Assembly (NCBI GenBank): GCA_032622095.1 | Contig: CP136066.1 | Coordinates: forward strand, 187,028,716-187,092,715 | From: Siphonodentalium dalli | Lineage: Eukaryota; Mollusca; Scaphopoda; Gadilida; Siphonodentaliidae | Direction: 5' to 3' | DNA: 64,000 nt | Shown here: positions 1-64,000 of the stretch, piece by piece | Layout: each line of letters begins with the position of its first letter | Position numbering within the stretch: position 1 is the first letter of the stretch | Notes under the pieces: generated by a model | What the model was told of the DNA's origin: nothing | Databases searched by the model: none | Seen by the model: only the letters and a program-made list of their open reading frames with translations | Translations under genes and position numbers: made by a program

Positions 1-290
1 CAAACATCGGAGTCATTCCCTTCCAATATTGGTTTAAAACAGGGAGACAATGTCTCACCTTTTCTTTTTTGTCTTTACGCGAATGACCTCACGAACTTTT
101 TTAGCAAGCACTGACATTAGAGGGGTGGAATCTATATCTCGAGATGTGAAGATAGACTTGATAGATACTTGAAACTATTTGTCCTTTTATACGCAGATGA
201 CACAGTACTCTTCTCTGATTCGGCTGATGACCTACAAAAACAACTTAACTATTTTGAAGATTACTGTACAAATTGGGCTATGAGAGTTAA

Positions 291-759
291 AGGTACTCAA
301 CCCGTAAAGAGGGTCCCCATCTCAACAGATTCCAACAACAACAATCCGATCGGAGGGTCCTATATTACTATTTCTTTGGCTTTGGGGGTAAAAAATATTT
401 GATTCGAGTCGAGGAACCCATCAAACAAAGCTCAGAGTTATTAGATATTGATTTTTGAAATTTGTTATAAACTCGAGATGAGTACTGCTAACTGCCGTAA
501 TCTGCTCAGGATGTGTTCTCCAAATCTATTCAAACAGACAAGGATGGATAACTCTAAAATCAAGTGGTAATTTTAATGCAATTTTGACTGAGTTCTGGGC
601 CAGATAGTATTCCCGATAATGAAAAATAATAGATTTCTAAAATCGATATCTAACAAATCTGAGCTTTGATGGGTGACTTCCTCGACTCGAATCAAATATT
701 TTTGACCCCCGAAGCCATTGAAATAGTAATTGAGAGGAGTTTTATCGGGTTGAGTACCT
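291..759. mobile_element. TTAA-flanked MITE (AGGTACTCAA family), copy 1
   Basis: The ends are inverted repeats: AGGTACTCAACCCG on the left and its complement ending GAGTACCT on the right. TTAA lies immediately outside both ends (287-290 and 760-763). Removing the element and one TTAA joins the flanking LINE into one frame (RVNIPKSK), which supports these exact borders. There is no transposase gene, so it is non-autonomous. A TTAA target is typical of piggyBac-type transposition. Related copies are at 5965, 8471, 50706 and 60348. Confidence 0.9.
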
Positions 760-1280
760 TTAATATACCGAAATCAAAAATAATATGTTTTTCGAGAGGT
801 AGTCAGCCGAAACATTTATCGTTCAGATTCAATGGTAAAGAAATTGAGATAGTTAAAACTTTTAACTACCTAGGCGTTATATTTAGCCGTTCTGGCTCGT
901 TTGCTGCGACTAGAACATACATAGTTACCAAAGCCCGAAAAGCTATGTATGATGTGATAAAAATTGGAAGAACGCATAAGCTGTCCATAGAAACTCAACT
1001 CAAATTATTTTACACATTAGTTGTGCCTATCTTGTTATACGGTTGTGAAATATGGGGTATAGGAGATAACTCAATTATTGAAGGTGTACACCTTAAGTTT
1101 TGTAAACTCCTTCTACACATGAAGCTCACCACACCAAGTTACATGGTTTATGGCGAACTGGGTCGATACCCATTGACATTGGAAATTAAGGCAAGAGCGA
1201 TCACATATTGGACACGACTAGTGAATGGAATCGGGAGTTCATTATGTAGCAACATTTATAAGCTAGCCCTTTCGTTATAA

Positions 1281-1313
1281 GGGTTAGGGTTAGGGTTAGG
1301 GTTAGGGTTAGGG
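1281..1313 (+). repeat. Interstitial telomere-like array (GGGTTA)5
   Basis: Five perfect GGGTTA units plus GGG lie inside the LINE coding remnant. TTAGGG is the telomere repeat of most metazoans, including molluscs. LINE-like sequence resumes after the array, so it is an internal insertion rather than a chromosome end. The same array is present at 6955-6987. Confidence 0.95.
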
Positions 1314-1486
1314 TCGAAGAATCGCCGATAAAATCATCATAGGTAAGTGCAGTAAAAAAGCACATTGATGACGCGGATATGACATTTATATGGCATATAC
1401 AACAACGCGGTATTGACAAAAATAAATTGTTATAGACGAAATTCTAGAGATCAATTTGTCCAAAACTGGCATTCCGCTATGAGTAA

Positions 1487-4440
1487 TATCCTCTGGTCAT
1501 ACGTTGGGGAGGTCCTCATATGAACATATTATCCGCCGGTCATATCCTCACTCGGGTGTGACCGGTGGATAATATGAGAACCTCCCTCGCATATGACCGG
1601 TGGATAATATGTTCGTATGAGAACCTCCACCGCGTATGACCGGTGGATAATATGAACCTCCACCGCGTATGACCAGCAGATAATATTTTCATATCAGAAC
1701 CTCCCCCACCTATGACCGAAGGATAATATGAGAACTTCCCTTGCGTATGACCGGCGGATAATATGAACCTCCACCGCGTATGACCGGCGGATAATATGTT
1801 CATATGAGAACCTCCACCACGTATGACCGGCGGATAATATGTTCATATGAGAACCTCCACTGCGTATGACCGGCGGATAATATGTTCATATGAGAACCTC
1901 CCCTACGTATGACCGGCGGATAATATGAACCTCCACCGTGTATGACCGGCGGATAATATGTTCATATCAGAACCTCCCCCACATATGAGCGAAGGATAAT
2001 ATGAGAACTTCCCTCGCGTATGATCGGCGGATAATATGAACCTCCACCGCGTACGACCGGCGGATAATATGTTCATATGAGAACCTCCCCAACGTATGAC
2101 CGGAGGATAATATGAGAACCTCCCTCGCGTATGACCGGCGGATAATATGAACCTCCACCGCGTATGACCGGCGGATAATATGTTCATATGAGAACCTCCC
2201 CAACGTATGACCGGAGGATAATATAAGAACCTCCCTCGCGTATGATCGGTGGATAATATGAGAACCTCCCTCGCATATGACCGGCGGATAATATGAACCT
2301 CCACCGCGTATGACAGGCGGATAATATGTTCTTATGAGAACCTCCACAACGTATGACCGCAGGATAATATAAGAACCTCCCTCACATATGACCGGTGGAT
2401 AATATGAGAACCTCCCTCGCGCATGACCGGCAGATAATATGAACCTCCACCGCGTATGACCGGTGGATAATATGTTCATATCAGAACCTCACCCACATAT
2501 TATCGAAGGATAATATGAGAACTTCCCTCGCGTATGACCGGAGGATAATATGAACCTCCATCGCATATGACCGGCGGATAATATGTTTATATGAGAACTT
2601 CCACCGTGTATGACCGGTGGATAATATGAACCTCCACTGCGTATGACCGGCGAATAATATGTTCATATGAGAACCTCCCCAACGTATGACCGGAGGATAA
2701 TATAAGAACCTCCCTCGCGTATGACCGGTGGATAATATGAGAACCTCCCTCGCATATGACCGGCGGATAATATGAACCTCCACCGCGTATGACAGGCGGA
2801 TAATATGTTCATATGAGAACCTCCCCAACGTATGACCGGAGGATAATATAAGAACCTCCCTCACGTATGACCGGTGGATAATATGAGAACCTCCCTCGCG
2901 CATGACCGGCAGATAATATGAACCTCCACCGCGTATGACCGGTGGATAATATGTTCATATCAGAACCTCACCCACATATTATCGGAGGATAATATGAGAA
3001 CTTCCCTCGCGTATGACCGGAGGATAATATGAACCTCCATCGCATATGACCGGCGGATAATATGTTCATATGAGAACTTCCACCGTGTATGACCGGTGGA
3101 TAATATGAACCTCCACTGCGTATGACCGGCGAATAATATGTTCATATGAGAACCTCCCCAATGTATGACCGGAGGATAATATGAGAACCTCCCTCGCGTA
3201 TGACCGGCGGATAATATGAACCTCCACCGCGTATGACCGGCGGATAATATGTTCATATGAGAACCTCCCCAACGTATGACCGGAGGATAATATAAGAACC
3301 TCCCTCGCGTATGACCGGTGGATAATATGAGAACCTCCCTCGCATATGACCGGCGGATAATATGAACCTCCACCGCGTATGACCGGCGGATAATATGTTC
3401 ATATGAGAACCTCCCCAACGTATGACAAGAGGATGATATAAGAACCTCCCTCGCGTATGACCGGTGGATAATATGAGAACCTCCCTCGTGCATGACCGGC
3501 GGATAATATGAACCTCCACCGCGTATGACCGGCGGATAATATGTTCATATGAGAACCAACCCAACGTATGACCGGAGGATAATATAAGAACCTCCCTCGC
3601 GTATGACCGGTGGATAATATGAGAACCTCACTCGCATATGACCGGCGGATAATATGAACCTCCACCGTGTATGACCGGCGGATAATATGTTCATATGAGA
3701 ACCTCCACAACGTATGACCGGAGGATAATATAAGAACCTCCCTCGCGTATGACCGGTGGATAATATGAAAACCTCCCTCGTGCATGACCGGCGGATAATA
3801 TGAACCTCCACCGCGTATGACCGGCGGATAATATGTTCATATCAGAACCTCACCCACATATGATCGGAGGATAATATGAGAACTTCCCTCGCGTATGACC
3901 GGTGGATAATATGAACCTCCACCGCGTATGACCAATGGATAATATGTTCATATGAGAACCTCCACCGTGTATGACAAGTGGATAATATGAACCTCCACCC
4001 CGTATGACCGGCGAATAATATGTTCATATCAGAACCTCCCCCATGTATGACCGGAGGATAATATGAGAACCTCCCTCGCATATGACCGGCGGATAACATG
4101 AACCTCCCTCGCGTATGACCGACAGTTAATATGTTCATATGAGAACCTCCCCATCTTATGACCGGAGGATAATATGAGAACCTCCCTCGCGTATGACCGG
4201 TGGATAATATGAACCTCCACCGCATATGACCGGCAGATAATATGTTCATATCAGAACCCCCCCCCCCCCGCGTATGACCGGAGGATAATAAGAAAACTTC
4301 CATCGCGTATGAACGGCGGATAATATGAACCTCCACCGTGTATGACCGGCAGATAATATGTTCATATGAGAACCTCCCCCGCGTATTACTGGGAGATAAT
4401 ATGAGAACTTCACCGCATATATGAATGGCGGACACATAGG
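1487..4440. repeat. Minisatellite array with 33-43 bp units
   Basis: Units share GGATAATATG, AACCTCC and CGTATGACCGG. They occur as a 33-bp form, a form of about 36 bp, and a 43-bp form carrying an extra TTCATATGAG. Longer blocks recur about 479 bp apart (for example at 2475 and 2953), showing higher-order structure. The first unit (about 1515-1550) is inverted relative to the rest and forms a hairpin with its neighbour. Long minus-strand reading frames here only reflect the absence of stops in the repeat and are not taken as genes. The array lies exactly where the two LINE copies part. Confidence 0.95.
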
Positions 4441-4971
4441 ATTTTAAGTCTATAAACACTATTTGATTTGAATATTCTTTTGAATAGTCTTACTATTGAC
4501 ATATTCATTCGTTCAAACCAGTTGATCTATTTTGTAACTTGGCTTTTAGTCGCTGGGCTCCGGCATCTGGGCTTTTAGTCACAACTGAAATAAAAATAAG
4601 TGCGAATATCTTGGAGCGAATTTCTGCAACAATTTCACCGCCTGGTGGACCCATTTGGAAAAAAATACATTCCCTGTGTCTAATTCTACATTTTGATATA
4701 TTATACGCCCCATTATATTGAATATACCGGCTGAAATCGATCCTGTAATTGTAAACATCGAGTCTATTTTTAGCTGTTTTATCGGAGCGTGTTTGCGTGT
4801 TCGCCATTACAATATTCGCACTAAAACAGCCATATTGTAGCTAAAAACGAATGCACAGTATTCCACTGCGTTATTTGATACCTAAAAATTGTTGTTTGCT
4901 AGTGTATTCATCGAGAAATCTAAATTCTAAACATTAATGTCGAACGCAGTTTTTCGTGTTTGTGGCATTTT
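4441..4971. other. Unassigned spacer with one weak minus-strand ORF
   Basis: No recognised gene or repeat. A 100-codon minus-strand ORF (4807-4505) has no domain I recognise. It has reasonably mixed composition, so it could be an exon or transposon remnant, but support is weak. Confidence 0.3.
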
Positions 4972-5384
4972 ATGTTAGGTCAGTTGTCGAACGGATAATG
5001 TAACTTCCGGTGTCAGGTCAGTGGCGGGGTTAATATGTGTGGATAGGGCGAATGTGGACCTTTCGTTAGACACCAAAAGTAGCCCTCTATGCGCTGTATT
5101 CCTCGAGCTATCGGCCGTCCCACGCAATTTGAAAATCCTGTCCCGCAGATTGTCATGCTATCCCAAATTCCACCCCATGTTAGGTCAGTTGTCGATCAAA
5201 TAATGCAACTTCTGGTGTTTGGTTAGTGACGGGGTTAATATTTATGGATAGGGCGAACGTGGGCCTTTCGTTAGACACCAAAATGATACCCCCTACGCCC
5301 TGTATTCCTCGAGATATCCGCCGTCCCACGCAATTTGAAATTCTGTCCCGCAGATTGTCGTTTTGTCCCATATCCCATCCCATC
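4972..5384. repeat. Two diverged tandem copies of a 205-bp unit
   Basis: The unit starting ATGTTAGGTCAGTTGTCG at 4972 restarts at 5177. Both copies contain GGGTTAAT, GGATAGGGCGAA, CCTTTCGTTAGACACC and CCCACGCAATTTGAAA. The second copy runs into the LINE at about 5412. No coding potential is claimed. Confidence 0.85.
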
Positions 5385-5964
5385 CCGCAGATTGTCATGT
5401 CCCCACATTTGGATTGCTACATGACATCCAATTTGGATTCAGGAAGGACTACTCTACTGTTGATAATATATTTCTCATTTCTATTCTTAACGAACTCTGC
5501 AGGCTGAAAAAACCTAAGATGTTCTGTGCATTCATAGACTTTGAAAAGGCTTTTGATACGATCAATAGAAATTATTTGTGGCATAAATTACTGCTAAATA
5601 GTATATCCGGGAAAATGTATAGAGTCATAAAAAATATGTACACGGATATAAAATCTAGAGTAATGCATAATGGTCAAACATCGGAGTCATTCCCTTCCAA
5701 TATTGGTTTAAAACAGGGAGACAATGTCTCACCTTTTCTTTTTTGTCTTTACGCGAATGACCTCACGAACTTTTTTAGCAAGCACTGACATTAGAGGGGT
5801 GGAATCTATATCTCGAGATGTGAAGATAGACTTGATAGATACTTGAAACTATTTGTCCTTTTATACGCAGATGACACAGTACTCTTCTCTGATTCGGCTG
5901 ATGACCTACAAAAACAACTTAACTATTTTGAAGATTACTGTACAAATTGGGCTATGAGAGTTAA

Positions 5965-6433
5965 AGGTACTCAACCCGTAAAGAGGGTCCCCATCTCAAC
6001 AGATTCCAACAACAACAATCCGATCGGAGGGTCCTATGTTACTATTTCTTTGGCTTTGGGGGTAAAAAATATTTGATTCGAGTCGAGGAACCCATCAAAC
6101 AAAGCTCAGAGTTATTAGATATTGATTTTTGAAATTTGTTATAAACTCGAGATGAGTACTGCTAACTGCCGTAATCTGCTCAGGATGTGTTCTCCAAATC
6201 TATTCAAACAGACAAGGATGGATAACTCTAAAATCAAGTGGTAATTTTAATGCAATTTTGACTGAGTTCTGGGCCAGATAGTATTCCCGATAATGAAAAA
6301 TAATAGATTTCTAAAATCGATATCTAACAAATCTGAGCTTTGATGGGTGACTTCCTCGACTCGAATCAAATATTTTTGACCCCCGAAGCCATTGAAATAG
6401 TAATTGAGAGGAGTTTTATCGGGTTGAGTACCT
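5965..6433. mobile_element. TTAA-flanked MITE (AGGTACTCAA family), copy 2
   Basis: Counterpart of 291-759, at the same position in the duplicated LINE and with the same TTAA flanks. It arose by duplication of the locus, not by separate insertion. Confidence 0.9.
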
Positions 6434-6954
6434 TTAATATACCGAAATCAAAAATAATATGTTTTTCGAGAGGTAGTCAGCCGAAACATTTATCGTTCAG
6501 ATTCAATGGTAAAGAAATTGAGATAGTTAAAACTTTTAACTACCTAGGCGTTATATTTAGCCGTTCTGGCTCGTTTGCTGCGACTAGAACATACATAGTT
6601 ACCAAAGCCCGAAAAGCTATGTATGATGTGATAAAAATTGGAAGAACGCATAAGCTGTCCATAGAAACTCAACTCAAATTATTTTACACATTAGTTGTGC
6701 CTATCTTGTTATACGGTTGTGAAATATGGGGTATAGGAGATAACTCAATTATTGAAGGTGTACACCTTAAGTTTTGTAAACTCCTTCTACACATGAAGCT
6801 CACCACACCAAGTTACATGGTTTATGGCGAACTGGGTCGATACCCATTGACATTGGAAATTAAGGCAAGAGCGATCACATATTGGACACGACTAGTGAAT
6901 GGAATCGGGAGTTCATTATGTAGCAACATTTATAAACTAGCCCTTTCGTTATAA

Positions 6955-6987
6955 GGGTTAGGGTTAGGGTTAGGGTTAGGGTTAGGG
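6955..6987 (+). repeat. Interstitial telomere-like array, second copy
   Basis: Identical (GGGTTA)5GGG at the position equivalent to 1281-1313. The array therefore existed before the segment was duplicated. Confidence 0.95.
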
Positions 6988-7723
6988 TCGAAGAATCGCC
7001 GATAAAATCATCATAGGTAAGTGCAGTAAAAAAGCACATTGATGACGCGGATATGACATTTATATGGCATATACAACAACGCGGTATTGACAAAAATAAA
7101 TTGTTATAGACGAAATTCTAGAGATCAATTTGTCCAAAACTGGCATTCCGCTATGAGTAACTCAGGGAAAGGAAAAACATATAGGATTCTGAAATCAACG
7201 TTTCGAATGGAAGAATTTATTTCACATGCCTCTAACAAAGATATATAACTCTAATCCGATTTAGAACGGCGAACCATTATTTGCCAATAGAGACCGGGCG
7301 ATGGAATAAAACTCCACAGTCTGAGCGCAAATGCACGTTCTGTGAAATTAATGCTATTGGCGATGAATACCACGTATTACTTGAATGTCCAGAACTAGCC
7401 CTTAACAGAAAAGGTACATCAAGAAATCTTATTGGAACTTCCATAATCAGAGAAAACTTACCATTCTTCTTTCAAATAGCAAACCAAATATAATCCGAAA
7501 CTCGTGTAAATTTATTTGCCACATCAATGAAAGAGCTAATTGCTCTCCTGTGTAATTATTATCTTGTGTTAATTATTATATGATCTGTGTAATTATTATC
7601 TCATCCTGATCGTCTGGGGTTGCGAGCAATGATATGTTATGTGTTTAATCTATGTTTATGCATATTTATATTCTTAAAACCATGAATTTGGTCGAAGAAT
7701 TAAAATGAATCTGAATCTGATTC

Positions 7724-8466
7724 AGACATGGTGTTTCGTAATACTAAATTCGGGGGGCAAATTGTTGTCAAACTGCACGAATAGCTCACAACATATAAGG
7801 GACCCGATGAATTGACGATGATGATTTATTCTCATAATTCGCATGAACATCGAGAAGTACAGAGAAAGAAGTATTTACAAAAGAACATAAGGATATATAC
7901 ATTATATACATGTATCCGGTGCTATGTGGATATCTATATTCTAATATGTGAATATAATAATGTAGGTTATCGTGTTTCATTTGGCTCTGTGGTATGAAAT
8001 TGTTAGTACTGCTTCCTGAAAACAGATGACCCCATGTGTCATCGTTTACATCTCTGTTTAACGGTAAATAGTCAGTAATATAACATTAGTAATTTGACAG
8101 AGTCTTTCTGATGACAGATATAGTTTCATAGTGTGTTTGTCATAGCTAATTAGGAATTTAGGAGTGACAATATTAAGATAATTTGACAAATTCAGATATT
8201 TAGTTGATTGATGAGTTCGGATCAGGACCGTGGCCCGGTGTGAGTGTTGCACGACACGAATGCATGCCTGCTTGTGTTGTTTATACGTGGTTCAGAACTG
8301 TCTGTCTTCATGTTAAGTTATGGATTGGAAGGGGGGGTCAATACACAAACAATGGGCTGGTATAAATTCGTCCCTAAAAGGGGACAGTCCTCCGTTAAAT
8401 TACCGTTTAAATGAGCACCTTCAGCAATATATAATGTGTATATGTATACATGTACAATATACGCAT
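7724..8466. other. No recognised gene
   Basis: AT-rich DNA between the LINE tail and the next MITE. Only short unconvincing ORFs are present, and no repeat is recognised. Confidence 0.5.
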
Positions 8467-8470
8467 TTAA

Positions 8471-8949
8471 AGGTACTCAATCCGTAAAGAGGGTCCCCAT
8501 CTCAACAGATTCCAACAACAACAATCCGATCAGAGGGTCCTATATTACTATTTCTTTGGCTTCGGGGGTAAAAAACACTTGACTCGAGTCGAGGAACCCA
8601 TCAAACAAAGCTCAGAGTTATTAGATATTGATTTTTGAAATTTGTTAATTGCTCGAGATGAGTACTAATAACTGCCGCCAATTTGGTAACCTGCTCGAGA
8701 TTTTACGCCAAAACTCTATTCAAACAGACAAGGATGGATAACTCTATAATCAAGTGGTAATAATAACGAAATTTTGACTGTCTTCTGGGCCAGAAAGAAT
8801 TCCCGATAATGAAAAATAATAGATTTCTAAAATCGATATCTAACAAATCTGAGCCTTGATGGGTGACTTCCTCGACCCGAACCAAACATTTCTGACCCCC
8901 GAAGCCATTGAAACAGTAATTGAGAGGAGTTTTATCGGATTGAGTACCT
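8471..8949. mobile_element. TTAA-flanked MITE (AGGTACTCAA family), copy 3
   Basis: Begins AGGTACTCAATCCG after TTAA (8467-8470) and ends CGGATTGAGTACCT before TTAA (8950-8953). The body matches the LINE-borne copies with scattered differences. An independent insertion outside any coding remnant. Confidence 0.9.
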
Positions 8950-9060
8950 TTAACAATATAGTCTATATTAGTATATATCATACAGCAATGGATTGGGTAA
9001 TACATATAATGCATATGAATATATTAAATATATTTGAAGAGACAACTCATATCTAATATA

Positions 9061-10265
9061 CAAAAGTTGAAGTGGAATTTTAGCACAAAATGTTATCATG
9101 ATGTGCTTATGTTTGAGAGCTCTGTGTGGATTGTTCGGATCAGCATGCATATTCTGTTTAGAATTATGAGGTCATATGAGTTCAGGATTTCATCCATAAT
9201 CAAAATATTTATTTTATCACCATATTTTTGGGGGATAATTTTCTTCCTTATGTGCGCAATTTTTTTGCATTCCAATAAATAGTGGAATTCGTCTGCTATC
9301 ATGTTATGGTTACATAAGCGACATGTTCTATCATTGTGGGGTGTTCCGTTCCATCTCCCAGTTTCTATTGGGAGGTTGTGGTTCGCTGTTCTGAATCTGC
9401 AGAATTCAATTCGGTTTTTACTTTGTAAGATATCAAGATATTTTTCAAAGGAGAAATGGTGTTTAAATATGCGATATATTTGGCCTCTACTTGATTTGTT
9501 CATTTCAGAGTCCCACTTTATTTTAAAGTCTCTTAGAAGACTGTTTTTCACGCAATCAAGGAATTGATTGGCACACTTTAGTTCACCAGATGTCAATAAA
9601 TCTGCCTGGCCACAGCTACGTAAGATCTCTCGGATTTCTCTTGTCCACTTAAAAAGTTTTTTATCGGCATCTCCCATAAGTTTCACTGACAAATCATAAA
9701 GCACTTTCCCATACCGTGTGTATGTCATATTTTTTATTTTCAACCAATACTTTAACAATCTTAACTTTATTGTGATGTCCAATGGATATCTTCCTGATTC
9801 GCCATAAATCATATAGTTGGGGGTTGATGGTTTCAAATTTAGGATATGTTTTTTAAATTTTCGGTGTTTCGAGTACCTGGTTATCTCCATAACCCCATAT
9901 CTCACAGCCGTACAATAATATTGGCAGCACCTGTGAATCGAATAGGTCCAATTGATTAGCTACTGAGAGGCAGTTTTCTCTGGATCGTTTTATCACAGAG
10001 TACATTGCATGACTGCCTTTTGTTGCAAGAATTTGTTTTGTTTCTGTGTATGATCCCGATTTTGTATGCATAATTCCTAAATAATTGAACTTTTTCACTA
10101 CTTCAAGATTAGTGCTATCAAATGTGAATTGTATGTTTCTTGGTAAGCTACGTTTTGAAATGAGTAAAATTTTCGTTTTATTAATATTTACTTTTAGTTT
10201 CCATTTATTGCAGTACAAGCTGAAAATGTTAAGTTCTTTTTGCAGACTGATTGAGGGATTAATTA
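9061..10265 (-). pseudogene. Decayed LINE reverse transcriptase, minus strand
   Basis: A truncated LINE ORF2 on the minus strand, related to the 5412-7723 element. Reading leftward from about 10265 it shows YCNKWKLKVNINKTKILLIS, FNYLGIMHTKSGS and PILLYGCEIWGYGDN. After a frameshift at about 9853-9905 it continues through YMIYGESGRYPL to the C-terminal RFRTANHNLPIETGRW and a Cys/His zinc-binding pattern (CRLCN...HYLLEC), with a stop at 9096. Everything upstream of the thumb is absent, including YADD and the endonuclease, which fits the 5' truncation usual for LINE copies. It may represent a slightly different subfamily from the plus-strand copies, since residues differ widely. Confidence 0.88.
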
Positions 10266-12640
10266 TAATATAATTAAGCATTCCGCGCCCGCTGATTTTA
10301 TGCGGACTGGATGTTTTTGCTTTGATCACAGAGATAATTGTGATTATAGCTCCACTCGTGCAAAAACGATCGCGAGACCCGATGATGAGTATAAAGTGTC
10401 ATGCATAGTAAATTTATTTGTCTTCGGAGACTCAATTGTAGAGAAGTATCCTCACACAGTTCAATGCAGTAACACATTTTGTCCTGACTGCAAGAATTAG
10501 TTTATACTTAAGATTACGCTTTTCACTGAAAACAACCTACAATTCCAATTAATATATCTTTTGTTTATAGCACAGTGACTCAGCAGTGATGTATGTGTAG
10601 CTGAAGTGGCCTAGGGGTGGGACAGGAAGACGACTGAATAGTCATATCCCTCCCCATCAGATATCTATGTTTGTTCTATATGTATTGTTATATTTTTATT
10701 TATGTATAGTTATCTGATGAATAAACTAATTTGAATTTGACAGTATTTGTTTTGTTGGAGGGGTGTCTCTCAACATCGGTGAAACCATTCAACAGAGAAG
10801 AATGTAATGCATAGCACATGGTGGCAATCAGGCGAGCAATTTCCATTGATAATTCTTATACAAAACATCGCATATAAAGATAAATAATTATGCGTGCTCC
10901 CTATCCGCGAACATACTAGGCTACATTCGAAGATCACATGTTCTGTTATCTTAGTCGGGTAATTCATCCACTCGGTTATAGGGATGTGACAGTGGTGTGT
11001 TGGTGTAACATAACATCCCCCCCCCCAGACGCCGGGCAACACTTTCAACAGTTGGAAATGTCTTGCCCGACACAACCTAAGTTGGAAATTTCATTCTAAA
11101 AATTGGTTCAATTCTTTTAGTATTTAGTGTGTACATTGTTTTCAGACAAAAACCTGCATATTTAGATAATTAAAATAATTTCGGCAAAATTTGTGAACTG
11201 AAATGATCACCAGATGAAAAAATCTAAACTTGAACCTAACACGGGGTGCATATAGAAGTTCCTGAAAGGGGTGTATTAAGAAATTACAGGTGATCACCCC
11301 AACATGGACCCTCTAGCAACGTCCCTGCTAACTCATGACTTACACTGATTTAATGTTTCCATTCGTTGCCCAGTTCCGGGCATATCATTTCGAATAAAAC
11401 ATAATAGCCTCTACTATTAATATGACATTAGAACATAAAACACAAACAAACATACACATTTTCACCCTTGCACATGCACCCTCACCTTAAAGATGATCCA
11501 TGTGCCGGCCTGTCCGAATGATATTTGGAATATTTTCAAACAGAAACGGTAAAAAATGTGAAGTATATCATCAGCATCTTTGACATACCAGCTCTGGTTT
11601 GGCGACATCTCATCGCAGGAACGATCTGCAACTTTGATACCCGAAATTGTGGTGGGTACCCACATTTGGACGCAGATATAATTTTTTCGAACCGCTCTGC
11701 AGGTTAGACAATTTTATGGTTAATTAACTTATTAAACATATATTTCTCTATTGATACACGCATTATCTACCAACTAGGACTGATAATTATGTTTCAAACG
11801 AACTACCTAACGTCAAAAAGTGTCTACTATTTATGATAAAATCGGAAATGAGTAGGAATTTCTATTAAATTTATCAGGATGAGAGCAAGCTATGTTCGCT
11901 ATCCCATTGAGGGAACATTCCGTTTTGCGAAATTATGTTTTGAATAGTGGATATCAACATTTAACTGGGAGATATATAGCTTCATCTGAGGAAGATACGT
12001 TCATTTATCAAAACCGCATGGTCTGGTTTGATTTTGTTTAACCATAATGTTGTAGCTTGGTAAGCTGACTACATGTACTACATAGACACACTAAAGAGGC
12101 ACATCGACCTCCAGATGAGAAAGTACACACGTGTGCCACACATAATACATTCTGATCATATGTCTACGGATGTTTAGGGTTAACATAGAATCGCTAGAAT
12201 ATTATCAGATGACTCTTTAAACGAGAGGCCGATCACGATCGGCAGATGTTTAACCCATACCTTGGCGATAGCGATCTTTTTATGAGTGCAAGAATTTCAA
12301 CAATTCACAGCGTACTATTATTTATTAGTTTCATAGTGGAATCTGACATATTGAGCAACTTGCTCATTTAAACACAATAGGAACATGGATATGACATTCG
12401 ATTTCAACCTATTCGGTCACTCCAACAGAGATACATGTATGTGTGATAGATTGATAAAGATAATTATACCCAAACACAGTCAGACAGATGCACCATAGCT
12501 GTTAAAGATATAATTGTTACAATATTAACATCATAATAACTCTATTTATTTACTTCTTACAATGGAACCTGAGTCATAACAGATTATGTTGTTGTGTTAG
12601 CTGCATAGTAAAAGTTATGGGATGATTGAGATTAGAGACC
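10266..12640. other. Mostly unassigned DNA, possible retroelement tail
   Basis: No gene is supported. Around 10570-10740 the sequence ends in GATGAATAAACTAATTTGAATTTGA, shown here only as a description of a LINE- or SINE-like 3' tail with short TTTGAA repeats. A short candidate exon is listed separately at 11589-11696. The rest shows no repeat that I could match within the window. Confidence 0.35.
11589..11696 (-). other. Candidate short exon, unknown product
   Basis: On the minus strand a 108-nt open segment is preceded by a CTGCAG acceptor-like site and followed by GTATGT, a good donor consensus. It would encode a segment containing YICVQMWVPTTISGIKVADR and a second cysteine. I recognise no domain. 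Coincidental splice-like sites are common, so this is only a lead. Confidence 0.2.
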
Positions 12641-14334
12641 AACAAACACCTGAACATCTATATAAGTGAGGGGTGCATGTATAGAACTTGATATTAAATA
12701 TGATTGATAATGGTTGGATATAAAATATTTTAATACAGAATTATCATATAACTAAAGGAAAGATATGAGAAGGGTCAAATTGAAAATATTAGAGTCATAA
12801 CATTGGATCGCTTACAGTATACATGTACCTATGGTTAATTTTATTCTAAGCTGATCATTGGAAAGATACAATGTCTGTAACAGCAGAAATATTATTAAAT
12901 ATTGGGTTAATATTCTCAAAACCATGCAATCAATACCAAAATCTATACATGTGAAGAATGTGTCACAATCAACCTGAATGAGATTATAAAAGTGATTGGG
13001 TGAAAAATATTTGACCAATAAGTCAGCTTCTAGAATACCAGAACCATTATTATTATCCTGCAGCCCAAATGCAATAGAGGGAATTTCAAAATAAGATATA
13101 TCCTCAAATGATGAATATTCAATTGGTGGCTTATAATTAATAGAAATTCTTAGTGAACCTGGCCCAAGGCGAAAGAGATAATTTAAAATCTGCCTATCAG
13201 ATATGATGTGTCTATGGAATAGGTTAATTTTAATCCTGAAATACATGCAAGTGAAAAGTGGACCACGATCAACCTGGACATAGAATAGGAGAATGAACAT
13301 ATGATGTGTGGAGAGTGTTAATAATCTTCAATGACATCATATGATGGAACTAATGTGTGGATAATTTTTTTTCTCAAAATAAGACAACAGTGTCTCTGTA
13401 AACAACAATTCTCTAAACAGCCATGCTCCAGAACATCCTTCACATGGACAATGGACTATTTGTATTAATGCCATGAACATGTTTCAACAGGTTGGGTTAA
13501 ATTACTATTGCACACAAACTGGAGTAAAGTATCATCAATCACTTAAATTTGACAGCTCTGGGAGCAGCAGTGGTTTAGCAAGGAGTATCCAGTGTCATTT
13601 TCTGATTCCAATAATGCAGATTACTGTGTAAAGTTGTTTGTCTTAAATTCTCACAGGGCATATACAATAGGTAGTAAATTACTTGAATTATAAAGGGCCA
13701 TAACTCTGTTAAAATATATTGGATCAAACCCAAATTTGAACTTGATCTGTATTTCGGGGTGAGGACCAAATCAGATCAGATGAAAAATGTTTTGAGTCAT
13801 AGCAGCTTGCGTGAGTACTAAGTAAACATAAGTGTGAAAAGGGTTAACAAAACGATACCAAAATCCATACAGATAAAGAACGTGCTAACAAAGACCTAGG
13901 TAAGAAATATGAGGCAGATCATAAGCAAATTGTTTGACTTAGATGCATCAGATAGAATTTGTGCGCAGGGTTAATTATTTTCTAAATCGATCAACTGATC
14001 GATACCAAAAACTATACAGGTGAGGGGTGTGTCATCATAAACCTACATTTCAAATATGAACACAATCGGACAAAAACACTTGGGTTATTGCATCCACTTT
14101 GCATCCACTTGTGTGGATGCAAAGTGTTAATAATTTCTAAACCGATCAATCGATCTATACCAAAAACTATACAGGTGAGGGGTGTGTCATTGTAAACATG
14201 CACATGAAATTTGAACATGATCCGATAAAAGATACTCCAGTAATCGAATCGGATAGCAAGTGTCTACGGACAGACGGACAGACGGACGGACGGCTAGACG
14301 GACAGACGGACGGACGAACGACGGATGGTTGATC
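12640..14334. repeat. Diverged interspersed repeats ending in GACGGACA microsatellite
   Basis: The phrase ATACCAAAATCTATACA, followed by a GTGTGTCA-like word and an AACCT-like word, recurs in diverged form near 12931, 13852, 13998 and 14152, with a weaker copy near 13227. The last two are 154 bp apart. The block ends in a degenerate GGACGGACA array at 14265-14330. A perfect 14-bp inverted repeat (CACTTTGCATCCAC) lies at about 14096-14127. ORFs here are short and lack domains. Confidence 0.65.
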
Positions 14335-14662
14335 CGGACGTCAGCATTATGTGTACCATACATGGTATGGGTACACATAAAAAGCCATAATTGCATAATT
14401 TGTAGCTATACGATATGTGTATATTCGATAAGATGATTCGGTTTCATTGTCGCGTAACGGTCTACTCGAGTGGGAACGAGTCATACAGTCTGTAAAATAT
14501 ACATGATTATAACAAATCATTGATACGCCGTAAATACATTCATAATAGATATGTACACAATATTTCGAATATGTTATGGATTCATATTTCAGATGACATT
14601 CGCAGTCCAATTGATCAGTCTCAGCTACACATAAAAACACTCGAAAACTCATAAAAACTCCT
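14335..14662. other. No gene; hairpin at its left edge
   Basis: TATGTGTACCATAC and a near-complement form a hairpin at about 14349-14380. Nothing else is recognised. Confidence 0.4.
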
Positions 14663-15157
14663 GATGTGATACGCATATTTACTGCACAGATGCTCGGCGT
14701 TTGGTAACATCTTCATCTGCGGCGTTAACATCTTTCTGGGCCGACAGTGGTCCATCCATATCGCGCGTATATTGAGAACGACACTGATTTTTAAATTTCT
14801 GTTCGATTCTATGCTTCATTGACAGATTCAACTATATACCGGCATTTGTGTTGGCAGCGTGGACGTCCAGGAACTATACTAGTGGGTGGATGTTCTCGAA
14901 AATTTGAGTGAGCAAAAGCAAAAACACTATTGAAAAAAATCGCCAAAAAATATTAAATGCTTTGATCTGGGAAAACTGATTGACAGCGGGTGGATAAATA
15001 CTCCTGCTTCATGTGGACATACACATGCGTTGTTCGTTGTCTGTTACGATGAGAAACAAACCTATCCCCATATCATATACGTAAAAATGACTTTCCCATA
15101 TTCTCGGTTTTGGCGATATCCTCGGCTTTGGCGATACCACGTACACGGGGTGCAGCA
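14663..15157 (+). repeat. Dispersed 495-bp repeat, copy 1
   Basis: Starts near GTGATACGCATATTTACTG and ends near CCACGTACACGGGG. It aligns along its length, with few differences, to 58475-58967. No terminal inverted repeats or target duplication were found, so the element class is unknown. It has no convincing ORF. Confidence 0.8.
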
Positions 15158-15196
15158 TGTGACATTTGAAATAAAACAATTACATTCGTAAGCTAA

Positions 15197-16555
15197 GGGT
15201 GGATACACACATGCATGTAATCTCTGTAAATATCGTGTATTTGGCGTTTTACATGGATCATACACACCGTGTAATATGTGTCCGCTGACAACCCAATCAT
15301 TGCGACTGTGTTTAACCACAGTGAGTTAAACTCTGAACCTCTGAAGAGTCGTTGACTGGGACGAAGTCGTCAGGCCGCTTAAAATAATTATTCGCGCGAT
15401 AACTCAAATGGTCGACGATCTGTTTAAATCATTATCAGTCTTCTATTGATGTTAATACCAGTGATGGCATCTTCCCCAACGCAGGGGGCTATGACCCCAA
15501 CATGCACGGGGAGCTATATTATCCCAGAAGCTACCGAATTCACCATTGCATATTTCCTCGACGGTGGGGTCTGTGCATGCAACACCCTGAGTCCTGACAC
15601 CCTGCTTTATAAATATCGTAGTCATGTCTGTCGTGTCTGTTTTCTACGAGTGATTAATCTAATATGCAGCAATTTATGCTATTCATATAATTATGAACAT
15701 ATTATACAGCTTTAAATTTGAATGCATGGTGTTGCTGTTTGTCTTCATTTGGCGAAAGGGTTACCTAGCTACGAGTTCCCAACTACGTCACCTTTCCTCT
15801 CTTGTGTTATACAGTTATACATGCAAAATTTACAACTATGGAATATTTAAGTAAAACATTATATTGTAATTCTTGCCCAGATAATCCCGGCTGATACATT
15901 CAATTAACTCCCTTAGTTATTGGAAGCTTTCGAGAACCAGCCCCTCCCCCAATCATGGATTATGGTCGAAAATGTTATAATTCAAGCTTGTGACAGTTAG
16001 GAGCTTGTTCAACCTTTGGCTTGAGAAACATATATATAAATGGGGGGGGGGGGGGTGTCACTCTTTTTAATTTCAACGCTGTACCTGCATTATTTTTTGG
16101 CGCTATAATGAATATTTGCAGTCCCAATTGAATTAATGTTATCACATGAGCTCGCTCTCAAATTATCAGAGAAATCTCAACAAGTCGGTATCATCCTATA
16201 ACAGAATTCTGTATATTTTATTTTTGTTTTGGATGACCCTGTTTCCAAGAAATGACATAAACAAATCAAGTAAAAATCGACCGGCTCTAATCCACTTTTC
16301 GAAATGAATTATAACTCGTGAAAAACAGCAACATATATCAGACAAGAATTACTCATTTCGGCATCCATGAAAGAAGACATGTTTATGACTGGCCTGAAAT
16401 TTCTTGATGGCAGTTTGTTTGATAATGGCTTATAACTACTCACTGGTGAAATTGACCTCTCGCGCGCAGGTGATTAATTTTGTCAATTATTGGTGTGGCC
16501 ATGTAAAATACATGTATTTTACATACAGACATTACATGCATGTGTGTATCCACCC
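15197..16555. mobile_element. PIF/Harbinger-like non-autonomous element, copy 1
   Basis: Terminal inverted repeats of about 27-30 bp begin GGGTGGATACACACATGC. TAA flanks both ends (15194-15196 and 16556-16558), matching the 3-bp TWA targets of PIF/Harbinger elements. The 1359-bp body has no transposase ORF and contains a 14-G run at 16042-16055. A second copy lies at 17156-18513, with different outside flanks. Confidence 0.8.
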
Positions 16556-16558
16556 TAA

Positions 16559-17152
16559 GCAAAATAACACCTGTTGGCGGATGACCGATATGGCCAATTT
16601 CTTTCTATTATAGCCACTATCTATTCGAATAATAATGTAGAAATTGTGTGCATACTATGCTACTGACAGCAACAGTCATGTCCACTACACCCTAGATAGA
16701 ACAATCTTACGTCATGTATAACCATTGTGGTAAACCCAAACCATCATATGACTAGAGTAAAACACCCCGATATTGGCTCTTCGTTTGGTTCTGTTCGGGG
16801 AACCAAATCAATAAATGGAGAACCATATTTGAACAAAACAATTTATGAAGAACCAACATGTCCATTGCTTGGTTCTTTGTATTTGGAGAACCGAACCATG
16901 TGGCAAAGAATCAACTGGTTGTTTTTTATTGATTCTTGTGGGTTCTTCACGAAGAAGCAAATGGTTATGTGCTCCACGAAGTTCAGTTGGTTCTTGGGAT
17001 GTATCCTCTCTCCCGAAATTACGCACATTATCTGCGTATAAAATAACTTGTTTTATGTAGATTACCTGCTTTAAATCGCCTCATTTTGAGTCGATAATGT
17101 GCTGAAAATGAGAAAGTTTTAGTCACATTATCAACTCATAATGAGTCGATTC
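16559..17152. other. Spacer between the two Harbinger-like elements
   Basis: Contains a 104-codon plus-strand ORF (16727-17041) built over recurrent GAACC and GGTTCT words. Both strands are open, suggesting a decayed simple repeat rather than a gene. No domain is recognised. Confidence 0.35.
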
Positions 17153-17155
17153 TAA

Positions 17156-18513
17156 GGGTGGATACACACATGCATGTAATCTCTGTAAATATCGTGTATT
17201 TGGCGTTTTACATGGATCATACACACCCTGTAATATGTGTCCGCTGACAACCCAATCATTGCGACTGTGTTTGACCACAGTGAGTTAAACTCTGAACCGC
17301 TGAAGAGCCGTTGACTGGGACGAAGTCGTCAGGCCGCTTAAAATAATTATTCGCGCTATAACTCAAATGATCGACGTTCTGTTTAAATCATTGTCAATCT
17401 TCTATTGATGTTAATACCAGTGATGGCCTCTTCCCCAACGCAGGGGGCTATGAGCCCCAACATGCACGGGGAGCTATATTATCCCAGAAGCTACCGAATT
17501 CACCATTGCATATTTCCTCGACGGGGGTGTGTATGCAGCACCCTGAGTCCTGACACCCTGCTTTATAAATATCGTAGTAATGTCTGTCGTGTCTGTTTTA
17601 TACGAGTGATCAATCTAATATGCAGCAATTTATGCTATTCATATAATTATGAACATATTATACAGCTTTAAATTTGAATGCATGGTGTTGCTGTTTGTCT
17701 TCATTCTGCGAAAGGGTTGCCTAGCTACGAGTTCCCAACTACGTCACATTTCTTCTCTTGTGTTATACAGTTATACATGTATACCCAAAATTTACAACTA
17801 TGGAATATTTAAGTAAAACATTATATTGTAATTCTTGCCCAGATATCGCGGCTGATACATTCAATTAACTCCCTTAGTTATTGGAAGCTTTCGGGAACCA
17901 GCCCCTCCCCCAATCATGGATTATGGTCGAAAATGTTATAATTCAAGCTTGTGACAGTTAGGAGCTTGCTCAACCTTTGGCTTGAGAAACATAGATATCA
18001 ATGGGGGGGGGGTGTCACTCTTTTTAATTTCAACGCTGTACCTGCATTATTTTTTGGCGCTATAATGAATATTTGCAATCCCAATTGAATTAATGTTATC
18101 ACATGAGCTCGCTCTTAAATTATCAGAGAAATCTCAACAAGCCGGTATCATCCTATAAAAGAATTCTGCATATTTTATTTTTGTTTTGGATGACCCTGTT
18201 TCCAAGAAATGACAGAAACAAATCAAGTATAAAATCGACCGGCTCTAATCCACTTTTCGAAATGAATTATAACTCGTGAAAAACAGCAACATATATCAGA
18301 CAAGAATTACTCATTTCGGCATCCATGAAAGAAGACATGTTTATGACTGGCCTGAAATTTCTTGATGGCAGTTCGTTTGATAATGGCTTATAACTACTCA
18401 CTGGTGAAATTGACCTCTCGCGTGCAGGTGATTAATTTTGTCAATTATTGGTGTGGCCATGTAAAATGCATGTATTTTACATACAGACATTACATGCATG
18501 TGTGTATCCACCC
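17156..18513. mobile_element. PIF/Harbinger-like non-autonomous element, copy 2
   Basis: Same termini, length (1358 bp) and TAA flanks (17153-17155, 18514-18516) as the copy at 15197. The bodies are very similar, with small indels such as a shorter G-run near 18005. Similarity stops at the termini, so this looks like a separate insertion. Confidence 0.8.
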
Positions 18514-18516
18514 TAA

Positions 18517-19628
18517 GCAATTATGTGCGGACAATGACACAAATAAGCCAAGTCACGAATTGTCATGTGTACGCTCTTTAAAATGTGTTTTCAGTGTACC
18601 CGCGCCATAAAACCGAAATAACGGATATGACTTCATTATCTGCTTATATCAGAATAAAATAATCACAATATGTACCTATTTCAAATTATATGTCGATTAT
18701 GTGCGTATTTGCGCGAGGCTATGTTGTGATATGATTGCGCCTAGCTGGGTAAATGAAAAACAGATATTGCTCATGAAAATCACGTCGCAGTTGAACCAGT
18801 CTATGGGATTGAAACGCCACATAAATCCGATCGCATTAAGCAAGTTAATGGACGTTCCAATCAATTGAAGGTTTAAAAATTGATAATGTATTTCCTCTCC
18901 CGGGAGAGGACTCTATACGCCGAAAGTAGTAATAATCGCAGTGGTTTGATCACAATCAAATACAAATATAATATTCTGCAACGGAATGAAAATGAAAGAC
19001 ATGTTATCCATTCTAGAATATAAAGCTGCTCACTTCATATCAGGAACATATGAATTATGCAAGTATAAATGGATTGTAGCTTTTTGCGCGTCGCTTATCA
19101 ATGCGCCGATGAAATGGTTCTACGTCCATATCGTGTTTCAAAACCCGCGATTGCTGCAGGACAGGTTGAGGTATTAACACTGAAAGATATACTATATAAT
19201 TTGTCAGTTTAAGCATAATTTATAGCTTTATGTTCATAACATATACAATTCACGAAGTGTTCGTGCTAAATTGTTTTGACTGTTACCACATCAGTGGCCA
19301 CCGCAGAAGTCCATTGACACGTTACCTTTGAAATTAGAAATTACACAGCACGGGCAAGAATAAAGCATTTACTTCCTGGTTTTGATATATTTGCGAACGC
19401 TACCAAGCTCGTGTAACATATTCGGACAGTGTACGGTGCATCAGGGCTTGATCTTCCGAGTTGATATGGTGTTAGCGGTTTTGATAACAGTTATGAGGGT
19501 TATTAAATCCATCCTGCTATATGTCCGGGGGGTATAATAATTAATTATTATTTGTATTAAAATAATTCAATAGGGCGATTACGACATCTTGTCAGCTTCA
19601 TACCTCAACGATGAACATGTATTGGCTT
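18517..19628. other. No recognised gene
   Basis: Short ORFs only. A perfect 18-bp palindrome, TCCTCTCCCGGGAGAGGA, lies at 18893-18910. Confidence 0.45.
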
Positions 19629-19676
19629 TTGTCATTTAAAACATGACATCCACAAACGCACTACGAGATAATTCGT
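19629..19676 (+). repeat. Left 48-bp direct repeat (target duplication)
   Basis: These 48 bases are repeated exactly at 26581-26628, immediately after the LINE's 3' tail. They are read as the target-site duplication of the 6.9-kb element between them. Confidence 0.9.
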
Positions 19677-21117
19677 GAGGCGATCCGGTTGTGGGATTGA
19701 TCAAACTGTTTACGTTCTGCTCCGTCAATACACGGGGAACTTGTAGCAAAAACATATTGAAATATATACCTTATATACTACCACAGGGGGAGTCACTAAT
19801 TCGGTACGGAATAGCGCCGAACGACGTCAACGTTGATTTTCTGACACACTGCACCGATTTTGGTCGGATAAACGGTATTGTCGCGTATATTGCTATTTCC
19901 ATAAGTGATATAAACCCTCCTTACCATGTAATGTGCTGTAGAATGCCGATATAAACCTGTTTTGTACTTTCAAGTGGAAGAAATCTTTCTAATCGAACCA
20001 TAAACATGGCCTGATTCGCCATTAATCATGGCAAAATATGCCCTCTTTCTGATTGGTCGATATTCACGTGGCTTTGTTTACGAAACCACGGTCAGAAAAA
20101 AAACATTATGTATATTAAATATCGACCAATGAGAAAGAGTCACATTTCCTAATACGATATGGGAACACCGTATGCGTAACGTAACTATCACAAGTATAAC
20201 GTACTCTGATAACAACTTATCACCAATTTCATGCTTAAGACATTTTAAACATGTCATCTTCGGCTTGTTTTATTTTATTTTTATGAAAAGGAATAACAAA
20301 TGGGGTAATAAATATATATAACGACAAATAGAATCAAATTGGTCATTTTCTTGGTACAGGCAAGCAAGGTACGAAAATTGGTGAAATCTGAGTACAAACG
20401 TCGGAGTGTTCCCCTATCGTATTCCGTTAACCACCAACCGTGGAGTGCATGTTCACGGTCTGGTTTGAAGCAATTTTCTCACTTCAAAGTATACAAAAGT
20501 TGTTGTTAGACATTACACTGCATTTGACAGTGTAAGGAGGTTTTTATTCACTTTTGAAAGAAGAAAAACAAGCGACAATGCCGTTTACGCGGCCATAATC
20601 GGTTCGGTGAGTCAGAAATGCAACAAATTTCGGGAATGGGAAACCGAACATTGTCTGACCTTGTCATATATATATATATTATGTAAACACTGTTTTCTAC
20701 AAAGTGCCTGTGCGTCAATATGTGATAAAATGTCAAAATTCTGTCTATATTGTGTCATGTGATGTGGATGTCATGCTTCGTGATGTCTTCCAGTTTCTTC
20801 TGATGTAGAAGTTATCATTGGACATGGCAGCATGAGGGAGTATTCTTGTTGAACTTATATCCCATTCTCGCCTCTTTGTTTACATATTAATTGTTTCAAA
20901 CGACGCCATTTTCCATGCACCAATCAATTTGCGCCCAACTTTGTCGTCATTGTTCTAGTTGAGCGCTGTAATAATAGACATACAGACAGTCCGGGGTCGT
21001 CCTGTTCACCCGGCGGCTATTGTTTCGGGTAGGTGTTGGGACAGGTGTGATAATCCTCAACATCACAGAGCTGCCGACTATAGTTTTTATCATAATTGTT
21101 ACTGGGAATTGGTGGCG
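19677..21117 (+). promoter_or_regulatory. 5' leader of the full-length LINE
   Basis: By position this is the untranslated leader, where an internal promoter would be expected; no promoter motif is proven. It contains an inverted repeat (GATTGGTCGATATT near 20050 with its complement near 20130) and a (TA)n run near 20670. Short ORFs such as 19691-19954 have no recognised domain. Confidence 0.5.
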
Positions 21118-22818
21118 ATGGCTAATTTCGACGGCGATGAGCGGCCGGACGATGAGGATAATTGGGGTGATAAACAATCAATCGTACTGGTGTTTGTGTC
21201 TGGCTGGTGTGAACTAATTAACCTGCAGTGTGCGAAACGCCATTCAGAAATGTTGTCACCAAACGTCACTACAATCGGAGATAAGGAATTCAGGTTGATG
21301 AAGACGTCGACACCCCGACCTGGACCTGACTCAAGTATCGACTTTGATTGTTCAACTCCACATATTGGAACCAGTCGAAATGTAGCACTGTCCGACCTAA
21401 TTACCTTGATAAGTCTTCCAAAAGACAAATTTATCAGTGAACTGCTACTCAGTACTTGCCATAACATCCCACTTCTCAAAACTATCAGGAGAAACGTTTT
21501 CACTGATGCCCAGAGTAACCCGGACCTGTCCGAACTGGCAGCGTACGACCTAAAACAAAGGTATCAGCGTGCAGGCGGAGTCCCTCTAGATAGGAAGTTG
21601 GCCGGTGATGTCTACCAAATAGTTTTATTTGTCAGTGGTGGATCTTTCAGTGAAATAAAAGATGTAGTCACGCCTCTTTCTACAGACGAACCTAATGTGC
21701 AGTCCCAACAGACACAGCCTTCACAGACACAGTGTGTGTGTGCATCAGTGTGTATCCAGGACATGATAATCGATCTGAACTCTTCAGTCACGCTGTTGAA
21801 GGCAGATATTCACAGATTATCTGCTACGGTGGAGGAACCAGGCGGTAGACTGAATTCTGGGTTCAGCTCAATTGAGTCAGCAGTTTCTGAACTCAAAGAT
21901 GCAGTTGCGTCCATGAGGTCTGACATATTATCTGCGAAAGCAGATGCTGTACTTGCACTTGTTCAATCAGAATCCAATAAACAGTCTATCGAAAATCTCA
22001 AACATTTGCATGCCACCAGTTCCAGTGATATTAATTCTTCCGAAATCGCTTCGTTCAAGCTCGATGATATCGAGAAAGCGATAGGATCCAATGAGCTTGT
22101 GTGCAAGAACACGCTCAATCGTCTAACAGACCTGAGCACATCTATCACGGGAGTGGAGGAATCCACCGAGGCAAGCATAAAATCACTCAATGCTTCACTC
22201 AGACGTGATATAGAAGCCACAAATGCGAACTTTGATAGTGTGAGCAACTACTTCGAGCAGCTATTTCAAACGTTGATTGATGTGTATTAATCAAGGATAC
22301 TGAATCTAGAGATATCCTCCAAATGTGGTGATATTACGAGTACCCCTGCCGAAGTGAATGTCCCACCCTCTCAACACGACAGAAGACCCATCGACAGGAT
22401 ATCGGATCAGCCGTCTTCTCCACAAGTGGATGGTCATCTGTCCCTGCACTCTATTCCGGTGTCGACAAATGAATCTTGCGAGCTTGGCCACCCTTTCAAT
22501 ACAAGCGCAAGAACTGGCGCATTCGACAGACAATATGCACATTCTGAGGATCGCAGCTTTTATTTGGGTGGAGTTGGACCTCAGGACTCACAGAAGTTGA
22601 TACGCGACTATCTGAAGAAACGCTACATCATCCCATCCTACGTAAAGGTTATTAGTAGTAGGAACCCTGGTTACTTGGCAGCCAACATAACAATCCCAGC
22701 CTGTGATTGTGACAGTATCGCCACACCTTCATTTTGGCCGGATGGTGTCTACTGCAGACCATGGAGAAACCATGGCAGACAATACAATAACTCTTTAACA
22801 AACAGCAATCATGGATAG
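21118..22818 (+). pseudogene. LINE ORF1 protein, one in-frame stop
   Basis: ORF1 proteins of non-LTR elements bind the element RNA in the cytoplasm and nucleus. The frame is open from 20959, but the start chosen is the ATG at 21118 (MANFDGDERPDD), because the residues before it look like translated leader. Residues of about 210-390 form a long heptad-rich stretch (SIESAVSELKDAVASMRSDI and similar), probably a coiled coil for oligomerisation. A TAA at 22288-22290 interrupts the frame. It then continues to 22818 with GGVGPQDSQKLIRDYLKKR and FWPDGVYCRPW, a C-terminal pattern seen in ORF1 proteins of invertebrate LINEs. The ORF1 stop overlaps the ORF2 start by 8 nt (ATGGATAG). No zinc knuckle was seen. 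Confidence 0.75.
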
Positions 22819-25800
22819 TTGCAATATTATTCATAACGCTATTGTCTATACTGATGTACATGTAATTAGTTGGAACGCCACTGGCCTCACTTCCAGTGCC
22901 TCTTATTTGAATGACCTCCTGAATCACCAAGAATATGATATTGTAGGAATCTCAGAGCATTGGCTTGATCAAGGGAAACTCCATCTTTTGAATTAAATCC
23001 ACGATAAATACACTAGCTTTGCAAAATGTGGAACCATCGTCACTAAGACAGGTGGTAGCTACTGTCGTGATGGAGTTGCTTTTCTCATTAATAAGAAACA
23101 TGTGATCAATACTTCGGGCATCTCAGTCGATAACGAGCGGATCATTGGGATCCGACTCCGCTTGGGATATGATCAGTTTATCTTCATCCTGCAAGTATAT
23201 CTCCCCAATACCAATTATTCAGATGAAGATTATCGTAAGTGCCTCAATGATCTAAATGATCTCATTTACGAGCTATCGCCTCGTGGTATGCTACTTTTAA
23301 TGGGAGACTTTAATGCAAACTTACCACGTTCAGGGGTATGCTCTCGCCCTTTGGGCACCGCACAAAATGCTAGAGCACGTCTCCTGAATCAATTTCTATC
23401 TAAGCATACCATGTCATCGTTGATGTCATCATCTAGCTGCAAAGGTCCCGATGCGTCTTATGTTCCCTATTCAACTGTTGCATCATCCTCACTGATCGAC
23501 CATATCATTGTCCGAGAATGTAAAGCAGACCTAATTAAGAATATTGAAATCCTTGATGACAATGCAATTAACACGTCTAACCATCGACCAGTGAAATGTA
23601 CAGTGAACTTCCCCTCATGCACGACCGATAACTCTAATCGGTGTCGTAAGTATGTAAATTGGAAGAAAATAGATATAGAAATGTATCAGAATAGAGTTAA
23701 AGGGTATATTTCAAGTCTCAATGTCAAAATAAACTCGGAGAGTGACATTGACTTTCTCTATTCACAGCTTGTGCATACTCTCTTACAATCTGCTACGGAC
23801 TCATGTCCGAACTTGAACAATAAGCGAAAATCCAAACCATATTGGTCACGGAATCTAACCGAACTTCACTCATCCATGCTCGATGTTAGGAAAGCCTGGA
23901 TTTCGATGGGGAAGCCCAGCTGCTCATCGAACCACGCTTTTCGAGCTTATCGGGATAAAAAGCGTGAATTTCGCAGGGTGCAACGTTCCACCATTAAAAA
24001 TTACCTCTCAAATACCGCGAGTCGAGTAGAAGCTTATGCTAAAAGTGATCAAAAACGCTTTTGGAAAGCTGTAAACTCCAAAGACAGGTGTTATATCACA
24101 CCCGGTACGGAAATGTTATTCAATGGAATCATGTGCAGAGATCCTTCTCATATTGCCCAAGGGTGGAAAAGCTATTTTTCTGAGCTATATAAATGTTCAT
24201 CACATACGAACTCAACTTTTGGAAACGCAGTCAGTGTACATGTTGACACAATTTTATCTGATAGCCAATCTGAAAGTGGCATCCCTGACTTCGCTAATTA
24301 TGTCTCACTGGCCGAATTGACTGACTCAATAAAGGAGTTCAAAGCAAACAAGGCGGGCGGTCTTGATGAGCTAGTGAACGAACATATTATTAATGCACCG
24401 CCCGCATTATGTGATATTTTATGTATATTTTATTCCCAAATTTTGCGGTTTGCCTATATTCCCCCTGACATGAAAAAAGGCCTCATTGTACCCATATTCA
24501 AAGGCGACCCAAAACCACCTCATGTACCTGATAGTTATCGTGCGATCACACTTCTCTCTGTGCTCTATAAGCTGCTTGAGGCGATTCTTCTTCGACGACT
24601 TCGGCAAAGCCGATTGTTTAAGAATTTCCCAAGCAGCTTACAGAACGGATTTCAAAGGGGCGTGGGATGCACGATAACTACATTCGAGCTACAGGAAGCA
24701 TTTGCGTATGCAGAAGCATATGGATCAAGTGTCTATGCGGCATTTTTAGATTCAAAGAAAGCCTTTGATCGAGTGTGGCACGAAGGTCTCATTTACAAAT
24801 TACACCAGAAAGGTGTCACAGGTCTTACATTGAAACTAATTATGAATATGTATTCAAAGGTTCAGAGTCACGTCATGTATAAGGGAAATATTTCTGAATC
24901 ATTTGTCATCGAACAAGGCACAAGACAAGGAGGTCTCTTGTCTCCCTTCCTTTATCTAGTCTTCATTGATGAGCTTCTTGCGGATCTTGCAAAATCAACT
25001 GATGGCCTATATATAGGTTCAACATCATGCGCATCGCCGACAACGGCAGATGACATCACTGTTCTCTCTCTCACTGAAGGTGGCTTACGCAGACTTCTTA
25101 ATATTTGTCACATCTATAGTAAAAAGTGGCGCTTTGAATTCTCCAATGAAAAAAGCAAGGTGCTGCTTTTCAATAGTAATCGCAGCATGGGTTGTACCAT
25201 GTCTCGATCCTGGAAACTTGGTCCAGATGTAATACAACAAGTAGAGGAAGTCGTCCATCTTGGTATCAAACAAAACTGTAAATCTGGACAGCTGCCAAAA
25301 ATTCAGAACGCAACGGACATGCTACGTAAATGCTTCTTTGCAGGTTGTCGTTCTCACGTTACGTCTACGTTTTCCCCGTTAACCAATCTTATGATTTTTA
25401 AACACATAGTTATCCCCAAGGCACTGTACGGGTGCGAAACGTGGTGGGATCTCTCTAGCACTCAACATTTATCTCTGGAAAGAGCCTATCGTATGTGCAT
25501 CAAACACATGCAGCACTTACCTAAACGTACCAGCACGATATTCGCTTTATCTTTATTGGGAAGATTGCCGATAGAGTACGAGCTGCATAAAAGGAAATTA
25601 CTCTTTCTTAGCACACTAGTGAATCTCCACAAAAGCCACAGAGCGGCTCTTAATATATTTTTATTCGATTTCCACGGCCACAGGCTGTTTGGTCGCCCAA
25701 TTAAGGGCTTTCTGAAAGACATAACTGAAATTCTCAAAGAAATTGATATGTACCACTACCTAACATCTTTCGTAGAAACAGGTGTTTTTCCGTCGCAGGC

Positions 25801-26302
25801 GGTTTGGAAGGGGATGATTAGAGATCGCCTTGCTGCACATTATGCCCGTAGGGTGCATCTCAGTGTACAGCAAGACGAAACCCTAAGATTCCTATTCAAC
25901 GTGAAGCCAGATGTTCACTCATCGTGGAGACTCTGGGAATTGTGCCGCAATGAACCCGATTACTATCCTATGTGCACAAAAATGGCGAACATTTTGGCTA
26001 AAACTACGTACAATAACGATGCTACTTGTATTCATTGTCATAATTCATTCGATAATCTTCTTACCCATATGTATCACGATTGCATGTCAGACTTTGCACA
26101 GGTGACGAGGAATGCATTCTGGTATTCAGTAATAGACAGCCATGGAATAGAAACATTCGCGCTCCTAGATAACCTCAGCAAAAACACATTTCTAGCATAC
26201 TGCTTTGGTGGGTGTATCCCACTACAGATTCATCTTCTCTGCAACGAGACTCTCTTATTAAAGCGATGCGTTCGCTTCATCTGTTTCCTCTGCTCGCAAT
26301 AG
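22811..26302 (+). pseudogene. LINE ORF2: endonuclease and reverse transcriptase, one stop
   Basis: ORF2 nicks the target and reverse-transcribes the element RNA. The frame spans 1,163 codons, with one TAA at residue 62 (22994-22996). The APE-type endonuclease shows SWNATGL, GISEHWL, GDFNANL (about 165) and LIDHIIV. The usual SDH box is SNH (256-258), so a catalytic Asp appears to be lost. Reverse transcriptase motifs include YRAITLLSVLYKLLEA (about 574), AFLDSKKAFDRVWH (about 646), GTRQGGLLSPFLY and the active-site box TADD (745-748), where Tyr or Phe is usual at the first position. The thumb (FEFSNEKSKVLLFN) and ALYGCETWW follow. The C-terminus has a CIHC...H...C zinc-binding pattern near 1073. 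With the stop and the SNH change it is probably inactive, although the two Asp of TADD remain. Confidence 0.92.
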
Positions 26303-26580
26303 AAGGTACGCTCACAACGTATATATGAACACCTCTTAATGGCGATCATTTCCATGGATACGATTTTATTGTGGCTAAACATATCCTAGCCATTTTGTAT
26401 GTTGGCGTTGAATACCAAATGCGTCCATTCACTAAAATTGCGCTGAAATTGAGCACATTTGTTTACATGCCTAACTTCTGAGCTTTAACAAATCTTATGT
26501 AACATTATTTTGTTGTATATATCTGTATTATACGCAATCTCCGTTGATATGGAGGAATAAAGTATCTCTCTCTCTCTCTC
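26303..26580 (+). other. LINE 3' untranslated region with (TC)n tail
   Basis: Follows the ORF2 stop. AATAAAG at about 26558 is followed directly by a TC dinucleotide run that ends at the direct repeat. Microsatellite-like 3' tails instead of poly(A) are known in several LINE clades. Confidence 0.8.
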
Positions 26581-26628
26581 TTGTCATTTAAAACATGACA
26601 TCCACAAACGCACTACGAGATAATTCGT
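26581..26628 (+). repeat. Right 48-bp direct repeat (target duplication)
   Basis: Exact match to 19629-19676. Bases on either side differ (C versus T before, AGTC versus GAGG after). Confidence 0.9.
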
Positions 26629-26635
26629 AGTCGAC

Positions 26636-26803
26636 ACAGAGCAGCACCACCCCATAATACCTATATGTTTACTTGGTGTCGGCACCGAGCACCACCACAA
26701 CCCCATGATACCTATATGTTTACTTGGTGTCGGCACCGAACACCACCACCACCCCATGATACCTATATGTTTACTTGTTGTCGGCACCGAGCAGCACCAG
26801 TCA
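26636..26803. repeat. Three tandem copies of a unit of about 55 bp
   Basis: The phrase ATACCTATATGTTTACTTG followed by TCGGCACCGA recurs three times, separated by ACCACC-rich links. It lies just outside the LINE insertion site. Confidence 0.85.
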
Positions 26804-27326
26804 CTCAAAACGACTAATTGGGTCATTATACTACAATTGTGAGTGTCAAAATGACCAGGATTGAGTCATAATGACTAACATTTCTTTGTCAATGGGAAGT
26901 TGAAAATGTAATGTGGTGAAAATGTAATGTGGCGTAAATTTTTTGCAAATAATTCCAAAACTCAACCAGATGATATATTTTCCAGAATCAGAGACAGAGT
27001 TGAAAGGAGGTCAAACTTTCAATCCTTTCTACAAAAACAGAGACTCCAACACTGGTCTGTTGAACTGTATGGCAATACAATAGTTCGTGATAATAGGTCT
27101 GCTCAACTGGTTCATTTTTCCAATACGTCTGTGGTGTCTATGAAATACGAACATTTTAACCAAACAATGTAGCCTATGGTGTGGAGCCATTATATCCCAT
27201 CATCAAATTTGTTCTATTATAGATCAACTAGAATTACGATGCAAAGGAATTGAACATTTAGCAATGGATATTAAACATCATTAAAGCTGTGTCGCATTTA
27301 GAGTTATTTCTTAGTGCAACGTAACT
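26804..27326. other. Flank of the 31-bp satellite, no gene
   Basis: An 81-codon plus-strand ORF (26927-27172) has no recognised domain. Words such as GTCATAATGACTAAC near 26865 resemble the satellite core, so this may be the degenerate edge of the same repeat or its parent element. Confidence 0.4.
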
Positions 27327-30300
27327 TAGTCACTATGACTTAGGATGTGGGTTAGTCAAAGTGACTCGCTGAATGATGTGGCTTAGTCATAGTGACTCAC
27401 TGAATGATGTGGGTTAGTCAAAGTGACTCGCTGAATGATGTGGGTTAGTCATAGTGACTCGCCGAATGATGTGGGTTAGTCACAGTGACTCGCTGAATGA
27501 TGTGGGTTAGTCACAGTGACTCGCTGAATGATGTGGGTTAGTCACAGTGACTCGCTGAATGATGTGGGTTAGTCATAGTGACTCGCTGAATGATGTGGGT
27601 TAGTCAAAGTGACTCGCTGAATGATGTGGGTTAGTCACAGTGACTCGCTGAATGATGTTGGTTAGTCACAGTGACTCGCTGAATGATGTGGGTTAGTCAC
27701 AGTGACTCGCTGAATGATGTGGGTTAGTCACAGTGACTCACTGAATGATGTGGGTTAGTCATAGTGACTAGCTGAATGATGTGGGTTAGTCATAGTGACT
27801 AGCTGAATGATGTGGGTTAGTCATAGTGACTAGCTGAATGATGTGGTTTAGTCATAGTGACTAGCTGAATGATGTGGGTTAGTCATAGTGACTAGCTGAA
27901 TGATGTGGGTTAGTCATAGTGACTCGCTGAATGATGTGGGTTAGTCATAGTGACTAGCTGAATGATGTGGGTTAGTCAAAGTGACTCGCTGAATGATGTG
28001 GGTTAGTCAAAGTGACTCGCTGAATGATGTGGGTTAGTCATAGTGACTCACTGAATGATGTGGGTTAGTCATAGTGACTCGCTGAATGATGTGGGTTAGT
28101 CAAAGTGACTCGCTGAATGATGTGGGTTAGTCATAGTGACTCACTGAATGATGTGGGTTAGTCATAGTGACTCACTGAATGATGTGGGTTAGTCATAGTG
28201 ACTCGCTGAATGATGTGGGTTAGTCATAGTGACTCGCTGAATGATGTGGGTTAGTCATAGTGACTCGCTGAATGATGTGGGTTAGTCAAAGTGACTCGCT
28301 GAATGATGTGGGTTAGTCATAGTGACTCGCTGAATGATGTGGGTTAGTCATAGTGACTCACTGAATGATGTGGGTTAGTCAAAGTGACTCGCTGAATGAT
28401 GTGGGTTAGTCATAGTGACTCACTGAATGATGTGGGTTAGTCAAAGTGACTCGCTGAATGATGTGGGTTAGTCAAAGTGACTCGCTGAATGATGTGGGTT
28501 AGTCAAAGTGACTCGCTGAATGATGTGGGTTAGTCATAGTGACTCGCTGAATGATGTGGGTTAGTCAAAGTGACTCGTTGAATGATGTGGGTTAGTCATA
28601 GTGACTCACTGAATGATGTGGGTTAGTCATAGTGACTCGCTGAATGATGTGGGTTAGTCATAGTGACTCACTGAATGATGTGGGTTAGTCAAAGTGACTA
28701 GCTGATTGATGTGGGTTAGTCAAAGTGACTCGCTGAATGATGTGGGTTAGTCATAGTGACTCGCTGAATGATGTGGGTTAGTCATAGTGACTCACTGAAT
28801 GATGTGGGTTAGTCAAAGTGACTCGCTGATTGATGTGGGTTAGTCATAGTGACTCGCTGAATGATGTGGGTTAGTCATAGTGACTCACTGAATGATGTTG
28901 GTTAGTCAAAGTGACTCGCTGAATGATGTGGGTTAGTCAAAGTGACTCGCTGAATGATGTGGGTTAGTCATAGTGACTCACTGAATGATGTGGGTTAGTC
29001 AAAGTGACTCGCTGAATGATGTGGGTTAGTCAAAGTGACTCGCTGAATGATGTGGGTTAGTCATAGTGACTCACCGAATGATGTGGGTTAGTCAAAGTGA
29101 CTCGCTGAATGATGTGGGTTAGTCAAAGTGACTCGCTGAATGATGTGGGTTAGTCATAGTGACTCGCTGAATGATGTGGGTTAGTCATAGTGACTCGCTG
29201 AATGATGTGGGTTAGTCAAAGTGACTCGCTGAATGATGTGGGTTAGTCATAGTAACTCGCTGAATGATGTGGGTTAGTCATAGTGGCTCACTGAATGATG
29301 TGGGTTAGTCAAAGTGACTCGCTGAATGATGTGGGTTAGTCATAGTAGCTCGCTGAATGATGTGGGTTAGTCATAGTGACTAGCTGAATGATGTGGGTTA
29401 GTCATAGTGACTAGCTGAATGATGTGGGTTAGTCATAGTGACTAGCTGAATGATGTGGGTTAGTCATAGTGACTAGCTGAATGATGTTGGTTAGTCATAG
29501 TGACTAGCTGAATGATGTGGGTTAGTCATAGTGACTAGCTGAATGATGTGGGTTAGTCACAGTGACTCGCTGAATGATGTGGGTTAGTCATAGTGACTCG
29601 CTGAATGATGTGGGTTAGTCAAAGTGACTCGCTGAATGATGTGGGTTAGTCACAGTGACTCACTGAATGATGTGGGTTAGTCATAGTGACTCGCTGATTG
29701 ATGTGGGTTAGTCATAGTGACTCGCTGAATGAAGTGGGTTAGTCAAAGTGACTCGCTGAATGATGTGGGTTAGTCATAGTGACTCGCTGAATGATGTGGG
29801 TTAGTCAAAGTGACTCGCTGAATGATGTGGGTTAGTCATAGTGACTCACCGAATGATGTGGGTTAGTCAAAGTGACTCGCTGAATGATGTGGGTTAGTCA
29901 AAGTGACTCGCTGAATGATGCGGGTTAGTCAAACTGACTCGCTGAATGATGTGGGTTAGTCAAAGTGACTCGCTGAATGATGTGGGTTAGTCAAAGTGAC
30001 TCGCTGAATGATGTGGGTTAGTCATAGTGACTCACTGAATGATGTGGGTTAGTCAAAGTGACTCGCTGAATGATGTGGGTTAATCATAGTGACTCACTGA
30101 ATGATGTGGGTTAGTCATAGTGACTCGCTGAATGATGTGGGTTAGTCATAGTGACTCACTGAATGATGTGGGTTAGTCAAAGTGACTCGCTGAATGATGT
30201 GGGTTAGTCATAGTGACTCGCTGAATGATGTGGGTTAGTCATAGTGACTCACTGAATAATGTGGGTTAGTCAAAGTGACTCGCTGAATGATGTGGGTTAG

Positions 30301-31940
30301 TCAAAGTGACTCGCTGAATGATGTGGGTTAGTCAAAGTGACTCGCTGAATGGTGTGGGTTAGTCATAGTGACTAGCTGAATGATGTGGGTTAGTCATAGT
30401 GACTCACTGAATGATGTGGGTTAGTCAAAGTGACTAGCTGATTGATGTGGGTTAGTCAAAGTGACTCGCTGAATGATGTGGGTTAGTCATAGTGACTCGC
30501 TGAATGATGTGGGTTAGTCATAGTGACTCGCTGAATGATGTGGGTTAGTCATAGTGACTCACTGAATGATGTGGGTTAGTCATAGTGACTCGCTGAATGA
30601 TGTGGGTTAGTCATAGTGACTCGCTGAATGATGTGGGTTAGTCAAAGTGACTCGCTGAATGATGTGGGTTAGTCATAGTGACTCGCTGAATGATGTGGGT
30701 TAGTCAAAGTGACTCACTGAATGATGTTGGTTAGTCAAAGTGACTCGCTGAATGATGTGGGTTAGTCAAAGTGACTCGCTGAATGATGTGGGTTAGTCAT
30801 AGTGACTCGCTGAATGATGTGGGTTAGTCATAGTGACTCACTGAATGATGTTGGTTAGTCAAAGTGACTCGCTGAATGATGTGGGTTAGTCAAAGTGACT
30901 CGCTGAATGATGTGGGTTAGTCAAAGTGACTCGCTGAATGGTGTGGGTTAGTCATAGTGACTAGCTGAATGATGTGGGTTAGTCATAGTGACTCACTGAA
31001 TGATGTGGGTTAGTCAAAGTGACTAGCTGATTGATGTGGGTTAGTCAAAGTGACTCGCTGAATGATGTGGGTTAGTCATAGTGACTCGCTGAATGATGTG
31101 GGTTAGTCATAGTGACTCGCTGAATGATGTGGGTTAGTCATAGTGACTCACTGAATGATGTGGGTTAGTCATAGTGACTCGCTGAATGATGTGGGTTAGT
31201 CATAGTGACTCGCTGAATGATGTGGGTTAGTCAAAGTGACTCGCTGAATGATGTGGGTTAGTCATAGTGACTCGCTGAATGATGTGGGTTAGTCAAAGTG
31301 ACTCACTGAATGATGTTGGTTAGTCAAAGTGACTCGCTGAATGATGTGGGTTAGTCAAAGTGACTCGCTGAATGATGTGGGTTAGTCATAGTGACTCGCT
31401 GAATGATGTGGGTTAGTCATAGTGACTCACTGAATGATGTTGGTTAGTCAAAGTGACTCGCTGAATGATGTGGGTTAGTCAAAGTGACTCGCTGAATGAT
31501 GTGGGTTAGTCATAGTGACTCACTGAATGATGTGGGTTAGTCAAAGTGACTCGCTGAATGATGTGGGTTAGTCAAAGTGACTCGCTGAATGATGTGGGTT
31601 AGTCATAGTGACTCACTGAATGATGTGGGTTAGTCAAAGTGACTCGCTGAATGATGTGGGTTAGTCAAAGTGACTCGCTGAATGATGTGGGTTAGTCATA
31701 GTGACTCGCTGAATGATGTGGGTTAGTCAAAGTGACTCGCTGAATGATGTGGGTTAGTCATAGTAACTTGCTGAATGATGTGGGTTAGTCAAAGTGACTC
31801 GCTGAATGATGTGGGTTAGTCATAGTGACTCACTGAATGATGTGTGTTAGTCATAGTGACTCGCTGAATGATGTGGTTTAGTCAAAGTGACTCGCTGAAA
31901 GGTGTGGGTTAGTCAAAGTGACTCCAAATGATTGTGACTA
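27327..31940. repeat. 31-bp satellite, about 148 copies
   Basis: Consensus unit: GTGACTCGCTGAATGATG then TGGGTTAGTCAAA. Each unit carries a near-palindrome, AGTCANAGTGACT. Variation sits mainly at two places: the centre (A, T or C) and the bases after GACT (CG, CA or AG). A 19-unit block of 589 bp is duplicated (marker GAATGGTGTGGG at about 30348 and 30937), showing higher-order growth. Edge units are degenerate. No coding frame is maintained. Confidence 0.97.
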
Positions 31941-31974
31941 ACCCTAGGTTAGTCATGTTGACATGATTTTTCTC

Positions 31975-33250
31975 AGTGTAGATCCTAAACGAGTGAACGA
32001 ATATAGGCTAGAAAATTCAGCATGGACGTCTCACGGAAGAATTATTCTTCCCTTGTAATACCGATCCGGCCAAAAACACAGCAGTCTGTCCTTCCCCATA
32101 TCCGAATCGAAGATATTTTGTTGAAAATCGCAGCGAAGTTCGTTGGACGTTCGTGGACATTTGGCTATTTACATGAAATATGTTTGGCAGGCATATGATC
32201 TTTTAAAATAAGTGTTGTCTGGGTATATGGCAGCTATCACACTTGTCAACAAATGCGAGTCAATGCTATTTTTTGTGAAAAGAGACCGTGTCGCGAATTT
32301 CTACGAACGTCCAACCAACTTCACAGAGGTATTCCCATATATTTGATCATCTCCAGTATTATCTCACAAACAGCAAGTATTTCGCAATGTCGATGATTTC
32401 GTTTGTTATACATCAAGATATGTCCATTGCACCGGAAACGGGCTCTATAATTAGCCCAGCAGTATATATTTTATTGTCTGTTTGATATCTGAATGTTTCT
32501 TAAAGTGTAAACGGACAGTCGGTACTTAGAAAATTCTGGGATAATTTCGCCATGAGGTTAGAGGCAAAATCAGTGAACCAAATTGGCTTGAAATTTCAGC
32601 AGATGGATCATAGATAATTCCCACGCAATACCATTTCGACCCAAATATAGCGGTTTGTTCTGCACCCATGTGCGAGTCTAGTAAATTTGAGCGAAAATTT
32701 ACAAAGTACAGCGCCAATGCTGCGTTTGCCACCTGAATGTATTTAAATGCACGAATTTCAACACGCACAACTATTGCAATTGTACATGTATTTGGTATCT
32801 ACAAACATTCAAAAGTGTCGAATAAGAACCCTATAAATTATCTAGAAGCATATATAATTTGAATGTCTGTTTTAATGTATTTTAACAGGGAAACGGACAT
32901 TCGGGAAATTATGTGAAAAATTCGAGTGTAGAGAGTAGAGATAAACGAGTGGAGAGCAATGGGCTTGACAATTCAACAGTGCACTCTCATGAAACAATTA
33001 TTCTTTCCACGCCAAAGCTATCCGATCAAAAGAGAGCGGTTTGTCTTGCCCCAAAGTGCGAATGTCCACGAATGTCGAACTAACTTCACATCGCGAATGT
33101 CCACGAACGTGCAACCAACTTCACATTGAATATCCACGAATGTCCATCGTCCAACCAACTTCACACCGAATTTACACACACCTGTAAATACGTTATACTA
33201 TTTAGAATGTATATCACACGACATTGGTTCACCGTATACACCCGGGCGTT
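31975..33250. repeat. Dispersed repeat family with AACCAACTTCACA motif
   Basis: Contains several copies of CGAA(C/T)GTCCAACCAACTTCACA-like words (near 32300 and 33060-33170) and segments about TTTCCACGC and GCGGTTTGTC. These also occur, often in reverse orientation, at 59820-60060, 62040-62740 and 63480-64000. No terminal repeat or transposase is seen, so the class is unknown. Confidence 0.6.
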
Positions 33251-33304
33251 GCCAGGACGATAATCACTGCGACGACAAGATGAATATGATTAGGTCGACG
33301 GCGC

Positions 33305-33450
33305 TAATGGCGACGATAATGATGATGACTGCAGTGTACGATGGAGATGATGATGTTGATAATGATGACAACGATGACGTCGTTTATGTTGATGATTATG
33401 ACGAAAATGATGACGATGGTGATGATGAAGATAAAGATGACGACGACGAT
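33305..33450. repeat. Degenerate GAT/GAC trinucleotide tract
   Basis: A GATGATGAC-rich microsatellite. The minus-strand ORF over it is His-rich only because of the repeat. Confidence 0.85.
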
Positions 33451-33451
33451 A

Positions 33452-33520
33452 GCTAACTTGATTAAACAAGTTAGTATCTTGTTTAAACAAGTTAGCTAAC
33501 TTGATTAAACAAGTTAGTAA
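33452..33520. repeat. Tandem palindromes, CTAACTTG ... CAAGTTAG
   Basis: The 22-bp palindrome CTAACTTG-ATTAAA-CAAGTTAG occurs twice, separated by a related half unit (TTGTTTAAACAAGTTAG). It can form several alternative hairpins. Confidence 0.85.
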
Positions 33521-36194
33521 CAAAAGAGGAGGTGGCGGTTCTACGCTGCCGTAGAAATGCATCTTTACCAAATATCTCTCTCTGAAACATGACAAATGGT
33601 CAGCCTTAAAAATATATCACTATGTCAATTGTTGTTTCATGACGTCAAATCGGACCTTGGACCTATAATACGGTATATATATATTGTTTGCTTATTTCAG
33701 TGAATAAATTGATAAGTAAGTACCCAGACAGACACAACTAGCTTAAAGTGATGTGAAACACTCCGGTATGGTGATCAAATAGAAATGGAGAAGAAGCTTG
33801 TTCAAAGTAGTAATTTAAAAAAAGCAGTAAATCCAAATTTACAACACACACGTCATTCTTATATATTAATTAAATGCAGTGACTCTCGATGGCGAAATCG
33901 TTTTCGTTAGTTTATCGCCCATAGATGCGTCCCGAATCGAGTAGTAAATATTTACAATTGAGCGTAGCTCTGACGATGTTTTCTATGGAGTGGTACGGTC
34001 GATTTGCTTCAAATTTTCGGCGATGTTAGTAGAATGTTACATTCCTCCAGTTGTCATAACGCCTGAATACCAACTTCTCAGCTTCACGCACCCGAACAAG
34101 TACATAATATGTCTTTAATGTCTTGAATCTATATTGTAATTCGTAATTATCTTTAAATATAGGAAAAGAGTTGAAACTTGGATTCAAATATGTGATTGAT
34201 TTGGGCAGATTAACATCAATCGGTCGATATACATATAGAAGTTGGGTGTTTTTTTTAAAATAAACAGTGAGTTTAAACTCGACGGTCTACATGTATTTTC
34301 CTCCTGTACTAAATTGAGGCCAGCTAGCCGGTGCTCTCCTCAACGGATCTTTTGGCCATCGTCTGTTTATCAGTTGTCGAACAGTTTATCTTATAATTGT
34401 GTGCCATATTTGTTAAATATAGCTTTTACTCGATCAATTGGCGTTGAAATTTTAGGGATCGACTCAGGCGTGTATGAATGACTATTATAGAAAAGACGTA
34501 TATTATAAGTTTTTAAAGATTTTAAGTTTAGATTTGTTTTATTTATATTTACCTCACCATATGGTGAGTACCCAGACATATACAGCTATAGCGTATTGTC
34601 TTGACAATGTATATTGAATGTTACATGATGTCAAACAATCAGAACAATTTCAAACTATTTTCTGTCTGAAATTCCCAGCTGCAATGTGTTGTGTTGGGGA
34701 TGTAATTTACTGTAGAATAGTTTGACCACGCACGAAGTGTACCGCGACAAAATCGGAATCTATATAAAGAAAACCATATATTCAGCGTCACCCACAGCGC
34801 GGCACGTTATTAATTTGGACACGATAACAAGTCTTCCCCCGTTTTATTGGTTTTCGATTGTTTTATCGCATATTAGAACGATGAAATGACACGAGTTAGT
34901 GCATAATTGATTCTTGCCACGATAAATTCGGGCAAATGTCCGTTACGTAACAACTTGAGGAACTAAGGAATTTCTAATTTCGCATGTAGTGAACTGTTGT
35001 GCATGCATGTGCATTAATAAGTAGTTTGTCGTTCATTATTTATAATAAAATTAATTTCTAATTACTCTGCCGGTCAAAAAACAATGACCCCCGACCGATC
35101 GTCCAGTCATTCCTTATGATCATATACAAGTGGATTTACTGCAAATCAAACTGAAATATCTCTATGATTTTTGCCAGTATTAAATTATATAATTGATATG
35201 AGCCCGAAATAAAATCACGCACAAATATAAACAAACCGATGTAAAAAAAAACAACCGATTGGAAAACACGACAGCTGGAGTTTAAAAGTTCCCCCAATAT
35301 ATAAAGACCATATAAAAGCCCAGCTGGGCGATTTTGAAAAAAATAGTATAAAATCCCCGCTAGGCGGTTTTAAGAGTATACTCCAAATTAAAGGTTATTT
35401 TGGACGCAATACTGATTGGTTATTACTTTTGGACAACTAGTATATATATTTCTTTGCGAATATCCCGAAAACTTGCCATCAGAAAGCTGTCGGAGCGAAT
35501 ACTGCAGACCTAAGCATCGACGGATGACCAAAGTAAATTTTCGCTAATTTTAACTCAGTTTTCGCTCATTTTTGGCTATTTTCTAATTCTGTACATCAGT
35601 ATATACAAGGATGTTTACATGTTGTAACACAACAATAAATACTAAAGGGTTTTTCTAAGTACATCTTTTAAAACGAGTTTTGAGACGATATCTATCGAAT
35701 AACGTGGAACCGCCCAGCTGGGCACTTTCGATAAATCTTGTCTTCGGAGAATTTTGCACATTTCCACACTTTTACACAAATAATGGTGCGCCCTGGAGTA
35801 CAAACATAACAAATGATCATATTTTGTTGCACACAACAACGTTTTCTTAAAATTTAAATAATTTGAAACGAGTATTTGGATGATTTTGACGAGTGCTCGT
35901 CGAACCGCGCTTACGAAATATTATGATCAACGTTTTTAACGATTTCCTCGTTTTCACACCAACTCGAGTGCATCCGTGTGTTCAAAAATAACCACATATT
36001 ATTTGTAAACGCCGATATTTTGTTCTTTTGGGTCTTTTAGAACCAGTATTTAAACGATTTTCGAACTCCCACTGAACCTCCCAGCTGGGCGGTTATACGA
36101 AGATGACTGGGCGGGTACGAACCTGCTTAAACAGTATCGTGATTAGTATATACTGCTTCTCACGGGCGCCAATTATGTGAATGCAGAGGGAAAC
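33521..36194. other. No recognised gene; GCCCAGCTGGGC palindromes
   Basis: No supported gene. The palindrome GCCCAGCTGGGC occurs at 35318-35329 and 35712-35723, with a shorter form near 36080 and a variant (CCCCGCTAGGCGG) near 35357. Another palindrome, CTCACCATATGGTGAG, lies near 34552. Confidence 0.4.
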
Positions 36195-36279
36195 GGGCCA
36201 GCTCGCACAGGGCCAACTCGGTCCAGTCGACCTGGGCCAGCTCGCCCCGAGCCAGCTGAACGCTGGGCCAGCTCGCCCC
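36195..36279. repeat. GC-rich GGGCCAGCTCG array
   Basis: Irregular repeats of GGGCCAGCTCG and GGCCAACTCG in an otherwise AT-rich region. ORFs over it on both strands are by-products. Confidence 0.7.
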
Positions 36280-36945
36280 AAAAAAATGCCTGGACCGAAT
36301 TGGCCGTGGGACGAGTGGGCCCGGATCCATGTAGAGTCTGTGTGATTATATTTACATATAATACCACCATATCGCACACTACAGTCTATATACGCGTTCT
36401 ACGGTGAATTGGCTATATAATTGCCACGCAAATTTCCAGCGGGTGAAAGCGCGGGCTTTTCATCACCAAGAGTTGAGGAGCCCCGACCGATCTTAAGTCA
36501 ACCGGCTGCCATTGCACCCTCTTCCTAGCATGAGCATGTAGTACAAGCCCGGAATACAACATACTAGGGGATCTGGAGTCCATGCAAGCACAAAATAGGA
36601 CACTAAATTACAACAACCATTATAAACTCAAAATAATATATATATATCAACAGACAAAACGTATATAAGAAAACAAGTTAAGTCTTCACCCCGGTCCAGG
36701 TTCGGAATGGTGGGGGGGGGGCTTTGCTTCTTGCTGTGGTGGCATCCACCTACTGTGCATGGGCAGATAGTAATCTACTTAAAAACTCACAAACCATACA
36801 AACGCCCTTCAACGGAATTACATAATCCAAAAGTGGGTTGTATATGAGAGGGCTGAGAGCCCTTTCAAATTTTCCCAATGTATCATCCCAAACTCCAAAC
36901 TTGTCAGTGCGTGGACGCATAAACTATAAGCAAACGGGTACTTAC
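36280..36945. other. Presumed intron side of the PAN gene
   Basis: Downstream of the donor site on the minus strand. No second exon was recognised. A G-run is present near 36711. Confidence 0.35.
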
Positions 36946-37273
36946 CATCACCCACAGCACGGTATGTCACACTGTCTTCTCCAATCGTGTTATTTGGACA
37001 CGATGGTGTCAAGGGCCAATCATATAAATAACAAATGTTCTTCCCCGAATTACGAATGAACGACACACAACCACTCCGCATACACTGTGCGGCACATTGC
37101 TGGTCGCTGGATACTCCGAAATATCTCTTGCTGTCAAAGAAACCTGGCGTGTAAATGCCATCTAATGTTGAGATCTCATTGAATTTACACGTCTGAGATG
37201 GCATCGAACTTTGGGCGACCAGCTCATCGACGAAGATTATCAGAACGAGAATCAGAGACCAAACGCTCTCCAT
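36946..37273 (-). CDS. Secreted PAN/apple-domain protein, first exon
   Basis: A partial gene. The chosen ATG (37273) starts MESVWSLILVLIIFVDELVA, a typical signal peptide, so the product should be secreted or extracellular. An in-frame ATG 31 codons upstream would bury the signal peptide and is less likely. Residues of about 28-108 look like a PAN/apple module: CKF, then QQCAAQCMRSGCVSF, then NICYLYDW, giving the expected cysteine spacing around a short helix. PAN modules bind proteins or sugars. The exon ends at a consensus donor (G then GTAAGT, 36945-36940) in phase 1, the phase usual for shuffled extracellular modules. Later exons should lie to the left but were not identified. A C-type lectin gene lies upstream on the same strand (54.4-57 kb). 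The two might be related PAN-plus-lectin genes, which is inference. Confidence 0.7.
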
Positions 37274-38207
37274 TGCACGATGACGAATTCCATGGGATAC
37301 TTCGTTTAATGTTGGCACTCCGATCTCTTTTACTGAGATTTTACATGCCAGCTTTGTCACACCCAACCTTCTGGACTCGAATTTAAATTATAGTAGATAT
37401 TCAAGATGCTTAACTGGAATATACGAGCGGGATACGCCGTATAGAATAAATGTGTGATCACGACGTGATATGCGACTGAGGTCGTCACGTGATTTGTATC
37501 GATCTATAGAAACGCTGAATAGCGATGCCTTTTCTTTTGTATATAGTTGCAGTGCGGGAGCTATGGTGGTGGTGTTTTCTTCACATCGACCCATCACGAG
37601 TTCGTATTCCATATAATATATTTATACACGGATGGCACAAGGGATGTTCTATATATTCTTTAACTTGAATACATTTACCCATGTATATTTTGATCGCCAG
37701 AATGGAAATATGACATAAAAATATAAGTATGTCTAATTGTTTGGTAGAAACTTTAATCCAGCCCCTGGTGCCGTGGTTGAGTCGTTTGCAATCCATGCAA
37801 TGCCGGGTAGGATGTTCGAACTGCATTTTGCAGGTCATTCACGACGCCATTAAATGAATGTTCTTAAATCCCACCTTCACCCTTAGGTATGTAAGAGTGA
37901 CTAATTTTAGATTATTTAAATGTGCAACCATGCTGATATTCACTTTTCGTATAACAAAAATACGATTATACCCGAGTTCCTTGCAATTTCGCAGCAAATG
38001 GTTCCTGTGCGAACCAAAACTGGCACATTTACGTTGATAATGATTAATTTCTGATGCAAAAGTCACAACTTAGTTTAAACGCATAAACGCCGATATGTGT
38101 GATGTATGATAATCCTGAGATGGGTATAACAAGAACATATCAAAACTTCCAAGTGCGCCCAAAACTTTAAATCTTCACACATAAATCATTCAGCCCTTCT
38201 GGCTTAA
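37274..38207. other. Upstream of the PAN exon; no further gene
   Basis: This should contain the PAN gene's promoter, but no clear TATA or initiator was identified. A tRNA-like SINE candidate is listed separately. Confidence 0.35.
37766..37850 (+). other. Possible tRNA-derived SINE head
   Basis: TGGTTGAGTCG (37774-37784) resembles a pol III A box and GTTCGAACT (37814-37822) a B box, at tRNA-like spacing. The flanking arms do not form a good acceptor stem, so it is not called a tRNA. Confidence 0.25.
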
Positions 38208-38592
38208 CCCTTTACCCAACAAACCGGGCAAAAACGGCCAAATAAAGCTGCAACAGCCTAAATTATCTTGGGTCTGTCTCAATAAAACCATACAAATATG
38301 AATATCATTTGAACCGGCTCATTGACCACATTGTGATGGTTACAGTTATGCCCTGTGCCAATGCATTCCCTTATATATGCGAGTCGACCATAGGTCGCCT
38401 CGCATATATAAGAGAATGCATTGGCCTAAAAAAATACTTTTTTTTAACACTTTTTACCATTTTTTCTTACATTCTTTAACAATTTTTAATGTGTTAAGCC
38501 AATGCATTCTCTTATATATGCGAGGCGACCTATTGTCGACTCGCATATATAAGAGAATGCATTGGCACAGGGCCGTTCTGTTGGGTAAAGGG
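38208..38592. mobile_element. piggyBac-like MITE with double-hairpin core
   Basis: Ends CCCTTTACCCAACA and its complement, flanked by TTAA (38204-38207, 38593-38596), the piggyBac-type signature. Inside are two hairpins that are inverted copies of each other. Each contains CCAATGCATTCTCTTATATA and GCGAGTCGACC with their complements. The same core recurs in elements with other outer ends at 45793, 48537, 51206 and 52462. Confidence 0.88.
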
Positions 38593-38596
38593 TTAA

Positions 38597-39062
38597 TGCA
38601 TTCAGAAATCGATAATTAATTGCACCGGCCGTGATGACATGGCTTGCCCCACGTGACTGAGTACGTGAATTATACGTGAAACTTAATAATATGCAGGCGC
38701 GCAGAAAAAGGAAGTTACCCCATGGAATCAACACGGGTGGGAATAAAGTGCACTCTCATACTTCATATGATGGCAAGAAATACCGAGTCTCCTAAACGCT
38801 CTTTATTTTTAATATTGCCATTTTTTCCATCACCACAGTAATCACAGTTCCCTATAGATGGAAATTTAAAAGAACTGATGGCACTGAACTGCATACTTGT
38901 AATTGTGTTAAGCGTTGTGTTACTTAATGTTGAGATTCAAATGGAGGTGATTCGTACCTCAGGTCGAGTTAGTTGACACGTTTTTGACAGAAATTGTTTT
39001 CTAAAAATAAATTGTTTAGATTGAGTAAATGGAGACCGATTTTGGTCGCACAAGGGGCGTTT
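38597..39062. other. No recognised gene
   Basis: Short ORFs without domains, and nothing repetitive recognised. Confidence 0.45.
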
Positions 39063-40136
39063 TCTACATGTATATATATATATTGTGTGTGTGAGGGTGT
39101 GTGTGTGTATATATGTGTGTGGGTACTTCATAGAATCTAAAACGGCTGCGCGGATTGAGCTCAAACTTCCTATCTAAGGGTAAAATTCTACGGACACCGT
39201 CGGCGTCACGTTTTGGAGAAGCTCAGAGCACCCGTTCTCCACTCTCAGTTACAAAAACGGCACTGCGGTGGTTAATCAAGTGATAATTTAATGAGTGTTG
39301 TATATGACGCGTCGCTATAGTTTACAATTCAACGCAACGTTATCGCTCGAAATTTAGCATAGAAAAAATTTAATTTCTTTTATCAAAAACATAATTACGT
39401 GCTTATTTTAAGAATATATAAGTATTATACACATACACACCAAGTCTCAGCTTAACATTTTGAAAAATAAGAGTTTTATCGACATAAATCGATTTTAATG
39501 GGAAATTCTATGTTAAAATTTAGCATCGAAAAAATTTAATTTCTTCCATCTAAAACATAATTACGTGTTGGACTGTGTCATTTTAAGAATATATTAGTAT
39601 TACACGCAGTCACACAAAGTCTCAGCTTGAAATTTTGATAAATAAGAGTTTTATCGACATAAACCGATTTGAATGCGAAATCATGTGTTAATAAATTTTG
39701 GGACTCAGCTGTTCTTTGTGTTTTCTAAGCTGTTAAAAATTCTATGGAAGCAAAATGGTCAACTCGGGACGGGTCAACCGATTGAGCCCAAACTTGCTAC
39801 CTATGGGTACATTTGTCCCGAAAGTGTCACGGACGGGTCAAATCGTGACCCCGATGTGACATTGACCTTCAAACTGGTCAATCCAAGGTCAAATTGGGTA
39901 AAACTGGCGGATATCTGTACGTACTTTTGTCCGGGGAGTGTTTTGAACGGGTCAAATCACGACCACGACCTGGCCTTGACCTACAAAATTGTCAATTCAA
40001 GGTCAAATCGGGTAAAACTCGCTGATTTCGACGAAATTTGGTACAAATGCAGCACAAGTGTCTCGGAACCTGTTGCAATTGCTTTTTCGAACAAAGCCAT
40101 GGGACGAATGCCGCCAGTGGCGGGCTAACCTGCTAG
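39063..40136 (+). mobile_element. Helitron-like non-autonomous element, first of a tandem pair
   Basis: The 3' end has a short hairpin (CCGCCAGTGGCGG, about 40111-40123) followed about 10 bp later by CTAG (40133-40136) and then T. This is the terminal structure of Helitrons, which move by rolling-circle replication and insert between A and T without target duplication. The 5' end is placed near TCTACATGTATATATA. The body includes two copies, about 167 bp apart, of a TTTAGCAT...AAAAAATTTAATTTCT segment. A 151-codon ORF (39673-40128) lies over internally repeated AAGGTCAAAT words and is not a Rep/helicase. Confidence 0.65.
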
Positions 40137-40691
40137 TCTATACTATATATTTTGAGTCTTCCGAATATATATATATATATGTGTGTATATATGTGTGTGG
40201 GTACTTCATAGAATCTAAAACGGCTGCGCGGATTGAGCTCAAACTTCCTATCTAAGGGTAAAATCCCACGGACACCGTCGGCGTCACGCTTTGGAGAAGC
40301 TCAGAGCACCCGTTCTCCACTCTCAGTCACAAAAAACGGCACTGCGGGGGTTAATCAACTGATAATTTAACGAGCGTTGTATATGACGCGTCGCTATAAA
40401 AGAGCGTTTGTTTACAATTCAATACAACGTTATCGCTCGAAATTTAGCATCGAAAAAATTTAATTTCTTTTATCAAAAACATAATTACGTGCTGGACTCT
40501 GTCATTTTAAGAATATGTAAGTATTATACACATACACACCAAGTCTCAGCTTAAAATTTTGAAAAATAAGAGTTTTATCGACATAAATCGGTTTTAATGG
40601 GAAATCCTATGTTAAAATTTAGCATCGAACAAATTTAATTTCTTCCATCTAAAACATAATTACGTGTTGGACTGTGTCATTTTAAGAATAT
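40137..40691 (+). mobile_element. Helitron-like element, second copy, 5' part
   Basis: Begins TCTATACTATATATTTTG directly after the CTAG of the first copy, so the pair is head to tail. It then matches 39117-39600 (offset about 1078). Similarity stops at AGTATTACAC (about 40692), where the 164-bp satellite starts. No 3' end with hairpin and CTAG was found beyond the satellite. Confidence 0.65.
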
Positions 40692-43600
40692 ATAAGTATT
40701 ACACTATACGAAATTTCCTTCAAAATTGGTCGATTTTTACGAACCATCCCCCCAAGATATCTGAAGGTGGTCAACCGAGGGTCAACTGGTCCGGATTTTC
40801 TGTAGCGCGGCTAGAAATGGTGATTATGTGGGCATACAGCGACAGCTGGTGCCGCTAAATACTCAAACTATACGAAATTTCCTTCAAAATTGGTCGATTT
40901 TTACGTACCATCACCCAGGATATCTGAAGGTGTTCAACCGAGGGTCAACTGGTCCGGGTTTTCTGTGAGGCGGGTAGGAATGGTGATTATGTGGGCATAA
41001 AGTGACAGCTTGTGCCAATAAATACTCAAACTATACGAAATTTCCTTCAAAATTGGTCGATTTTTACGTACCATCCCCCCAGGATATCTGAAGGTGGTCA
41101 ACCGAGGGTCAATTGGTCCGGGTTTTCTGTAAGGCGGGTAGGAATGGTGATTATGTGGGCATAAAGCGACAGCTTGTGCCACTAAATACTCAAACAATAC
41201 GAAATTTCCTTCAAAATTGGTCGATTTTTACGTACCATCCCCCAGGATATCTGAAGGTGGTCAACCGAGGGTCAACTGGTCCGGGTTTTATGTGAGGCGG
41301 GTAGGAATGGTGATTATGTGGGCATAAAGGGACAGCTTGTGTCAATAAATACTCAAACTATACGAAATTTCCTTCAAAATTGGTCGATTTTTACGTACCA
41401 TCCCCCCAGGATATCTGAAGGTGGTCAACCGAGGGTCAACTGGTCCGGATTTTCTGTAAGGCGGGTAGGAATGGTGATTATGTGGGCATAAAGCGACAGC
41501 TTGTGCCACTAAATACTCAAACTATACGAAATTTCCTTCCAAATTGGACGATTTTTACGTACCATTCCCCCAGGATATCTGAAGGTGTTCAACCGAGGGT
41601 CAACTGGTCCGGGTTTTCTGTGAGGCGGGTAGGAATGGTGATTATGTGGGCATAAAGCGACAGCTTGTACCAATAAATACTCAAACTATACGAAATTTCC
41701 TTCAAAATTGGTCGATTTTTACGTACCATCCCCCCAGGATATCTGAAGGTGGTCAACCGATGGTCAACTGGTCCGGGTTTTCTGTAAGGCGGGTAGGAAT
41801 GGTGATTATGTGGGCATAAAGCGACAGCTTGTGCCACTAAATACTCAAACTATACGAAATTTCCTTCAAAATGTTTTCGATTTTTACGTACCATCCCCGC
41901 AGGATATCTGAAGGTGGTCAACCGAGGGTCAACTGGTCCGGGTTTTCTGTGAGGCGGGTAGGAATTGTGATTATGTGGGCATAAAGCGACAGCTTGTGCC
42001 ACTAAATACTCAAACTCTACGAAATTTCCTTCAAAATCGGTCGATTTTTACGTACCATCCCCCCAGGATATCTGAAGGTGGTCAACCGAGGGTCAACTGG
42101 TCCGGGTTTTATGTAAGACTGGTAGGAATGGTGATTATGTTGGCATAGAGCGACAGCTTGTGCCACTAAATACTCAAACTATACGAAATTTCCTTCAAAA
42201 TCGGTCGATTTTTACGTACCATCCCCCAGGATATCTGAAGGTGGTCAACCGAGGGTCAACTGGTCCACGTTTTCTGAAAGGCGGGTAGGAATGGTGATTA
42301 TGTGGGCATAAAGCGACAGCTTGTGCCACTAAATACTCAAACTATACGAAATTTCCTTCAAAATTGGTCGATTTTTACGTACCATCCCCCCAGGATATCT
42401 GAAGGTGGTCAACCGAGGGTCAACTGGTCCGGATTTTCTGTGAGGCGGGTAGGAATGGTGATTATGTGGGCATAAAGCAACAGCTTGTGCCAATAAATAC
42501 TCAAACTATACGAAATTTCCTTCAAAATTGGTCGATTTTTACGAACCATCCCCCCAGGACATCTGAAGGTGGTCAATCGAGGCTCAACTGGACCAGGTTT
42601 TCTGTAAGGCGGGTAGGAATGGTGATTATGTGGGCATAAAGCGACAGCTTGTGCCACTAAATACTCAAACTATACGAAATATCCTTCCAAATTGGTCGAT
42701 TTTTACGTACCATCTCCCCAGGATATCTTAAGGTGGTCAACCGAGGGTCAACTGGTCCGGATTTTCTGTGAGGCGGGTAGGAATTGTGATTATGTGGGCA
42801 TAATGCGACAGCTTGTGCCACTAAATACTCAAACTATACGAAATTTCCTTCAAAATTTGTCGATTTTTACGTACCATCCCCGCAGGATATCTGAAGGTGG
42901 TCAACCGAGGGTCAACTGGTCCGGGTTTTCTGTGAGGCGGGTAGGAATTGTGATTATGTGGGCATAAAGCGACAGCTTGTGCCACTAAATACTCAAACTC
43001 TACGAAATTTCCTTCAAAAATGGTCGATTTTTACGTACCATCCCCCCAGGATATCTGAAGGTGGTCAACCGAGGGTCAACTGGTCCGGGTTTTATGTAAG
43101 GCTGGTAGGAATGGTGATTATGTGGGCATAAAGCGACAGCTTGTGCCACTAAATACTCAAACTATACGAAATTTCCTTCAAAATCGGTCGATTTTTACGT
43201 ACCATCCCCCCAGGATATCTGAAGGTGGTCAACCGAGGGTCAACTGGTCCACGTTTTCTGAAAGGCGGGTAGGAATGGTGATTATGTGGGCATAAAGCGA
43301 CAGCTTGTGCCACTAAATACTCAAACTATACGAAATTTCCTTCAAAATCGGTCGATTTTTACGTACCATCCCCCCAGGATATCTGAAGGTGGTCAACCGA
43401 GGGTCAACTGGTCCACGTTTTCTGAAAGGCGGGTAGGAATGGTGATTATGTGGGCATAAAGCGACAGCTTGTGCCACTAAATACTCAAACTATACGAAAT
43501 TTCCTTCAAAATTGGTCGATTTTTACGTACCATCCCCCCAGGATATCTGAAGGTGGTCAACCGAGGGTCAACTGGTCCGGGTTTTCTGTGAGGCGGGTAG

Positions 43601-44400
43601 GAATGGTGATTATGTGGGCATAAAGCAACAGCTTGTGCCAATAAATACTCAAACTCTACGAAATTTCCTTCAAAATTGGTCGATTTTTACGAACCATCCC
43701 CCCAGGATATCTGAAGGTGGTCAACCGAGGCTCAACTGGACCAGGTTTTCTGTAAGGCGGGTAGGAATGGTGATTATGTGGGCATAAAGCGACAGCTTGT
43801 GCCACTAAATACTCAAACTATACGAAATATCCTTCCAAATTGGTCGATTTTTACGTACCATCTCCCCAGGATATCTTAAGGTGGTCAACCGAGGGTCAAA
43901 TGGTCCGGATTTTCTGTGAGGCGGGTAGGAATTGTGATTATGTGGGCATAATGCGACAGCTTGTGCCACTAAATACTCAAACTATACGAAATTTCCTTCA
44001 AAATTTGTCGATTTTTACGTACCATCCCCCCAGGATATCTGAAGGTGGACAACCGAGGGTCAACTGGTCCGGGTTTTCTGTGAGGCGGGTATGAATGGTG
44101 ATTATGTGGGCATAAAGCGACAGCTTGTAACACTAAATACTCAAACTATACGAAATTTCCTTCAAAATCGGTCGATTTTTACGTACCATCCCCCCAGGAT
44201 ATCTGAAGGTGGTCAACCGAGGGTCATCTGGTCCGGGTTTTCTGTGAGGCAGGTAGGAATGGTGATTATGTGGGCATAAAGCGACAACTTGTGCCACTAA
44301 ATACTCAAAGTATGCGAAATTTCCTTCAAAATTGGTCGATTTTTACGTACCATCCCCCCAGGATATCTGACATTGTTCAAACGAGGGTCAACTGGGTCCT
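40692..44400. repeat. 164-bp satellite, about 22 copies
   Basis: The unit starts ACTATACGAAATTTCCTTC and includes GGTCGATTTTTACG, CAGGATATCTGAAGG, CAACCGAGGGTCAACTGG and GATTATGTGGGCATAAAG. Units are 163-165 bp. A seven-unit block recurs 1148 bp apart (diagnostic GGATATCTTAAGG near 42720 and 43868). The last unit decays near 44400. Short ORFs across it are by-products of the repeat. Confidence 0.96.
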
Positions 44401-44402
44401 AT

Positions 44403-45804
44403 TTACAAAGAAGGTGGGTAGTAATTGTCATTATAGGAGTGTATTGTGGTTATATGATATTTGTTTTTCTTTAAAATACCATCGTATGGTAAATAGCGCA
44501 TATCGGTGGAATCGATATTTGCCATCCGATGGTAAATAGCCGCTGCAGATTCTAACGACAGGTTTTGATCCACAAAACAATTGAACCTGTTTGAAATAGG
44601 AACCTGGATGTTAGCCATCATGTCTCCGTCACATCTGGTAGCTTGCGATTCTGCTACATTTATCTCTGATACCATTGTGATATTCTCTGCGTTTTTATCC
44701 GTACACTCTTTAGAAGAAATACCGTCTATCATTCCTGATGTTTTTTTCATTTATATCTGCGATCTCTTTTCTCAATTTCAAATTATCAGCTTTCAGACAG
44801 ATTATATCATTTTCAAGTTCCGTAATTTGATGTTTAAAATCATTAGCCTGTTGCGAAAGAAGATTCTTAACATCTACTATAATATGAGTTATAGATTCTT
44901 GTTGATCTCTCTGTTCCAATTTACTTTCTTCGATGCTGATCTGTAATTCATCTACAGAAGATTTCAATGTCGACGTCGATATGAAGTTGCCTTTTGTAAC
45001 ACTGTTTACATTTTTATTATTCTTTTGACCAAAGCGACTGTGACCCATTAAACGTTTAGAAGTGTTGAAGGAAACAGTTTTATTTGGATTCCATTCAATG
45101 GGTCGCAGACGGTCATTAATATCCATGTCATGAATAATTGAAACACTATTTTCAAGTAGGGCGTTGTCATCATTTTCTTTCAATGACGAGATTTTCCCTT
45201 TAGGATAAATCACATGAAGAATATCAGAAATCTTTCCAAAATCAGTGTTGAAGCCAAGTCGATATACGTCTGGAAGAATATTGGTCAACCACCATGCGAT
45301 ATTAGGTTTAGGTCCCTATAACATGAGTTTATTTTGTGTTCTAAATGCATGGATAGTAACTTTGCATGACTTTGTTCTCGTTGGTACATTTAGTATATCC
45401 TCAACTTCAACGTTTTGGTTGTCGCAAACAATACGCCATACAGCGCCGTTCTTTTCTTTGGACTTACCGCCATCCCAATATTTCTTTGTCAGTCCTGTTT
45501 TATATTCCTCGAATCTGGCTGTGTCCATATCAAATGTTATGCACCTCCCCTTGTTCTTTACCTCAACATTCTCAAAATGAACGACCATTCTGTCATGTTT
45601 CCTCTTCGACACCTTGTCTATATCCAGAGAATAATCCCTTACTTCTTGGTTGGTCGTTCCAACGTCAACGATGTCATCTATGTCTTCCCTTGAAGCATCA
45701 TATTCCATGTCGAAAAGATCTCCGATGACCATGTCCAGTAGATTAGTTAGTTTCCGTACATTCCGTAGCACGACAATGGGTGATAAATTTATGTGACCCG
45801 CCAT
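44403..45804 (-). pseudogene. Unknown coiled-coil protein ORF, broken
   Basis: I do not recognise this protein. A minus-strand frame runs from 45804 to 44710 with a single TAG at 45318-45316 (LML, stop, GPKPNIAWWL). A frame change in a seven-A run near 44750 then leads into a further open stretch to 44403. The N-terminal third is acidic (DIDDIVDVG). The middle has KVTIHAFRTQNKLML next to the stop. The part before the frame change (SVDELQISIEESKLEQRDQQ to LENDIICLKADNLKLRKEIA) is a likely coiled coil. The layout resembles an ORF1-type protein of a transposon, but no family is asserted. The first four codons lie in the adjoining MITE (45793-46251), so the true start is unknown. Confidence 0.55.
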
Positions 45805-46251
45805 ATCAAATCCAGTCGTAAGTCGGGATTTTTTTTACCCTGTGCCAATGCATTCTCTTATATATGCGAGTCGACCATAGGTCGCCTCGCATATATAAGA
45901 GAATGCATTGGCCTAACAATGTTTTACAATTTAAAAAATAAATTCTTGTAATTAATTTTTAACAATTTAATAATTTCACCCATACAGAGCCCCAGACAAA
46001 CATGAGCAGACGACACTCTTCTATGTGCTTCTATATATGTGTGGGGCTCCCTGCATGGTAATGGATGTTTTTTATTTTATGTCCTAAAAATTGTAAGAAA
46101 CATTTATTTAAAAAAAATGATAAAAAATTGTTAGGCCAATGCATTCTCTTATATATGCGAGGCGACCTATGGTCGACTCGCATATATAAGAGAATGCATT
46201 GGCACAGGGTAAACAAAATCCCGACTTACGACTAGATTTGGATTTGGTCAC
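45793..46251. mobile_element. MITE with GTGACCC ends and double-hairpin core, copy 1
   Basis: The left end GTGACCCGCCATATCAAATC and the right end closing with TTTGGTCAC are inverted repeats extending about 50 bp inward. Inside are two mirror-image hairpins with CCAATGCATTCTCTTATATA and a third hairpin pair around GAGCCCCA and TGGGGCTC. The other copy is at 52462-52894, in the opposite orientation. No clear target duplication is seen here. Confidence 0.82.
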
Positions 46252-46921
46252 AAATGGAGGGATGTTCAGGAAAAATAAGCAGACCTATGGTCGTTTGTTG
46301 AACTTATTATCTGAACATTTCCCCAAGGGATAACTCATCAATGAGTATTATTTAGTATAGAAAGTGTTACCCGGAGGGCTATTATTTGCATATTATACAA
46401 ACAAAAACAGTTATATTTTAAATTTTATTGAATGTTAAACTTCAGAAAAGAGATAAAATTCAAAACATAGAACTATATTCACCAATTTGCTGAGAGTCTC
46501 AAATCATACATAGATTTATTACAAGTAAAACTAAGGCGCAAAAATTACAATAAAGCAACATGGACAATCATATAAATAAAAAGATTAATTTTGAACAGAA
46601 AAAATGAAACGAAATTCTTTCATGAATACAACCCTGACTATATACCAGCAATAAATTCAATGCAAAATTAGCTAAAGTTGGATCAAATCCACACGCAATA
46701 TTTAAAATATGGAAATGCATTCATCGAAAATCTAACACAAGAGCATCAAAAACAATATTAATGGAACTAACTGGGCCCCAGGAAATAACTAACGCAAAAT
46801 GTAAAATTAATTTTTATGCCGTTATGGCACAGTGGATGTCGGATCTGGTGACTTAAACAGAGTGCATAGACTCCATATAGGTTACAGACAACTAATTAGT
46901 TTCCATAGGCGGCAGTGTTAA
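46252..46921. other. No supported gene; one ATG-less open stretch
   Basis: A plus-strand frame of about 68 codons, ending at TAA near 46856 (ILMELTGPQEITNAKCKINF and so on), looks mildly like a LINE C-terminus but has no decisive motif. Confidence 0.25.
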
Positions 46922-47240
46922 AGGCACGGATGGACTTCGTGGTGGGTATTGCTGTCAAAATAGTCACATCCATTAAAACCGCCATAAACAGAAAGCAGAT
47001 TAAAATATAAACATAATTTGTTCTTATACCAATCATACATATCGCTTAAATAGTGTGTTATATTGTCAAGTTCGCAGCTTTTGTTGTGTAAACAAAAAGC
47101 AAAAAAACGAGCTTGACAATAACAAACAATTTACGCGTTATTTATGATTGGTATAAGAACAAACTATGTCTATATTTTAATATTCTTTCCTTTTATGGCA
47201 GTTTTAACGAGCATACCCACTGCGAAGGCCATCCGAGCTT
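46922..47240. mobile_element. Foldback MITE with TTAA flanks (AGGCACGGATGG)
   Basis: Flanked by TTAA (46918-46921, 47241-47244). Imperfect inverted arms of about 110-120 bp run from the ends (CGGATGGACTTCG, TGGGTAT) to TTGTTCTTATACCAATCATA and its complement, around a centre of about 95 bp. No ORF. Confidence 0.8.
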
Positions 47241-47244
47241 TTAA

Positions 47245-47992
47245 CTGTAGTTCCCACCAGCGATAGGTTAAGCCTATTTGAACTTCAAATTTTGACTTTT
47301 CCCCCTAGAACGTCATCCGATACACCGCTAGGGGACAACAAACGCGTCCTTTTCGGTATTTAAAAAAAAAGATAATCTTGCATTTCCATAACTACCCCAT
47401 TTAATGCATAAAATCAGCAGCATACAACCCCTTCCATAACCTCGGGACCCCACGAGACTCTCCTGACCATCTAAACAAAAGTTATCACCATGTTTACGTA
47501 TATATCGGCTATGATTTTCTCATCCGGCTCAGGGAATTATCCCTCAACGATAATCAATCAATCACAGCCATAATATTTTTGTTATGTTGACTCGAGTCCA
47601 AGAAGCGTAACTCTATGTAATTAGTTGCTTGTAACCAATTCCGGCTCCGCGGACTGGCAGGTAACAACCAGAATGAAGAGTCGAATGGTATCCGAAAGGA
47701 GCGAATCCGACGGCTACATGCACATGTATCTACAAGTCAACAAAGGAATTAATAAATTTAAACACGTGTACGAGTATAAAATAGGTGTATTTATATCGTG
47801 ACGGAAGAGGAATGTATCTGTAGAACATATTAAAGTGGGAATGTTTTATGGGTTTTGGGACCCAATTTTACAGGTACTGGTTTCCTCGCCCAGGTAGGGT
47901 CCAGGAGTGGTTTATATAATTTGGAAAAGAGATTTGGAACGCACATACGAAAGTAAAGTTAAATTGCTAAAAACTATAATTTAGACAGTTAA
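47245..47992. other. No recognised gene
   Basis: Mixed-composition DNA with only short ORFs. Confidence 0.45.
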
Positions 47993-48410
47993 AGGCCAAC
48001 TTAATTTTCGAATCACCAGATCACATATTATTATATACAACATTTATCATATTTTATGCCATTTGAAAGAGGAAGCTCCAAAACATTGTATAATCAATTT
48101 TTCGAATAAATGTTGTTTTTGTCAAGGTACGGACGTGCGTTCTGTCTTTAATTTCGATCTTGTCTGTAGTGACAGTTTATTATTCTCAACTGAAGGGGAA
48201 TAATTCTATCTTTTAGTTGTGAATTATGCTGCATTCTATGGTAAATAACGGGATAAGTCTTGAGGTGAATGAGAATTTTTGGTGGACACTTGCAAGGTCA
48301 CACGTATTATGGTGGAATATATATATATCATTTGGTTCCTCTTCCAAATTATAAATAATATGGAATGTTGTCTTTAGTGTGATCTGGGCATTCACAAATT
48401 AAGTGGACCT
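47993..48410. mobile_element. TTAA-flanked MITE (AGGCCCACTTAATTTTCGAA family), copy 1
   Basis: Starts AGGCCAACTTAATTTTCGAA and ends AATTAAGTGGACCT, between TTAA at 47989-47992 and 48411-48414. It shares the interior ATTTGAAAGAGGAAGCTCC with 55509-55953. Confidence 0.85.
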
Positions 48411-48536
48411 TTAAAAAAGTTAATAATATTTTCGAAAAAGGTCGAAATGACACTGGAGAACTCCATCAACTGCTAGCACTTAATTTGTGTTTTCATATAT
48501 ATAAGCGACGCCATAATTATCCTCTTCGGCACTTAG

Positions 48537-48795
48537 CCCTTTCATGACGGGAGCTGCGCTGGTGCAGCTTTAAAAACCCCGTGCCAGTGCATTCTCTTAT
48601 ATATGCAAGTCTCCCATGGGGAGCCTCGCATATATAAGAGAATTCACTGGCTTACGAGGTCAAGGTAACTTTTGTTAGGCCAATGTATTCTCTTATATAT
48701 GCAAGGCTCCATATGGCAGACTCGCATATATGTGTAAGAGAATGCATTGACACAGGGTTTTCGCAAAATTTCAGGAAGCTCCAGTCATGGAAGGG
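48537..48795. mobile_element. CCCTTTCATGAC MITE with double-hairpin core, copy 1
   Basis: Outer ends CCCTTTCATGACGGGAGCT and the near-complement AGCTCCAGTCATGGAAGGG, flanked by TTAG on the left and TTAA on the right (48796-48799). The core has the two CATTCTCTTATATATGC hairpins, with a changed loop (CTCCCATGGGGAG). Confidence 0.82.
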
Positions 48796-48799
48796 TTAA

Positions 48800-49212
48800 C
48801 TGGCAAGAATGTACTAATCGAGCAAACTCCACGCAGCGCCCCCTACGTTATCACTGCGATCTCAGCGGAGCGATGGGAGATAACTCTGCCTGGAGTTTGC
48901 TAATCGAGTTCTGACCGTCCGCAGCTGTCACTTCCGGCTAAAATTGCCGACCATACCGTGTTCACGGTGATGGTAATATTATAGGTCGAACGCATTTCCG
49001 GAATATGGCTTTCGTCAATATCATAAGATCAATTTAAGCAACATTTTTATGGGTAGTAGGTAAGTATTTTATACTAGAAGAGCATATATATATGTATCAT
49101 TTCTATTTAAAACAAAAGCATCAAACAACAATATGCATGTAACTGGGCATGTAACTAAGTCAGTTTGATAAACGCATGCAGCGACAATATTTCAAGGAGT
49201 ATTATTTGATAT
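48800..49212. other. No recognised gene
   Basis: Includes an imperfect inverted pair around AATCGAGCAAACTCCACGCAG (near 48820) and TGCCTGGAGTTTGCTAATCGAG (near 48887), each quoted only as a landmark. No coding potential. Confidence 0.4.
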
Positions 49213-50358
49213 TATTATCCATCCCTTAACTAACACCATTTCCGATTGGGCAAAAGCCGCCACGTGATCGTTCTGGAAAAAGTCATATTGGACTCCCGAA
49301 AGTCATATTGGACTCCCGACTGTACAATATGACTTTTCATATTGGACTCCGTGACGTCACGAATTTACTCTATTGCGAAATGAATCGGTGAAATTGTGAT
49401 GCGCGCGCAACATTGATGGATTTTAGCAGACGTTTCACTTCCGCATTGAGTTTTTTCTCACTTCCGTGTTTACTTTTCCAAATCATGCTTTCTGATTATC
49501 AATATACGGTACAGGCCTTTATAGAGAATTAAGTGCCGACAAATACCAAAAATAACCACAAAAGTTTTATTTCCAAAATTTGGATAAACATACAGATGGA
49601 TAATACAAATGTCATTATACAATGTTGTGTACAGTATGAGTTTTTCTTGTACTCGTCCAGGTTGTGGTGAAAAATCATATTGGACTCGACACTGGCGTGT
49701 CTCGTCCAATATGATTTTTCACCACAACCTGGACTCGTACAAGAAAAACTCATACTGTACACAACATTGTATAATAACTTTATACTATTATCCATCACTT
49801 AACTAACACCATTTCCGATTGGGCAAAAGCCGCCACGTGATAGTCCGGGAAAAAGTCATATTGTACTCCCGAATGTCATATTGGACTCCCAAGTGTGCAA
49901 TATCACTTTTTGATAGGGACTCTGTGGCGTCACGAATTAACTATTGCGAAATGAATCGGTGAAATTGTAATGCGCGCGCAACACTGGTTGATTTAGCAGA
50001 CATTTCACTTCCGCATTAAGTTTTTTTTCATTTCCGTGTTTACTGTTCCAAATCATGCATTCTGATGATCAACTACAGGCTTTTATAGAGAATTAAGTGC
50101 CGACAAATACCAAAAATAACCACTAAAGTTTTATTCCCAAAATTTGGATAAACATACAGATGGATAATACAAGTTACAATGTTGTGTTCAGTATGAGTTT
50201 TTCTTGTACTCGTCCAGGTTGTGGTGAAAAGTCATATTGGACTCGACGCTGCTTGTCTATAGTCCAATATGACTTTTCACCACAACCTGGACTCGTACAA
50301 GAAAAACTCATACTGTACACAACATTGTATAATAACTTTATATTATTACATCATATGA
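49213..50358. repeat. Two tandem 573-bp units with large foldbacks
   Basis: TATTATCCATC-CTTAACTAACACC starts at 49213 and again at 49786. Each unit ends in a long inverted repeat; in unit 1 the arms span about 49595-49796 with a loop of a few bases. The arms contain ACAATGTTGTGTACAGTATG and GGTTGTGGTGAAAAATCAT with their complements. The words CATATTGGACTC also recur in the unit body. This could be a foldback transposon duplicated in tandem. Confidence 0.85.
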
Positions 50359-50701
50359 ACACATGCAACATAGCTCTTGCTGCTTGTGTCCGCCCATCAA
50401 GTTTAACAATAGTTAAAGATGGTGTATCTCTTCCAGGTCACAATTACAACATCAAAAACAACAACAACAACATAATGTTTATAAAAACGATTTCAAGACT
50501 ACGAATAACCTTTTCTGTGAATATAACACAGAAAAAACTGAAGATTGTGAATGTTATTCGTATATAAATCCACAATAAAGTCGTTTATTCATGTAAAATA
50601 TCTGAATTCAAATGGCATTCTACCTTGACGGAGAGTACTACACGATAGAGTTGTCCCTCTTGATATGTATATATACACTTCGAGTGCGCCTGAAGTTAGT
50701 T
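50359..50701. other. No recognised gene
   Basis: AT-rich, with an AAC-rich microsatellite near 50455. Short ORFs only. Confidence 0.45.
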
Positions 50702-50705
50702 TTAA

Positions 50706-51137
50706 AGATACTCAATCCGATTCGACGGTCCCCATATCACCATATACCAACAACAACAACAACAATTTTTGAAATGCCGCTTCGTTATCAGAATCGATTA
50801 ATTGCCCAAAAACAATGCTAACCACAGTCAACTATAGTATAAAATTGCCCAAAACCTGTTATTTACTAACGTTTTGTTCAACGAAATTTTGCCAGTTGTC
50901 AAAATATCTGACACAAAAAAGCCACTGGATTTTAGAGTTATCGATCTTCATCCGCTATCTGGTCAGATAAGTTCTTCTCATCGACATTTTACTGGGCCAC
51001 TTTAATTAAAATAATAGATTTCAAACATCGATATCTGATCACTTTGATGGATGGGTTCCTCGACTCCAATCAGATATTGTTTACCCCCGAAGCCACGCAA
51101 ATAGTAATTTGCGAGCGTTAATTCGGATTGAGTACCT
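50706..51137. mobile_element. TTAA-flanked MITE (AGGTACTCAA family), copy 4
   Basis: Starts AGATACTCAATCCG and ends CGGATTGAGTACCT, with TTAA at 50702-50705 and 51138-51141. The interior is more diverged than in the first three copies. Confidence 0.85.
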
Positions 51138-51205
51138 TTAAAATTAAAACTGTCCCGAAAGGTTGTATGTATTATACCAGAAAATAGAAATAAAATAAAT
51201 ATTAA

Positions 51206-51397
51206 CCCTCTCACGACGGGAACTGAGTTGGTGCAGCATTAAGGATTCCCATGCCAGTGTAGGGAGCCTCGTATGTTTATAAGAGAATGCATTGGCTCAA
51301 GGTAAATATTGTTATGCCAATGTATTCTCGCATATATCAGAGAATGTAATGACACAGGGTTTTTTCAAAAATTCAGGAAGCTCCATTCATGGAATGG
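51206..51397. mobile_element. CCCTTTCATGAC MITE with decayed hairpin core, copy 2
   Basis: TTAA at 51202-51205 and 51398-51401. Ends CCCTCTCACGACGGGAACT and CTCCATTCATGGAATGG. The hairpin core is shortened, with deletions in both halves, compared with 48537-48795. Confidence 0.75.
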
Positions 51398-51515
51398 TTA
51401 ATTGATAGAAACGTTTCCGGAAATGAATATTCGATTCATGTTTGTTATCTTATATGGCCAGAAACTATATAAAACTTGTTAGGAAGAGATAGACCATCTT
51501 TAAGGGAGACTATTC

Positions 51516-51900
51516 GCCAATTTCAATAAATTTCCAGAAATAACGATCTAATATCGATAATGTATAGAAACATAATTAATTTGAGTCAATAATATCTTCT
51601 GTAAACATTCAGGTTATCATAAAATCAAATTTAGTAATTTAATATAAATTTACTTTTGATTCCAGCCATAAACCAAGTTACGAATGTCCACGTACAAGAC
51701 GTAATAAAATTAATTTACGGATAGTGGATTGGGCAACGCGTGGCACATGCACATCGTGTAAAAATTATGTTGATACGGGCGTGAACTCAAGCCACTCGCT
51801 GACTATACAATAAAATTATTGAGTATCTGTGACTATTATTCATACAATATAACATTTATTTCATACATTAATTTGCCTGAAACTGTACAAAAATATCTCG
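51516..51900 (+). repeat. Diverged duplication, copy 1
   Basis: Similar in order and content to 53025-53405, sharing AATATCGATA, AATTTGAGTC, TACAAGACGTAAT and AACTCAAGCCACTC. An old duplication with many indels. Confidence 0.7.
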
Positions 51901-52457
51901 ATAATGAGCGTTCCATTTTTGCATTCCGGCTTATATGTCATCTGTAACATTACTTCGTACATTCCGGCTTATCTGTCATCTGTAAGATTACTTCATAGTA
52001 GACAGTCAATTAATGGAAATCTGTTACAATATTCAACGAAGGAGAGAATATATAAACCAATAACAACATTTGAATACAGTACCCCTTTAAAGTAAAGTAA
52101 CATACTTGAACCTATCCAGGTTTTGAGACAATTAATCGTGATATTCGCCTTACCAAACGAGAGATTTATAATTTCCAAATGTACATGTATTTCAGACATG
52201 AAAGAATGTAAATCTAATATGAGGTACTGTTATGAGAACCAACAGGTGGCATACTTGTACCATTGTACTTTAAATACATGACTTACCAATTATGTGTTAA
52301 TTAAAATCGATACATTTTACAGATGATACCAATGTCCTGCACTCGGATTATTTTCAAATGTAGAACAAGAAGATAAGTGTAAAGAAATCATACTTCATCA
52401 TATACTGACGATAATATTATTCTGATCACTGCTGCTGACACGAATGATAGTGTTTGC
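51901..52457. other. No recognised gene
   Basis: Only a 63-codon ORF without a domain. A short direct repeat (CATTCCGGCTTAT...GTCATCTGTAA) lies at about 51921 and 51961. Confidence 0.45.
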
Positions 52458-52461
52458 AAGT

Positions 52462-52894
52462 GTGACCCGCCATATCAAATCCAGTCGTAAGTGCCCTGTG
52501 CCAATGCATTCTCTTATATATGCGAGTCGACCATAGGTCGCCTCGCATATATAAGAGAATGCATTTGCCTAACAATTTGTTATCATTTTTTTTAAATAAC
52601 TACAATTTTTAGGACATAAAATAAAAAAACATCCATTACCCTGCAGGGAGCCCCACACATATATAGAAGCATACAGAAGAGTGTCGTCTGCTCATATTTG
52701 TCTGGGGCTCTGTATGGGTGAAATTATAAAATTGTTAAAGAATACAAGAAAACATTATTAAAATTGTAAAAAATTGTTAGGCCAATGAATTCTCTTATAT
52801 ATGCGAGGCGACCTATGGTCGACTCGCATATATAAGAGAATGCATTGGCACAGGGAAAAATCGACTTACGACTGGATTTGATATGGCGGGTCAC
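52462..52894. mobile_element. MITE with GTGACCC ends and double-hairpin core, copy 2
   Basis: A 433-bp element with perfect 4-bp direct repeats AAGT (52458-52461, 52895-52898). Ends GTGACCCGCCATATCAAATC and complement. The two mirrored hairpins and the GAGCCCCA pair match 45793-46251 in reverse orientation. The superfamily is not decided. Confidence 0.88.
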
Positions 52895-53024
52895 AAGTAT
52901 TTTTAAATTGTAAATGTCTTTCGGCTCAAATCACTGGTAAGCGAACATTGGCTTGAGAAAGGGGGGATGGTTATCTTTCACATTGTTATTTTCTTTCGGC
53001 GGAACATTTGCTTAAGGGTTACTG

Positions 53025-53405
53025 TACATTCAATAAATTCCCGGTAATATAACAACGATCGAATATCGATATTATATAGAAAAATAAGTAATTTGAGTCG
53101 AAGAGGTATTCTGTGAACGATCAGGTTAATAGGTAATCTTCAAATCAAAGTTAATAATTTGATATAAATTTAATTTATGGCTGCATGGAGCCATCAATTT
53201 ATTTACGAATTTCCATGTACAAGACGTAATCAAATTCGCGGATAGTGCACATGATCGTTCAAACAATTATATTGATACGGGACGTAAACTCAAGCCACTC
53301 CCTGACTGCATGGTGACTGTACAATAACTTAAATGAGTATATATATGGGAAAAGTATACATATAATATAACATTTATTTCATACATTTGCTTGAAAACTG
53401 TACAC
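53025..53405 (+). repeat. Diverged duplication, copy 2
   Basis: Partner of 51516-51900. The MITE at 52462 lies between the two copies. Confidence 0.7.
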
Positions 53406-54410
53406 CAACTTGAGTCATCTCTCACCAGAACTCTACATTTACTCACTCACCTTATCTTTAAGTTTACAGGAAGCGAGCACCAGAGTAGCGAATGTTTGCC
53501 CTTTGGATGAGAGATCGTCCCACTGCACACATTGTTCATAGAACTGTAGAAAGTCTCACTTTGGGGATAGTCATCCAGATCTAAATGAGCTGGCGCGGAT
53601 TATGGTTATGGACATTGAAACCATAGCACCGCGATCAAAAAGTGACTATTGTCAGTTTCACCGACCATAAGTATGTGCAGGAATGATGAAACATACAAAA
53701 CATCATTCCTATCTTGTTTTTATACACAGATGTGTACATACAGTATACAACATATATGCACGTAACTTCTGGTAATACGGGTCACGGGACATCATGTCAA
53801 AAGCTAATCATGTTTCCAGGTAACCTTGTTGTGAAAACACGAATGATTGCAAACGACAATACCTTGGCATACGAGGTTGACCACTCAGAATGTCGTTTGT
53901 GATTGGTTGATATATCTAACCTATTTCTAATTTGTTGATCCTTCTTTAGTATATAGTCCATATAACCTAAAAACAAAGACAATTTTATTCTCTCTCCAAC
54001 AAGAGTTCCTCAAATCAGCTATATATACATTTACTATGGATTGAGCGTTGCCAACACTATACATCGTGAATTGATAGCCACCACAAAGACGTATCATCTA
54101 GCCACGTCCCATGTCAGTATATAATATACTTCAGGGGCGTGGCTAGATGGTCTCGTTTGCATGGGAGAGATGCTGTTTAATTGTTTAATTAGGACTAAAA
54201 ACAACATATTTCACACTATAAGTAATGGTGGGAAATTCAGAGCTAATATCAACCTTGGTCTAAAATTTCCAACTGATGCTGTGTCAGATATGAAATTTAC
54301 AACTTTTGATTTTTTTTTAGCGCGCACACACACACACATACACATCCTCACCCTCTCTCCCTCCCTCTCTCTCACACACACCCCCTCCCCGCTAGCACAT
54401 GTCCCTGAAT
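53406..54410. other. Likely 3' UTR and downstream flank of the lectin gene
   Basis: On the minus strand this follows the lectin stop codon. A CA/TC microsatellite lies at about 54326-54390. An inverted pair (CTAGCCACGTCCC near 54100 and GGGGCGTGGCTAG near 54134) may be a small foldback. No other gene is recognised. Confidence 0.4.
53984..53989 (-). terminator. Possible polyadenylation signal of the lectin gene
   Basis: AATAAA on the minus strand, about 420 nt after the lectin stop. It is the first clear candidate seen, but such hexamers are frequent in AT-rich DNA. Confidence 0.25.
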
Positions 54411-54658
54411 TCAGTTCATTGGGTAAACGCAGACGTGCTTCTTGAGAGATTGGCAACGAGAATCACCCGCCTTGAATGTCGGGTATGTCGAGCTGGAGAA
54501 CAGTACTCCACAGCGTCCATCTCCACTCGGTTCGCCGTTTTGCCATATGATCCAACCAGAACTAACCGAAGAGCCGTCTGTATTCCTCCAGTCATGTTCC
54601 ACCAGAATGTCATTCGCTCCGACCCAATACGACCCGGCTGAGTTCGTTTCCAGGATAC
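54411..54658 (-). CDS. C-type lectin domain, last exon
   Basis: Encodes the C-terminal half of a C-type lectin-like domain plus the stop (81 residues). The exon follows a good acceptor (TTTATTCTCAG) and begins in phase 1, joining exactly to the 56790 exon. Landmarks in order are SYWVGANDI, HDWRNTDGSS, the long-loop sugar motif region GEPSGDGRC (EPS where mannose binders have EPN and galactose binders QPD), then DSRC and HVCVYP. These supply the last conserved cysteines. The usual WND motif appears as AGDSRC, so calcium-dependent sugar binding may be altered or lost. The stop follows the domain directly, as in many secreted invertebrate lectins thought to act in recognition of microbes or in mucosal secretions. 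Confidence 0.85.
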
Positions 54659-55508
54659 CTGAGAATAAAGGTGAAAATAGAACTGTAACGACTCACGAGA
54701 TGCCAGTCTCGATAAGGTATATCGGCAAACACTTCAAAGGGGCTATATCTCTTCCGGACACATTCAACAACACACACGAAAAACAAAAATAGATTATTAC
54801 AACGTTTTTGCTGTGCCGTATTACACACCCCGTGTGTCACACTTGTCCCATACGCACCCAGTTGTCGTCAGACGACGTAAATGACGTTCCCATCAACCAC
54901 GAAACATGAACTGTAAACCAAATGCACCACCACACATGCAAGACAAAACAAGCCCTGACTAAACATTTAAAGTCTGTTTCAAATGCACATATTTTAGGAC
55001 CGGTGGTGTGTAATAAACACAGAACGACATGTATGTGAATGGTTTTGTTGATTCGTACGGCACTTGTGCCATTGCGGAAGGATGGAACTCGAGACTGCGG
55101 AATTTTCCGCGCTCGTGTCATTCTGTCGTTAAATTTCACCAAAACGTGTTTTTTCTTCAAGTTAGATTTTCAATTGAAACGTCGACTTCAGTAATGTTCT
55201 AAGACGGCCACATTTTCTGTCCCAGCTCGTGGGGTGAAATGTCTCCTATCGACACTATGCTATTGTCGCCCGCTGTCGAGGGAGTCTTTGAGAATTGTCA
55301 CCCGTGACAAATATCTATGTCCCCCGAGAAGAAGGTTAACAATTTACTGTTCTGTTATCCAATTACTAAAGACAAATTCCTTGTCATTCACACGCACGAT
55401 GTCATCACATTACACGGGTGCTTTCTCTCGCGATTATAGTTTCAGTAACTTCGTGTCGCCCTCTATTAGTGCAGCTAATATATATTTTTATTAATACCTG
55501 TTCATTAA

Positions 55509-55953
55509 AGGCCCACTTAATTTTCGAACCCCCAGATAATTTTAATTAAAATATATGCCGTATTTTATACCATTTGAAAGAGGAAGCTCCAAAACATTGT
55601 ATTATCAACTTATTCGATGTAATACACTGTGAATAGGTTTGGTGTTATGTGATAAAGTTTCATTTTCAATTGAAGGGGAATAACTCTGTATCTTAAGAAA
55701 TAGAGTTAATCCCCTTCCATTGAAACTATGTTTCTAGTTTGAATTCTGTTGCATTCTGGGAGCCATAACGGGGGAAATCTTTCTATGATTTAAGCTATTT
55801 TCTATTTCTGTGTGGGCATCTTCTGAGACACAGACGTTTCAAATGGTGATGCTTTGTAGTATTTTAATAATTTGTTTATGGTATAGATTGTTATTAAAAC
55901 CGTATATCAAGGCATTATAAAACAAATCGGTGACTCGAAAATTAAATCGGCCT
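55509..55953. mobile_element. TTAA-flanked MITE (AGGCCCACTTAATTTTCGAA family), copy 2
   Basis: TTAA at 55505-55508 and 55954-55957, with complete inverted ends. It has an internal hairpin around GAAGGGGAATAACTC and its complement. It lies in the lectin intron. Confidence 0.88.
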
Positions 55954-56202
55954 TTAATAATGTATTTTAAAGTAGGTGAAAATCCCAACTCGATATTGCA
56001 TGTTTTCTGTGACTTTGTGAGCCGCTTTTGATTCGAATCGCTTACAATCATGGAATTCCTCCCGATTAATCAATGCAATGTTTATGGCGATATCGATATT
56101 ATCGACTCACAAAAGTAACAAAATCATGCAATCCGACTTCGCGGACTCCCCTTACTGTAAACTAGATTACCAAGAAATAAGTATCAACAAAGAAATATAT
56201 TC

Positions 56203-56455
56203 AAGCCTTGAAATAGGGTGTCTGTCATTTGCAGAATGAGGTCCCCAGAGGGTGAATTTAGTGATGCTACCCCACATAGCGGGCTAGCATCACCAAATTC
56301 ACCCGCTGGGGACCTCATTCTGCTTACTCCTCAGCAGAATGAGGTTCCCAGAGGGTGAATTTGGTGATGCTAGCCCGCTATGCGGGGTAGCATCACTAAA
56401 TTCACCCTCTGGGGACCTCATTCTGCAAATGACAGACACCCTATTTCAAGGATTG
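56203..56455. mobile_element. hAT-like nested-palindrome MITE, copy 1
   Basis: A 253-bp element with a perfect 8-bp duplication AATATATT (56195-56202, 56456-56463). Ends CAAGCCTTGAAATAG and CTATTTCAAGGATTG. The whole element is an inverted repeat about TTACTCCTCA. Each half is itself a hairpin (GAATGAGGTCCCCAGAGGGT, TAGTGATGCTA and their complements). An 8-bp duplication with CA...TG ends suits hAT transposases. Confidence 0.9.
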
Positions 56456-56789
56456 AATATATTCCCTGAATTGTTTGTTAAATGCATGGCATAAAGTTCC
56501 TCATCAGAACAGATAAGAACATAAACAAGTTCCCATGTTTTGATCTGGTGGAATATGATATTCAAGGGCGTAGCTAGAGTAAACATTTATGCCATGCTCT
56601 AGAAATTTCAACTGATGAAATTTACACCCCTTGTTGCCATGCACTGCATTATTATGACACTAAAACATACATTGCCGGACATGGGGGAGTTTTATAAGTC
56701 AAACAAGGGTCACAACTCTGATGGGTATGGCTGGATGACGAGGTAAGGGCGGACTGACTGCATATAGACTGATATGTACTTATTATTAC

Positions 56790-56978
56790 CTGGATAGTCA
56801 ACTACAAGACCATTGAACTTGTGGAGGACTTTGGTGCTGCTGATTGGCAGCAATTCTCCGCCCTTTCGCTGACAATCCTTCTTTGCACCATGCCAGGTAT
56901 ATAACGCATGCATGTTGATTGCCCACATTTCATTGTCCTCTGGGAAACGGCGATAAAGATGCTGCGACTGTTTCAGTA
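56790..56978 (-). CDS. C-type lectin domain, penultimate exon
   Basis: A 189-nt exon between an acceptor (TTTACATTTCAG) and a donor (CCAG then GTAATA), phase 1 at both ends. It encodes the N-terminal half of a C-type lectin-like domain. MWAINMHALYTWHGAKKDCQ carries the Trp/Ala/Cys pattern of the first helix, and RKGGELLPISSTKV the GG-x-L-x-x-I strand that follows it. Spliced to the 54411 exon it gives a domain of about 140 residues without stops. Upstream exons (signal peptide and perhaps a PAN module) should lie to the right but were not recognised before the window ends. Two copies of the same 253-bp hAT-like MITE flank this exon. Confidence 0.85.
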
Positions 56979-57159
56979 CTGAAATGTAAAGATTACTTAA
57001 AGGTTCTGAGGCGTTAACAATTGACGATATATAGAGAAACGGTATGACTGTTCAAAGATACATTAATAAATCGAAACTTTTTAAAACCCCGTGTGTCTTT
57101 GGATCTTGGAATTAAGATCGCGGTTGTTAAATCCCGGTCCGAATCCGGGGGTTCAAAAT

Positions 57160-57412
57160 CAAGCCTAGAAATAGTGTGTCTGTCATTTGCAGAATGGGGT
57201 CCCCAGAGGGTAATTTAGTGATGCTACCCCACATAGCGGGCTAGCATAACCAAATTCACCCTCTGGGGACCTCATTCTGTTTGCACCTCAGCAGAATGAG
57301 GTCCACAGAGGGTGAATTTGGTTATGCTAGCCCGCTATGCGGGGTAGCATCACTAAATTCACCCTCTGGGTATCTCATTCTGCAAATGACAGACACACTA
57401 TTTCAAGGCTTG
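57160..57412. mobile_element. hAT-like nested-palindrome MITE, copy 2
   Basis: Again 253 bp, with a perfect 8-bp duplication TTCAAAAT (57152-57159, 57413-57420), ends CAAGCCT and AGGCTTG, and the same two-hairpin structure. The duplication differs from that of copy 1, so the insertions were independent. Confidence 0.9.
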
Positions 57413-57420
57413 TTCAAAAT

Positions 57421-58474
57421 AGGTCGATTAAAATTTTAAAACTTGTATGCACGACTTTATTTCCAACAGAAAGACTTAAAGCCCCTTGGCGGTTTGCGCT
57501 CAAAAAATAAACCTAATAATATTCCCAATTGAATTTTCCCGGTATCGAAATAGGCCGATAAATACTTTGGTGAAATACCTTTCTATATGGATAATATATG
57601 TCCCAGAAAGACGCATTGAAGTTAGAAAAAAATACAACTTTGAAGGCGGTGTTTGGGTCCCAACAAACAAACAACAGCCGCGTGCACGGCTTGGAACATA
57701 AATGTGCGCGTTATATTAGACTATTCCTGATGTGGTGGATCTAATGAGCCTTTGTTTCAGCTCTGTGCGAAAAACTAAAAACAGTTTGGAAAATGGCTGT
57801 GACCATGGAAAGTAAATTTCAGAGCTTATGAAGCTGGTATATCAATATTTCGTGTATTTATCAACCTATCTTATACCTCCTTCCAAATTACGTAGACAAA
57901 ATTACGGAAAGCTCGAGTGAGCCATATAAAAGAGTTTAGAAAACTCGGACCCTGACTGTTCTTATGTATGGAACAATAAATAGATAGAACGACACAAGTG
58001 TGTGAACTGGTTAACGTTATTGCACGAGTTTGTTGTGACACGATGGTAAAACGAGAACCGGAGGTTCTAGTTTAACCTCGCGGCACGACAAACGAGTGCA
58101 ATAACATTAACATGTTTACACAACTGTGTTGTTCTATGTTTATTGCACACTCTGAAGATTGCAGCTTGTAACATACTAACATTTAGGTCGATATTGTTAT
58201 ATTTAATTGAACAAACATGTGCTTAATGTAGACTGTACCCCATAATTTAGTGAAGACATTTTCTGTTGAAGTTGACGTCGCCAATGACATTGTTGACATA
58301 ATAGGTTTGTATTTGTTTAAGAACAATATACAATTTTTTATTGAACGTTTTAATTCTTTTGTATTTTTCTGTATTTCGTATTTTGGATGTGCAATAAAGA
58401 GCGTTCCTAGTTAGAAAATTCCAGATATGGTGAAACAAAGAGACTCTGTCCCACTTCTGTGCGAAAAAACTCCT
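57421..58474. other. No recognised gene; one foldback
   Basis: Short ORFs only, including a minus-strand 106-codon ORF at 58247-58567 without a domain. A foldback is listed at 57973-58148. Confidence 0.4.
57973..58148. repeat. Imperfect foldback, possible small MITE
   Basis: Arms of about 75 bp: ACAATAAATAGATAGAACGA and GTTATTGCACGAGTTTGT pair with the right side (ACAAACGAGTGCAATAAC, TTCTATGTTTATTG). The centre is AGAACCGGAGGTTCT. No clear target duplication. Confidence 0.7.
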
Positions 58475-58967
58475 TAAGTGATACGCATATTTACTGTACA
58501 GATGATCGGCGTTCGGTGACATCTTCATCTGCGGCGTTAACATCTTTCTGGGCCGACAGTGGTCCATCCATATCGCGCGGATATTGAAAACGACACTGAT
58601 TTTTTAAATTCTGTTGAATCCTATGCTTCATTAACAGATTCAACTATATGCCGGCATTTGTTTTGGCAGCGTGGAAGTCCAGGAACTATACTAGTGGGTG
58701 GATGTTCTCGAAAGTTTGAGTGAGCAAAAGCAAAAACACTATCGAAAAAATTCGCCAAAAAATCTTAAATGGTTTGATCTGGGAAAACTGATTGACAACG
58801 GATGGATAAATACTCTTGCTTCATGTGGACATACACGTGCGTTGTTCGTTGTCTGTTTCACGATGAGAAACAAACATATCCCCATATCATATGCGTGAAA
58901 ATGACTTTCCCATTTTCTCGGTTTTGGCGATACCCTCGGTTTTGGCGATACCACGTACACGGGGGTG
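58475..58967 (+). repeat. Dispersed 495-bp repeat, copy 2
   Basis: Matches 14663-15157 along its length. ORFs on either strand are not conserved between the copies, arguing against a protein. Confidence 0.8.
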
Positions 58968-59039
58968 ATGATGTTATTGTTGAGTTACCATCTTGTTTTG
59001 TGCTTATGTTTCGTCTGGTTTTGTTGTGCCAAGTGTATT

Positions 59040-59320
59040 GTTTTCAATGGAGGGGAAAAACCCAATATTTTAAAGATAGAGTTATTCCCCTTCCATTGAA
59101 AAGACATTTTAAGTTTGAATTCTGTTGCATTCTGGGATACAAAAGGGTGTAATCCTTTTATCATTTCAGCTGTTTTCTATTTCTCTATGGTCATCTTCTG
59201 AGACACAGACGTTGGTGGTGAATTATGGTATTTTAATCATATTTCATGGCCTATATTGTTATTAAAACCGTATATCAAGGCTATAAAAAATAATCGGTGA
59301 CTCGAAAATTAAGTGGGCCT
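59040..59320. mobile_element. TTAA-flanked MITE (AGGCCCACTTAATTTTCGAA family), truncated copy 3
   Basis: The right end CGAAAATTAAGTGGGCCT is intact and followed by TTAA (59321-59324). The body matches 55509-55953 from about the middle (TTCTGTTGCATTCTGGGA, TCTTCTGAGACACAGACG). The left third is missing. Confidence 0.8.
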
Positions 59321-59324
59321 TTAA

Positions 59325-60343
59325 GATGCAAAGATTCGGAGCCCTCAATAGAGAACTGGAACCTTCACAAGATTTGCTTTATACCTTGTTTACAAAAAAA
59401 AAAACAAATACGACGAATTTCTACGAGTATTAGTTTGTGAAATTGCTGTTCAAATGAAGAATATTCTTCATCAATTGACAAATACAGAGTAATTGCCCAA
59501 TAATATTTTAAATTCTAACAATAACTTAACCAATTTGGGAACAAATAGTACAAACCTTCACTTGTGCAACCATTGATCCTTCTTTTGGAATGGTTCGAGG
59601 AAACGCGTGGCAGCAAGATTGCTTTGGGTATGACCATGTCACGAAAATGAAAAAAAAATGCAAAGAATTGGAAGCTCCACCCAAAGTGCCACAATACACT
59701 CGAAATTTTCAAATAATGCTCAAAGTCCCGAATATCTGTTTCCTTTTTTAAATAGATTCAATTATACATTCAAATATATGCTTCTAGGTAACTTATATGG
59801 TTCTTCTTCCATACATTTGAATGTTTGTAGATACCAAATCCAGTAGTACATTAATATGTGTGGTGAAATTCCTGCATTTAGTTGGACATTCAGGGGTCAA
59901 GTGCATTGGCACTGTAGCAATGTTCGCTAAAATGTAATCGACTGGAAGATCGGTACAGGACAAACCGATACGCTGTGGTCAAAGTAGTATTGCGCGGGAA
60001 TAATCTATGCTCCATAATATTTCTCTGGGCAGAATTTTCAAGCCTATTGGTCCACTGATTTCGCCTCTAATTTCAAAGTTCATATTTCATTATACAAAAG
60101 CAATTCATTACATGACTTATTGGTGGGGACTCATCTGATATTAAAATACCGGCATCTGAAAATTATAGGACACAAACAGAAAATAATGTCCGTAGCCTTG
60201 TGGAATCTTCACATAATCTGGCGAAATATTGTATTACTAGCAAAGTCAGTTGTTATAATCCGTCAACTGATTCTCTGTTCAGAGTCATACAACTTTAACA
60301 AACACTGGCACTTGAGAGTGTTCAATTCCCGGCCACCCAGTAA
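59325..60343. other. Dispersed-repeat remnants; no supported gene
   Basis: 59820-60060 belongs to the family seen at 31975 and 63370. A plus-strand open stretch near 59553-59700 (FGMVRGNAWQQDCFGYDHVT) could be an exon but has no recognised domain. Confidence 0.35.
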
Positions 60344-60347
60344 TTAA

Positions 60348-60802
60348 AGGTACTCAATCCGATTAAACACCCCTAAACTACTATTTATTTGGCTTCGGCG
60401 GTAAAAATATCTGATTCGAGTCGAGGAACCTACACATCAAAGCTCAGAGTGATCAAATACATGTATCGATTTTTGTAGTTTGTTATTTTAATCGTTGTGG
60501 CCCAGAAACACGCCGTCAAAAGGATGGTCTCGATCAAAATTGCGGATGAAGATGGATAACTCTAAAAACAAGTGGTAATACGGCTAAATTTCGTGAATAC
60601 CCAAGTGATAATACGGCTCTATTTCGTTGAACAAAATGTTGAAAATAACACATTTTGGGAAATATGACACCATAGTTGACAGTGGTTAGCATTATTTTGT
60701 TGCAATTAATCGATTCTGATAACTAAAGCGTATTTTGAAGAAATGTTGTTGTTGTTGTTGTATCTTGATGATATGGGGACCCTCTGATAGGATTGAGTAC
60801 CT
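60348..60802. mobile_element. TTAA-flanked MITE (AGGTACTCAA family), copy 5
   Basis: TTAA at 60344-60347 and 60803-60806. Ends AGGTACTCAATCCG and GGATTGAGTACCT. The interior is diverged, with an internal GTTGTTGTTGTTGTTG run near 60743. Confidence 0.88.
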
Positions 60803-61110
60803 TTAACAAAACAGATCAAATCGCAGAGAGATATACTGTATGTACGTCATGCACTAGAAATGAATGAAACAAATTAGCACGAACAGCATCTGCGGCTGGT
60901 GTACTACCTTCACTTAATCCTCTGTTGCACACTTTCTGGCAGTTTAATTAGTACATACACTAAGCAAATTTGATCTGCATAATGTACATAAGATATATGC
61001 ATTTTCACCAATTGGCTTCGATCTCGATCATAGCACCAGGACCAGACATAAGGGATAGACGCGTTTTGCCCGACTTAACTACTAATATATCACTAAAACA
61101 ACTGAAGAAT

Positions 61111-61902
61111 ATGAGTAACAATCCATTTGCGGATCGGGACATTTCTAAAATGTACTCCGCACACCGACCTGGATATCCAGATGAACTATACCTGGAGATA
61201 GTTAATTTTTGTATGACTAATAACAAAGACTGTGCCTTCAATCTGGCCATAGATGTTGGTTGTGGAAGCGGCCAGAGCACACGCCCGTTGATCAAATTAT
61301 ATAAGACTGTGGTCGGGATAGACTCCAGTAGTTCCCAGATTGAAGAAGCCATGAAAAAGATGGAAGAGGCTCAATTTATTCACGGAAGCGCGGAAGCTGT
61401 TGGATTCATCGAGTCTGAAACGGTGGATTTATTGACTGTCGCATGTGCCCTTCATTGGTTCCAGCCAATGGAGTCTTTCTTCAAAGAAGTCAGACGGGTT
61501 TTAAAGAGCGGTGCTACCTTGGCTGTATATTATTATAACACGATTCCACGAATCGATATCGAAGAAGCCGACCGTTTGTTCAAGGAGTTCTTTGAAGACA
61601 TATCACATGGCCCCATTTATAAGAACATCAAACTCTGTCAGACGAAATTCGCCGGCATATTGTCACCCTTTGGTTGTGATTGGACGAGGAGTGAATACGA
61701 CGTCACGAAGGAGTACTCCATCGATGGTTTCGTCGGTTATATAAAATCTTTCTCTGCTTGGCGTACAAGAAAAGAGATAGAACCCGCCTGCAATCTTTTG
61801 CAGGATTTTGAACTAATGCTGAGGAGCATTTACAAGTGTAGAGGAAAAGAACAGGTTGTTGGAACACACCAGCTCGTTGTGATGTTAGCATCAAAACCTT
61901 AG
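61111..61902 (+). CDS. SAM-dependent class I methyltransferase
   Basis: A complete intronless ORF of 263 residues. The start is set at the ATG at 61111 (MSNNPFADRDISKMYSAHRP), where the family N-terminus begins. The frame is open 47 codons further up, but that part is unlike the family. Motif I, IDVGCGSGQ (47-55), binds S-adenosylmethionine. VGID (68-71) holds the acidic residue for its ribose. VDLLTVACALHWF (105-117) and RVLKSGATLAVY (129-140) are the later strands of the Rossmann-like fold, as in the Methyltransf_11/25 families. The HWF and overall length recall small soluble methyltransferases annotated in animals as putative methyltransferases, and bacterial trans-aconitate methyltransferase. 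The substrate is unknown. No signal peptide or membrane segment. No poly(A) signal was seen close to the stop, and the lack of introns may indicate a retrocopy or simply a single-exon gene. Confidence 0.88.
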   Translation: MSNNPFADRDISKMYSAHRPGYPDELYLEIVNFCMTNNKDCAFNLAIDVGCGSGQSTRPLIKLYKTVVGIDSSSSQIEEAMKKMEEAQFIHGSAEAVGFIESETVDLLTVACALHWFQPMESFFKEVRRVLKSGATLAVYYYNTIPRIDIEEADRLFKEFFEDISHGPIYKNIKLCQTKFAGILSPFGCDWTRSEYDVTKEYSIDGFVGYIKSFSAWRTRKEIEPACNLLQDFELMLRSIYKCRGKEQVVGTHQLVVMLASKP

Positions 61903-62045
61903 AGTTGGTGACGAATTGTTTACAATATAATTATATCACTGCAACTACGTATTTACACGATTTTTCGCGAGATTCTTTACCTTATATCGTGTCGGGATCG
62001 TTATACATTTTTTATATATAAGTGTGTGAAAACAATTGTACGTAG

Positions 62046-62600
62046 GCCGTTGGTCGTTCTTGGGCATTCAGTGTAGAGTTAGTTTGACATTGGACGTTCG
62101 TGGATATTCAGTGTGGAGTTAGTTTGACATTGGACGTCCGTGGATATTGGGTGTGAAGTTAGTTGTATGTTGGACGTTCGTGGATATTCGACGTGAAGTT
62201 GGTTGGACGTTCGTGGATATCCAGTGTGGAGTTAGTTTGACATTGGACGTCCGTGGATATTCGGCGTGAAGATAGTTGTATGTTGGACGTTCGTATATAT
62301 TCGACGTGAAGTTGGTTGGACGTTCGTGGATATTCAGTATGGAGTTAGTTTGACATTGGACGTTCGTGGATATTCAGTGTGGAGTTAGTTTGACATTGGA
62401 CGTCCGTGGATATTCGGCGTGAAGATAGTTGTATGTTGGACGTTCGTATATATTCGACGTGAAGTTGGTTGGACGTTCGTGGGTATTCGGTGTGAAGCTG
62501 GTTGTACGTTGGTCGTTCGTGGATATTCGATGTGAAGTTGGTTGGACTTTCGTGGCCATTTGCATGCGGCGTGTGAAGTTAGTTTGACATCGGAAGTTAG
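62046..62600. repeat. Tandem TGGACGTTCGTGGATATTC units
   Basis: Irregular units of about 30-65 bp alternating TTGGACGTTCGTGGATATTC with GTGAAGTTGGTTGGACG or GGAGTTAGTTTGACA. A longer block, including GTATGTTGGACGTTCGTATA, repeats about 156 bp apart (near 62278 and 62430). These are the reverse-strand counterparts of the motifs at 33060-33170. Minus-strand ORFs rich in PTN and ERP result from the repeat. Confidence 0.85.
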
Positions 62601-62743
62601 TGGACATTGGCGACGTAGTCTATTTTCGCTAAATATCTTCGACTCGCACATGGCGGTAGGACAAACCGCTCGCCTTTGGTCGGATCGCTTTTGCGTGGGA
62701 AGAATAATTGTTTCATGAGAGTTCACCGCTGAAATGTAAAGCC

Positions 62744-62920
62744 TACAGTAATGCCCAAAGTAATTGACCACTTAACCACAGCAGAATTATGGGTAATTTT
62801 TCAGGATTTCGCCGAGAGCTTTCCGATGAATGGCAACAAGCCATATTTCCGACGAAATCCTGAAAAATTACCCATAATTCTGCTGTGGTTAAGTGGTCAA
62901 TTACTTTGGGCATTACTGTA
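62744..62920. repeat. Perfect 68-bp inverted repeat
   Basis: Arms 62744-62811 and 62853-62920 are exact complements around a 41-bp loop. It contains GTAATTGACCACTTAACCAC and GGGTAATTTTTCAGGATTTC. It interrupts the dispersed repeat family around it, so it looks like a foldback insertion. No target duplication is obvious. Confidence 0.92.
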
Positions 62921-63171
62921 TTCCTTCACTCGTTTAGCCTCTACACTCGAAATGTTTACATACTGTTCTAAGTCCCAAATGTTCTCACAGACATCCCAAT
63001 ATATATATGCTTCTTGGTGACACATTGGGTTCTTATTCGACATATTTGAATGTTTGCAGATACCAAAAATAAACTTGTATGTAATATATGTGGTGAAATT
63101 CCTGCATTTAGTTAGACATTGAGGGTGTAAGTACATTGGTCTATTTTCACTATAACACAGCACAGGGGCCT

Positions 63172-63362
63172 GTAACGCGCTCAGCTGCCCGCTCCCTTTT
63201 GCACTGTCCCTATACGCCGACTCTGTATACGAGCCTGCTTCACGTCAATGGTACAATATACAAAGGTACTGAGTATATTACTATTAACGTGAAGCAGGCG
63301 CGTATATAGAGTCGGCGTATATGGGAAGTGTAAAGGGGGCGGGCAGCGGAGCGCGTTACACG
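63172..63362. repeat. Imperfect GC-rich foldback
   Basis: Arms of about 75 bp: TAACGCGCTC, CTGCCCGC, ATACGCCGACTCT and CCTGCTTCACGT on the left pair with ACGTGAAGCAGG, AGAGTCGGCGTAT, GCGGGCAG and GAGCGCGTTA on the right. Its GC content is higher than that of its surroundings. Confidence 0.85.
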
Positions 63363-63369
63363 CCGCTGT

Positions 63370-64000
63370 GAAACATATCATTGACTCGCATTTGTTGACA
63401 AGTCTGATAGCAAAAACTGCCTTGTTTAAAAAAAAAATCATATGCCCGTCAAACATATTTTCATGTAAATAACCAACTGACGAATGTCCATTAACGTCCA
63501 ACCAACTTCACAGCGATTTTCACCAAACTATCTTCGATATTCGCACATGGTGACAGGACAAAATGTTGTGTTTTGGTCGGAACGGATTGCGTGGGAAGAA
63601 TCATTGGTCATTGAGACTTCCCTGCTGAATGTTCAAGCCTATTCGTTCACTTGTTAGTTTCTATACCCTCTACACTCGAAATGTTCACATAATATTCTTT
63701 TCCATAATATTCCACAGTCAAACAGACATTCAAATATATGCTTCTATGCAGCTGATATGGTAGTGAAATTCTTGCGTTTAATTCGACATTGAGGGGGCAA
63801 GTATACTGACATAGGTTAGCGCTAGACTTAGGCGTTTTCAATAAAAACTGACTCGCACATGAGTACAGGGCAAACCGCTATGTTTTGGTCGAAGTGGTTT
63901 TGCGTGCGAATTATCTATGATCAATAAGATTTCTCTGCTGCATTTCCAAGACCCTTAATATCTAATTAAAAGCAGTAATTTCACCAGATATATCACACTT
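63370..64000. repeat. Dispersed repeat family with AACCAACTTCACA motif
   Basis: Contains GTCCAACCAACTTCACAG near 63500, then two successive segments with CAAA..G.T...TTTTGGTCG and TTGCGTG (near 63560 and 63870). The same order occurs at 59950-60050 and 62655-62740. The window ends within it. Confidence 0.6.

Follow-up and report, generated by a model that had tools for sequence, protein, structure and literature searches.

A close precedent for the elements described here is provided by the CMITEs of Acropora corals, six MITE families that differ in their terminal repeats but have in common a conserved 75-bp interior, TTAA duplications and CCC tips, and among which tandem arrays are also seen (Wang et al. 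2010; PMC2872659). In the scaphopod mollusc Siphonodentalium dalli a conserved inner region likewise lies behind different ends, and the left tip of CMITE family VI, CCCTTTCACTGCCA, resembles the ends that we call type D, but the CMITE copy number in A. millepora is estimated at about 1,600, compared with more than 150,000 hairpins here (PMC2872659). The available part of the coral report does not describe the inner region as a pair of hairpins, and contains no mention of a non-TTAA family, a core-free sibling or a chimera of the kind reported below (PMC2872659). The likeness between the two inner regions is one of description rather than of alignment. What is new relative to CMITEs is the scale, the pairing of palindromes, the spread of the core into a family without TTAA and the apparent recombinants.

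Other described systems resemble these elements in part. As far as the accessible text describes them, the Foldback elements Tetris and DAIBAM also have inverted-repeat arms, end portions common to the two elements and inner tandem arrays, but their common part is the outer one, whereas here it lies inside, the tips differ and the arms are themselves palindromes (PMC4079207). MITEs of the piggyBac superfamily have the TTAA duplication and CCC/GGG tips that we observe in end types A, B and D, in contrast to type C with its 4-bp AT-rich duplication and GTGACCC tips. Helentrons are a different, rolling-circle class of element. In the oyster Cg_HINE elements flanks and central repeats are combined as modules, as here, but the part of the source at hand presents them as Helentrons with satellite-like tandem central repeats, unlike our elements (PMC7492417).

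The window, which is the whole stretch of 64,000 nucleotides that was analysed, had been described in an earlier note as carrying five elements with a core of two mirrored hairpins. This description holds for four of them, with inverted hairpin pairs (67-71 bp each) in 38208-38592, 45793-46251, 48537-48795 and 52462-52894; the fifth, a degenerate type B element at 51206-51397 (51202..51401 with TTAA on both flanks, + strand), retains hairpin remnants only. The type A element (38204..38596 with TTAA on both flanks, + strand; sequence reading and arm scan) has the ends CCCTTTACCCAACA/TGTTGGGTAAAGGG. Its hairpin 1 at 38358..38424 (+; arm scan and folding) differs by a single C-for-T change, located in the first arm, and hairpin 2 at 38499..38565 (-; arm scan) is an inverted copy. 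The first type C element (45793..46251, +) has a damaged right end and the flanks TTAT/AAAT with no clean duplication; its hairpin 1 (45845..45911, +; arm scan and folding) has the consensus sequence, and hairpin 2 lies at 46136..46202 (-; arm scan). The type B element (48533..48799 with the flanks TTAG/TTAA, +) combines the ends CCCTTTCATGAC.../...GTCATGGAAGGG with a short linker and two hairpins of an older variant, the first with inner-stem CTCCC/GGGAG (48584..48650, +; arm scan and folding) and the second with a 4-bp insertion (48680..48750, -; arm scan). The second type C element (52458..52898, +) is bounded by GTGACCC/GGGTCAC and a 4-bp duplication AAGT/AAGT, with hairpins at 52501..52567 (+; arm scan and folding) and 52782..52848 (-; arm scan). 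The TTAA and AAGT duplications claimed for these elements were recovered intact at 38208 and 51206 (TTAA) and at 52462 (AAGT). The three outer end types in the window are real; they had been called unrelated, which does not fully hold for A and B, both of which have TTAA and CCCTTT and belong to the same class. No open reading frame of at least 130 aa was found inside the window elements.

The core module is a near-perfect palindrome of 67 bp with a 3-nt loop and an outer border fixed as CCCTGTG, and it is usually present twice per element in mirror image with a linker between. Four hairpins (one per element), folded alone with DNA parameters, reached -27 to -36 kcal/mol (z -9.6 to -15.3), and 0 of 200 shuffles folded as well. 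The exact 20-mer that the arms were said to share is present in the window four times on the + strand and five times as its reverse complement, the remaining arms picked up by the scan having 1-3 changes. Genome-wide it has 314,134 exact copies (157,061 + 157,073), compared with none for the same 20-mer written backwards, and the hairpin-forming module is present in well over 150,000 copies. An exact 26-mer was absent from prokaryote and virus sequence collections, and a literature search by text, not by sequence, found no paper on the hairpin.

Comparison of sampled loci, most of them from the first 100 Mb of one contig (C1), gave an identical 75-nt hairpin consensus for A-left (n=18), A-right (n=23), C (n=43) and D (n=14), with different tips; as in a CMITE-like group, the interior is more conserved between families than the ends are. 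At the consensus level, the same module is found behind three end types (A, C and D), and an older form of it (CTCCC/GGGAG in the inner stem) behind the fourth, B; type D has a single hairpin instead of the complete core. In A, C and D, and in some B copies, an AT-rich inner linker also belongs to the common region. Six comparisons among the linkers of A, C, D and the B locus L008 (one sequence each) gave scores that were reached by 0 of 500 shuffles in each case, although such AT-rich, simple sequences make these scores overstate the weight of the similarity.

The tips of A, B and D, the last an end type found outside the window, are CCCTTT.../...AAAGGG or a close variant (CC[C/T]T), arranged as inverted repeats. 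TTAA adjoins the A ends in 46 of 49 cases, the D ends in 48 of 57 and the ends matching the B pattern in 27 of 39; this last pattern was loose and also took in arrays, as well as at least two places that fit it by chance. By their TTAA duplication and inverted tips, A, B and D are piggyBac-type MITEs, with TTAA/CCCTTT as the piggyBac-type ends of A and B. The exact A end pattern occurs 91,621 times in the genome, which at two ends per element amounts to at least about 45,800 A elements. Type C does not fit this group, with TTAA adjoining none of 60 C ends sampled. Its GTGACCC tips are flanked by an AT-rich 4-bp duplication: identical flanks (ATAT, ATTT, AAAT or AAGT) were found in 14 of 20 elements, and 91% of flank positions match, compared with 78% when partners are exchanged. 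Sola, or another superfamily with 4-bp duplications, is a candidate affiliation for C. Long, near-symmetric ends are found only in C; in A and B the stretches between tip and hairpin are unlike on the left and right.

The earlier suggestion that ends have been swapped around a conserved core is supported by the consensus shared among A, C and D, by hairpin-free elements with D ends and by two family switches. The core that D ends enclose may also be an unrelated one that has no hairpin. Among 20 D-end loci picked from 100 listed, 13 were hairpin-free, six carried the hairpin or its arm, and the interior of one was not fetched; some were chosen for two closely spaced ends, which favours the hairpin-free form. 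The D end is nearly letter-for-letter the same in the core-less MITE, and the two siblings agree up to ...CCCATAT, one base short of the core border. B ends occur in hairpin-free tandem arrays at three loci (L010, L031 and L036). Of 231 hairpins examined, 63 were not assignable on both sides; the 168 non-redundant hairpins that were assigned include two family switches at the hairpin, one joining a D interior to an A end (L023) and the other a B core to a C end (L099). These were the two clear switches among nine discordant hairpins, the others being five internal deletions, a C element within a B hairpin and a B form with the AT-rich linker. Together, the D ends on a hairpin-free core and the two switching elements (D/A and B/C) suggest that the ends and core of such MITEs have been traded, most likely at the hairpin.

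A ends are joined to the core in 49 of 49 cases and C ends in 59 of 60, so that only D and B show ends and core to be separable. For A, a sibling lacking the hairpin was looked for at 20 loci with a base other than C after the left arm (19 from a set of 454 places and one further place), and all 20 had changed or deleted cores. Deletion breakpoints in A fall within hairpins in 16 of 24 cases, although the hairpins account for just 34% of element length (p 0.001); in C no such enrichment was seen (4/10, p 0.33).

We consider it probable, at roughly 70%, that these elements are non-autonomous DNA transposons (MITEs) made by exchange of ends and cores and multiplied by transposases in trans. Template switching, gap repair or ectopic recombination, acting at the palindrome, may have brought about the exchange; each end type would then be copied in trans by its own transposase, a piggyBac-type enzyme for the TTAA families A, B and D and a separate one giving 4-bp duplications for C. 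A likely order leads from B to A, C and D through a B stage in which the hairpin is near-young and the linker AT-rich, and to which L085 and, by its single visible end, L008 may be assigned. The hairpin would not have to serve the host in any way. The genome contains 128 piggyBac transposase matches; A, B, C or D ends were present on none of the eight that were fetched, and locus L043 has an A-like word inside a coding stretch with no TTAA. Three candidates for autonomous partners were rejected: C ends 4.3 kb apart belonged to two complete C elements, a 1.4-kb C element contained foreign DNA with a Bcl-2-like gene, and the A ends 2.4 kb apart bounded an A element that had received an insert and showed no long open frame.

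A rather doubtful extension is that the palindrome acts selfishly, as an inner module that parasitizes transposons. By promoting breakage and template switching it would jump between ends of different superfamilies and boost the amplification of the ends acquired, and one 75-nt sequence would thus come to ride on several transposases in more than 150,000 copies, never with ends of its own.

We regard as unlikely a common descent with end turnover, in which the tips of one ancestral TTAA element were stepwise replaced or diverged while the core was kept as a subterminal signal needed by transposases. A, B and D all open with CCCTTT after TTAA, and the stems of the older B and the younger families differ by paired changes. 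The same pattern is seen in CMITEs of corals, whose authors suggest in the portion of their report available that tip and core may suffice (PMC2872659); subterminal palindromes are also used by piggyBac ends, according to the part of the source consulted (PMC11707139). Against this, the duplication of C is different while its core consensus is identical, and the D end is preserved almost intact in a MITE that lacks the core. Nor do C hairpins stand out clearly in conservation from the mid-element sequence: in 12 copies selected by their ends, three of them near-duplicates, 27 of 1,538 hairpin bases were changed, compared with 26 of 1,177 mid-element (p 0.40). For the earlier suggestion that the core may matter as a fold, to which the paired stem changes are relevant, this one fair test shows no copy-level constraint on the hairpin. 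A hairpins looked strongly conserved; the loci had been chosen mostly by hairpin or A-end sequence, and this result was therefore set aside.

It is very unlikely that the core is a transposon in its own right that inserts into other MITEs and rides along as an element within an element, as the earlier note had allowed. Its border CCCTGTG...CACAGGG is sharp in the outer contexts seen, and CCCT/AGGG resembles a piggyBac tip. However, no duplication was seen around the core itself in A, B, C or D, and type D, with its one hairpin, holds an incomplete core. TTAA directly at the border was found 337 times versus 152,016 exact borders genome-wide (the two patterns differ slightly in length), and the one such place that was read is a C copy with an altered A-run. 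The outer flanks of sampled copies are drawn from a small fixed set, with few exceptions outside the known families. The base after the border is A or G, and thus different from the known flanks, in only 1,496 cases (1.0%); among 20 of these loci that were fetched, 18 were A, B or C with a changed base, and two had a C-type inner flank and an outer flank matched to no family, so that no fifth end type was established in these 20. The border counts and the scarcity of TTAA at the border led us to drop this as the main reading; as far as sampled, the module is not a free mobile unit. A near-perfect palindrome with a 3-nt loop is unlike a typical miRNA precursor. That the hairpins are expressed small-RNA precursors retained by the host is extremely improbable: they are stable and their stem changes are paired, but besides that palindromic shape they show no sign of per-copy constraint and number more than 150,000, and the 43 Rfam matches that the region gave at E values of up to 1 stayed without exception under the curated cut-offs and were spread over many unrelated miRNA families.

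Exchange of ends and cores, the reading we prefer, bears on the origin of MITE families and on the great abundance that a few inner sequences attain. In the S. dalli genome one end type occurs both with the core and in its absence, one core occurs behind ends with and without TTAA, and some elements change family at the hairpin. With such intermediates side by side, one can ask directly whether palindromes drive the exchange of ends, and whether the inner sequence, rather than the ends, sets copy number.

Two mirror-image hairpins are present in four elements of the window (38208-38592, 45793-46251, 48537-48795 and 52462-52894), as the earlier note had described for five; the fifth (51206-51397) retains hairpin remnants only. 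The consensus hairpin (CCAATGCATTCTCTTATATATGCGAGTCGACCATAGGTCGCCTCGCATATATAAGAGAATGCATTGG, 67 bp) is palindromic around a 3-nt centre except for a single mismatch, which sets its direction, with CCCTGTG on the outward side and CCTAACAA or variants such as CTTAACAC on the inward side. One hairpin per element was folded, with z-scores from -9.6 to -15.3 across the four. The window also holds two copies of another palindromic element (49608-49781 and 50175-50329, arms of 85 and 69 bp), perhaps another foldback MITE, whose miRNA-family matches are all below the cut-off, and a tandem repeat (40585-44490, 164-bp spacing) in which 16 of the 23 register positions resemble the reference at 94-98% and six at only 64-73%.

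Elements with this core fall into four families by their outer ends. Family A reads TTAA-CCCTTTACCCAACA...TGTTGGGTAAAGGG-TTAA with two hairpins; family B, TTAA-CCCTTTCATGAC...GTCATGGAAGGG-TTAA, is more diverged and usually has a short linker; family C begins with GTGACCCGCCATATCAAATCC, has two hairpins and makes a 4-bp duplication; family D, TTAA-CCCTTT(G/C)AGTGCCAGG..., has a single hairpin. TTAA adjoins 46/49 A ends, 48/57 D ends, 27/39 ends found by the B pattern, which also matched arrays and two or more chance sites, and 0/60 C ends. Identical 4-bp flanks were found in 14 of the 20 C elements with both flanks available; 91% of flank positions agree versus 78% with partners exchanged (n=20), a high baseline because the target is strongly ATAT-like. 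Four elements with non-ATAT words are also exact matches (ATTT twice, AAAT, AAGT), and the six non-identical cases include the near-duplicates L089 and L090. Duplications of 4 bp like those of C occur in several superfamilies. No autonomous partner of these families was found among the sampled loci, mostly from one contig. One C element of 1.4 kb (locus L088, 752-1180; G000:C1:4495800-4497900) has outer half-hairpins flanking foreign DNA that is bordered by GC-rich repeats and contains an open frame of 142 aa matching Pfam Bcl-2 (E 9e-11); similarly spaced C ends also form a group at C1:4549553.

The core similarity survives alignment. In consensus sequences built from non-redundant full-length copies, the 75 nt from CCCTGTG to the inner GGC are the same in A-left (18 copies), A-right (23), C (43) and D (14), and the B-1 (15) and B-2 (5) consensus departs from them; on average, copies are 96-99% identical to the consensus of their own group in A, C and D, and 90-91% in B. 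Judged by these alignments, the core is common to the families and recent. Compared as one sequence each, the AT-rich linkers from A, C, D and locus L008 also appear related (0/500 shuffles reach the score in each of six comparisons), by a measure that simple AT-rich sequence can flatter.

The assembly holding the window comprises 2.23 Gb in nine contigs, eight of them of 190 to 301 Mb each. Genome-wide, the arm's opening 20-mer has 157,061 exact copies on one strand and 157,073 on the opposite one, with 0 matches for the backwards control; as an intact hairpin has two arms, the genome contains no fewer than about 157,000 hairpins. Exact matches to the outer border GAGAATGCATTGGCACAGGG number 152,016. 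Totals by end type, which are exact-match counts and not element annotations, are 91,621 for A, 20,553 for C, 15,227 for D including its hairpin-free sibling, and 11,478 for one of the two B ends. Hairpins occur in three of 16 preset 6-kb stretches from eight contigs, with seven matches altogether, belonging to A, B or D-related elements. The locus sample is biased to young copies because it was found via exact matches. At G000:C1:820017-926242 matches recur regularly, about every 11.17 kb, as would be expected of a large tandem duplication.

The proposal that ends have been exchanged around a conserved core is borne out to the extent that D and B ends occur also without the hairpin, so that ends and core are separable in these two families. 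At L023 3500-3706 the D end CCCTTTCAGTGCCAAGTCCGATTTTTGTATCAACCCATAT delimits a simple palindromic MITE that has no hairpin, and homology between D and this sibling ends after CCCATAT, one base short of the core border. Among 20 D-end loci hand-picked from 100 matches listed, 13 lack a hairpin, six have a hairpin or arm and one interior was not fetched, a sample tilted to the hairpin-free form because several loci were picked for two closely spaced ends. B ends form hairpin-free tandem arrays in L010, L031 (near 5365) and L036 (1767-2025, with a 37-bp unit that begins with TTAACCCTTTCATGACGGGAGC). The element at L085 is complete, with B ends, TTAA on both sides, near-young hairpins and an AT-rich linker; L008 resembles it at one visible end. 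A and C ends are joined to the core in 49/49 and 59/60 cases, respectively. A core-free A was sought in 20 loci at which a base other than C follows the left arm (19 fetched from 454 genome places, plus one further pattern match), and all 20 proved to be changed or deleted cores. In L010 (G000:C1:541700-544900) B-type hairpins are themselves repeated head to tail every ~97 bp inside a ~1.5 kb duplication; here a MITE core may be turning into a satellite.

Comparison of outer and inner flanks for 231 non-redundant hairpins, 168 of them assignable on both sides, shows agreement in 159 and disagreement in nine. Five of the latter derive from internal deletions (L103, and L144 and L146 twice each), one is a C element inside a B hairpin (L104, ATAT on both sides) and one is the B-ended form L085. 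The remaining two look, from their sequence, like true family switches: L023 (5030-5111) joins an A end to a D interior and adjoins an oppositely directed A element, and L099 (663-744) combines a B-like end and the hairpin and linker of B with a hairpin of the young form and an end of C type.

The alternative that the core was captured by, or inserted into, different transposons is not supported for a core moving alone. As a free inserting unit the core is opposed by genome borders and sampled loci alike: only 1,496 of the 152,016 borders continue with A or G, of 20 such loci fetched, 18 belong to A, B or C and differ by a changed base, the other two (L051, L054) have an inner flank of C type and an outer flank that was left unassigned, and TTAA stands immediately at the border 337 times genome-wide, the one case read, within another locus, being a C copy whose A-run has changed. 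As far as sampled, then, the core does not appear to be a free element.

We therefore consider that ends and cores were exchanged, probably at the palindrome. The tip-adjacent palindrome might stall copying or extrude, and the broken end would then copy from the hairpin of another family, changing the tip; with two mirrored hairpins per element, the new tip could be copied to the opposite side too. Such copying to both sides fits C, with its long symmetric arms. The arms of A and B are asymmetric and do not fit it; they would fit filler capture during gap repair. Template copying from a broken end and filler capture in gap repair are both described repair models. C has also inserted into B hairpins, in L104 as seen on both sides and in L096 by one fetched flank, which offers another route for bringing families together. 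Deletion ends fall in hairpins in 16/24 cases in A versus 34% expected (p 0.001, 21 elements), and are not enriched there in C (4/10, p 0.33, 22 elements).

In favour of a role for the hairpin, the stem carries paired changes, G-C to T-A and A-T to C-G between the consensus of B and the others, and A-T to G-C in five copies. Across 35 distinct rows, whose relatedness can inflate the score, covariation is 0.121 versus 0.075 in shuffles (0/500 as high) and slid structures reach 0.042 at most; in these rows, however, neither pairs with double changes (6 versus 5.7) nor pair types (23 versus 22.1) exceed the shuffles. Against such a role, in a set of 12 C elements selected through their ends, bases off consensus are similarly frequent in hairpins and middle (27/1,538 versus 26/1,177, p 0.40), so individual copies seem to decay freely, and founding copies seem to have kept their palindromes. 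This could reflect selection for the fold, or one arm correcting the other.

The closest case is that of the coral CMITEs, for which the portion of the account drawn on here describes six families with different terminal repeats and TTAA, a conserved 75 bp inner region whose origin was unknown to the authors, tandem arrays and about 1,600 copies (PMC2872659). Measured against that portion, the present hairpin MITEs are of the same kind on a far larger scale, and go beyond it in having a family that shares the core yet lacks TTAA, a sibling without the core, apparent switch products, and a core that is a paired palindrome.
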